Made by a program: the position numbers and the translations under genes
Shown: positions 1 to 39,176 of the stretch, in pieces
Position numbering within the stretch: the stretch's first letter is position 1
How the letters are laid out: every line of letters starts with the position of its first letter
NCBI GenBank assembly: GCA_028700625.1
Contig: JAQVSI010000008.1
Span: 1-39,176 of the forward strand
Length of the DNA stretch: 39,176 nt
Direction of reading: 5' to 3'
DNA from: Candidatus Shapirobacteria bacterium
Lineage (GTDB): Bacteria; Patescibacteriota; Microgenomatia; UBA12405
Notes under the pieces: model-generated
Seen by the model: the letters and a program-made list of their open reading frames with translations, nothing else
Databases searched by the model: none
What the model was told of the DNA's origin: nothing

Positions 1-365
1 TCAAATCCAGTGACGACATCATTCTTATCAAAAATAATTTTATAAGAATAAATATTTTCTTCACCAGATTCAAATTTTAATATCAAATCAGAAAAAGAAA
101 CATCGGGTTCTAAACCATCAGGAACTTCCTGTTTTTTAACACCAACAATTCTTTCTTCTACTTCTTTTGTTTTTTTGTTTACCAAAAAAAACTTTTTAAC
201 AGGAACATCAATTATTCTTGTTTTTGGTTTAAAAGGTACAATATATTTTCCAGTATCTTCGGGAGAAACATCAGATGAGGTAATTCCTAAATTTGGATTA
301 TCATGAACTCGACCTTCAATAACTCCAAAAATTTTATTTGTTTTTTTACTGTAAAAGATTATCAT
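1..365 (-). CDS. Hypothetical protein, 125 aa, spanning the circular junction (start codon at 365-363; stop at 39037-39039 after joining position 1 to 39049)
   Basis: Reverse-strand reading MIIFYSKKTNKIFGVIEGRVHDNPNLGIT... is open to position 1 and continues in frame through 39049-39037 to TAA. Confidence 0.8.
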   Translation of the reverse strand, partial: MIIFYSKKTNKIFGVIEGRVHDNPNLGITSSDVSPEDTGKYIVPFKPKTRIIDVPVKKFFLVNKKTKEVEERIVGVKKQEVPDGLEPDVSFSDLILKFESGEENIYSYKIIFDKNDVVTGF

Positions 366-1237
366 GCAATTTTATTTCTAAAAACAATAACTCGATAATT
401 AATAGTAACACTTCTTTCCAAAGTAATAACTAACCTAGCGACATAAGACTTCATCCAAACATTGTCATTTGATCCATTGTCAGAAACATCAAAACCCATT
501 ATTGCCCCAGAATACCAATCTCCGCGATTTATTAATTCCTGCACAATATCTTTGACATTAATTCCAATCCACTCACCCGGAGGAGGTAAAGAATTATTAT
601 TGTTTGTATAAGCAGTTGTATCACTCCAATTTTCATCGTAACCATAGGTATGAAGTTTTAAATCACCAGATCCAGCTCCTTTTGAATCAACTTGAATTTC
701 CAACATCGCTGATTTTATGGTATCTCCTTGTTCAATTGTCGGCAAAAAATACATTTCAGACCAATAAGTAGTTCCATCTTTTTTACCCATTATCATATAT
801 TCACTAGTCCAACTTTCACTATTAAACATTGAATAATTATAATCATCGTAACCATCGCCTAAATTCATATCACCCATATTTAATTTTAATCTAATCTTAG
901 TCGCATCAATATAAGAATAAAAAGTGACAAAACCACCTGATCCAACCTGAACATTTGGAAGGATGGTTTGGCCACTTCCACCAAGATCATCAACATTACC
1001 TCGATAGGCAATATAAGCCGGAATATAACCTAAACCATGAGTAATATCTAAATATTTAATTTCAGCATCGCCAGTATTCCAAGTGATAGAGCCAGTGGCT
1101 TGACCATAGTAATTTAAAAAAGGAAATTTTGACGATAAAATCATGTGCCGAATATCATTGTCCGTCAAAGCAGAATACCCTTTTTCCATTATTTTTATTC
1201 CAAAATCTTGTGTCATGTTTTTAGCCTGATTCAGCAA
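362..1237 (-). CDS. Putative tail-tip/receptor-binding protein (shares N-terminal module with the two upstream neighbours)
   Basis: ORF; module D-F-G-I-K-I ... H-G-L-G-Y-I-P shared with the 1221-2171 and 2173-2490 products. Confidence 0.6.
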   Translation of the reverse strand: MLNQAKNMTQDFGIKIMEKGYSALTDNDIRHMILSSKFPFLNYYGQATGSITWNTGDAEIKYLDITHGLGYIPAYIAYRGNVDDLGGSGQTILPNVQVGSGGFVTFYSYIDATKIRLKLNMGDMNLGDGYDDYNYSMFNSESWTSEYMIMGKKDGTTYWSEMYFLPTIEQGDTIKSAMLEIQVDSKGAGSGDLKLHTYGYDENWSDTTAYTNNNNSLPPPGEWIGINVKDIVQELINRGDWYSGAIMGFDVSDNGSNDNVWMKSYVARLVITLERSVTINYRVIVFRNKIA

Positions 1238-2171
1238 AAATTAATAAAACATAAGGAACTGTACCATCAGCACCTTTAATTACCAAATTTACTTTTGTTG
1301 TATCGATGTATGTTTCAACTAACTCCCCTCCTGATGAAGCAATTCCAACTTTTCTCAGACCACATTCCAAATCAGGTTCAGTTCCATTATAAACATCAAC
1401 ACTTCCCGACCACCATTTACCAGAACTCAATTCAGCAAATACATGGACAGTTGGAGCAAAACCTAAATCATGAGTAATTTGTGCCGATCCAGTTCCGCCA
1501 GAAACAGTTATATTTCCAGTCGCAATTTGAGCCAATTTAACTGAAGCATATCGTGACCAAAAAGCATAATCTCTTGGATTTTGAGAAAGAATAGACTTTG
1601 TTGCCAAAGGAATTTTTAAACCATAGTCAATTTGAGTATCTGAAGCCACACAGTTATCAAGATAAGACTGAACACCATCAGAATTAGTCCCTTGCCATTT
1701 AATATATCGAACACCAGTGTCACTTCCTTGTAAATCTCCAAGTAAAGTACACCAAGTCACCCCATCAACCTGAAGATTAAATCTAGTATGACCACCTTCA
1801 GGATACATCTGAATTTCAATAAAATACCAAGTATTATTTCCCAAAGATAAGGCACTTTCACTATAACTTGATCCATTATACAATCGAAGTTTACCTCCCC
1901 AAACATAAACATAATATTGAAGGCTAGCAGCACCATCACCAAGCATTACAAACCAACCATAGCCGTTTGGAGTTCCGTTCCATCTAAAATAAGCCCCAGA
2001 AAATAAAGTTGCGTATTGAGCGCCCAAATCTTTTCGAACATTGGCATTATTCCACATTTTTGAAGCATAAGAACCCTGAATTTTTTGTTCAGTAGTAATA
2101 GCCAAAGTGCCACCACCACTACTGGTAAATTGTGAATAATCGTTTGTTTCAAAATCAGCGGTAAAATACAT
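1221..2171 (-). CDS. Putative tail protein with LamG/concanavalin-like N-terminal region and shared C-terminal module
   Basis: ORF; beta-rich sequence (ADFETNDYSQF...WYFIEIQMYPEGGHTRFNLQVDG) plus DYGLKI...THDLGFAPTV module. Confidence 0.6.
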   Translation of the reverse strand: MYFTADFETNDYSQFTSSGGGTLAITTEQKIQGSYASKMWNNANVRKDLGAQYATLFSGAYFRWNGTPNGYGWFVMLGDGAASLQYYVYVWGGKLRLYNGSSYSESALSLGNNTWYFIEIQMYPEGGHTRFNLQVDGVTWCTLLGDLQGSDTGVRYIKWQGTNSDGVQSYLDNCVASDTQIDYGLKIPLATKSILSQNPRDYAFWSRYASVKLAQIATGNITVSGGTGSAQITHDLGFAPTVHVFAELSSGKWWSGSVDVYNGTEPDLECGLRKVGIASSGGELVETYIDTTKVNLVIKGADGTVPYVLLIFAESG

Positions 2172-2172
2172 A

Positions 2173-2490
2173 TTAAGTTATACCTGTTGGAAAAAGAAAT
2201 AATATAAAATGACAAGATACTCCGGCGTAAAGAGTAGTCGAGGTGACATAAAAATTGTCGCTAGTTGCCCCAACTGGCAATGATCGATGGTTAGTGCCAA
2301 TATCTCTTTCATTAGCAAAAAAAATTGGAATATAACCAATTCCATGAGTTTTGCTTGATCCACCGCTTAAAGTTCCAGTTTCACTTACTTTTAAAATATC
2401 GAAACCAGAATTAAAAACATAGTCATAGTCGTAAAGAGCATTTAATAAACTTTTTCCTTGAACACAAATTTTTAAACCATGATCAGCCAT
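2173..2490 (-). CDS. Short tail protein made mostly of the shared module
   Basis: ORF; DHGLKICVQGKSLL...THGIGYIPIFF. Confidence 0.6.
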   Translation of the reverse strand: MADHGLKICVQGKSLLNALYDYDYVFNSGFDILKVSETGTLSGGSSKTHGIGYIPIFFANERDIGTNHRSLPVGATSDNFYVTSTTLYAGVSCHFILFLFPTGIT

Positions 2491-2519
2491 AAATAATTAT
2501 ATCCTTAAAAACTATTATT

Positions 2520-3272
2520 TTAAAAACCTCCGGCCTGATATCCCAAAAGAATTATCATATTTGCACTATCATCGTAAATAGCAATTCTTTTATTTACACC
2601 ATCGATTTTTATATTGGAAACACCGACTAAAATATCTCCAGTCAAAGATTGAGAAGAACCTGCCTTCAATAAAGCATCTGCCGCCCTTAAGTCATTGACT
2701 ATTTCCCATTGACCAGAAGCGATAGTTGTCGCCCCCACAGAAGCAGCTCGATAAGGTTTATTACTATCGTTTGTGTCATACCAAAGATCACCAATGGCCA
2801 AAGAAGTTGGGATTGCATCTTGAGCAAAGGTAGACATTGTGGTAGATACCACCAATTCCCATTCTCCTGCAACTATTTGATCCGCCCCTGCAATGGCGGC
2901 TCGATATAATTTATTACCATCATTAGTATCAAACCAAAGATCACCAATAGAAACCGAGGTAGGAATATCATCTTGTTTAAAAATATTTATTTTTGTATAA
3001 CCCGAACCACTTAAATCAATATCACTAGCCTTAATATGTCCATTCATCCACAATTGAAGTGGAGCATTTACAAAATCAGCAGCGCCTAAAGATAAACCAT
3101 TTTCATCGCAAATCATGGCATTATTTCCATAACCTCTTCTAAAACCATTTGAAAAAAACTGTAACCCTCCTAAATTTTGACCAAGAGCCTGTTCGCCAGT
3201 AATAGCAATAATAGCCAGCTCTTCTTCGGCTGACTTAACTGACATTTTTGGAGTTAAGTCGGTTGTTTTCAT
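2520..3272 (-). CDS. Putative tail fibre/structural protein with two tandem repeats
   Basis: ORF; IPTSVSIGDLWFDTNDGNKLYRAA and IPTSLAIGDLWYDTNDSNKPYRAA repeats. Confidence 0.6.
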   Translation of the reverse strand: MKTTDLTPKMSVKSAEEELAIIAITGEQALGQNLGGLQFFSNGFRRGYGNNAMICDENGLSLGAADFVNAPLQLWMNGHIKASDIDLSGSGYTKINIFKQDDIPTSVSIGDLWFDTNDGNKLYRAAIAGADQIVAGEWELVVSTTMSTFAQDAIPTSLAIGDLWYDTNDSNKPYRAASVGATTIASGQWEIVNDLRAADALLKAGSSQSLTGDILVGVSNIKIDGVNKRIAIYDDSANMIILLGYQAGGF

Positions 3273-3274
3273 AA

Positions 3275-4714
3275 TTACCTCTCTACAAAATTACCAAGAA
3301 CAATAATTTTTCTAATTGGACATTGAACACTAGAACTACCGTTTGAATAATCAACAAAACAACGAATATCCTCAACTGCTTTTAAGTTAATAGTTTTAAA
3401 AACGTGCATTGTCTTATTTTCACCAGTAACTTCAAAAGCATCCGTTATTGTCCCAGTCTCAGCTTGATTTCCTTCAATATAAATTTCTGCTTTTGCACCA
3501 GTAGCCAATGGTTTAGTAAAAACAATAATAGTATTAATATTCCCTAATTCTCGGCCTCTTGTAGTGCTAACAAAAATACTTTTCCACAAACTATCAACAG
3601 ATAATCCACTGAATTTAGCAATTCTGTGAGAATCAGTCCCATTCGTAGAGGCAATTATTGGAGTTCCAAAAGGAGCAGCAATTCCGCCAAGAGTGGCGTG
3701 ACCACCGTCTGCCAAAATAGAAATTTGGATAGGTAATTGACTAACTACTGATCCACAAGAAAGAATATTAGCCCCAGATAGAAATAATATTGTATTCATA
3801 TATAATGTTTTTTGCCTATGATTAGGTAAAGTTCCTGTAAAATATCTCAAAGGAGTTATTTGCCTACCATTTAACCATCCAATAGCAAAGAATCCCGATG
3901 TTTTATCTTCGTAAGCAACATAAAAAATACCATTTACAACGAAAGTGAATCCAATTCTTTGATTACCGACAGCAACTTCATCAGATAATTGATTAGAGGT
4001 GGCCGAAGCATCATATAAATAAATTTGACTTCTTCTTCCTTCACCATAATTTACCGATACATACCAAAGATTATTATAAAATTGAACATCAACAACTTCA
4101 GCCCCTTCTCCAAAATCTAATTTTTGAACATTGAGCAAGGCCTCCCCTTCTATATAAACTCCCAAATATCTACCGTTTCCAAATACAATAATATCCTCTT
4201 TAGCCGCGCAAGGATGGACTGCTTTTTCCAAAGCTTTATCAGTAGAACTTCCCCAATCAGGATCAATTGTTTCAGAAGCAATTGGCATTGTAGCAATATC
4301 ACCGCCAGAAGATTTATTGTAGAAAATAAAAATATTAGCACCGAGACGAATAATACTCTCCCCTTCAGTCATATCGGTTATTGTCTGTGGCCAACTAGGA
4401 GAACCACCACTAGAGATAGCAGTTGAGCTAAGTTTAAACAATTTCCCTGTTCCTACCGCATAAGTGACACTAGAGCTAACTGGCTTATCAAGAATAAATC
4501 TGATTAATTGATCAACAACTCCCGCCTGATTGCCATTTGTTAAATCAGCCAATGCCGGAGACTGTTGAAGAAAGCCCGGCAAAGAAATTATATCCGCCTT
4601 CATGTCACTAGCTTGACCATTATCACCAGTAAAAGTTTTATTGTCGATATGGGCCAAAGGGCTTAAACCCTCATTAAATAAGTCAAAATTTATTACAAAA
4701 TCATTATCTGCCAT
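3275..4714 (-). CDS. Putative beta-propeller-like tail/DNA-stabilisation protein
   Basis: ORF of 479 aa directly downstream of portal; repeated beta-strand blocks (P22 gp10-like position and style); family assignment is inference. Confidence 0.5.
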   Translation of the reverse strand: MADNDFVINFDLFNEGLSPLAHIDNKTFTGDNGQASDMKADIISLPGFLQQSPALADLTNGNQAGVVDQLIRFILDKPVSSSVTYAVGTGKLFKLSSTAISSGGSPSWPQTITDMTEGESIIRLGANIFIFYNKSSGGDIATMPIASETIDPDWGSSTDKALEKAVHPCAAKEDIIVFGNGRYLGVYIEGEALLNVQKLDFGEGAEVVDVQFYNNLWYVSVNYGEGRRSQIYLYDASATSNQLSDEVAVGNQRIGFTFVVNGIFYVAYEDKTSGFFAIGWLNGRQITPLRYFTGTLPNHRQKTLYMNTILFLSGANILSCGSVVSQLPIQISILADGGHATLGGIAAPFGTPIIASTNGTDSHRIAKFSGLSVDSLWKSIFVSTTRGRELGNINTIIVFTKPLATGAKAEIYIEGNQAETGTITDAFEVTGENKTMHVFKTINLKAVEDIRCFVDYSNGSSSVQCPIRKIIVLGNFVER

Positions 4715-4715
4715 T

Positions 4716-6512
4716 TTATTGAGTTATTACCTGTTCTGCAGGTATTTTTTGCTTACCCGCAACTCGATTCACTTGATTTGCCTGAGTTTGTTGAGGATTA
4801 GCGTTGGTTGGTAAAATTTCAGGCTTTGGTTGTTCTTTTTTAGGAGGAATTGGAATTCCCCTTGCTTTGTACATAGTATCAAGAATCCAGTTTATACGAT
4901 CTGGATCTTGTTCTAATGTAATTAAAGCCATTAAATCTTGGAGTTTATCACTGATATCACTATTTTCGCCAGTGATTGTGACAAATACCCTTGAACTAAT
5001 ACTGTCCCAAATTTCTTTAGCATTATTCAATGCCGGATCTACTTTTTTAATTTCGTTTAACTTATCCTGTTTAATAGCCTCGCCAACATCTTTTGTATGA
5101 GGGCCAAGTTTAACTAAATTATTGTTATACCAACTATCAACAATTATTTCTCGTAATTGATCAACAATATCATTATCACCAGTAAACCTAAAAACATCCT
5201 TTGACTTCATGTTTTTAATAAGTTCAGGCAATATCCATTGTTTAAAAACTCTTTTATAAGGAAGTGTTATTTTTTGCCTTAACAAAGCAAATAATTTCCC
5301 TGCGTTTGTGTCCATTAGCCTTGTTGCTCCTAAAGTTGTCCCCGGAGTTGTGTCACCTCGAACCACTTCATAAGAATTTGAGAGAGCATCAGCATCAGTC
5401 ATTAATCTATTCCAATCAGCAATTAATTGATCAGCCCCCTGCATCCTTACTAAAACTTGAGATAAATCATCAGTGTTTACAATGTCTCCATTCTCTAAAT
5501 CTGCCCTAATATTCATCATTATTTTGGCATCCTTACTCTTAAATATAGTTTTAGAACCCCATTCAAGACCACGAGCTAAACCATTTCCAATTTCATTGGC
5601 ACGAATTTGATGATCGAAGAGAAGTTCATACATCCCAACCCTCCAAAATCTACCATTGAAACGACCACGATGAGCATATATATAATAATCAGACATTTTG
5701 CCGACTAATTTTTCAGCAAACAAAGTATATTTTGAACCTTTCTTAGCTTTATTTAGACCAGCAACAATAACCTTGGCCAAAAAATAATTATTTTCATCAC
5801 CCTCTTGAGCTATCCCAGCAATTTCATTGTATTCTTTTTCGTTTACTTCACCAGTAAATTCAAATATCTCATATTTTTTACTACTACTCTCAATCGCCGT
5901 AGTTTCAGGAGCGGCGGTAAAACTTTTATTACCCAACTCTTTTATGACAGCATTAACATTGTCTTGATCCCATTCCTTCATTCTCTTCATCTGAGATGGA
6001 AGTAATTCATATCTTTCAATAATATCCGAATCATCAATAGTTTCCGCGGTAGTATTGGTTATATATGTATTTAAGTCATCAATGATATTGTAACCACCAG
6101 ATACTCTTTTAAACCCAATGTTACCATTAGCAGAGAATAATTCGACTGCTGTTTTTAATTTAATATCTTCTCCGTTTTCTGATAACCAATTTTTTAAAGA
6201 TGCGTTAGCAATAAAAACCGCCGCAAAATCTTTTCTAGGATTTTGAGAAAACAACATTATATTTTTAGTATCAAACCTTAAGTTCTTTACTTCTGAGTCG
6301 ATTCTAGGATTAATTATGTCAAACCAATAGTTATAAGATAAATCTGAATTAATCTTTTCCCCAGAGTGATCATGATTAGCAAATTTATAAATACGATCAA
6401 TTAATTCATGTTGACTATAATTGACTCCTTCACTTAATTGAACACTTTTAAAGAGATAATTACTTATCTCAGATTCCATTCTTTTGTATAAAGTTGATGT
6501 TGTTTCTGGCAT
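4716..6512 (-). CDS. Portal protein (podovirus-like)
   Basis: 598 aa ORF; size, position next to connector gene, and motifs typical of portals (YWFDIINPRIDSEVKNLRFDTKNI...LARGLEWGSKTIFKS...). Confidence 0.65.
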   Translation of the reverse strand: MPETTSTLYKRMESEISNYLFKSVQLSEGVNYSQHELIDRIYKFANHDHSGEKINSDLSYNYWFDIINPRIDSEVKNLRFDTKNIMLFSQNPRKDFAAVFIANASLKNWLSENGEDIKLKTAVELFSANGNIGFKRVSGGYNIIDDLNTYITNTTAETIDDSDIIERYELLPSQMKRMKEWDQDNVNAVIKELGNKSFTAAPETTAIESSSKKYEIFEFTGEVNEKEYNEIAGIAQEGDENNYFLAKVIVAGLNKAKKGSKYTLFAEKLVGKMSDYYIYAHRGRFNGRFWRVGMYELLFDHQIRANEIGNGLARGLEWGSKTIFKSKDAKIMMNIRADLENGDIVNTDDLSQVLVRMQGADQLIADWNRLMTDADALSNSYEVVRGDTTPGTTLGATRLMDTNAGKLFALLRQKITLPYKRVFKQWILPELIKNMKSKDVFRFTGDNDIVDQLREIIVDSWYNNNLVKLGPHTKDVGEAIKQDKLNEIKKVDPALNNAKEIWDSISSRVFVTITGENSDISDKLQDLMALITLEQDPDRINWILDTMYKARGIPIPPKKEQPKPEILPTNANPQQTQANQVNRVAGKQKIPAEQVITQ

Positions 6513-6514
6513 TA

Positions 6515-7246
6515 TTATAATCTAAAATTACTAATAGGTTGCTTTTTTAGCCTTAGTTTAGGCCTTTCATCAGGTGATCGTCTTTGATAATGTTCCTGAA
6601 TAGATAACCTTATTTTTTCTTTTTCAGCAGATAAAAAGGAAACTTTTTCCTTCATTCCGTTAGCAATAGCATACCTCAAAGCAGCAGAGACAGAAAGAAA
6701 TTGATGGAATTGAGAAGCAAAGCCCGGAGTTTTAGTGGTGTCTGTTGATACAAAATGATTTGCTCCCCGTTGGAACTCTATTTCAATGCCATTAGTAGAT
6801 GAATAATTTGGCACAGGGATAGGGAAAATAGCATTATCAATTTTATAATATTTAGTAGGATGACCAGTGTTATCAAGATCCGAATCGCTAACTTCACGCC
6901 TCAAACAAGGAGTCAAAGTTTGAAAATTACCATTTTCGTCTTTAATTCTCACCCGATTAAAAACTAAACTAGCATCGGGTAAAACATAATTATCACGATT
7001 TTCAACTAAACTTAAAGTAGCAATTGGAAAATCTGGATTAGTAGTATCATCCCACATAAAATTAGGATCAGCTTTGAAAAGTTCAGCCACAGCCTCATCC
7101 TGAGCCACGTTTATATTTCTAGCTCTATCTACAAGAGAATAATCAGTGTTAAAAGTTTCCCCATCACCAAATAAAAGGAAATCAATATCAGCGACTAATG
7201 AAATGCTTTTATCTGTTGGATTAAATTGCATAAATAATAATAACAC
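6515..7246 (-). CDS. Head-tail connector/adaptor-like protein
   Basis: ORF of 243 aa adjacent to portal; connector-like composition (NRVRIKDENGNFQTLTPCLRREV...GHPTKYYKI). Confidence 0.5.
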   Translation of the reverse strand: MLLLFMQFNPTDKSISLVADIDFLLFGDGETFNTDYSLVDRARNINVAQDEAVAELFKADPNFMWDDTTNPDFPIATLSLVENRDNYVLPDASLVFNRVRIKDENGNFQTLTPCLRREVSDSDLDNTGHPTKYYKIDNAIFPIPVPNYSSTNGIEIEFQRGANHFVSTDTTKTPGFASQFHQFLSVSAALRYAIANGMKEKVSFLSAEKEKIRLSIQEHYQRRSPDERPKLRLKKQPISNFRL

Positions 7247-7295
7247 TTTTTAATTTGACATTAAAAGAGTGTTACTATTATTTTTATTTAGATCT

Positions 7296-7595
7296 TTAGT
7301 TTTGTTTTATGGCTAAAATGAAACTTCCACAACAATTAGAAACCTCATAACCAATCAAATCATCATTTTTAAACTCTTTAAAATAATCTCGACTCTGGCC
7401 AACAAACCAAGCACCATCAACCCCCAAATTATAATCTGTTACCCTTTCTGGCTTTCTAGCAGGGTGAAAAGAATCCTTAACAGTGTCAACCATATCTTGC
7501 ATACCATCAAAATTGCTCAATTTTTTAAAAATTAACTTACCTTCATTTTTTTTAATAAAGGATTTTATTGTCGATCTAGTGATTCTGGTTATCAT
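7296..7595 (-). CDS. Hypothetical protein
   Basis: ORF, 99 aa, with consensus-type promoter at 7624-7653. Confidence 0.6.
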   Translation of the reverse strand: MITRITRSTIKSFIKKNEGKLIFKKLSNFDGMQDMVDTVKDSFHPARKPERVTDYNLGVDGAWFVGQSRDYFKEFKNDDLIGYEVSNCCGSFILAIKQN

Positions 7596-7623
7596 TTGAT
7601 TTAATTAATTATTAATTAATATG

Positions 7624-7653
7624 ATTATATACTCACACGTTAGTAGTTGTCAA
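7624..7653 (-). promoter_or_regulatory. Sigma70-like promoter with conserved flanking motif
   Basis: Minus strand TTGACA-N18-TATAAT; closely matches the element at 15740-15767. Confidence 0.7.
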
Positions 7654-7726
7654 GAAGATGTTTTCAATTCAAAAAATAGACTTTCGTGGTGTCATAAAAT
7701 GACATTAAAAGGATGTAGTTAAAAAA

Positions 7727-8164
7727 CTAAAAATTAAAATCTTCCCTATATTTCCAAACAAATCCATAAGCACTCTTACGCCTACCCTGACAACATTGAC
7801 GAATAGTTCGGCTTTTATATGGTTTTTTTTTGCTATTTTCACACAAATTTGGTGTCAAAATTCTTATTAACTCATTAACAGAATTCCAAACAGTCAACAA
7901 CTTTCCTTTTTTTGTATATTGAACAATTACTTTAATTTTTTTACTATTTATTTTTTTAATTCTTTCACTTAAATTTTCATTCTTATCAAAAGTCCAAATA
8001 AAACCATTAGAACTAGTCCTTAAATTTTTGCAAGATTGATTAATGTGCCGAATGTCAAAAGAAGGATTTTTTTTCTTTATCAAAAAATAACTATCCCAAA
8101 CCTTTAAAAAATTACCTTTTTTGTCAAATTGATAAATAATTGTTTTTTTGACCATATTATCCAA
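7727..8164 (-). CDS. NUMOD-like DNA-binding repeat protein, no nuclease domain visible
   Basis: Two repeats: IYQFDKKGNFLKVWDSYFLI...SSNGFIWTF and VQYTKKGKLLTVWNSVNELI...SAYGFVWKY, resembling NUMOD modules of homing endonucleases. Confidence 0.6.
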   Translation of the reverse strand: MDNMVKKTIIYQFDKKGNFLKVWDSYFLIKKKNPSFDIRHINQSCKNLRTSSNGFIWTFDKNENLSERIKKINSKKIKVIVQYTKKGKLLTVWNSVNELIRILTPNLCENSKKKPYKSRTIRQCCQGRRKSAYGFVWKYREDFNF

Positions 8165-8441
8165 AAATTAATTTTGCGACACCATAAACATCTAAATCTC
8201 TCTCCTCACTGAAAAAACTATTAACAAAATCTTTTCCTCCAATCAAAAGAGTCTCAACAAAAACTCTCTCATATCCAAAGTCTACTAGTTGATCAACAAT
8301 AAATTTTGAACTCTCCAAAAGCCTACCTCTCTGCTCCTCAGTAGCCACTTTATAAACTTGATTAATTTTTTTTACTCTCAACAAAAGATTAGTAATTTTT
8401 TCCTGTTTCTCATCAAATAACTTTTTCTCTTCAAAATCCAT
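8157..8441 (-). CDS. Hypothetical protein
   Basis: ORF, 94 aa, overlaps next gene start by a few nt. Confidence 0.55.
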   Translation of the reverse strand: MDFEEKKLFDEKQEKITNLLLRVKKINQVYKVATEEQRGRLLESSKFIVDQLVDFGYERVFVETLLIGGKDFVNSFFSEERDLDVYGVAKLIFG

Positions 8442-8449
8442 ATTTTTAA

Positions 8450-8660
8450 TTAAATAAATAATAATGTCCTATAATATACGTTTGCAATTTTTATATATAT
8501 TACATATATATATTTTGCAAATGTAAAATATATATATCCTATAAATATTTTATAGACATTTTTGCAAAGGATAAAGGTATTTTTGATAAGATTTTTCATT
8601 TTATTTGTAAAGATAGATTAATTTTAATAACATTTGTAATTGCAAAGGTATTATTGCAAT
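8450..8660. other. AT-rich intergenic region with recurrent TTTGCAA motifs (candidate origin or regulatory region)
   Basis: TTTGCAA at 8481-8487, 8514-8520, 8561-8567; TGCAA again at 8641 and 8654; long TATATA tracts. Confidence 0.4.
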
Positions 8661-10297
8661 AATAATTGTTCATCTTTTACTTCATTTTTAATTTCCTCTT
8701 TTTCTTCAGTTTTCTTTTTTGTGACGGCAATATATTTAATTTCTTTTCCATTTCTAACTTTTTCTAATTTTTTATCAAAAACCATGTCTCTTAAAACTGT
8801 TTCAATTGTCCTTTGACTTATTCCATAACTTAAACAATGCTCTAATACTTCTTTTCTGCTCCCTGTTACATTTTCATTAAAATATTCAACTATGGCTTGT
8901 TCTGCTAATTCTGCTTTACCCTCCTCATCATAATATTCGCCCTTCCATTTAACCTCAGAGACAAAAGTTTTTTCTAAATTATATGGATTTTGTTTAGACA
9001 CTAATTCAACTCTAAAAGGTTTTAATTTCTCCGCATCACCTGCTTTAAATTGCTCAATAACAAACTCGTTAGTCGTCTTAGGAATTGCAAAAACTCTAAA
9101 ACCGCTAACTATCTGCGCTGTGATATTTGTCGATCCTCTGACGCGCTGAGACGATGTTCTGCTTATCCCTTGTGAGGGCTTATTCTCATGATGAAGAACC
9201 AAAATACTTTTATCGGGAAATAAAATTCTAATAGCATCAAAAAATTGTTGAACATCCCCTGCAGCATTTTCATTCCCTACCATCAAATCGGCAAAAGAGT
9301 CTAATATTATGACTCCAATATTTAACCTTTGCACTTCTTTTGCAAGCATCTTTGCAAACTTAGATAAACCATCTTCTTCTTTTGGATCGGAAAGTTGAAA
9401 ATTCTGAGGGAATTTAACCCAGTGAATATTTTCAATATTTTCTTTCATTCCTAAACCAGCAATACGAGACTGTTTTCGGCGAGGGGAGTTTTCTTTATCT
9501 ATAAATAAAACATTGGCTTTCTTTTTTACTTCAAATTTATCTAGCCAAGGTTTACCAGTAACAAGGGAATTAGCCAAAGAAAGGGTATAAAAGGACTTTC
9601 CAGTCGCTTCAGCTCCGACTATAAAAGTAAAACCCTCAGCAGGGAGAATTCTTTCTATCAACCACTCATCGGGAGGGAGTTCGCGTTCCATCAATTCTTT
9701 GCCGGATTCAAGTTTCCATTCTTCGGGGCGGTGAGTTACTTCCCATTCTTCAAAAGTTTCTGCCTCATCCATGAGTTTTTGGAAAGTTTCTTTTGTGCCT
9801 CCCTCAGTAAAATAAACAGAAATATCTTTAAACATGGAAGGTAAGGTTATAATTAGTGGTTTAGCGCCACTGTCAGTTAGCACTTCGGCATATTTTTCCA
9901 CCTCTTCTTGTCCGGCGGGATCAGTGTCTAAACAGATATAAACCAATTTGCCTTTTAGTTTACTGGCCAAAGAAGAGTTAAAAGTTTTAACGCCGGAAGT
10001 TCCAGTGACAGCAGGGATTCCTTCTTGCCAAAGACGTATGCAATCGATCTCTCCTTCACAAAGAACTACTGATTTAAGATCTAAAATTTTATAAACAGGG
10101 AAAAGGGCAGGATGGCCACCTTTATCAAAAGTGAATTTAGTTTCACCTGTAAGGTGTCTATATTTACAATATAAAAGTTTTTTATCTTCACCATAAACAG
10201 GAATTGTGATTTTGTTGTCGTCCCAAGTAATCGCAAAATTCTTTTTTATATATTCTTCATTTAGAGAGTGAGATTGAAAATATTCTTGTGGTGTCAT
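8651..10297 (-). CDS. Toprim-like plus RecA-like/RepA-type helicase (primase-helicase)
   Basis: Toprim signature VVLCEGEIDCIRLWQ...YICLDTDPAGQEE; Walker A GAEATGKS; Walker B VIILDSFADL; C-terminal winged-helix-like region. Confidence 0.85.
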   Translation of the reverse strand: MTPQEYFQSHSLNEEYIKKNFAITWDDNKITIPVYGEDKKLLYCKYRHLTGETKFTFDKGGHPALFPVYKILDLKSVVLCEGEIDCIRLWQEGIPAVTGTSGVKTFNSSLASKLKGKLVYICLDTDPAGQEEVEKYAEVLTDSGAKPLIITLPSMFKDISVYFTEGGTKETFQKLMDEAETFEEWEVTHRPEEWKLESGKELMERELPPDEWLIERILPAEGFTFIVGAEATGKSFYTLSLANSLVTGKPWLDKFEVKKKANVLFIDKENSPRRKQSRIAGLGMKENIENIHWVKFPQNFQLSDPKEEDGLSKFAKMLAKEVQRLNIGVIILDSFADLMVGNENAAGDVQQFFDAIRILFPDKSILVLHHENKPSQGISRTSSQRVRGSTNITAQIVSGFRVFAIPKTTNEFVIEQFKAGDAEKLKPFRVELVSKQNPYNLEKTFVSEVKWKGEYYDEEGKAELAEQAIVEYFNENVTGSRKEVLEHCLSYGISQRTIETVLRDMVFDKKLEKVRNGKEIKYIAVTKKKTEEKEEIKNEVKDEQLLLQ

Positions 10298-10512
10298 CCT
10301 TTTTTCTCCTTTCTAAATTCATTTGCTTTAGGACAATCTTCAAAATGACAAATCCAACCCTCATGGTCATCGAAACGCACAGGAATTGCTTTACCTTTTT
10401 CAGTAATTCCCCAAATAATATCGCTAGCTTTGCAACCTCGACACTTGGCATATTCAAAGGTTGTCGGGATTTTTACTTTTACTCCTGAATTAAGGGTTAT
10501 TTCTTGTATCAT
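10294..10512 (-). CDS. Small putative zinc-binding protein
   Basis: CRGC...CHFEDC cysteines; ATGA overlap with both neighbouring genes. Confidence 0.6.
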   Translation of the reverse strand: MIQEITLNSGVKVKIPTTFEYAKCRGCKASDIIWGITEKGKAIPVRFDDHEGWICHFEDCPKANEFRKEKKG

Positions 10513-10814
10513 AAATTTTTAATAATTTCTAATGCTTGTTTGAAGTCTACATTTTGGGTTCTTTCTACAAAATTAATATAATCCCCATGTTCACCGCAGG
10601 AAAAACAGGTAAAAGAATTTGTATCATCATATAAAGCGCAAGACGGGTGTTGCTCTCCATGTATAGGACAACAAACTAAAGTTGCTCTCCCAGATTTTCT
10701 CATTTTACCTCCTATTAGTTTCTCATATATAAGGGTAATTGGCCGGACAGGTTTAACATCTTTTTCAAAAGATTTGCCCACTTTCAATTTTTGATTTTGA
10801 AACGCTTTTAACAT
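10509..10814 (-). CDS. CHC2-type primase zinc-binding domain protein
   Basis: CCPIHGEQHPSCALYDDTNSFTCFSCGEHGDYINFV. Confidence 0.85.
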   Translation of the reverse strand: MLKAFQNQKLKVGKSFEKDVKPVRPITLIYEKLIGGKMRKSGRATLVCCPIHGEQHPSCALYDDTNSFTCFSCGEHGDYINFVERTQNVDFKQALEIIKNL

Positions 10815-10825
10815 AAGTAAAATAA

Positions 10826-10854
10826 ACTTTATGCTTTTTCTTTTTAGTTGTCAA
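10826..10854 (-). promoter_or_regulatory. Promoter for replication operon
   Basis: Minus strand TTGACA (10849-10854) - 17 nt - TAAAGT (10826-10831). Confidence 0.6.
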
Positions 10855-10870
10855 TAGTTAAATTTGCCTC

Positions 10871-10899
10871 TTGACAGCTATTTTTAGGAAGTATATATT
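10871..10899 (+). promoter_or_regulatory. Promoter for plus-strand early genes
   Basis: TTGACA (10871-10876) - 17 nt - TATATT (10894-10899), 7 nt before ATG at 10906. Confidence 0.7.
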
Positions 10900-10905
10900 T
10901 GAATT

Positions 10906-11112
10906 ATGAACGAAGAAAAAAACACAATTTGGCTTACACCCGACGAAGCCGCAGACTACTTAAAATGTCATGTCTCTACCATCTATAAATATATGGCCGA
11001 TCCAGTAAATCCACTTCCTTCTTATAAGATTTTTACTAACAAAAATCGAATCAATAAAGAAGAGTTAGACCAATGGGTGACAAAAAATTTAAAAGTTAAT
11101 GAAGATAAATAA
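10906..11112 (+). CDS. MerR/excisionase-like helix-turn-helix protein
   Basis: WLTPDEAADYLKCHVSTIYKYM...RINKEELDQWV. Confidence 0.8.
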   Translation: MNEEKNTIWLTPDEAADYLKCHVSTIYKYMADPVNPLPSYKIFTNKNRINKEELDQWVTKNLKVNEDK

Positions 11113-11113
11113 A

Positions 11114-11251
11114 ATGCTTCCAAATTATTCTCTTTTCCCAAAATTTTGTTTTCCGACGGGGAATATGATAATAATGGAGGGAGACTCAAAAAGACCATTA
11201 GACAGAGTTATCAATTTTATTCAAAAGTTATTTAAAAAATTTATTAATTAA
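11114..11251 (+). CDS. Small hypothetical protein
   Basis: MLPNYSLFPKFCFPTGNMIIMEGDSKRPLDRVINFIQKLFKKFIN; not in the supplied track. Confidence 0.35.
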   Translation: MLPNYSLFPKFCFPTGNMIIMEGDSKRPLDRVINFIQKLFKKFIN

Positions 11252-11261
11252 ATAAAAAAAT

Positions 11262-11573
11262 ATGATTTTAAAAATCGCAGATCGTTTAAATTTAGCCAGA
11301 TTATTCCCTCAAGAGGGTGGCATTTTAACCCAGTTAACCGTTAAGGATATCGCCAAAAAGATTGAATTTTCCCAAGAGGAAATCAAGGATATCGAATTGA
11401 AACAAAACGGCCAAATGTTAAGATGGAATCCTAAAAAGGAAATAGAAATTGATGTTGAATTTTCTAGCGCGGAAATGAATTTCCTAAAAGAAAGAGTTGA
11501 AAGTTTAGATAAAGAACAAAAAGTTACTCAAGATATGGTGGATCTTTGCTTATTAATTAGAAATTTTAAATAA
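11262..11573 (+). CDS. Hypothetical phage protein
   Basis: ORF, 103 aa, in operon. Confidence 0.65.
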   Translation: MILKIADRLNLARLFPQEGGILTQLTVKDIAKKIEFSQEEIKDIELKQNGQMLRWNPKKEIEIDVEFSSAEMNFLKERVESLDKEQKVTQDMVDLCLLIRNFK

Positions 11574-11577
11574 AATT

Positions 11578-11898
11578 ATGGAAGAACAAACAATTGATCA
11601 AAAATTACAGGGATATTTTGATTTGAAAACTCAAATTGCTGTTTTGACAGAGAGTTTAAATAAAAAGAAAGAAGAAATAACTGAATTTTTGAAAAAACAA
11701 AATGGTATGAAATATAGTGTTGGAGATGTTGGTTTTTCACTTCGAGCCACTCCAATCTATCAATATACCAACACTGTTTTGGCGTTGGAAGAAAATGTCA
11801 AATTGATAGATGCCAAAATAAAAGAAGTTAAGAAAAATGAAATTGAATCTGGCGAGGCCAAAGTTGTCAATACTCAATACGCTGTTTATGTTAAATAA
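11578..11898 (+). CDS. Hypothetical coiled-coil protein
   Basis: ORF, 106 aa. Confidence 0.65.
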   Translation: MEEQTIDQKLQGYFDLKTQIAVLTESLNKKKEEITEFLKKQNGMKYSVGDVGFSLRATPIYQYTNTVLALEENVKLIDAKIKEVKKNEIESGEAKVVNTQYAVYVK

Positions 11899-11930
11899 TT
11901 ATTAAAAATTAAAAAAAAGGAGAAAAAATT

Positions 11931-12632
11931 ATGTTAGGAGAAAATCGACCAAAATTAGAAACAGGCGGAAATTTTGAGGCTTTTTCATCAGGTTTATATA
12001 CTTTGCAAATTGCAGATATAAATACTGCCATGGAATCGTATCAAAATAATGCGCCGGAAGAAAAGTTTAAATTTACTTTTTTTGTCTTAAATGACAACAA
12101 ATTTAAAAACGCGGAAGGAAAAGAGGTAACGACCAAAGGTAGAAAACTTTGGAAATCGTTTTCTAAATATGTCTCACCAAAGGCCAATCTTTTCCAATTT
12201 ATCATTTTATTAGATCCTAATTTTGCAAATTTAAGCACTGAAGAAAAACAAAATTATAATTTGGATGATCTAATCGGAAAACAAATAAACGCCCTTGTAA
12301 GTAAGGATAAAAGTAAAACTACTGATATTTCTTACAATAATATTAAATCTTTTGAAAAGTGTGAAACCGAATTAGAGGGAATCGAAGATTTGCCGGGGAA
12401 ACCAGTTGTAACAAATAAAGAATCTGTTCCCGTTACCGCTCCTGAAGAACCAACTTCTGAGAGTTCTGAGGATTTTGTAAAAAATCTTGAAAAACAAAGT
12501 AGTGAATTTAAGTCTGAAAAGACTGAAGTTACTCAACCAGAATTAAAAGAAGAGACTGAACAAGAGAAAAAAATAAGAGAAGCTAATGAGGCTATCGCAA
12601 AAATAAAAGCTGATGCCGGAATAAAAGATTAA
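11931..12632 (+). CDS. Putative ssDNA-binding/recombination-associated protein
   Basis: 233 aa ORF with strong AAGGAG RBS; FEAFSSGLYTLQIADI...KFKFTFFVLND... and acidic C-terminal tail; function is inference. Confidence 0.5.
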   Translation: MLGENRPKLETGGNFEAFSSGLYTLQIADINTAMESYQNNAPEEKFKFTFFVLNDNKFKNAEGKEVTTKGRKLWKSFSKYVSPKANLFQFIILLDPNFANLSTEEKQNYNLDDLIGKQINALVSKDKSKTTDISYNNIKSFEKCETELEGIEDLPGKPVVTNKESVPVTAPEEPTSESSEDFVKNLEKQSSEFKSEKTEVTQPELKEETEQEKKIREANEAIAKIKADAGIKD

Positions 12633-12636
12633 TTTC

Positions 12637-12822
12637 TTGCTTTACTCTTCAACGCACTGGTACGTTGGAGGGTAGCACAAGCAAATTATCAATTTTGCTC
12701 GTTCTTTAAATCAGACAAGTTTACTTGTTTGACTAGAACCTTTTAAAATTTTAATATTGGTGAAATACGTTGGCGGGAAACGGAAAAAGCGTAAGAAGCC
12801 GTCCTGATATTATAATTTTGTA
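12637..12822 (+). ncRNA. Unassigned structured RNA region upstream of the permuted tRNA
   Basis: Hairpin 12637-12684 (18 bp with one bulge), hairpin 12701-12739, helix 12745-12757/12807-12819 enclosing GGCGG/CCGTC pairing; no ORF. Confidence 0.5.
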
Positions 12823-12838
12823 CTTTAAATATTTTGAG

Positions 12839-12942
12839 CAGGGAAAGGTTGTTGGTTCGATTCCAACTATTATTTTGAAAGACAAATAATATAGCTCAAA
12901 GAGGAAACAAATTATTTCTTCGTGGTAGAGCGTTCCCCTGAT
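12839..12942 (+). tRNA. Circularly permuted tRNA gene (3' half first); anticodon probably GAT, junction-dependent
   Basis: GGGAA(12841-45) AGGTT(46-50) GTTGG-TTCGATT-CCAAC(51-67) TATTATT(68-74), 10-nt linker, AATAATA(12885-91) TA GCTC(94-97)...GG...GAGC(12928-31) G TTCCC(33-37). AATAATA/TATTATT and TTCCC/GGGAA are perfectly complementary. Confidence 0.8.
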
Positions 12943-12959
12943 CTAAGTATTTAAATATA

Positions 12960-13030
12960 TGCGAGGTAGTGTACGGAAGCACGTTGGGTTTCATCTCCCA
13001 TCGGAGCAAGTTCAACTCTTGCCCTCGCAA
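12960..13030 (+). tRNA. Conventional-order tRNA, anticodon ambiguous (TCA if 7-nt loop)
   Basis: TGCGAGG/CCTCGCA acceptor, D-arm GTGT-ACGGAA-GCAC, T-arm GCAAG-TTCAACT-CTTGC; anticodon stem imperfect; no encoded CCA. Confidence 0.75.
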
Positions 13031-13065
13031 CTTAATTATTAATTATTATCTTAAAAATAAAAAAT

Positions 13066-13455
13066 ATGAGCGAACAATTAACTTTAATAAATTGTGAAAG
13101 TTTAATAAACAGCGGTGTCGTCAGATTCGATATTCTTAAAAAAGAAACTGGTGATCTAAAATCTCAGTTGGATTCAATCTTAGAAAACGATGATGAATAT
13201 CAAAAACTTCGTGAAGATTCAAATAAAATTAGTAAGTTAAAGAAAATTTCCAAACAAAAAATAATGGCTCGACAAGAAGTAGCTGTTTTAAATGAAAAAA
13301 TTCGTGACGGAAATTCTCAACTAAAAGAACTTAAAACTGCTATTTCTGACTATTTGGCACAATATGTTATTTTGTCTGGAAGCAATCAAATTGAGTTAGC
13401 TGACGGAGTAATGAGACAAATTATTAGTTCAGCAAAATTAGTTAAATCTCTTTAA
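13066..13455 (+). CDS. Hypothetical coiled-coil protein
   Basis: ORF, 129 aa. Confidence 0.65.
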   Translation: MSEQLTLINCESLINSGVVRFDILKKETGDLKSQLDSILENDDEYQKLREDSNKISKLKKISKQKIMARQEVAVLNEKIRDGNSQLKELKTAISDYLAQYVILSGSNQIELADGVMRQIISSAKLVKSL

Positions 13456-13463
13456 ATATCTAT

Positions 13464-13492
13464 TTGACAATACTTAGATGTAAGTATATACT
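13464..13492 (+). promoter_or_regulatory. Promoter
   Basis: TTGACA (13464-13469) - 17 nt - TATACT (13487-13492). Confidence 0.7.
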
Positions 13493-13523
13493 CAGATAAT
13501 TAAATAATTAAAAAAATAAAAAT

Positions 13524-13676
13524 ATGATAAAAAGCGTTGTAAAAATTGCAAATGATAAAGATCTAATTAAGGCCTTGTTACCTTATAAATTGAACAAAGG
13601 AACTTTTCAACTTTTTCCATCTTTCGAATTAATTTACATCGAAAATATTTCTTATTTATTAATTATCAAGGATTAA
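13524..13676 (+). CDS. Small hypothetical protein
   Basis: MIKSVVKIANDKDLIKALLPYKLNKGTFQLFPSFELIYIENISYLLIIKD; follows promoter. Confidence 0.5.
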   Translation: MIKSVVKIANDKDLIKALLPYKLNKGTFQLFPSFELIYIENISYLLIIKD

Positions 13677-13677
13677 T

Positions 13678-14448
13678 ATGTCAATAACTATAACTACACT
13701 TTACGGCGGGAAAGTCACCATGAGATTTGATTCTTATTGGCATACTTACACTGTTACCGACGAAGAAAAAGGTTTAAAAGATGCCTCCGTCACTGGAGTT
13801 AGCACTGTTTTAAATATTATAGATAAATCTAAACAACTCGTACCTTGGGCAGTAAATCAAACTATAGATTATTTGAAAGAAAATTTAAAACCGGGGATTT
13901 CTTACGATGAAGTGGAAATTGCTAAACTTTTAAGTAATGCTAAAAATACTCATCACAATACAAAAAATGATGCGGGAGATTTTGGAACACTACTTCATAA
14001 TTGGGTAGAAAAATTTGTTAAACATGAAAATCCACCTATGCCAGTAAATAAGGTTTTAAGAAAATCTGTTGAAGATTTTTTGAGGTGGACAGTAAAAGAT
14101 AAGGTTAAATTCGTATTATCAGAACAGCCTCTTTATAGTCGAAAATATCAATGTGCCGGAACTTTAGATTGTATTGCTACTGTAAACGGAAAACTTTATA
14201 TTGGAGACTGGAAAACCAGTTCAGGAATTTATCTATCCCAAAAAATCCAAACAGCGGGTTATCGAATGATGAGAGAAGAAGAATATTCAACAGAAAAATA
14301 TGTTGGCCAGTTTATTATGAGATTTGGTAAAGACGGAGCTTTTGAAAAGAAATTTTTGGACGATAAAGAAGATAACTCTAATTTAGAAAAAATGTTCCTT
14401 TATTTTTTAAAAGCTGGCGACATATATCGCAAAATGGATGCAAAATAA
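13678..14448 (+). CDS. PD-(D/E)XK (RecB/Cas4-like) nuclease
   Basis: EQPLYSRKYQCAGTLDCIATVNGKLYIGDWKTSSGIYLSQKIQTAGYRMM. Confidence 0.75.
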   Translation: MSITITTLYGGKVTMRFDSYWHTYTVTDEEKGLKDASVTGVSTVLNIIDKSKQLVPWAVNQTIDYLKENLKPGISYDEVEIAKLLSNAKNTHHNTKNDAGDFGTLLHNWVEKFVKHENPPMPVNKVLRKSVEDFLRWTVKDKVKFVLSEQPLYSRKYQCAGTLDCIATVNGKLYIGDWKTSSGIYLSQKIQTAGYRMMREEEYSTEKYVGQFIMRFGKDGAFEKKFLDDKEDNSNLEKMFLYFLKAGDIYRKMDAK

Positions 14449-14677
14449 AACAGACGAATTAGGAGTCATTATCTACAATAAAGGTCTTTGTTATTGCTCT
14501 GTTTGTGTACCGAAAGCCATGAAGAGTAAAGATATTGAAAAAATAACAAATATCATGAATCCGACTGGAATTACTAGTCAATGGAAAATTGATAAAGAAA
14601 ATTTTAAAGGTGGGGAGAAAAATCCTTGTGAGTGTGACACCGATCCAAATAGAAAACATTATTTATTAAAATGTTAA
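14438..14677 (+). CDS. Hypothetical cysteine-containing protein
   Basis: ORF, 79 aa. Confidence 0.5.
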   Translation: MQNKTDELGVIIYNKGLCYCSVCVPKAMKSKDIEKITNIMNPTGITSQWKIDKENFKGGEKNPCECDTDPNRKHYLLKC

Positions 14678-14907
14678 ATATGAAAAACAAACTAGAAACA
14701 ATAATAGTAATCGGAATTATTTTAATAATCATTTCTTTCTTTTTAGGAAAAAATTTATTTCCAAAAAAGATTTTAATTTTGGATCAACTCCAAAAATGCC
14801 AAGATGAAAAAGGTGAATTTAGTGTTTTTTATAATAGTTTTTCGAAAGATTATCGAGTTAGTTGTAAAATTCCAGCCAAAGATATTTATAGTTTTGACTC
14901 TAAATAA
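14671..14907 (+). CDS. Small membrane protein
   Basis: N-terminal hydrophobic stretch TIIVIGIILIIISFFLG. Confidence 0.55.
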   Translation: MLNMKNKLETIIVIGIILIIISFFLGKNLFPKKILILDQLQKCQDEKGEFSVFYNSFSKDYRVSCKIPAKDIYSFDSK

Positions 14908-14909
14908 AT

Positions 14910-15011
14910 ATGAAATCAAAAGCACCTTTTACTCATAATTTTCCTAAAAAGATTAAAAAATGGCGCGAAGCCAATAAAAGAAAAAATTTAAATAGGAGAA
15001 ACTCAAAATGA
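14910..15011 (+). CDS. Very small basic protein
   Basis: MKSKAPFTHNFPKKIKKWREANKRKNLNRRNSK; overlaps next ATG. Confidence 0.35.
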   Translation: MKSKAPFTHNFPKKIKKWREANKRKNLNRRNSK

Positions 15012-15340
15012 TGAGACAAGTATTTTACACAAAATGGCCATTACTTGAATTTTATTTGACAATTTGGTGTTTAAGTTTAAAAACAGCAATAATGAGAGAA
15101 TCTATTGAATCGATGTCTTATGAGTATATAAGATTTATGATCTTATGGAAAAATAAAGAAATTTATCATTTTAGGTTATACACAACAGTTGAAATAAGAA
15201 ACTCTCAATTAAGACAAAAAATTGAAAATAGAACAATGAGAGAAGGTTTTACAGTGGAAGAATTGGAAGAAATAATAAAAATGAGTAAAAAATATATTAA
15301 TGAAATTAAAGATAAACAACAATATGAAAAACATTCTTAA
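15008..15340 (+). CDS. Hypothetical protein
   Basis: ORF, 110 aa. Confidence 0.5.
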   Translation: MMRQVFYTKWPLLEFYLTIWCLSLKTAIMRESIESMSYEYIRFMILWKNKEIYHFRLYTTVEIRNSQLRQKIENRTMREGFTVEELEEIIKMSKKYINEIKDKQQYEKHS

Positions 15341-15587
15341 AAAATTAATTTGGTGGCTAACTGATCGTTGCCTTTCTTGTGGTGGCGAGGTTGAAAGTTG
15401 GGATAATTTTGAATCTTTCAATTGCTCTAAATGTGGAAAATCTACTCAGGGTTGGCCAATGAGAGAAGAAATAAGAAATGGCTTTTATCTTACTTTTGAT
15501 AGAAAAAAGAGACTTGTGAGGGTTCAAGGATACTCAAATGGAGAAGAAGTTTTGGTTATGGGTTTATTGGGAGACTCAAAATTATGA
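15300..15587 (+). CDS. Zinc-ribbon protein
   Basis: CLSCGGEVESWDNFESFNCSKCG; likely start at internal ATG near 15324. Confidence 0.55.
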   Translation: MKLKINNNMKNILKKLIWWLTDRCLSCGGEVESWDNFESFNCSKCGKSTQGWPMREEIRNGFYLTFDRKKRLVRVQGYSNGEEVLVMGLLGDSKL

Positions 15588-15760
15588 AATGTCCAAATTG
15601 CAACTACGAAATAAGTGACAAAGAAGTTTTTAAGCGCTTTGCCTCTATCGGAGGTAAAAAATCAGCTAAGTCTATGACTAAAAAACAACGTATAGAAAGA
15701 GCAAAAAAGGCAGTAAATACTAGATGGAAAAACAAGTCCTTGACATCTACTAACAAGTGA
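15584..15760 (+). CDS. Small basic protein with CxxC
   Basis: MKCPNCNYEISDKEVFKRFASIGGKKSAKSMTKKQRIERAKKAVNTRWKNKSLTSTNK. Confidence 0.5.
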   Translation: MKCPNCNYEISDKEVFKRFASIGGKKSAKSMTKKQRIERAKKAVNTRWKNKSLTSTNK

Positions 15761-15767
15761 GTATAAT
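15740..15767 (+). promoter_or_regulatory. Promoter with conserved motif
   Basis: TTGACA - 16 nt - TATAAT; shares TTGACAWCTACTAACNNGTGAGTATA with the 7624-7653 element. Confidence 0.75.
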
Positions 15768-15800
15768 TAAAGTAATTAATCATTCATTATTCTAAGAATT

Positions 15801-16457
15801 ATGAAAATAAATACAAAAAAAGAAAGTAAAGTTTCCAAAATCTTTACTCCAAAAAATAAAAAAATTGGAAAAGTAGTGTTATTTAGTTTGTCTTTTATAT
15901 TATTAACAGGGCTTTTTTATGTTGGATTTAGTAAAGCAGCTAAATTTTTAAATGCTAATGAGTTTGTAAAATATCCAGTTGTTAAAATTCAATTTCACAA
16001 ACCTTTTGAGTTTGTGCCAAATGAAGTAATGGCTGAACGCCGAGCTATGGATAAACTCATTCAAGAAAAGTCTATTGAATGGGCAGAAGAACTTAAAAAT
16101 CCAGATCCTATTATAGATTTTAATGATCCAACTACCTATAAAGAAGAACAAATCCAAAAATATGCTCAATTATTTTGGGATCATATTTGGGAAAGTGAAA
16201 GTTCCAAGGGTAAAAATACCGATCCAACTGCTCTCCATATTTATTGTAGAAATAAAGGGATGTGGAATGAGATAGGTTATTCTCCTTCTACTAAATACTG
16301 TTTTAGTTCTGAGGCTGAAGCTATCGCTTTCGTCCCTGAATATATCCAAAGAAACTGTGATGGAAAACTTTTGAGCCAATGTCTTTGTTATTGGAATAAA
16401 GGAACAAAAGATGAAACCTGCGCTTATTCTGAAGGCAATTTATCAATGGCAAACTAA
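15801..16457 (+). CDS. Membrane-anchored lytic-transglycosylase-like protein
   Basis: N-terminal TM segment; HIWESESSKGKNTDPTALHIYCRNKGMWNEIGYSPSTKYCFSSEAEA...LCYWNKGTKDETCAYSEG. Confidence 0.6.
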   Translation: MKINTKKESKVSKIFTPKNKKIGKVVLFSLSFILLTGLFYVGFSKAAKFLNANEFVKYPVVKIQFHKPFEFVPNEVMAERRAMDKLIQEKSIEWAEELKNPDPIIDFNDPTTYKEEQIQKYAQLFWDHIWESESSKGKNTDPTALHIYCRNKGMWNEIGYSPSTKYCFSSEAEAIAFVPEYIQRNCDGKLLSQCLCYWNKGTKDETCAYSEGNLSMAN

Positions 16458-16459
16458 TT

Positions 16460-16888
16460 ATGAATAATAAAGAAATTTTAGAAAAAGCAATTCAAAAAGC
16501 TATTGATAATGGTTTTAAAATAATAATTGGAGATATTTTAGTTACTAGAATTGATTGTGAAGATTTAGATAAAATTTATATTCATTTTTTTGATAATGAG
16601 ACGAATGAAAGTGATATGTTTACTTTTAATTTATGGAAAATAATTTTTTCCCATGACTTTGCTAAGTCATTTTGGGGAGAAGAATTAGAGAGGAGATGGA
16701 GATGTAAAACTTGTAATTATTCAAAAAAATATTTTTCACACAACGACAGTGAATACTGTCCAAATGACGGTAAACATTTAATAGATAATAACGAACCTAA
16801 AAATAAATTTGATCAAGACTGGGCTAGAAAATTACAAGAAATGATATTAGAGGAAAATCCTATTAAATATTTGGAAGAATTTTTATGA
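16460..16888 (+). CDS. Hypothetical zinc-ribbon-containing protein
   Basis: CKTCNYSKKYFSHNDSEYCPNDG. Confidence 0.5.
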   Translation: MNNKEILEKAIQKAIDNGFKIIIGDILVTRIDCEDLDKIYIHFFDNETNESDMFTFNLWKIIFSHDFAKSFWGEELERRWRCKTCNYSKKYFSHNDSEYCPNDGKHLIDNNEPKNKFDQDWARKLQEMILEENPIKYLEEFL

Positions 16889-17025
16889 AAAAAATACATC
16901 AAAGAAGTTGGCAAGTTTCTACAATCCACTTCTGTTTACGCCACCCAGAAGCCATCAAAAAGTTTCCTAAATTTATTAGACCACAAGTGAGACAGGCTAT
17001 TAGTTTATATGGAGTAAAAGCATGA
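16885..17025 (+). CDS. Small hypothetical protein
   Basis: MKKIHQRSWQVSTIHFCLRHPEAIKKFPKFIRPQVRQAISLYGVKA; ATG/TGA overlaps with neighbours. Confidence 0.45.
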   Translation: MKKIHQRSWQVSTIHFCLRHPEAIKKFPKFIRPQVRQAISLYGVKA

Positions 17026-17180
17026 TTTGTCAAAAATGTGGTGAAGAAATGGAAATTAAAGATGTTTTAGTGGCTAGGACTACTGATCCAAAAGATGATG
17101 ATGTTTGGGAAAAGATGTGGGTTTGTGATTGTGGAGAAAAGTTAGAAATTATAAATTCAGAAGAGGAGATGGAAGAATGA
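17022..17180 (+). CDS. Small zinc-ribbon protein
   Basis: MICQKCGEEMEIKDVLVARTTDPKDDDVWEKMWVCDCGEKLEIINSEEEMEE. Confidence 0.5.
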   Translation: MICQKCGEEMEIKDVLVARTTDPKDDDVWEKMWVCDCGEKLEIINSEEEMEE

Positions 17181-17461
17181 AATTATATTTGCACTTTTTG
17201 AAACAAAAAATAATTAAATTTTTATTAAAAAAATTAGATCAGAATTATATTGAAAAATATATTGTAAACTCTGACAAATTGACAATAAACTTAAAAGGTT
17301 TAATTCCAAAAGATAATACTTGGTATAACCTTGCATTTACTTTTAGTTTTTGGATGAAAAACGGAAGTAAGAAAGAAAGTAAATTTGAAGATATGGCAAT
17401 TTTTAAGAACGGATTAAAACAAAAAGACATTAAAAAATTATTTAAAATTACCCAAAAATAA
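17177..17461 (+). CDS. Hypothetical protein (start trimmed from the tracked ORF at 17129)
   Basis: ATGA overlap with previous gene; MKLYLHFLKQK... Confidence 0.5.
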   Translation: MKLYLHFLKQKIIKFLLKKLDQNYIEKYIVNSDKLTINLKGLIPKDNTWYNLAFTFSFWMKNGSKKESKFEDMAIFKNGLKQKDIKKLFKITQK

Positions 17462-17462
17462 C

Positions 17463-17714
17463 ATGAAATATGTAATGTTTGACCATTCTTTCCCTGTAAT
17501 TTTCCAAGACGGAATCGGACACAATGAAATAAAAGTAAAAAATATGTCCCCTACTTCAGCTGGATTCGTTTCTGTTGTGCCGGGTATATCTAAAAAAAAC
17601 AAAGCAAGCGCCTACTTAGATATTAGAGTTTTTGGAGAGAGTATTAGTCTTGGACTCAAACCAAGCGATAGAGATTTAGAAATTTTTGAGAGGTATTTTG
17701 GAGAATATTATTAA
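17463..17714 (+). CDS. Hypothetical protein
   Basis: ORF, 83 aa, immediately upstream of rtcB. Confidence 0.55.
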   Translation: MKYVMFDHSFPVIFQDGIGHNEIKVKNMSPTSAGFVSVVPGISKKNKASAYLDIRVFGESISLGLKPSDRDLEIFERYFGEYY

Positions 17715-17726
17715 TTTATAAAAATT

Positions 17727-18929
17727 ATGGAAGTAATAAATACAGAAAAACAACCAATTAAAATTTGGTCAAAAAATACAGAAGCAGGAGCAATTAGCCA
17801 ATTGAAAAATTTGGCTAATTTACCTTTTATTCATAAATGGGTTTGTGCTATGCCAGATTGTCATCAAGGCTATGGTATGCCTATTGGTGGAGTTATTGCT
17901 ACCGAAGGAGTAATTATTCCAAATGCTGTTGGAGTTGATATTGGGTGTGGTATGTGTGCAGTTAAAACTTCTTTAACTGAAATTAGTCAAGATCAATTAA
18001 AAGAAATAATGGCTATGATTAGAAAAACAATTCCTGTTGGATTTAAACATCATTCTAAAAAACAAGATGAAAGTTTAATGCCAAAAGTTCCAAATTCTAA
18101 ATTTTATTCAGAAGAACATTTAAGAATAGAAATGCCTATTTGTGGACAAGAATATCAAAATGCATTAACTCAAATTGGCACTCTTGGTGGTGGAAATCAT
18201 TTTATTGAAATACAAAAAGGTGATGATGGTCATATTTGGATAATGATCCATAGTGGATCAAGAAATTTGGGATATCAAGTAGCGAATCACTACAATAAAG
18301 TTGCACAAGAATTATGTAGAAAATGGTATTCAAATATACCAGAATTTCACGGAGAAGATGGTTTGGCATTTTTACCTATTGATACTAAAGAAGGTCAAGA
18401 CTATTTAAACGAAATGCAATATTGTGTAGATTTTGCACTAGCAAATAGACTTTTAATGATGAATAGGATAATGGAATCATTTGAAAAAATAATTGGAAAA
18501 GGTAATTTTGGTAGTGTCCAAGATATTATAAATATTGCTCACAATTATGCTTCAATAGAGAATCATTTTGGAAAAAATGTTTGGGTTCACAGGAAAGGAG
18601 CAACCAAAGCATCGAAAGGTTTAGTTGGGATAATTCCCGGCTCAATGGGAACTTCGAGTTATATTGTTGAAGGTCTTGGAAATCCTGAAAGTTTTGAAAG
18701 TTGTAGTCATGGTGCTGGTCGTAAAATGGGAAGAAATGAAGCAGTAAAAACTTTAGATTTAAAACACGAACAAGAAATAATGAAAGGTATTTTAGGAGCG
18801 CCAAGAACTAAAGAAGATCTTCAAGAAGCACCGGGAGCATATAAAGATATTTTAGACGTGATGGAAAATCAAAAAGATTTAGTTAAAATTTTAGTTGAAT
18901 TAAAACCTTTAGCAGTTATTAAGGGATAA
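17727..18929 (+). CDS. rtcB: RtcB-type RNA ligase (2',3'-cyclic phosphate/3'-P to 5'-OH)
   Basis: VGVDIGCGM, GTLGGGNHF, HSGSRNLG, AHNYA, VHRKGATKA, PGSMGTSSY, SHGAGR - the RtcB metal/GMP-binding motifs are all present, full length 400 aa. Confidence 0.95.
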   Translation: MEVINTEKQPIKIWSKNTEAGAISQLKNLANLPFIHKWVCAMPDCHQGYGMPIGGVIATEGVIIPNAVGVDIGCGMCAVKTSLTEISQDQLKEIMAMIRKTIPVGFKHHSKKQDESLMPKVPNSKFYSEEHLRIEMPICGQEYQNALTQIGTLGGGNHFIEIQKGDDGHIWIMIHSGSRNLGYQVANHYNKVAQELCRKWYSNIPEFHGEDGLAFLPIDTKEGQDYLNEMQYCVDFALANRLLMMNRIMESFEKIIGKGNFGSVQDIINIAHNYASIENHFGKNVWVHRKGATKASKGLVGIIPGSMGTSSYIVEGLGNPESFESCSHGAGRKMGRNEAVKTLDLKHEQEIMKGILGAPRTKEDLQEAPGAYKDILDVMENQKDLVKILVELKPLAVIKG

Positions 18930-18933
18930 AATT

Positions 18934-19104
18934 ATGTCTAAACAATCAAAATTCGTTCTGTCCACAAAAGCATTTAATAGTTTGAAAGAGGCGGAAGAAA
19001 AAGCCACTGGATATTTTAATGGTGGCCAATTGAAGCAAGATACAAAATGTTTTCTTGTGACAAAATGCTACAAACCAACAATTAAATTTAAGGAGATAAA
19101 ATAA
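18934..19104 (+). CDS. Small hypothetical protein
   Basis: MSKQSKFVLSTKAFNSLKEAEEKATGYFNGGQLKQDTKCFLVTKCYKPTIKFKEIK. Confidence 0.5.
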   Translation: MSKQSKFVLSTKAFNSLKEAEEKATGYFNGGQLKQDTKCFLVTKCYKPTIKFKEIK

Positions 19105-19168
19105 TTGATAAATTTCCCGAGAGCAGGCAGGAAATTAATTGAGTTATTTATTAATTTACTCTAAAAAT

Positions 19169-19627
19169 ATGACACAAATACTGCTCATTTCTGTTCTAAT
19201 TTTATTAATAACTTTATTGCTAGTGATAGCAATATTAAAATTTTCAGATTTTTATAAATTTTTAGAAGAAACAACAAACGTAAGAAATAAATTTTTTGTT
19301 AAATTAGAGAAAAAATTTGATAATAAGTTTTACAATACACGAAAGCGTGATGAAAATTTACTTAGAGAACTTCATAAAACTAGTAAATTAATTGAATTTA
19401 GTAACAAAACCTCTTTTGATGCAATAACAGAAATGCTTTGTATGGCAAGAAAAGAAATAAAAGAATGTTCTAAAAAATGCACTGGGATAGATAATGTTTC
19501 TCGTCAAAACCTTAATCAATATCCCGAAATAAAAAAGTTTTTGATTTTTATAAAAAAATCATCTGAAAATTCTGAAAAGACACTAACAACCTTTAATGAA
19601 ATAGTTAAAAAATCAAATCATAAATAA
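19169..19627 (+). CDS. Small membrane protein with coiled coil
   Basis: MTQILLISVLILLITLLLVIAIL TM; ATG at 19169 preferred over TTG at 19139. Confidence 0.55.
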   Translation: MTQILLISVLILLITLLLVIAILKFSDFYKFLEETTNVRNKFFVKLEKKFDNKFYNTRKRDENLLRELHKTSKLIEFSNKTSFDAITEMLCMARKEIKECSKKCTGIDNVSRQNLNQYPEIKKFLIFIKKSSENSEKTLTTFNEIVKKSNHK

Positions 19628-20833
19628 ATGGAGTTAAGACCTTACCAAAAAACAGCAGTCGAAAAATTACAATGGTCAGCTAAAATGCCCGGAAATGATT
19701 TAGTGTCACTCCCCACTGGTGCAGGAAAATCCTTAATAATTGCCCAGATAGCATCAGACAATGGCACTCATGTTCTTATTATCCAACCAACTCGAGAAAT
19801 TTTGGAACAGAACCTTGATAAACTATCGGTCATCGTTGGAAAAGATGTTGTAGGGGTTTACAGCGCGTCACTAGGAAGAAAAGAAATAAAAAAATATACT
19901 TTTGCTACTATTGGAAGTATTTTTAGAAAGCCAGAAGATTTTGTGCATTTTGAATTAATTATCATCGATGAATGTCATTTGGTGAATCCTAAGCGACTTG
20001 GTAGTATGTTTTTAGAGTTTTTGAATAAGGTTAATGAATTGAAGGGATCAGCGGTTAAAGTAGTGGGTTTAACCGCGACTCCTTATAGGCTTTGCCAACA
20101 ATATTTGAGATACCCAAATGGATTTATAGATACCATCACCACAATAAAACTGATCAATCGTGTTCGACCTGCTTTTTGGAATAGATTAATTTATAACATA
20201 AATGTTGGAGAACTTATTGAACAAGGGTATTTATGTCCTCTGAAATATCACAATATTGTCCTCGTTAAACAAGAACAGATGAAATTAAATATTAGCCACT
20301 CAGACTTTGATTTGGAGGCTTTTGAAGATCAAATTGCTGAAAAAGATAATGAAATTTATAGAGTTTTAGAAGCGTGTTCTAAAAACTTTAAATCTACTTT
20401 GGTTTTTTGCCCGACAGTGGAAAATGCTGAAAAACTAGCAGATATGTTTTTTGATGGGGAAGTGGTGTCGGCAAAAACTAAACCAAAAGAAAGGAAGAGA
20501 ATTATAAACGGCTTTAAAAGTGGAGAAATTAAGATAGTCTTTAATGTTGGCGTTCTAACAACAGGTTTTGATCATCCGGCGCTTGACTGTATTGTACTTT
20601 TAAGACCGACTCGATCCATTGGACTTCTATATCAGATGGTAGGTCGAGGATTGAGAATCGCGGAGGGAAAAAAGTTTTGTACAGTAGTGGACTTGACTGA
20701 CACTATCAAAAAAATTGGCAGAGTAGAAACTTTTAAACTTGAAAAAGTAGAAAATAAGTGGAACTTAACAAGTGAAACTAATTTGACAGGGTGGAATGGG
20801 GTAGAATTATATAAATTTACAATTCAAAAATGA
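19628..20833 (+). CDS. Superfamily 2 DEAD/DEAH-type helicase
   Basis: LPTGAGKS, IIDECH, VVGLTATPYR, QMVGRGLR motifs. Confidence 0.9.
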   Translation: MELRPYQKTAVEKLQWSAKMPGNDLVSLPTGAGKSLIIAQIASDNGTHVLIIQPTREILEQNLDKLSVIVGKDVVGVYSASLGRKEIKKYTFATIGSIFRKPEDFVHFELIIIDECHLVNPKRLGSMFLEFLNKVNELKGSAVKVVGLTATPYRLCQQYLRYPNGFIDTITTIKLINRVRPAFWNRLIYNINVGELIEQGYLCPLKYHNIVLVKQEQMKLNISHSDFDLEAFEDQIAEKDNEIYRVLEACSKNFKSTLVFCPTVENAEKLADMFFDGEVVSAKTKPKERKRIINGFKSGEIKIVFNVGVLTTGFDHPALDCIVLLRPTRSIGLLYQMVGRGLRIAEGKKFCTVVDLTDTIKKIGRVETFKLEKVENKWNLTSETNLTGWNGVELYKFTIQK

Positions 20834-21054
20834 AATTAATCACTAAAACAATTAAAAATCAGCAATTTTATGACATACCCAATAATTTTGGGACAATAAA
20901 AACACTAAAAATAGATGGTAAATATAAAAGATTTACTATTTATAATGAAATTCTTTCACCTCCAGTAATATCAAAGAGGTCTATTTGTTTGGCTAGAGTT
21001 CCTAAAATTTCTGGTCTTGAAATTATTATAAATGTAGAATTAATCAATGCTTAA
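20830..21054 (+). CDS. Hypothetical protein
   Basis: ORF, ATGA overlap. Confidence 0.5.
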   Translation: MKLITKTIKNQQFYDIPNNFGTIKTLKIDGKYKRFTIYNEILSPPVISKRSICLARVPKISGLEIIINVELINA

Positions 21055-21259
21055 CTATTGCAAAAATAAAGAATTAAAAAGTGTTGGATTACATATTGAA
21101 GGGTGTTATCCTGATAAATGTCTTTTGTGCCAAAGAAGTATTATTGAACCAAATCAAAATCCTAAAAAAGACAAAATAGTTAAAAATTATGATGATCGAA
21201 AATTAGAATATAGAAATGAGACAATATTAGCAAATCACTGGAAGGAGATCCAAAAATGA
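21047..21259 (+). CDS. Hypothetical cysteine-rich protein
   Basis: GCYPDKCLLCQRS. Confidence 0.45.
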   Translation: MLNYCKNKELKSVGLHIEGCYPDKCLLCQRSIIEPNQNPKKDKIVKNYDDRKLEYRNETILANHWKEIQK

Positions 21260-21450
21260 TGACTGTTTATATTACTATTAGGAATAAAACTATTTTTGCC
21301 AGAACAGTAGTAAATCGAATAAAAGAAACTGGTTGTTATATTTGTGATGATGGATCAAAAATTAAACACAATCCCGATGATGGGGCGGTTAAATTGGCAA
21401 TTAAAGCATTAAAAACTATTAAAGAAGTGGGGGCAAGATGTCAAAAATAA
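21256..21450 (+). CDS. Hypothetical protein
   Basis: ORF, overlapping starts/stops. Confidence 0.45.
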   Translation: MMTVYITIRNKTIFARTVVNRIKETGCYICDDGSKIKHNPDDGAVKLAIKALKTIKEVGARCQK

Positions 21451-21650
21451 ATGAACTTTGTGAGTGGGAAAAACTAAATAATCCGGCAATAAGTTTAAAC
21501 GGTGATGTTTTATGCCCAAGTTGTCTTAAAAATAAAGCTATTATTACCGATTATGGAATGATTAGAAAGTGTAAAAAGTGTGAAAAGAATCATGTCCCAA
21601 CAATAATTCACGCAGTTATAAAAGAAGGTGGAAAGAATAGGTTTTACTAA
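21438..21650 (+). CDS. Small zinc-ribbon protein
   Basis: LCPSCLKNKAIITDYGMIRKCKKCEK. Confidence 0.5.
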   Translation: MSKINELCEWEKLNNPAISLNGDVLCPSCLKNKAIITDYGMIRKCKKCEKNHVPTIIHAVIKEGGKNRFY

Positions 21651-22005
21651 AATGAAAACTCCAACAGAAATGAGTTTAAATTTTTTGAGAAAACAGGGAT
21701 ATTCTGTCGCTATTACTGAACACTGGAATCCTTTTGGAAAGGTTAGAATGGATCTCTTTGGAATAATAGATTTAGTCGCCATAAAAGCCGGAGTCCCCGG
21801 TGTCCTTGGAATTCAAACTACTTCTAAAACTAATATCTCAGCAAGAGTAAACAAATCAAAAAATAATAAAGATCTTTTGACATGGTACAAGGCTGGAAAC
21901 AGATTTCTAATTCATGGATGGGGAAAAGAGAATGGAGTCTGGAAATTAGAAGAAAGAGAAGTCGTTAAACAGTGTTTTTTACCAGAACTACAATTTAAAA
22001 AATAG
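21628..22005 (+). CDS. PD-(D/E)XK-like nuclease; probable start ATG at 21652
   Basis: DLFGIIDLVAIKAGVPGVLGIQTTSKTN. Confidence 0.6.
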   Translation: MERIGFTKMKTPTEMSLNFLRKQGYSVAITEHWNPFGKVRMDLFGIIDLVAIKAGVPGVLGIQTTSKTNISARVNKSKNNKDLLTWYKAGNRFLIHGWGKENGVWKLEEREVVKQCFLPELQFKK

Positions 22006-22007
22006 TT

Positions 22008-22397
22008 TTATTTCTTTTTTCCGCCTTTACATTTTGATTTTTTCATATGTTTATTATTTCTCTTTTCTGGTAAATTACAATTACCATTTCTAAAACAATC
22101 ATTAGGCATTTGCTCTCTAGGAACAAATTCTAGTGTATCAGGATTTAAAAAAAGTCCTTCATCAAGGGCTTTGCGATCACACATTTCATGGATATCAGAT
22201 ACAGGGAAACCATAAGCACAATAAGCGCCCTCTCCTGCTAATTCTATACAGTTATGAGGGTTATTACTTCCGCCTCTAATTTTTGGAATACAATGGTGTC
22301 CCTCTAAAATATCCACTTCAAGATGAAGCAACGCGCAACGATGGTTTTGTAATTCTTTTTGGTGTTGTCTGGTTTCAGGTGAAAATCCGCCAGACAT
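22008..22397 (-). CDS. HNH-type endonuclease-like protein
   Basis: HRCALLHLEVDILEGHHCIPKIRGGSNNPHNCIELAG. Confidence 0.7.
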   Translation of the reverse strand: MSGGFSPETRQHQKELQNHRCALLHLEVDILEGHHCIPKIRGGSNNPHNCIELAGEGAYCAYGFPVSDIHEMCDRKALDEGLFLNPDTLEFVPREQMPNDCFRNGNCNLPEKRNNKHMKKSKCKGGKKK

Positions 22398-22401
22398 AAA
22401 A

Positions 22402-22674
22402 TTAAAATTGGGTTAAACCTTTTGTTTTAGTATCGTCACCTTCAATTTTTCCTGTCAGATGAAGATCTTTATCCCATCCTTTTACTATTGAGGTGAATAA
22501 ACCAGTTAGCATTAAAACTAATTCAGGAGAAAGTTTAGTTTTAAAAATTAATACTAAAAGGGAATTTATAACCCCCTCTGTTAAGAGCCATGAAATGATT
22601 GCCACGAGAGCAACTCTTCCGGCTTCTTTTAATCCCTCGATTAAAGGTTGGACATTTTTATATGTTACTTGCAT
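22402..22674 (-). CDS. Holin-like membrane protein
   Basis: Two hydrophobic segments, adjacent to amidase gene. Confidence 0.6.
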   Translation of the reverse strand: MQVTYKNVQPLIEGLKEAGRVALVAIISWLLTEGVINSLLVLIFKTKLSPELVLMLTGLFTSIVKGWDKDLHLTGKIEGDDTKTKGLTQF

Positions 22675-22679
22675 ATTTT

Positions 22680-23441
22680 TTATGAATTTATAATTTTTAC
22701 TAATTCTTTTTTATAGGATAATAATTTTTCTTGGCACTTGGCTTCACAGTCTGCTATAGAGTACGGGAAATCAATTATTCTCTTGTCTAAGGTTCTTTTT
22801 AAGTCATCAAATTGGCCTTTTAAGGTATCAAATTCAATTTTTGTTACTGTATATTGTGATGCAGTTGGAGTTTCTATCTCATAAGATACATTTAATGCCT
22901 TACAAATTGACTTTACAATACCAGTTGCGATTAATTTTGTGTTACCAAGTAACACTGAATCATGAGGATCTTTTGCCTGTCCCATTTCTAATAAAACACA
23001 TGGAGTTTTGGGAGACAAATATTTCCACATATAATAAAATTTCATTCCATAGGTAACAATATTTTTGTTTACAATTTTAACTTCAGGAAAATATGTCGCA
23101 TCAAAAATTCCTTTTATTCTCAAACTTTCTTGCCAAGACATATCCACTGAAGGATCTCCTGATCCACACATTCCACCACCTTGATCATTGGCCACATCCA
23201 TATCACAGTGAAGAGCCAGAGCAAGGTTAAAATCTTGTGAGGTAATACTTTTATCGTCATTGGCATTTGCATCCGTTTGAACCACGCTAATACCCCTTTC
23301 TCGACACATTGAAGAGACTAAGTTGCCAACATCTAAATTTATTTTTAACTCTCCATCAGTTCCAGTATTCCCTCGCAAAGAAACAATTGAATTAAATTTA
23401 ATGTTTTGGTGTCCGACTATGATTAAAACTTTTTTTGCCAT
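22680..23441 (-). CDS. N-acetylmuramoyl-L-alanine amidase (Amidase_3-like endolysin)
   Basis: VLIIVGHQ...DFNLALALHCD...TPCVLLEMG...IVKSICKAL. Confidence 0.7.
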   Translation of the reverse strand: MAKKVLIIVGHQNIKFNSIVSLRGNTGTDGELKINLDVGNLVSSMCRERGISVVQTDANANDDKSITSQDFNLALALHCDMDVANDQGGGMCGSGDPSVDMSWQESLRIKGIFDATYFPEVKIVNKNIVTYGMKFYYMWKYLSPKTPCVLLEMGQAKDPHDSVLLGNTKLIATGIVKSICKALNVSYEIETPTASQYTVTKIEFDTLKGQFDDLKRTLDKRIIDFPYSIADCEAKCQEKLLSYKKELVKIINS

Positions 23442-23449
23442 AATTTATT

Positions 23450-23863
23450 TTATACCTTTTTAGGTATTCTCTCTTCTATGATTGTTCCTAAACGAGTAAC
23501 ATCATTTCTTAAATTTCCAACTTCAACGACTAATCCTGTTACTTTTGAATCAGTTTCATTGGTGTGATTGTTAGCTATTGCAAAAGCATCTTTAATTTGA
23601 AGTTCAAGTTTTGCGAAAGTATCAGAATTTATCTTACACATCATGTCAAATTGAGTTTTCAATATTCCAAAATCTATTCTTTCAGCTTTGTTTTTATCCC
23701 TTTCTTCGTTTATTGCTAACTCTTTTTTATTTCTTTCTTCAATTAATTCTTGTTTTTTTTCTAATTTAATTTGAGGATTTTTAAAATATAAAAAAACACC
23801 AAAAATAATACTACCTAGAGTTAATACTGAAATTATTAAATTGATTATTTCTGTTATTTCCAT
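23450..23863 (-). CDS. Membrane/coiled-coil protein (lysis-associated?)
   Basis: N-terminal TM, long coiled coil, in lysis cassette. Confidence 0.5.
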   Translation of the reverse strand: MEITEIINLIISVLTLGSIIFGVFLYFKNPQIKLEKKQELIEERNKKELAINEERDKNKAERIDFGILKTQFDMMCKINSDTFAKLELQIKDAFAIANNHTNETDSKVTGLVVEVGNLRNDVTRLGTIIEERIPKKV

Positions 23864-23879
23864 AATTTATTTTAATATT

Positions 23880-24086
23880 TTATTTTTTTTCATATGTAAA
23901 ATTTTTAATTCCACTTCCAATACCGATACCTACTATCTTAAATCCATTATCATCTAAATATTTCTCAATTTTAATATCAATATCATTGTCTTTAATATCT
24001 TCAACTTTATAGTAAATAACCTTTAATTTTTTAGTTTCTTTAACTAAAATCTTTTTATTTTTTATTAATTCTTCTATTGTTTTCAT
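23880..24086 (-). CDS. Hypothetical protein
   Basis: ORF, 68 aa. Confidence 0.5.
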   Translation of the reverse strand: MKTIEELIKNKKILVKETKKLKVIYYKVEDIKDNDIDIKIEKYLDDNGFKIVGIGIGSGIKNFTYEKK

Positions 24087-24094
24087 AATTTTAA

Positions 24095-26278
24095 TTAAGA
24101 TGTAATATATATTTGTTTAAGTTTAAAACTGTCATTAGTTGTCCAGGTCATAGGAACAGTAGCACTTGTATTTGTAGAAATTATTACATAAGTAGAAACA
24201 GTTGATACTTTTATAGCAAAACTACTTGAACTTTCAGTAACGGCAGCAGCATTAATATAACCAGTTCCAGCATCAGTTATTAATACATTTAAAAATGAAC
24301 TCCCTACTTGGGCAAAAGGGATTGAAAAGAAAATAACGCTACTAACTGAACTAGTATTACCAAGAATAAACTCTAAATTTAAAAAAACTGTCTTATTATT
24401 ATTCAATACATATTGAGCTGTTTTAGTTCCATTTCCTTCTGTTACATTTGTTAAAACTGAATTAAACGTTAATAGTCTAGTTTCATAAATAGGTCTTTGA
24501 ATTAAATTTTTATTACTAAATGTTGGAACAGTCCATGTATAACCTGCACCTGCACTTAAAATAGCTGCAAATCTACCTATTAACTCATAATCATCACCAG
24601 AGGCAGCATGAGTTATGGTTGAGATAGCACAGTATTTTTCATTAGTAGATGTTGCATTAAAATCATCATATTCTTTACCCCAAGGAATACGGCTAAATCC
24701 TATTGTCACCCCATCGGTTGTGTTGTAACCTAAATATACAAAATAATCTACTTCAAAAGTGGCCAATTCCGCACTACCAGAATTAAACCAATTAGTACCT
24801 GCATTTTTAGTAACTGATAAAGCTGAAGTAATTGACCGAATATTATCTCCAATTCTACAATAGACTGGATTTGTTGCACTTGGGTCGTTTCCATCTAGTC
24901 CTTTAATTTCCACCGTTAAATTATTTGACGAAACACTTGGTACAATTTTCCCATTAATTAAAAACCCCTGTGGAGAATTTTTTAAAATACTATCTGCTAT
25001 TGCTTTAGGAGTAGCAAATTTAGAATCATCTGTTCCAGTATTTATTTCAGCACCAGTGGCTTTGACATTTGCCGTAGCCCCGTCAGCTACATTTATGAGC
25101 GTTCTAATTTCGGTAGTAGATAAAGCTTTAATTGCTCCTCCTGTTATTCTTCCTATGACTGTTTGCTCGGCAATAGTAATAGCGACAGGTGTGTTATCAG
25201 TTGTAGCCATTAAAATTGAATTTGCGTCGTATAAAGATTTCAAAACCAAAGCATCGGTAACATCTTTGACAGCTTTACTTGTTGGAATTGTAGTGTCATC
25301 AGCCCCTAGAGTAGTCGCGATCGTGACATTGGAAGTTCTAATATCTTTATTAGTAAGATTAAATATGGCAATTTCTCCATCAGCAATTCCTGTCTCATTC
25401 AAAGAGGTAATATTTGTTGTTTTAGCAATTTTAGTATCGGCATAAGTTTTTGTAGCTTTTTGAGAAGCAACTTTAACATCTGAATTACCAGCCAAAGAGC
25501 CATCGGTATCTAAATATCCAATTGGAATTGAAGCAGCTTTTATTTGAGTAATAGTTTCTCCACTATCTTTGATTAATTTTCCTGTAACCCCATCAAATAA
25601 AACGACATTATTACTTATTGAACTAGCCGGACCCATTACATCACCAGCTCCTTCTCCGTCTGTTCCTTTTAAGGCTACTAAATCCCAATAACTAGCATTA
25701 GGTGGTTCTTGATTAGTATTTTCAGCGGTGCAGATGTAAGAAGATCCAAGTCGATAAACAATGTCGTCAACAACATAAGCGGTTGCCGAACTCCAATCAC
25801 CTTTCCAAGTTGAACCTTTTTCGCCTTGGATACCCTGTTCTCCTTGTGGACCGACTAAAACAGAAAGAGCAACTAAATTTGTCCATTCTCCGCCAATATA
25901 TCGCCATTGTATATAAGTTCCAGTATTTTGAAGTTCTATCTCTGTTCCGGCATCCCCAGTATCGCCTTTATCACCTTTTGGACCAGTCGCACCAATCAAA
26001 GAAGAAACGGCTATTAAGTTTGTCCAAGAAACATCAGAAGTATATTTCCATTGTATATAACCGTCAGCCACTTGTAATTCTATTTCTTCCCCGGGATCGC
26101 CTTGATCACCTTTTGAGGCTAATAAAGCCCAATAGGTAGCGTTTGGAGGAGTTTGATTAGTATTGTTAGCAATACAAACATAGGAAGATCCGTTCAAATC
26201 AACAAAATCGCCAATAGTATAAGCGGTTGCAGCGCTCCAAGTTCCTTTATTTAATTCTGAATATAATTTATCGTCCAT
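24095..26278 (-). CDS. Tail/head fibre with CBM5/12-like and collagen-like modules
   Basis: WSAATAYTIGDFVDLNGSSYVCIANNTNQTPPNATYWALL; GATGPKGDKGDTGDAG; duplicated IQW(K/R)Y modules. Confidence 0.75.
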   Translation of the reverse strand: MDDKLYSELNKGTWSAATAYTIGDFVDLNGSSYVCIANNTNQTPPNATYWALLASKGDQGDPGEEIELQVADGYIQWKYTSDVSWTNLIAVSSLIGATGPKGDKGDTGDAGTEIELQNTGTYIQWRYIGGEWTNLVALSVLVGPQGEQGIQGEKGSTWKGDWSSATAYVVDDIVYRLGSSYICTAENTNQEPPNASYWDLVALKGTDGEGAGDVMGPASSISNNVVLFDGVTGKLIKDSGETITQIKAASIPIGYLDTDGSLAGNSDVKVASQKATKTYADTKIAKTTNITSLNETGIADGEIAIFNLTNKDIRTSNVTIATTLGADDTTIPTSKAVKDVTDALVLKSLYDANSILMATTDNTPVAITIAEQTVIGRITGGAIKALSTTEIRTLINVADGATANVKATGAEINTGTDDSKFATPKAIADSILKNSPQGFLINGKIVPSVSSNNLTVEIKGLDGNDPSATNPVYCRIGDNIRSITSALSVTKNAGTNWFNSGSAELATFEVDYFVYLGYNTTDGVTIGFSRIPWGKEYDDFNATSTNEKYCAISTITHAASGDDYELIGRFAAILSAGAGYTWTVPTFSNKNLIQRPIYETRLLTFNSVLTNVTEGNGTKTAQYVLNNNKTVFLNLEFILGNTSSVSSVIFFSIPFAQVGSSFLNVLITDAGTGYINAAAVTESSSSFAIKVSTVSTYVIISTNTSATVPMTWTTNDSFKLKQIYITS

Positions 26279-26318
26279 AGCGTTTAGTTACAACGCTTTA
26301 ATTAATTTTAGCAAAAAA

Positions 26319-26546
26319 TTAAGTTATTGGTGTTTTCGATTTATTAGACCAAATTGAAGCCACTTTACTAACAACATTGTTCCACAAAGTTTCATATATT
26401 CTCCACACCAAAATTAAATTTTCATGCTCTCCAACTAAAACTTGACACCCATCAGGTGTCAAAATTCTCCCTCTCTCTAACTTTGTTTCAATTTTAGTTA
26501 CAAGAGAGGGTGTCTCTGCGGAGTTTTTTGATTTATTACTCCACAT
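26319..26546 (-). CDS. Hypothetical protein with WSNKSK at both ends
   Basis: ORF; MWSNKSKN...IWSNKSKTPIT. Confidence 0.5.
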   Translation of the reverse strand: MWSNKSKNSAETPSLVTKIETKLERGRILTPDGCQVLVGEHENLILVWRIYETLWNNVVSKVASIWSNKSKTPIT

Positions 26547-26549
26547 TTC

Positions 26550-26858
26550 TTATTCTCCGTAATAAGCAATGTTTAAAGCAGCATCAGTGGTAACTCTAAT
26601 TGCTTGGAAAGCTAAAATTGACTCTCTTGAAGGAAGTTCAATTGAAGCGTTTGCAGCGACATAAATACCAACAGAGGCGGTAGGAGCAGTCCCATCATCG
26701 CGCCAACGAATAGCATCGGTAGCAACACTAATAATAGCTCTGGTAGCATTTGAAGGTATTCCTCCAGTGGCCTCGGAAAGCAATTTTGCAGTGCTAGAGA
26801 TAGCTAAAGGCCTAAATCCTTTTGGTTTTCTTGCGGCTATGATTGTTTCTACTAACAT
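26550..26858 (-). CDS. Putative virion structural protein
   Basis: ORF in head module; beta-rich 102 aa. Confidence 0.55.
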   Translation of the reverse strand: MLVETIIAARKPKGFRPLAISSTAKLLSEATGGIPSNATRAIISVATDAIRWRDDGTAPTASVGIYVAANASIELPSRESILAFQAIRVTTDAALNIAYYGE

Positions 26859-26884
26859 AATTTTATATTTTTAAATTGATAATT

Positions 26885-26908
26885 CCCTCCCTCAAAATAG
26901 AGGGAGGG
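26885..26908 (-). terminator. Perfect 9-bp hairpin between two structural genes (weak or processing-type terminator)
   Basis: CCCTCCCTC-AAAATA-GAGGGAGGG; no strong U tract. Confidence 0.45.
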
Positions 26909-26919
26909 TTTGAGAACTA

Positions 26920-27504
26920 TTAAGCAACAGCTCTAAATACAATTAAGTAAGTAGTATCAGCTGGATCAGCAGGAAGAGTATCTGCAACTGCACAGGTAGC
27001 AACAGTGACTGTTCCATCAGCTAAAATACTAACAATTAAATCATCAACAGCTAATCCTGCTAAAGCAGTAGTAGTAATTGTTGAACCTAACACGAAAAAC
27101 TTAACAATATGGGAAGCAGCAATTCCAGCAGCTAATTTGGCAAGAGTAACTGCATTTGCAGCTATTTTACCAGTAGTTACGTTAAGATCTTTAATCTTTA
27201 CGGTTTCGACTGAATCTGTTGCTAATTTAGCAACAGTTATAGCAGAATCAGCAATTTCAGCAGTAGCAATGTCACCAATAACGTTGAAGGAAGCAGTTGT
27301 AGTATCACCTTGGTTTTCATAAAGACCTTTTGTGCCAGCGGCAACATCGGTTTTCATAAATAAACAACCTTTGGCATAACCAGCACCAGTTGGAACTGAA
27401 GTACCACTACAAAGAATAATTTTGTTTTGGAAATCACGAGCCAAAACTCTCAAAGTACCTTGTTTAGTACCAGCTAATTTTATTTCTCTATTAAATATTT
27501 TCAT
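26920..27504 (-). CDS. Putative head-fibre/decoration protein
   Basis: Repeats ITVAKLATDSVETVKIKDLNVTTGKIAANAVTLAKLAAG; position next to MCP. Confidence 0.55.
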   Translation of the reverse strand: MKIFNREIKLAGTKQGTLRVLARDFQNKIILCSGTSVPTGAGYAKGCLFMKTDVAAGTKGLYENQGDTTTASFNVIGDIATAEIADSAITVAKLATDSVETVKIKDLNVTTGKIAANAVTLAKLAAGIAASHIVKFFVLGSTITTTALAGLAVDDLIVSILADGTVTVATCAVADTLPADPADTTYLIVFRAVA

Positions 27505-27527
27505 AATTTTTTTTGTTTTTTAAATAA

Positions 27528-27562
27528 AAAACCTCCTAAATAATAATATTTTGGAGGTAAGT
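27528..27562 (-). terminator. Rho-independent terminator downstream of major capsid gene
   Basis: Minus strand ACCTCC-...-GGAGGTTTTTT. Confidence 0.65.
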
Positions 27563-27631
27563 TTTTTTGCTTGTCCCCTCTGAAATTAATCAGAGGGGAG
27601 GAACATAAGTTCACTTACCTCAAGCTATTGC

Positions 27632-28795
27632 CTATTTAAAGTTGCTAGCATCTAGCACCATTTTGACGGAAGCAATTTGACCGTCTGGGAACATCTCAGT
27701 ACCCATACCGATTATGCCTTTTGGCAAATCAGCAAATCCTTTTTCTTTGTCACCAACTTTGATATCCATAAATTGCATGACTGCATCGATAGCTCCTCGG
27801 ATCATAAAGGAAGCTAATTGCTGTTGCGCAGACCAAATATCAGCAGCAGCGGTTAGAGTTTCACTAACAGCAATGTCACCATAACCAGTGAAAGCCATAG
27901 CTTCAGCACTAGAACAATGCACATTTCTCTTTCTTCGCAAAATGAAGTTATTCATGATACCAATTTCAATATAATTAGTACCAGCACCCGCTCCACCTTC
28001 AACAGCTAGTTTTAAATTAGCTCTTGCGGAAGCAGCATCATCTCCGATTAAAACTTGACCAGCGGTTGTGCCGAGGGTAGTTTTAAAAGTAAAAGTTACT
28101 CCTGAAATAACAACAGTATCGCCATCGGTAGGTTTAGTTGCTATTGTTAAGGTAGCAGACCAAGGAAGATTGTTGTTTTGAACAATCGTCCAACCATGAT
28201 AAGGACCGATAACACCATTGGCTAATACAGAATCACCAATACCCGTTTCCCTTTCAGCTTTTGCTCTTCGCAAAATAGCAACGGCATTTGGACCGAGAAC
28301 AGCAGCTCTCATTGAACTTTCAGTTGGAACATCGAAAGCTCCCAACTTAGAATCAGCCTCTTGCAAGACATCCATAAAATTACTTGGAAGTAATTCGAAA
28401 GCTGTACCACCATTTATACTGTGGAATGAATTGGTAATTTCACTCAAATATTTCTGCTCAAAAGCGTTCATCAAACCTTGTCGGATTGATTTAAGCGAAT
28501 GTTGCATAAGATCATAAGGTGTTTGCATCTTATCAGTAATATCAATTTCTTCAGCAGCATACTCAAAAGTATCTACTTCTAAAGTATTTTTGCTAGCAGT
28601 CTTTGAAGCAAAAGAAATATCAGAACCGGGATTATAAGTCCCAATTTGAGAGTGAGATAGAATTGGGCGGTGAGCCTTTCTACCATTAACACTAATTAAA
28701 TTTTCAAGTGATTGATTTGCGAGATAAATAGCACTGTTAGCAGTGTAGAGATCTACCTGTAAATCACCCCAAAATTCTTGTTTTACGTCGTCCAT
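27632..28795 (-). CDS. Major capsid protein
   Basis: 387 aa; IDITDKMQTPYDLMQHSLKSIRQGLMNAFEQKYLSEI; strong RBS; follows scaffold; GDTVVISGVTFTFKTTLGTTAGQVLIG insertion typical of phage capsid proteins. Confidence 0.75.
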   Translation of the reverse strand: MDDVKQEFWGDLQVDLYTANSAIYLANQSLENLISVNGRKAHRPILSHSQIGTYNPGSDISFASKTASKNTLEVDTFEYAAEEIDITDKMQTPYDLMQHSLKSIRQGLMNAFEQKYLSEITNSFHSINGGTAFELLPSNFMDVLQEADSKLGAFDVPTESSMRAAVLGPNAVAILRRAKAERETGIGDSVLANGVIGPYHGWTIVQNNNLPWSATLTIATKPTDGDTVVISGVTFTFKTTLGTTAGQVLIGDDAASARANLKLAVEGGAGAGTNYIEIGIMNNFILRRKRNVHCSSAEAMAFTGYGDIAVSETLTAAADIWSAQQQLASFMIRGAIDAVMQFMDIKVGDKEKGFADLPKGIIGMGTEMFPDGQIASVKMVLDASNFK

Positions 28796-28831
28796 GTGGA
28801 CTCCTTTTTTTTAAAAATATAAAAAGGGAGT

Positions 28832-29464
28832 TTATTGGTTGTTTTGCCTATACTTTTCTTTTTCGGCCTTTGCTTCTTTCCATGCTTTTTGACCTTCTTC
28901 TGTTTCAAGATTAAAGTCAGCAGGATTAAGCGGTTTAGTAGGATCAAGAGTCAAAACTTTACTACCAACATTTACGCGAATAGGAGTTCCGTTTATTACA
29001 CGTTGCTCTTTTTTAACTTCAGCTATTTTTGATTGAATATACGGAAGTTTACTCGCCTCCCCGACAGAGATATTTTTTAATTTAGCCAAATCTTTTATTT
29101 CCGATTTAATATCGTCAGGAAGATCGAGACCATTAAGTTCTCTCTCTGCCAATTTTTGATCGACCATTTTATCAACATCTTCTGGTTTTAAAGAACCTTC
29201 CTCATTTTTAACAGGAGGTTTAGTAGTTTTAACTTGTTCACGAAGTTTAATTTTCTGTCCTACGACAGCAAATAATTTATCATGAGCCGCCTTTTTATCG
29301 GCAACGATTTTCTCAATAAGTTCCTTGTCTGCTTCTGGATCTAATCCATAATCAGCAACAACCTTATTACCGAGTTCTTCGTCAGTAACTCCTTTCTGTA
29401 TCTCTTCATCAGCTTTAAGCTCCTCGGCAGAGATCTCGAGGTTTTTGTCGTTTTCGTTGTCCAT
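28832..29464 (-). CDS. Scaffolding protein
   Basis: Acidic, helical 210 aa immediately upstream of MCP. Confidence 0.65.
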   Translation of the reverse strand: MDNENDKNLEISAEELKADEEIQKGVTDEELGNKVVADYGLDPEADKELIEKIVADKKAAHDKLFAVVGQKIKLREQVKTTKPPVKNEEGSLKPEDVDKMVDQKLAERELNGLDLPDDIKSEIKDLAKLKNISVGEASKLPYIQSKIAEVKKEQRVINGTPIRVNVGSKVLTLDPTKPLNPADFNLETEEGQKAWKEAKAEKEKYRQNNQ

Positions 29465-29609
29465 AGGACTCCTTTTTTTCCCCTTTGGGGAAATAAATAA
29501 ACAAAATAACTGCCAAATTGACAGTTAAGTTAAAGGGAGAAAGCGTTGTAGGCAACTCCCCTTAACCCAACGGTCAAGTTTTACAACGCTTTTCAAATTG
29601 TTAAAGAAA

Positions 29610-29969
29610 TTATTCTCTTATCAATTTGACTTGATAATCTTTTTTAGAAGCAAATTCTTCAGCTAATTCTTTGAAATTTTCACCATGATCTTCAACAGTA
29701 TATCGTCTTACTTCAAATTTTCCATTCATAACAACAGCAACATTAGAATCAATTTCTTCATTTTTGGTAGTTTCCTTGATGTTTTCACTTGAAGTATCAG
29801 CAGGTGCTTCACTTGGAGTTTTTGGGGGAGTTGAATCAGTAGGTGCTTCTGGGGGAACAACCGAACCAGCGTTCTCGGCTTCTTTATTTTTAATAGCGAT
29901 TTTTAACTCTTCAGGAGTCATATTTGTATAATCAATTCCCATTTTTTTTGCTTTTTGTTTGTTATTCAT
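29610..29969 (-). CDS. Hypothetical structural-region protein
   Basis: ORF, Pro/Ser/Thr-rich linker. Confidence 0.55.
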   Translation of the reverse strand: MNNKQKAKKMGIDYTNMTPEELKIAIKNKEAENAGSVVPPEAPTDSTPPKTPSEAPADTSSENIKETTKNEEIDSNVAVVMNGKFEVRRYTVEDHGENFKELAEEFASKKDYQVKLIRE

Positions 29970-30006
29970 AATTTAATATTAGTTTAATAAATATTTTTTG
30001 TCAAAT

Positions 30007-30147
30007 TTATAATCCATAATTTTTAGCAACAGTTTTTTTTCTTTTTTCTCTTTTCTTTTTTATTAACTCTCTCATATCAGGATTTTGGGCATTTTTAACT
30101 GCCTGTTCAAGAAAAGTTTGGATTTGAATTCGACTTCCTTCAGACAT
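30007..30147 (-). CDS. Small hypothetical protein
   Basis: MSEGSRIQIQTFLEQAVKNAQNPDMRELIKKKREKRKKTVAKNYGL; not in supplied track. Confidence 0.45.
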   Translation of the reverse strand: MSEGSRIQIQTFLEQAVKNAQNPDMRELIKKKREKRKKTVAKNYGL

Positions 30148-30341
30148 TATAAAACCCTTAAATAAATAGATTCAACTTCTTTATAATTCATGCCATCAGG
30201 CAAAACATAAGTCTGTTTATCTTTGACCACATCGATAAAAGAAGTTTGCATTTTTTTATTTAAAATTAACAACGCGGCAGGAACATCTCTTTGGGGGGTT
30301 TCCGACAAAGATATTTTATATTTTTTTAAATGTACTTGCAT
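30147..30341 (-). CDS. Hypothetical protein
   Basis: ORF in operon. Confidence 0.5.
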   Translation of the reverse strand: MQVHLKKYKISLSETPQRDVPAALLILNKKMQTSFIDVVKDKQTYVLPDGMNYKEVESIYLRVL

Positions 30342-30353
30342 ATTTTATTTAAT

Positions 30354-30614
30354 TTATAACTTAAATTTCTTTTTAGCTTCTTTTATCTGTTCTTCTGATG
30401 CTACTTTTTTCTCAGAAGTTTCAATGAAAGGACTTAATATTTCTAGTAATTTTTCGCTAGTTCTCTCTCTAACTTTACATTCTTCTCCAGCATCTTTATC
30501 TGATAATTTATTTAAACCTTTTACAGTATCTAATTCCTTAATCTTAGAAATAACGAATTTTTCATATTCTAAAAAATCAGGATTATCCCTCAATCTATCA
30601 ATATATGATTCCAT
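30354..30614 (-). CDS. Hypothetical protein
   Basis: ORF in operon downstream of terL. Confidence 0.5.
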   Translation of the reverse strand: MESYIDRLRDNPDFLEYEKFVISKIKELDTVKGLNKLSDKDAGEECKVRERTSEKLLEILSPFIETSEKKVASEEQIKEAKKKFKL

Positions 30615-30620
30615 AATTTA

Positions 30621-32114
30621 TTATAAACCAAATTTACTTTTAATTTGCTCTTTCCTTTTTTCTCTGTCATGAGCCAACAAGGCACGTTGAATTTCACTAA
30701 CAGGAGCTTCAGCAATATCATTTTGATAAGCCAAAGCATCTGGAACGTCATCATGAGCGCCTCTTGGAAAAAGTAACAGCTCATCGATTAAATCATTACA
30801 TTCTCCTTCAATAAAAAATATCGATCCACTAGAAAATCTTGGGATCAACCCTCTTATCCTTACTTCTTTTTGTCGTCCATTATGTTTTAATTCAATAATA
30901 TTTGGGAATTTATTTCTTTTGCGACACTCAATATCAAAAAATGGTTTTATTGCTTTAGTATAAAGAGTTGTTTCTATTCCTATTTTTTCAAAACCCTCTT
31001 CATGAAGTTTGAAAAGTAATCCTACTATTTCAGCAGAGTTAAAATGAACACCCATCGCTTTTATATACCAAAAATTTTGAGAATCAACATAATTTCTAAC
31101 TATTCCTGTTTTGTCATTATCTTCGTTTTCTCCACCAGAATCGATAGTAGCAAATTTTCGAGTATTTAATAAATCAACTTTTTCTTGAGTTATTGTTTTA
31201 AACCAAGTTTCTTTAAATTCTTGACTTTCAGAAGTAATTGGAGTTCCTTGATAAAGAGCAGAAAATTCATAAGGACCAAGAGTATTTTTAACAACCTCAA
31301 GTTTATCTAATGAGAATTTATCTGGCCATAAAGGATCTCCTTTTTTTCTAAAATCATCATCTTCAGTGGCAATAGCCGGAAAATTTATAAGTTTCCATTT
31401 ATCATAATGCTCAGCTCCCTCAAGCTCATTTTTCTTTTGCTCTCTTAATAATCGGCCAACCAAATCGTCAGTATGCCAACGAGTATTTAACACAATTATA
31501 GCCGTTGCACCTTCTTGACGAGTATAAAAAGTGGATCTATACCAATCCCATCGAGAATCACGAATAGTTTTAGATTCAGCCTCTTCCCTATTTTTGAAAA
31601 TATCATCAACAATACCGATTTTTAAACCAGTTCCAGTAATAGCACCTCCAGCACCAACCGCCATATAACTTCCACCCTTATCGGTTTTCCAATAACCCTT
31701 TGCTTTAGCATCAGATCTTAATTTAGTATCAAAAATTTCCTGATATTGTTCAGATTGCATAATATCACGAGTCTCTTCACCAAATTTAGTTGCCAAATCA
31801 GCAGAATAAGAAGTCACAATAATTGGCCAGTCGGGATGATGACCTAAAACCCAAGATGAAAATTTTTTAGTAGAAATTTCTGATTTTCCATGACGAGGAG
31901 GAATTGTAAAAATTAGACGAACATCTCGACCTTCTTCAACTTCTTTCATAGCCCATTGAAGAATATTGGCTAAACTTTCGTGAAACCAAGTGTCTTGATA
32001 ATTGCTATCAGTCGCGATAGCAAAATCAATTAAATTATTTTGTGCTTGACGCATCACCAATGCTTCTTTTGCCTCTGGTGAGACGTTCCGCAATTCTTGA
32101 GATTTGGTTATCAT
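30621..32114 (-). CDS. terL: Terminase large subunit
   Basis: RLIFTIPPRHGKSEISTKKFSSWVLG, KIGIVDDIFKNREEAES, nuclease motif KFATIDSGGENEDNDKTGIV. Confidence 0.93.
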   Translation of the reverse strand: MITKSQELRNVSPEAKEALVMRQAQNNLIDFAIATDSNYQDTWFHESLANILQWAMKEVEEGRDVRLIFTIPPRHGKSEISTKKFSSWVLGHHPDWPIIVTSYSADLATKFGEETRDIMQSEQYQEIFDTKLRSDAKAKGYWKTDKGGSYMAVGAGGAITGTGLKIGIVDDIFKNREEAESKTIRDSRWDWYRSTFYTRQEGATAIIVLNTRWHTDDLVGRLLREQKKNELEGAEHYDKWKLINFPAIATEDDDFRKKGDPLWPDKFSLDKLEVVKNTLGPYEFSALYQGTPITSESQEFKETWFKTITQEKVDLLNTRKFATIDSGGENEDNDKTGIVRNYVDSQNFWYIKAMGVHFNSAEIVGLLFKLHEEGFEKIGIETTLYTKAIKPFFDIECRKRNKFPNIIELKHNGRQKEVRIRGLIPRFSSGSIFFIEGECNDLIDELLLFPRGAHDDVPDALAYQNDIAEAPVSEIQRALLAHDREKRKEQIKSKFGL

Positions 32115-32454
32115 TAAATTTACTCTCTATTACACCTGATAAATTAGTATCAATAACTTCAGATTTAAAGCCATGATTTTTTACAAGCATCATTTTAACA
32201 ATTGCTGGATTACATTTTGAAAAAATTCCAACGTCAATGAGTCTTTCCAATTGTAAGGCCAATATCATTTCAATTTTTTGTTTAAATTCTTTTTTACGCC
32301 TATCTTTTGCCCAATTATAAATAGTTTTTGTTACAACCCCCAATTCAATAGCAAGACTCTCTACTTTTGGCAGTTTAGTCAGATCTTCTTTAGCTTTTTC
32401 GATATATTTATCAACTTTCGGTAAAATATCTTTGTTATATTTTATTATAGGCAT
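32035..32454 (-). CDS. terS: Terminase small subunit-like HTH protein
   Basis: LAIELGVVTKTIYNWAKDRRKKEFKQKIEMILALQLERLIDVG upstream of terL. Confidence 0.75.
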   Translation of the reverse strand: MPIIKYNKDILPKVDKYIEKAKEDLTKLPKVESLAIELGVVTKTIYNWAKDRRKKEFKQKIEMILALQLERLIDVGIFSKCNPAIVKMMLVKNHGFKSEVIDTNLSGVIESKFNDNQISRIAERLTRGKRSIGDASSTK

Positions 32455-32480
32455 AACTAATAATATTCTAACAGAATTAA

Positions 32481-34709
32481 TTATTTATATTTTTTTATCA
32501 AAGACTCTCCATAATTTTTTCTAGCAGTAGTGTCTTGAATTTTTTTAAATTTTACAATTTCATCTTGAGCCTCTTTTTTACTTATCTTGTTTTCTTTTAA
32601 TGCCTTACCTAACGCATTTTCAACTTTAGTGTAACTTGACCACTCTGAAGTAGTGACTAATTTAAGATTTTTTGAGTCATTTGATCCACCAAGTTCAAGT
32701 GGAATAGTATGATCTAATTTCATTTGGGGGTTATCAGCATTGGCTTTCTTTTTGATATCCTGAGAATCTTTTAATGGCATACGTTCTACAATTACCGTTC
32801 CGTTAGTTACTCTTCTAATTTTTTGACCAGTAAAAATACGATTAAATGCAGTTTCAGGATCAGTTCCAAAAGCTTGAGCATACACTAAAACTGTCTGTAT
32901 AAAATCCTCATTAGAGATCTTCTTATCTTCAGGAATTATTTTACTTTTTATATTTGTTTCAACAGAAGAACTAACCGAAAAACCTAAAGCATCTAAAATT
33001 AAAGATCCTAAAACAAAAGAGGAATTTGGATCACTTTTAAACTGATCTACATTTTGAATTGAAATTGGTAATTGATTTTCAGCAATTGTACCTATTGTCG
33101 GAGTCCTTCCTTGATAATCTTTTCCTTTCCATTGGTCTCTAACAATTCCCAATATTGGGGACAATTTACCTTGCCAAAATTGATCAAAAACATCTAAAGC
33201 GGTATCTTGTCCATATTTACCAGCCAACAAATCAACATATTCTCCCTTGCTGTTTTTAGTCCAAAAACTTAACTTTCCTTCATGTAGTGTTGGAGTAAGT
33301 CGAGATGCAAGAACAACCAAAGAAGCCATTCCACCAGTGATATCAACCCATTTTCCCCAAATTTTAATTTTTCCAAAATTTGCACTATGAGGATCAGGTT
33401 CAACACTTTCCTTGTTTAACAATTTAGCAACAGTTAAAACAGAGGCAACAGTCAAAATAATACTTAAAAGATTTTTTGCTGCTTCTTTACGAGCAAAATT
33501 ACTCCTTCTAACTTTTGAATCAAAAAGATGAACTGTCAGAGTGTCAATATTTGCTTTTAAAAATTTAACTGAAAATAATAAGACATTGGCTTCTTTTGCC
33601 AAAACATCACCTTTTCCCCAACTTCCACGACCTGTCAAAGAGCCAATTAAATGACCTAAAGCAACAGCCTCATCAGAATTTAAAGTGTTTACTCCATTCA
33701 ACTCAGCTTTTTTGATTAATCTATCTGCTAAATCTGCCCTCAACCTTAAAGCGCCACCATTATATATAACCTCAGAGGCTTTGAATAATCTTCCAAATAA
33801 AGGGATTTTTTCTGGGAAAGAAGAGGGGTAAGCCTCTTCCGATAAAACATCTAATCCATATTTTCCAATTCGGTATTTTCCTAAAAGTGCGTTTGGACGA
33901 GAATAAATGTCAGCTTTTATACTGTCCATAACAGCATCATCCCCGGATTTCCACCAACTTCCCTTTGAAAGAATTTGTTTTCCCATGTCTGGCCAAGATT
34001 TTAAAAAGTCTTTAAACCAAATTGGTGATGTTCTCGTATCTAAAAGAGTTTTTATTCCTTGTCTACCCCAAAAACTATTATCGAAAGAAGCAACCGTTGA
34101 TTTCATAATACCGGGGATAGAGGTAAAAACATCTATCATTTTTTTAAACGGCTGATCTTTAAAAGAAATAGCTCTTGATCTTAATTTCAATTCGTTTACA
34201 TAATTTTCTAAAGCAACTTTATTTGCCCCATACTCCAATCTTCTTTCTTCGCTTGAAAATTTTCCATTTTTATCAATAGTTTTTTCAAGTTCCGCCGCTC
34301 TACCTGATAATTCACTTATTCTTTTTGCCTCCTCAACTGTTATATTTATACCTAACTTTGTTGAGGCTAAATCTTGTAAAAAAGCCTCTTCTTCTACTGG
34401 GTTTAAAACATTTTCTAACCTTTCTATTTTTGAAATCATATCTCTTCTAGTTTCTGCCGTCATTCCCCCAACCTTTTTAGCCCAACTTATATATCCAGCC
34501 TTTTGATTTTTTAGAAGTAATTTGCTTTCAAACAATGAGTTAACTTGCGCGGCATTTTCTTCACCGACAAATTTCGCCAAAAAAGTATGTCTAGCTGAAC
34601 TTGTCATACTGGCTAATTTATCAGGATCAATTTCACCACTAGTTAACCCTCTTTTAAATCTGTCTACATATTCTTTTAATAAACACCATTTGTTAGCCAT
34701 AATTAACAC
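32481..34709 (-). CDS. Large virion-associated protein with C-terminal HNH-like motif
   Basis: 742 aa; C-terminal MKLDHTIPLELGGSNDSKNLKLV. Confidence 0.6.
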   Translation of the reverse strand: MLIMANKWCLLKEYVDRFKRGLTSGEIDPDKLASMTSSARHTFLAKFVGEENAAQVNSLFESKLLLKNQKAGYISWAKKVGGMTAETRRDMISKIERLENVLNPVEEEAFLQDLASTKLGINITVEEAKRISELSGRAAELEKTIDKNGKFSSEERRLEYGANKVALENYVNELKLRSRAISFKDQPFKKMIDVFTSIPGIMKSTVASFDNSFWGRQGIKTLLDTRTSPIWFKDFLKSWPDMGKQILSKGSWWKSGDDAVMDSIKADIYSRPNALLGKYRIGKYGLDVLSEEAYPSSFPEKIPLFGRLFKASEVIYNGGALRLRADLADRLIKKAELNGVNTLNSDEAVALGHLIGSLTGRGSWGKGDVLAKEANVLLFSVKFLKANIDTLTVHLFDSKVRRSNFARKEAAKNLLSIILTVASVLTVAKLLNKESVEPDPHSANFGKIKIWGKWVDITGGMASLVVLASRLTPTLHEGKLSFWTKNSKGEYVDLLAGKYGQDTALDVFDQFWQGKLSPILGIVRDQWKGKDYQGRTPTIGTIAENQLPISIQNVDQFKSDPNSSFVLGSLILDALGFSVSSSVETNIKSKIIPEDKKISNEDFIQTVLVYAQAFGTDPETAFNRIFTGQKIRRVTNGTVIVERMPLKDSQDIKKKANADNPQMKLDHTIPLELGGSNDSKNLKLVTTSEWSSYTKVENALGKALKENKISKKEAQDEIVKFKKIQDTTARKNYGESLIKKYK

Positions 34710-37552
34710 TTAATTGAATTAATAAAACTTTCCCAATCATATTTTGATGGTTTTTTAACTTCATTTTTAATATCTTTCACAATTTTATCCTTAACCTGCT
34801 TTGTAGATTGACCGGGATACTTCTTTTTAAAAGTCTCTTCTCTTATTTTAATAATATCACTGATTGCTTTTACAGGAGAGTTGGGATCAATTTCGGTTAA
34901 AATTCCAATTTCTTGACCGAGACGAGTTGAAGTAATAGAAGCCAATTTCATTGCTAAATCAACATTTCCAATCGCCTGATTTTGCATCGCCACATAAATT
35001 GCATTTCGGAGAATACCTTTTGGCGCTTCCATTTCACCACTTAAAACTTTTATCGCATCATCAGGATTTTCAAGAGCATATTTAGCCGCCGCGGCAATAT
35101 TTTCTTTTTTACTAAGTTCGTTATAAGTGGAAAGTCCCAATTTATCGATGGTTTCTTGATTAATATTGTCTAAAGTATTTTTAACACGAGCTTCCAATTT
35201 ACTAACTTTTTCAGCACCTTCACCGACTGGTAATTGAGATCGCGGAACTCCAATAGTTTTTTCTAATTGCTCTTGTGAAGCCAAAACATCCTGCCACTCT
35301 TGATAAGCCTCATTTTCTTGATTTAATTTTAAAAGTTTTTGTTTCTCAGTCAAAGAATCTAAATATTTATTTAAGACTTTTTGTTTATCAACTAATTTTT
35401 TAATTTCAGGAGATCTTTTAATAGACTCAAGAGATTTGTTGGGTAAATTTATAGCAAAATCAAAAGCCTCTTGCTCATCCATTTCAGGATATTTAATCAT
35501 CACATCTTCCAAAACTTTATCTAAAAGTGGACCAGTATTGCTAGACCTAATAGTTTCAATATCACCTTCTTGAAATTTTTGACTTCTTTTATAAATTCTT
35601 TTCAATTTAGCAATATTAGCCGTATTTAAACCCGTTCTTTGCTCTTGAGCAACAGTAGCAATTCCCTCAGCCTCAGTTTTTAAACTATCAAATTCATTTT
35701 TGATATTTTTCAAAGAAGTTTGAACATCTTTTATCGTTTTTACATTCTCAATAGAGGCTTGAGTTGTTGGTGAAATTTTTGGAGTTATTTTTTCTTTTGG
35801 AGAATAAATAACTTCAGATCCAACACCATTTGACCTCACCAAATCTTTTAAGGGAACGGATTTGGTGAAAATTTTACTATTTTCTCTTTGAGCTAAATAT
35901 CTTTCTGCTCCTTTCTCACCAAAAACGACATGATCGCCGGGCTTAATCTCCTCAGTTCCAGCGCGACTAATAATCACTTGAGTTTCCGCAGTTGGATTTT
36001 CGAGAATAACATCTTTATTATGGCTTTTGACAATATCAATATTTTGAGGAGTATCAATCCTTTGATCTTCTCTACTTCCTGCCAAAGTATCAGAACTTAT
36101 TTTTTTAGTATTTGATTCACTAAAAGATCTGTTCAAATCAGCAATTTTAGATAATTCTGGTGGCAATAAGCTTGGGTTAAATTCGCCTTTGTAAACATAC
36201 CCTTGTTTAGTAAACCTATCTATATTTCCTTGTAAATCACCAGAAGTACCCGGAGCGTTTAAGTGAAAACCATATTTTGTTGCATCTGAAGAACTGTCAA
36301 TTACTTTTAATTTATTTATTAAGTCAGGCGTTGCCACATAGACATCATTTCCACCAGACGAATTTTTTATGGTTACTAATGAAGGTGAATAATTTTCTAA
36401 AGTTTTTGGTATTAAAGGTTCTCCCCTAATTTTGCTTATAGTTTCTTTTGGTAAAATAACTGGCGTTGCTGGAGTTATTTTCCCCTCAGGCAAAGCCCCT
36501 GAAATTTTCACCCCAACAGTCGGTTTCTCTAGGTTAGTGATACTAGAAATTTCATTGCTTGGGACATTAAAAATACTTTTTACTTTTCCCCAATAAGGTT
36601 TATCATTTATTTTAATTATTTTTTGCCATGGAAGATCGATTGTTACCCCTTGAGTTACAGCAGTTTTAAGTTGTGATTGAGGTATATCTAAATCAATTAA
36701 AGCCTTTCTAATATTTGGATCAAGTTCTTTATCATTAATAAAAAATCTTTTGACGACATCCTTATTTATACTGATAGTTTCGGGTATTTTATATTCAGTC
36801 GTTATATCCTTTGTTAATTTAGTGAAAGTATCTTGTCCGAGTTTTTGGATAACTGGCTTAACTTTTTTAGCCTCAATATCAATTAATTTTCCCATAGCAA
36901 TTTGAGAAATAAGGGCAAGCGTGTCTCCTACTGCTGGTTTTAAAGTTTCTTTGTCTTTTTGAGATAAAGGTAGTTGATCCATCAACATATCAGAATCAAT
37001 TCTTGTAGCTTCTCCGATTGTGACAAATGGAACAGAAAGCAATCTTGTCAAAAAAGAAATTACTGGAATATCATTTCCTGCCGCCATTGCGGCGTTTATT
37101 GGAGTAAAAATAACACTAGCAGCCCCAACAACATTTTTTAAACTTTGAGCCACAACCTCAGCTTTGGGAGTTTGTTTATCCATCTGAGTAGAGGCCTTAA
37201 TCTGATTAAAATAATTTATCGCCGGATCTTTAATTGCGTTCCAAGTATCGGATAAAATATTTTTAAAATTAGTTGGAGCAGTTATTCCCTTTACTGCATT
37301 TACTGTCTCAGGGAAACCTTGAGCTAAACTTTCTTTAATTGAACTAAGATAATCAAAAGATTGATTTGGTTTTGAATTTTCTAATGCAGGTGAGGGGGTT
37401 GTTATTGGAAGTGTAGGAGCAGGTTGAAATTTAGTAACAATATCAGCATATTTTTTAAAATTTCCTGACGAAGTGTTATTTTTTTTATCTCCATTAGAAC
37501 TGGAACTATAATTTCCTGTAATTGTCGGTAAATATTTTAGATATGATCCCAT
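34703..37552 (-). CDS. Large putative internal virion/ejection protein
   Basis: 949 aa, extended coiled-coil regions, in virion module. Confidence 0.5.
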   Translation of the reverse strand: MGSYLKYLPTITGNYSSSSNGDKKNNTSSGNFKKYADIVTKFQPAPTLPITTPSPALENSKPNQSFDYLSSIKESLAQGFPETVNAVKGITAPTNFKNILSDTWNAIKDPAINYFNQIKASTQMDKQTPKAEVVAQSLKNVVGAASVIFTPINAAMAAGNDIPVISFLTRLLSVPFVTIGEATRIDSDMLMDQLPLSQKDKETLKPAVGDTLALISQIAMGKLIDIEAKKVKPVIQKLGQDTFTKLTKDITTEYKIPETISINKDVVKRFFINDKELDPNIRKALIDLDIPQSQLKTAVTQGVTIDLPWQKIIKINDKPYWGKVKSIFNVPSNEISSITNLEKPTVGVKISGALPEGKITPATPVILPKETISKIRGEPLIPKTLENYSPSLVTIKNSSGGNDVYVATPDLINKLKVIDSSSDATKYGFHLNAPGTSGDLQGNIDRFTKQGYVYKGEFNPSLLPPELSKIADLNRSFSESNTKKISSDTLAGSREDQRIDTPQNIDIVKSHNKDVILENPTAETQVIISRAGTEEIKPGDHVVFGEKGAERYLAQRENSKIFTKSVPLKDLVRSNGVGSEVIYSPKEKITPKISPTTQASIENVKTIKDVQTSLKNIKNEFDSLKTEAEGIATVAQEQRTGLNTANIAKLKRIYKRSQKFQEGDIETIRSSNTGPLLDKVLEDVMIKYPEMDEQEAFDFAINLPNKSLESIKRSPEIKKLVDKQKVLNKYLDSLTEKQKLLKLNQENEAYQEWQDVLASQEQLEKTIGVPRSQLPVGEGAEKVSKLEARVKNTLDNINQETIDKLGLSTYNELSKKENIAAAAKYALENPDDAIKVLSGEMEAPKGILRNAIYVAMQNQAIGNVDLAMKLASITSTRLGQEIGILTEIDPNSPVKAISDIIKIREETFKKKYPGQSTKQVKDKIVKDIKNEVKKPSKYDWESFINSIKC

Positions 37553-37553
37553 T

Positions 37554-38984
37554 TTATAACCCCTTTGCTTGGTTATAGAGAGCCTTTATCATGTCATAAT
37601 TTTCAGTTGGATCTCCATAAGCTTGACCTAAACTACTAGATTTATAAGCCTTATAAATTTCGTCTAAAGTCATTTTTTTGGCATAATTGATAACCAACTT
37701 CATGAAAGGGCTAATATTGACGGTATTTCCCTCAGAGTCTTGCTCTTGAGACCAATCAACGGTTTTTGCATCGTTGTTAAAAGACTCAATAGTTACAACA
37801 CTAGCATTTCCCCCACCTGTTCCAGTTTTACTTGAAGGCATTTTATAATAATAAACCTTTCCTTTACTATCAACAAATGATTTTAGTTGATCAGCGGGAA
37901 TACCAGAGGGACTAGATACCCAAACACCGCCAGCAGTAGTCAATTTATTAGCCTCATCCTTAACTTCTTTTGAATATTGATACTCAGCCAATTTAGAATT
38001 AATAGTTTCAACACTATCATTTAAAGTAACCCCAGATTGTGCCAAAGCCATCGCAGTATCAGGATTTACCATTAAACCTTTAATGTAATTTGAAGTTGTT
38101 TGGGCTTGATTTAATTCATTCTCCAATATTTTTGTCTGAGAATCAGCTAATTTTCTATCTTCAGAAGTTAAAGAAATAATATCTCTATTAGCCAAATCAA
38201 GAACTGTACTGTAGTAATTTAACTGATCCTTTCGGTCATTAGTAATAGCAGTAACACTTCTATCTATGGAAGTATAAGCATTGGCTAAGTAAGTATTTTG
38301 AAGAGCAACAACAGCATTTATAACACCGGCTCGAGCCGAAATATCACTCATTGTTTTTTGAATCCTTGGGTTTCTTATTGCAGAAAGACCAGTAACTTCT
38401 TGTTGTTGTTTTATTAAAGCGTTACCTTCGGTTAAAAGTGTATCTAATTCATCCAATAAACTTTTTTGACTAGCCAAAACATCAGGGACTCCTAATTCAG
38501 CGCCTTTACTTGTCTCTAAGTCGGCTCTAAAAGGAGTCGTTAATTGTTCAACATTTTTTAAAGCATCAGCTTCAGTTTTTTTTGCAATTTCTAATTTTGC
38601 TTGGGTTTCAGCTCTTTGAGTAGCTAAGTTTTGATCCAGTGCGGTTTTTGCTTTTAAAACTTCTTCATTTAATCCGCTAACATAGTCATTGTTTGGATTT
38701 GTAGTATAAGAGACTGAGGTCGCTGGTTGAAGATTTTTAACACTTAAATTGTTTAAATACGAATTGAAATCATCAACAGAAACTCCTTGAGCTTTTGCAG
38801 AAGCGGCATTTACTTCACTAGAAACAGTTTTACCCGCTGTTGCTGAATTACTTTCTGGGTGTTCAACGCCCGGATCTGAAAAAGTTCCATTCCAATATTG
38901 ACGACCTTGATACCAACCACCAGTTTGAAAACCACCTGAAGGAGCTGTTAATTTTAATTGCTCTGCCGTGTATTTATTAGCCAT
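37554..38984 (-). CDS. Putative virion structural coiled-coil protein
   Basis: 476 aa; GGFQTGGWYQGRQYWNGTFSDPG N-terminus, helical middle. Confidence 0.5.
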   Translation of the reverse strand: MANKYTAEQLKLTAPSGGFQTGGWYQGRQYWNGTFSDPGVEHPESNSATAGKTVSSEVNAASAKAQGVSVDDFNSYLNNLSVKNLQPATSVSYTTNPNNDYVSGLNEEVLKAKTALDQNLATQRAETQAKLEIAKKTEADALKNVEQLTTPFRADLETSKGAELGVPDVLASQKSLLDELDTLLTEGNALIKQQQEVTGLSAIRNPRIQKTMSDISARAGVINAVVALQNTYLANAYTSIDRSVTAITNDRKDQLNYYSTVLDLANRDIISLTSEDRKLADSQTKILENELNQAQTTSNYIKGLMVNPDTAMALAQSGVTLNDSVETINSKLAEYQYSKEVKDEANKLTTAGGVWVSSPSGIPADQLKSFVDSKGKVYYYKMPSSKTGTGGGNASVVTIESFNNDAKTVDWSQEQDSEGNTVNISPFMKLVINYAKKMTLDEIYKAYKSSSLGQAYGDPTENYDMIKALYNQAKGL

Positions 38985-39049
38985 ATAGCGTTATTTTTGG
39001 TTACAACGCTTTTTAGTTAACTATTTTATAAATTAATTATACATTTTTT

Positions 39050-39176
39050 TCAAATCCAGTGACGACATCATTCTTATCAAAAATAATTTTATAAGAATAA
39101 ATATTTTCTTCACCAGATTCAAATTTTAATATCAAATCAGAAAAAGAAACATCGGGTTCTAAACCATCAGGAACTT
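39050..39176. repeat. 127-bp exact direct repeat of window start (circular-assembly overlap)
   Basis: 39050-39176 identical to 1-127. Confidence 0.95.

What the first reader, a model, noticed from the sequence alone, without database searches (positions are those of the whole stretch)
12839..12942. Circularly permuted tRNA gene in a phage genome
Read in genomic order there is GGGAA-AGGTT-GTTGG/TTCGATT/CCAAC-TATTATT (a tRNA 3' half), a 10-nt linker TTGAAAGACA, then AATAATA-TA-GCTC...GG..GAGC-G-TTCCC (a tRNA 5' half). Swapping the halves gives a canonical cloverleaf. It has a 7/7 acceptor stem, 4/4 D stem, 5/5 anticodon stem, 5/5 T stem, T8, A14, G18G19, a 5-nt AGGTT variable loop and TTCGA in the T loop. 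Permuted tRNAs are known from red/green algae, nucleomorphs and some archaea, where a splicing endonuclease and ligase make a circular precursor. I know of no established bacteriophage example. Caveats: the acceptor stem is all A-T, no CCA is encoded, the discriminator would be T, and position 37 would be C in the simplest joins. The anticodon depends on the junction: CTGATCA (GAT, Ile) or CTGAGCA (GAG).
Basis: partly seen in the sequence, partly recalled or inferred. Interest (0 to 1): 0.95.

Follow-up and report, generated by a model that had tools for sequence, protein, structure and literature searches.

The report
Phage RNA mimicking a rearranged tRNA
A small virus of Patescibacteria carries a real tRNA-shaped RNA whose two halves are in swapped order; most likely it is not a working tRNA but a decoy-like mimic built like the bacterial "Y RNAs", here without the Ro protein such RNAs normally bind.

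Summary
At 12841-12937 a tRNA 3' half precedes a tRNA 5' half with every expected stem intact (21/21 pairs). A covariance model built only from ordinary tRNAs permuted in silico finds it at 58.9 bits (rough E about 1e-16), and nothing in 143 Mb of shuffled window scores as high. The host phage is a complete 39-kb genome, related to a phage contig in a Patescibacteria assembly.

The interpretation needs changing. This order (T arm, closed acceptor stem, D arm, ends held by a basal stem) is the known anatomy of YrlA-type bacterial Y RNAs, which mimic tRNAs and are already reported in phages. Phages found through the window's RtcB gene or through sequence motifs carry such elements; Rfam calls several YrlA and Ro genes adjoin some. 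One (L275) shares the window's oddest feature, a hairpin inserted in the D loop, and is YrlA at E=1.7e-8.

The window element scores nothing against YrlA, lacks a recognisable Ro site, and neither phage, host bin nor 384 genomes of its phylum encode Ro. I therefore call it a YrlA-like, Ro-less tRNA mimic, not a confirmed YrlA. A functional spliced tRNA is unlikely: 30-nt D loop, C37, all-A/U acceptor, no BHB motif, no EndA.

The parts
12841..12874 (+). tRNA-like 3' half: anticodon-stem 3' strand, variable loop AGGTT, T arm with TTCGATT loop, acceptor 3' strand TATTATT
12875..12884 (+). 10-nt linker TTGAAAGACA that closes the acceptor stem as a hairpin loop
   Evidence: phage YrlA elements in L034 and L068 have 10-11-nt loops here
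12885..12937 (+). tRNA-like 5' half: acceptor 5' strand AATAATA, TA, D arm, G26, anticodon-stem 5' strand TTCCC
12901..12921 (+). Hairpin insert in the D loop (7-bp stem, 7-nt loop)
   Evidence: comparable insert in the phage YrlA of L275
12818..12840 (+). 5' strand of a predicted basal stem that extends the anticodon stem
   Evidence: MFE fold z = -3.3; flank duplex -8.5 kcal/mol, frequency 0.015-0.025 in two controls
12938..12959 (+). 3' strand of the predicted basal stem; ends where the next tRNA begins
12960..13031 (+). Ordinary-order tRNA, homologue of the host initiator tRNA-Met, with one extra base in the anticodon arm (8-nt loop TTTCATCT in the best register)
   Evidence: Rfam tRNA 45.3 bits, alignment to host tRNAs
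17727..18929 (+). RtcB RNA ligase gene of the same phage
   Evidence: Pfam PF01139 398.6 bits, PHROG 1075

Best explanation
12818-12959 encodes a stable noncoding RNA that works like the tRNA-mimicking domain of a YrlA-type Y RNA. Its own ends pair into a basal stem in place of an anticodon; at the top sit a T arm, an acceptor stem permanently closed by a 10-nt loop, and a D arm enlarged by a hairpin, so that D and T loops can form a tRNA elbow while the RNA can be neither charged nor decode. Shown: the permuted tRNA anatomy, its significance, the absence of Ro and EndA, and the presence of RtcB. Inferred: that it stays uncut, and that its role is to engage tRNA-binding proteins, as a decoy for tRNA-cleaving or tRNA-modifying enzymes or as a tether for a ribonuclease such as PNPase, without a Ro partner. 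The phage's RtcB and its extra tRNA-Met-like gene suggest a setting of tRNA damage and repair during infection (inference).
For: Full cloverleaf in permuted order, far above chance. The YrlA consensus of Rfam has exactly this order, with the same TAGCTCA...GGTAGAGC D-arm letters. YrlA in the literature: 5' and 3' ends form a large stem and a domain mimics D, T and acceptor arms (PMC8394870). Phages found through the window's RtcB or through motif searches carry such elements: L034 and L068 hit YrlA and have Ro genes beside them; L275 hits YrlA over the full model, 48.2 bits, despite a 26-nt D-loop insert, has the same AGGTT variable loop, and no Ro gene in its 115-kb record. RtcB, Ro and Y RNA genes share operons in bacteria (PMC7790460). 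Features that spoil a translating tRNA (30-nt D loop, C37, all-A/U acceptor, no CCA, T discriminator) do not matter for a mimic.
Against: The window element has no Rfam YrlA match even at E up to 10, no paired Ro-binding motif of the kind seen in L034 and L068, and no Ro (TROVE) gene in the phage, its bin or 384 genomes of the phylum. The basal stem is only modestly better than chance. No relative of the element was found, so no covariation supports it.
Confidence: 0.62

Rival explanations
1. A true circularly permuted tRNA gene. The precursor is cut at the anticodon-loop ends, RtcB joins the ends into a circle, and RNase P and RNase Z open the circle at the acceptor to give a mature tRNA.
For: Perfect complementarity of both stems; the phage encodes RtcB, which joins 5'-OH to 3'-phosphate or cyclic phosphate ends; with the D-loop insert left out and 7-nt loops the rejoined halves give a perfect cloverleaf in ARAGORN.
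Against: With the insert in place ARAGORN does not find the expected cloverleaf; C37 and an ambiguous anticodon; no BHB motif in the flanks; no EndA in the phage or bin; acceptor all A/U without usual identity elements; RtcB is common in phages without such an element.
Confidence: 0.15
2. A decaying or incidental structure: a relic of a tRNA or Y RNA, or a leader hairpin that helps to process the adjacent tRNA-Met-like transcript.
For: No homologue found in related phages; no recognised family; the flank is immediately followed by the next tRNA.
Against: All 21 pairs and the tRNA-invariant D and T loop letters are intact, unlikely in a relic.
Confidence: 0.15
3. A permuted group I intron-exon arrangement that circularises the tRNA by self-splicing.
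For: The 200 nt upstream are strongly structured (z = -4.5 for 12640-12959) and hold a GGCGGGAAAC...AAGCCGTCC stem of the sort found in group I cores.
Against: No group I intron match in Rfam at E up to 10; only 22 nt lie downstream before the next tRNA, too short for an intron half.
Confidence: 0.03
4. Two adjacent ordinary tRNA genes whose neighbouring halves look complementary by accident.
For: Such tandem pairs do produce high scores with the permuted model in host genomes, up to 56.8 bits.
Against: Neither half has its own partner in normal order, and 0 of 4,422 unrelated half-pairs match at both stems.
Confidence: 0.02

Closest known systems
YrlA-type bacterial Y RNA (Rfam RF02553)
   Same: Order T arm, closed acceptor stem, D arm; ends of the RNA pair as a basal stem; tRNA-like D and T loop letters; found in phages that also encode RtcB
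   Different: No Rfam match, no Ro-binding motif, no Ro gene in phage, bin or sampled phylum; hairpin insert in the D loop; A/U-only acceptor stem
Phage YrlA element of L275 / L286 (IMGVR_UViG_3300037117_000082, IMGVR_UViG_3300014501_000001)
   Same: Permuted order, AGGTT variable loop, closed acceptor (8-nt loop), D loop of 29 nt with a hairpin, no Ro gene in the record
   Different: G+C-rich with a perfect long basal stem; clear Rfam YrlA match
Circularly permuted tRNA genes of red and green algae, nucleomorphs and archaea
   Same: 3' half before 5' half with complementary stems (general knowledge; papers listed)
   Different: No BHB motif, no EndA, no usable anticodon loop without choosing a junction, D-loop insert
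Phage tRNAs with a hairpin insert in the D loop (L277, L279, L281, L285, L287 and others)
   Same: Insert in the same place of the D loop
   Different: Ordinary, unpermuted order

Membership tests
YrlA-type Y RNA | tRNA-like domain in the order T arm, closed acceptor stem, D arm | tested here: met
YrlA-type Y RNA | 5' and 3' ends form a basal stem continuous with the domain | tested here: inconclusive
   Predicted by folding; flank pairing frequency 0.015-0.025 in controls
YrlA-type Y RNA | Match to Rfam RF02553 | tested here: not met
   No match at E up to 10 over 12600-13070 or E up to 1 over the window
YrlA-type Y RNA | Ro-binding sequence in the basal stem | tested here: not met
   By inspection: motif pair GGTGCTGATAG / CGCCGCTTGCC seen in L034 and L068 has no counterpart pair; a lone GTCCTGATA at 12801-12809 has no 3' partner
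YrlA-type Y RNA | Ro/Rsr (TROVE) protein in the same genome or host | tested here: not met
   Absent from G000 and from 384 genomes of the phylum
YrlA-type Y RNA | Binds Rsr and PNPase | not testable with these tools
   Needs biochemistry
Circularly permuted tRNA gene | Halves in swapped order with complementary acceptor and anticodon stems | tested here: met
Circularly permuted tRNA gene | Rejoined sequence is a normal tRNA | tested here: not met
   Expected cloverleaf only when the D-loop insert is removed; C37 in 7-nt joins
Circularly permuted tRNA gene | BHB motif at the junction and a splicing endonuclease | tested here: not met
   No BHB by inspection of the predicted fold; no PF01974 match in G000
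Circularly permuted tRNA gene | RNA ligase available | tested here: met
   RtcB at 17727-18929
Circularly permuted tRNA gene | Circular intermediate | not testable with these tools
   No RNA data held
Permuted group I intron | Group I core on both sides of the exons | tested here: not met
   No Rfam group I match; 22-nt downstream flank

The most novel reading that the evidence does not exclude
A genuine permuted tRNA gene in a bacteriophage whose precursor is circularised by the phage's own RtcB, with an unknown endonuclease making the 5'-OH and cyclic-phosphate ends.
Probability: 0.12. Interest if true: 0.9.

Novelty: new variant of a known kind. Interest (0 to 1): 0.5.

Why it matters
If it is a Ro-less Y-RNA-like tRNA mimic, it separates the tRNA-mimicry function of Y RNAs from Ro binding, and places such a mimic in the same phage as RtcB, in Patescibacteria, a group in whose sampled genomes no Ro protein was found. 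That makes testable whether phages use tRNA mimics as decoys against tRNA-cleaving defence. It also warns annotators that apparent permuted tRNA genes in phages can be Y RNAs.

Tried and rejected
Chance and tandem-tRNA artefacts. Unpermuted tRNA at 12806-12875: mainly a T arm. Self-cleaving ribozyme flanks: suspected for L034 until the flanks proved to be the Y RNA basal stem with Ro genes nearby. Group I permuted intron: no Rfam match. UGA recoding, suggested by the TCA anticodon that ARAGORN assigned to the neighbouring tRNA: the main genes have no in-frame TGA, and that tRNA is an initiator tRNA-Met homologue. Searches for relatives through the neighbouring nuclease gene, primase, terminase and local DNA found either no relative or relatives without the element. 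The original Y RNA papers (PMC4201824, PMC6047535, PMC10870794, PMC6281776) are not held, so YrlA anatomy rests on the Rfam model, PMC8394870 and PMC7790460.

Full report
Observation. From 12841 to 12937 the order is anticodon-stem 3' strand, variable loop, T arm, acceptor 3' strand, 10-nt linker, acceptor 5' strand, D arm, anticodon-stem 5' strand. A scanner written for permuted tRNAs scores it 55.9 with 21 of 21 pairs; 3,651 dinucleotide shuffles of the window, 143 Mb, reach at most 47.0. It does not contain the window element. It finds that element at 42.8 bits in an unfiltered search, with the next best place in the window at 12.5, and over its full length at 58.9 bits with default settings. 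Other strong matches in 36 genomes of the host family were examined where loci were fetched and lie between neighbouring ordinary tRNAs; the window element does not, and ARAGORN finds no tRNA there. Halves of unrelated tRNAs never matched at both stems in 4,422 pairs.

Context. The window is contig C26 of an 813-kb assembly. A 127-bp direct terminal repeat indicates a complete genome of 39,049 bp, with terminase, major head protein, primase/helicase and tail genes. Its terminase is 62% identical to one in an assembly named Patescibacteria group bacterium UBA924, with nine genes shared. The phage encodes RtcB. The element is followed at 12960 by a tRNA related to the host initiator tRNA-Met but with one extra base in the anticodon arm.

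What else looks like this. RtcB was used to collect 47 viral loci. One, L034, holds several permuted tRNA-like units in a row, and a motif search with its flanks brought up another phage, L068, with two more. The flanks of these units pair and carry conserved letters, GGTGCTGATAG on one side and CGCCGCTTGCC or similar on the other (by inspection). Rfam gives these units sub-threshold matches to YrlA, the bacterial Y RNA family (E = 1.5e-5, 3.9e-4 and 0.014 in a search of about 60 kb), and the records carry genes for Ro (TROVE) near the units. The YrlA model shows the same permuted order. A review states that YrlA has a large stem made of its two ends and a domain like the D, T and acceptor arms of tRNA (PMC8394870); RtcB, Ro and Y RNA genes share an operon in Salmonella (PMC7790460); YrlA has been reported in phages (PMC7765460).

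The D-loop insert. A pattern for a T arm, a closed acceptor and a D arm with a 16-36-nt insert matched 19 viral stretches. Most are ordinary-order tRNAs with an insert, but L275 and L286 hold a permuted element very like the window's: AGGTT variable loop, 8-nt acceptor loop, 29-nt D loop with a hairpin, 21 of 21 pairs. L275 matches YrlA over the full model at 48.2 bits, E = 1.7e-8, folds into a long basal stem with the tRNA-like top, and its 115-kb record has no Ro gene. So a YrlA with this very kind of insert, in a phage record without its own Ro, exists.

Membership. The window element itself has no YrlA match, no visible Ro-site pair, and no Ro in the phage and bin or in 384 genomes of the phylum. 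Its basal stem is predicted (z = -3.3) but the flank pairing alone is only modestly unusual (0.015-0.025). By the rule set for this report I do not file it as a YrlA; I say that it is built like one and most likely works like the tRNA-mimic half of one.

Why not a working tRNA. A 30-nt D loop, C at position 37 in the simplest 7-nt joins, an acceptor stem of A and U only, no CCA, no BHB motif, no EndA. ARAGORN gives the expected cloverleaf only after the insert is taken out. RtcB is present but also occurs in many phages in which no such element was found, and can be explained as a repair enzyme, as argued for jumbo phages (PMC7824862).

Limits. There is no RNA evidence and no close relative with the element, so no covariation. 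E-values from the home-made model are rough. Virus records are often fragments, so absence of Ro in L275 is not proof. Absence of Ro from the window phage rests on a complete contig and on one Pfam profile.

Noticed in passing
window 12960-13031: Homologue of the host initiator tRNA-Met with one extra base in the anticodon arm, best read as an 8-nt anticodon loop TTTCATCT; ARAGORN misnames it tRNA-SeC (tca).
   Followed up: partly
window 12642-12740: Three strong hairpins in noncoding DNA upstream (z = -5.3), no Rfam family; possibly another RNA gene of the same cluster.
   Followed up: partly
window 1-127 and 39050-39176: 127-bp direct terminal repeat: complete circular or terminally redundant phage genome.
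   Followed up: yes
L034 17090-17990: Array of several YrlA-type units in a 183-kb phage contig beside a Ro gene; the unit at 17546-17618 keeps an intact tRNA-Lys(UUU) anticodon loop CTTTTAA, which suggests Y RNAs arising from phage tRNAs.
   Followed up: partly
L068 6914-7168 (minus strand): Two tandem YrlA-type units directly beside a TROVE (Ro) gene in a 19-kb viral contig.
   Followed up: partly
L278 about 4332-4440 and 4516-4610: Two permuted tRNA-like units with 7/7 acceptor pairing in a 233-kb phage record with no Ro gene; no YrlA or group I match in Rfam; the second unit's flanks do not pair by inspection. Possible true permuted tRNA genes.
   Followed up: partly
L277, L279, L281, L285, L287, L290, L291, L293: Ordinary-order phage tRNAs with a hairpin inserted in the D loop, a recurrent feature that ARAGORN misses here.
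   Followed up: no

Follow-up and report, generated by a model that had tools for sequence, protein, structure and literature searches.

A phage RtcB ligase and a YrlA-like RNA, with no Ro gene detected, on a contig from Candidatus Shapirobacteria

Introduction

What would a phage gain from encoding an RNA ligase together with an RNA whose tRNA arms stand in permuted order? The window analysed here, a stretch of 39,176 nt from Candidatus Shapirobacteria, carries both: an rtcB gene and a tRNA-like RNA on the same strand, which precedes rtcB by 4.8 kb and about a dozen ORFs. A sequence-only reading of the locus had proposed a self-contained pathway in which the RNA is a permuted tRNA that RtcB must ligate across the anticodon loop, and had offered repair of tRNAs cut by host nucleases as the alternative.

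Two bodies of knowledge bear on this question. tRNA ends left by host ribonucleases, with a 2',3'-cyclic phosphate and a 5'-OH, are RtcB substrates, and Y RNAs are known for associating with Ro proteins. Y RNAs of the YrlA type are 90-150 nt long, with a large stem formed by both ends and tRNA-like D, T and acceptor arms (PMC8394870), and in some bacteria they are encoded with rtcA-rtcB (PMC8394870, PMC7790460). Work on the rsr-yrlBA-rtcBA operon describes tRNA fragments with a cyclic phosphate, and YrlA has been suggested to act as a competitive inhibitor of a nuclease (PMC7790460).

Results

The window is a phage contig with a single rtcB gene

The window is one contig of an 813-kb, 55-contig genome bin that is 96.65% complete. 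Searching its proteins against phrog profiles revealed a TerL, a major head protein and a tail fibre protein, and the contig thus comes from a tailed phage. Its RtcB is the only PF01139 copy in the bin. A profile search found no TROVE (PF05731) gene in the bin, so that the defining Ro partner of a Y RNA is missing. Among the window proteins scanned, neither an archease nor a splicing endonuclease gave a Pfam match, in agreement with the sequence-only reading, and RtcA and RtcR gave none either. In the TerL relatives G187, G195 and G190 the structural genes are conserved at ~60-78%; the early region carrying RtcB and the RNA is not common to the window and these relatives. G190 has a truncated RtcB at a contig end.

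The rtcB ORF runs from an ATG start to a TAA stop and encodes 400 aa. The protein matches the complete Pfam model (PF01139, 398.6 bits against a cut-off of 27, model positions 1-426 of 426) and phrog_1075 (E 4e-128), while the NCBIfam RtcB models match with scores below their strict cut-offs. It aligns end to end with the solved RtcB of P. horikoshii (1uc2). The motifs comprise D71 and C74 (DIGCGM), N157/H158 (GGGNHF), H175 (HSGSRN), H272 (AHNYAS), H327 (SHGAGR) and K399, with D71, C74, H158, H175, H272 and H327 aligned to 1uc2, and we take the motif residues to correspond to the metal ligands and the guanylylated histidine. Judged by its sequence, the RtcB is real and full length and its catalytic motifs are intact, as had been proposed.

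RtcB is frequent in phages, with 659 of 50,697 records, and was found in 36 of 374 host-class genomes. In the RtcB tree, the window protein groups only with phage sequences (a clade of 6 rows, support 96/97) and lies far from the sampled RtcBs of the host class, a placement that indicates phage ancestry. Of the 38 phage loci scanned, 14 have tRNA genes no more than 10 kb from RtcB, which fits a role in RNA repair. In one phage contig with RtcB (L007), the tRNA-Ser(CGA) predicted at 17210-17387 contains a 104-nt intron.

Table 1. Positions of the features discussed, in window coordinates.
Feature	Position	Strand	Basis
rtcB, 3'-phosphate/2',3'-cyclic phosphate RNA ligase, 400 aa	17727..18929	+	PF01139, phrog_1075, 1uc2 alignment, motifs
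YrlA-like RNA (permuted-tRNA topology), ~132 nt	12824..12955	+	R1 match, fold
End stem, 5' strand (partner 12936-12955)	12824..12843	+	Duplex energy
End stem, 3' strand (partner 12824-12843)	12936..12955	+	Duplex energy
Anticodon-like stem, 3' strand GGGAA (partner TTCCC 12933-12937), tRNA register	12841..12845	+	
Anticodon-like stem, 5' strand TTCCC	12933..12937	+	
T arm GTTGG-TTCGATT-CCAAC	12851..12867	+	Permuted-order scan, R1
Acceptor-like hairpin TATTATT-(TTGAAAGACA)-AATAATA	12868..12891	+	Permuted-order scan, fold
D arm GCTC...GAGC, TGGTA in loop	12894..12931	+	ARAGORN, permuted-order scan, R1
D-loop insert, 23 nt, 7-bp hairpin	12900..12922	+	ARAGORN, fold
Conventional-order tRNA, anticodon region abnormal	12960..13031	+	ARAGORN, Rfam; directly downstream of RNA

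The RNA has all tRNA arms but does not rejoin into a normal tRNA

ARAGORN and Rfam, run on the whole window, listed the conventional tRNA and not the permuted RNA. A scan for tRNA arms in permuted order found 21 of 21 possible pairs at 12841-12937 and scored them at 20. None of 20 composition-matched first-order Markov sequences scored above 18, and the tRNA-like element is genuine. Folded alone, the region forms one closed structure (-34.3 kcal/mol, z -2.7) comprising 20 nt of end stem on each side, the T arm, the acceptor-like hairpin, the D arm and the D-loop hairpin, and enforcing the tRNA-like core leaves this energy unchanged. In the predicted fold, the end stem has 18 bp, two 1x1 mismatches and no 3-nt bulges, and no bulge-helix-bulge appears at the RNA ends. 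Its duplex energy of -18.7 kcal/mol was matched by 0 of 2000 shuffles and 0 of 979 other phage windows. The anticodon-like stem GGGAA/TTCCC competes with the pairing CAGGG/CCCTG of the end stem.

As in a permuted tRNA, the 3' half precedes the 5' half and all four stems pair. Rejoining the halves did not yield a normal tRNA: ARAGORN reads a tRNA-Ile(GAU) or a tRNA-Leu(GAG) only with the 23-nt D-loop insert removed, the anticodon-loop junction is ambiguous, with C37 in the GAU reading, a U stands at the discriminator place and CCA is absent after the acceptor. Such an arrangement can also arise as an artefact from tandem tRNAs, the 3' half of one preceding the 5' half of the next, and this is indeed the case in L013, L104, phiCbK and host-class genomes. 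We rejected it for the window RNA because neither half has a normal partner. Self-cleaving ribozymes flanking the RNA were likewise discarded, as Rfam gave no match. DNA homologues of the region were absent from phages and host-class genomes beyond short tRNA matches.

The tRNA downstream is Glu-like and can be drawn with a 4-bp anticodon stem and an 8-nt loop, TTTCATCT; ARAGORN reads its anticodon as UCA. A tie to UGA recoding was considered and rejected, TGA being a stop in 7 of the 55 ORFs tested. On the other side of the RNA, the non-coding stretch 12633-12830 folds into several hairpins, far better than its shuffles do (z -3.8), and has no Rfam match. Its reading as a group I permuted intron-exon element was rejected on the wrong motif order and the lack of an Rfam intron match.

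The permuted order is that of a mature YrlA RNA

The RNA presents its arms in the YrlA order of T arm, closed acceptor hairpin and D arm, and its end stem and length of ~132 nt agree with those of YrlA. A covariance model built from three Streptomyces phage copies with the window RNA left out (R1) matches the window at 12851-12931 (30.4 bits, E 5.7e-7) and finds nothing else convincing there. R1 also scores tandem-tRNA junctions, at 25-63 bits, so that the score alone is little proof; the window match is not such a junction. The Rfam YrlA model (RF02553) does not match the window RNA even at E 10. The sequence TACTT at 12821-12825 is placed as in Ro-linked copies, with no evident opposing loop.

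Below its cut-off, RF02553 detects the same topology in Streptomyces, Xanthomonas and Microbacterium phages, and it scores 39-47 bits at clostridial rtcB loci; all RF02553 scores of these related phage and clostridial copies are under 69 bits. A pattern search revealed a further such RNA at 12184-12261 of a 149-kb phage contig (L096) in which neither RtcB nor TROVE was matched. This RNA fits exactly between two tRNA-Ala genes, and its ends could come from the processing of its neighbours. Used as a query, it led to unannotated stretches upstream of Ro-like genes in the Streptomyces phages BRock, Kenrey, Comrade and Moab, and RF02553 also matches three copies in Xanthomonas phage Olaya and one in Microbacterium phage Percival. 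TROVE is present in BRock, Kenrey, Comrade, Moab and Olaya, that is in five of the nine phage records with matches; among these five and Percival, only Percival has RtcB. In Olaya (L101), three unannotated YrlA-like RNAs lie at 1996-2580, and a 'hypothetical protein' with a TROVE domain is encoded downstream at 2636-3955.

Since the Ro-linked copies and the published descriptions of YrlA share this topology, the permuted order is the normal, mature form of a Y RNA. The window RNA has the YrlA architecture and probably works like a YrlA, as judged from its predicted structure. We did not file it as YrlA, because RF02553 gives no match and no Ro gene is present.

YrlA-like RNAs recur next to rtcB in phages and bacteria

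We then compared rtcB loci elsewhere, each bounded by its flank length and contig ends. Among 47 IMG/VR RtcB loci, a free core, as opposed to a tRNA-tRNA junction, is clear only in L019, where TROVE is also present; the matches that a scan of 27 whole contigs added each run into a called tRNA at one end or both. The RNA is also missing from the closest relatives of the window RtcB. With most phage RtcB loci and these relatives lacking it, RtcB does not require the RNA. In the Microbacterium phages Percival, Floof and Gretchen, the distance between RtcB and the RNA is ~1.8-2.1 kb, and ACCA is encoded after the acceptor.

A free copy was found at 8 of 40 bacterial RtcB loci. In L191, L192, L198, L200 and L205 (Lachnospiraceae, Eubacterium), the core follows rtcB by ~155-360 nt on the same strand, and in L179, L183 and L175 the copy lies within 2.7 kb of rtcB. 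ARAGORN partly miscalls the L191 copy as a tRNA, and Rfam scores it at 39 bits as YrlA. The acceptor hairpins of the clostridial rtcB-adjacent copies have 4-5 bp and short closing loops such as UUCG, and thus could not become tRNA acceptor ends. No TROVE match was found among the long ORFs scanned at the eight loci. Band-7 genes adjoin several of them, and at the clostridial loci checked the RNA lies between rtcB and the band-7 gene. L183 has a 715-aa protein with no Pfam match (11322-13469) between rtcB and its YrlA-like RNA.

Together, rtcB and a YrlA-like RNA with no Ro gene detected occur in Microbacterium phages, Lachnospiraceae and Bacteroidales, in several RtcB lineages. Mapped onto the RtcB tree, the presence of a YrlA-like RNA nearby requires a minimum of 5 changes of state, a rough count of independent gains since the Ro-bearing phage L019 is among the rows and near-copies are present. 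The link is stronger in the reverse direction, from a copy of the RNA to a nearby rtcB, than from RtcB to the RNA. The association is probably meaningful. The expectation that a survey would show RtcB and permuted-tRNA-like RNAs occurring together was borne out in part: the pairing recurs in the three Microbacterium phages and at the bacterial loci, while most phage RtcB loci do without the RNA.

The flanks of rtcB-linked copies pair in the anticodon register

Of the rtcB-linked Ro-less copies, with L096 and the near-copies Percival and Floof included, 9 of 10 have flanks that form an anticodon stem in tRNA register, against 6 of 90 when flanks are swapped between copies. The register was chosen after the window RNA had been seen, so that the window is not independent evidence; the other copies are. 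Ro-linked copies pair in this register in 2 of 10 cases with their own flanks and in 2 of 90 with swapped ones. The pairing sequences differ in most of the rtcB-linked copies. This contrast of own and swapped flanks amounts to compensatory variation, and is suggestive of selection on an anticodon-like stem in these rtcB-linked copies.

Discussion

We favour, with moderate confidence, the view that the locus encodes an RNA-repair ligase and a YrlA-type tRNA mimic, forming a Ro-less counterpart of the rsr-yrlA-rtcB repair module. The phage RtcB would rejoin cut RNAs, chiefly tRNAs cleaved in the anticodon loop by host ribonucleases, and repair of this kind is the better grounded of the two roles suggested earlier. 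The RNA would work as transcribed, closed by its end stem and neither cut nor circularised, as a decoy for anticodon nucleases or as a scaffold for a ribonuclease. For a decoy or competitive inhibitor, an anticodon-like stem on the mimic would be fitting. Expression of rtcB and of the RNA, tRNA repair by RtcB in this host and the part played by the mimic are inferences. The lack of a homologue of the window RNA among the TerL relatives of the phage counts against this module, as do the failure of RF02553 to match the RNA, the missing TROVE gene, the 4.8 kb between RtcB and the RNA, and the scores that R1 also gives to tandem-tRNA junctions.

A less likely explanation is that RtcB and the RNA are unrelated passengers, the RNA being either a tRNA in decay or a tRNA mimic with no link to RtcB. 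RtcB is common in phages (the 659 records above) and nearly always stands without the RNA in the sample of 47 IMG/VR loci, the two features of the window are 4.8 kb apart, and the D-loop insert could be a sign of decay. Against this stand the end stem and arms of the window RNA, all of them intact, and the repetition of the linkage in several RtcB lineages, with the two ~155-360 nt apart on one strand in clostridia.

The RNA is improbable as a permuted pre-tRNA whose flanks are cut, which RtcB circularises across the anticodon loop and which RNase P and RNase Z then open into a linear tRNA. To our knowledge, this would be the first such pathway in a bacterial system. Every arm does pair in permuted order, the rejoined halves without the insert read as tRNA-Ile(GAU) or tRNA-Leu(GAG), RtcB lies on the strand of the RNA, and Percival, Floof and Gretchen pair RtcB with such an RNA that encodes ACCA. 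A precedent for maturation via a circle exists in algal permuted tRNAs (PMC3978253). However, the Ro-linked loci have the same topology in the mature Y RNA, and the copies in Streptomyces and Xanthomonas phages occur without RtcB, so that the topology does not call for ligation; the 4-5 bp hairpins of the clostridial copies could not form acceptor ends. In the window RNA, the 23-nt insert, the U discriminator, the missing CCA, C37 in the GAU reading, the ambiguous loop junction and the continuous 18-bp end stem all fit poorly. Nor does its fold offer a bulge-helix-bulge, the window proteins a splicing endonuclease, or the closest RtcB relatives such an RNA. The earlier inference that the two genes belong together thus fares better than the cleave, circularise and trim pathway built upon it. 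That RtcB acts on another target, such as cleaved rRNA or the tRNA at 12960, with the RNA regulating that response, is very improbable: a passage of PMC10272220 cites bacterial RtcB repair of 16S rRNA and tRNAs, and the window holds no direct evidence for it.

The Ro-less module we favour resembles the rsr-yrlBA-rtcBA operon of Salmonella Typhimurium in combining RtcB with a YrlA-type tRNA mimic (PMC7790460, PMC8394870). It differs in that phage and bin lack Rsr and that 4.8 kb separate rtcB from the RNA; rtcB, YrlA and rsr do not form one operon here. The RNA shares with YrlA (RF02553) the size of 90-150 nt, the long end stem and the T-acceptor-D order, but has neither an Rfam match nor a clear Ro-binding loop, and adds the 23-nt D-loop hairpin and the anticodon-like stem in tRNA register. 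With the permuted tRNA genes of red and green algae and Thermofilum it shares the leading 3' half and a short linker between the acceptor strands; unlike these, it has a D-loop insert and neither a predicted bulge-helix-bulge nor a splicing endonuclease in the window. Its RtcB belongs to the same enzyme family as other phage RtcBs (phrog_1075), including gp68 of Microbacterium phage Percival. Percival, Floof and Gretchen also have a free YrlA-like RNA 1.8-2.1 kb from RtcB, but their RtcBs lie in another part of the tree.

The occurrence of a YrlA-like RNA with rtcB and with no Ro gene detected, together with a compensated anticodon-like stem, suggests that tRNA mimics can serve RNA repair independently of Ro. 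Searches for bacterial permuted tRNAs will also pick up Y RNAs.
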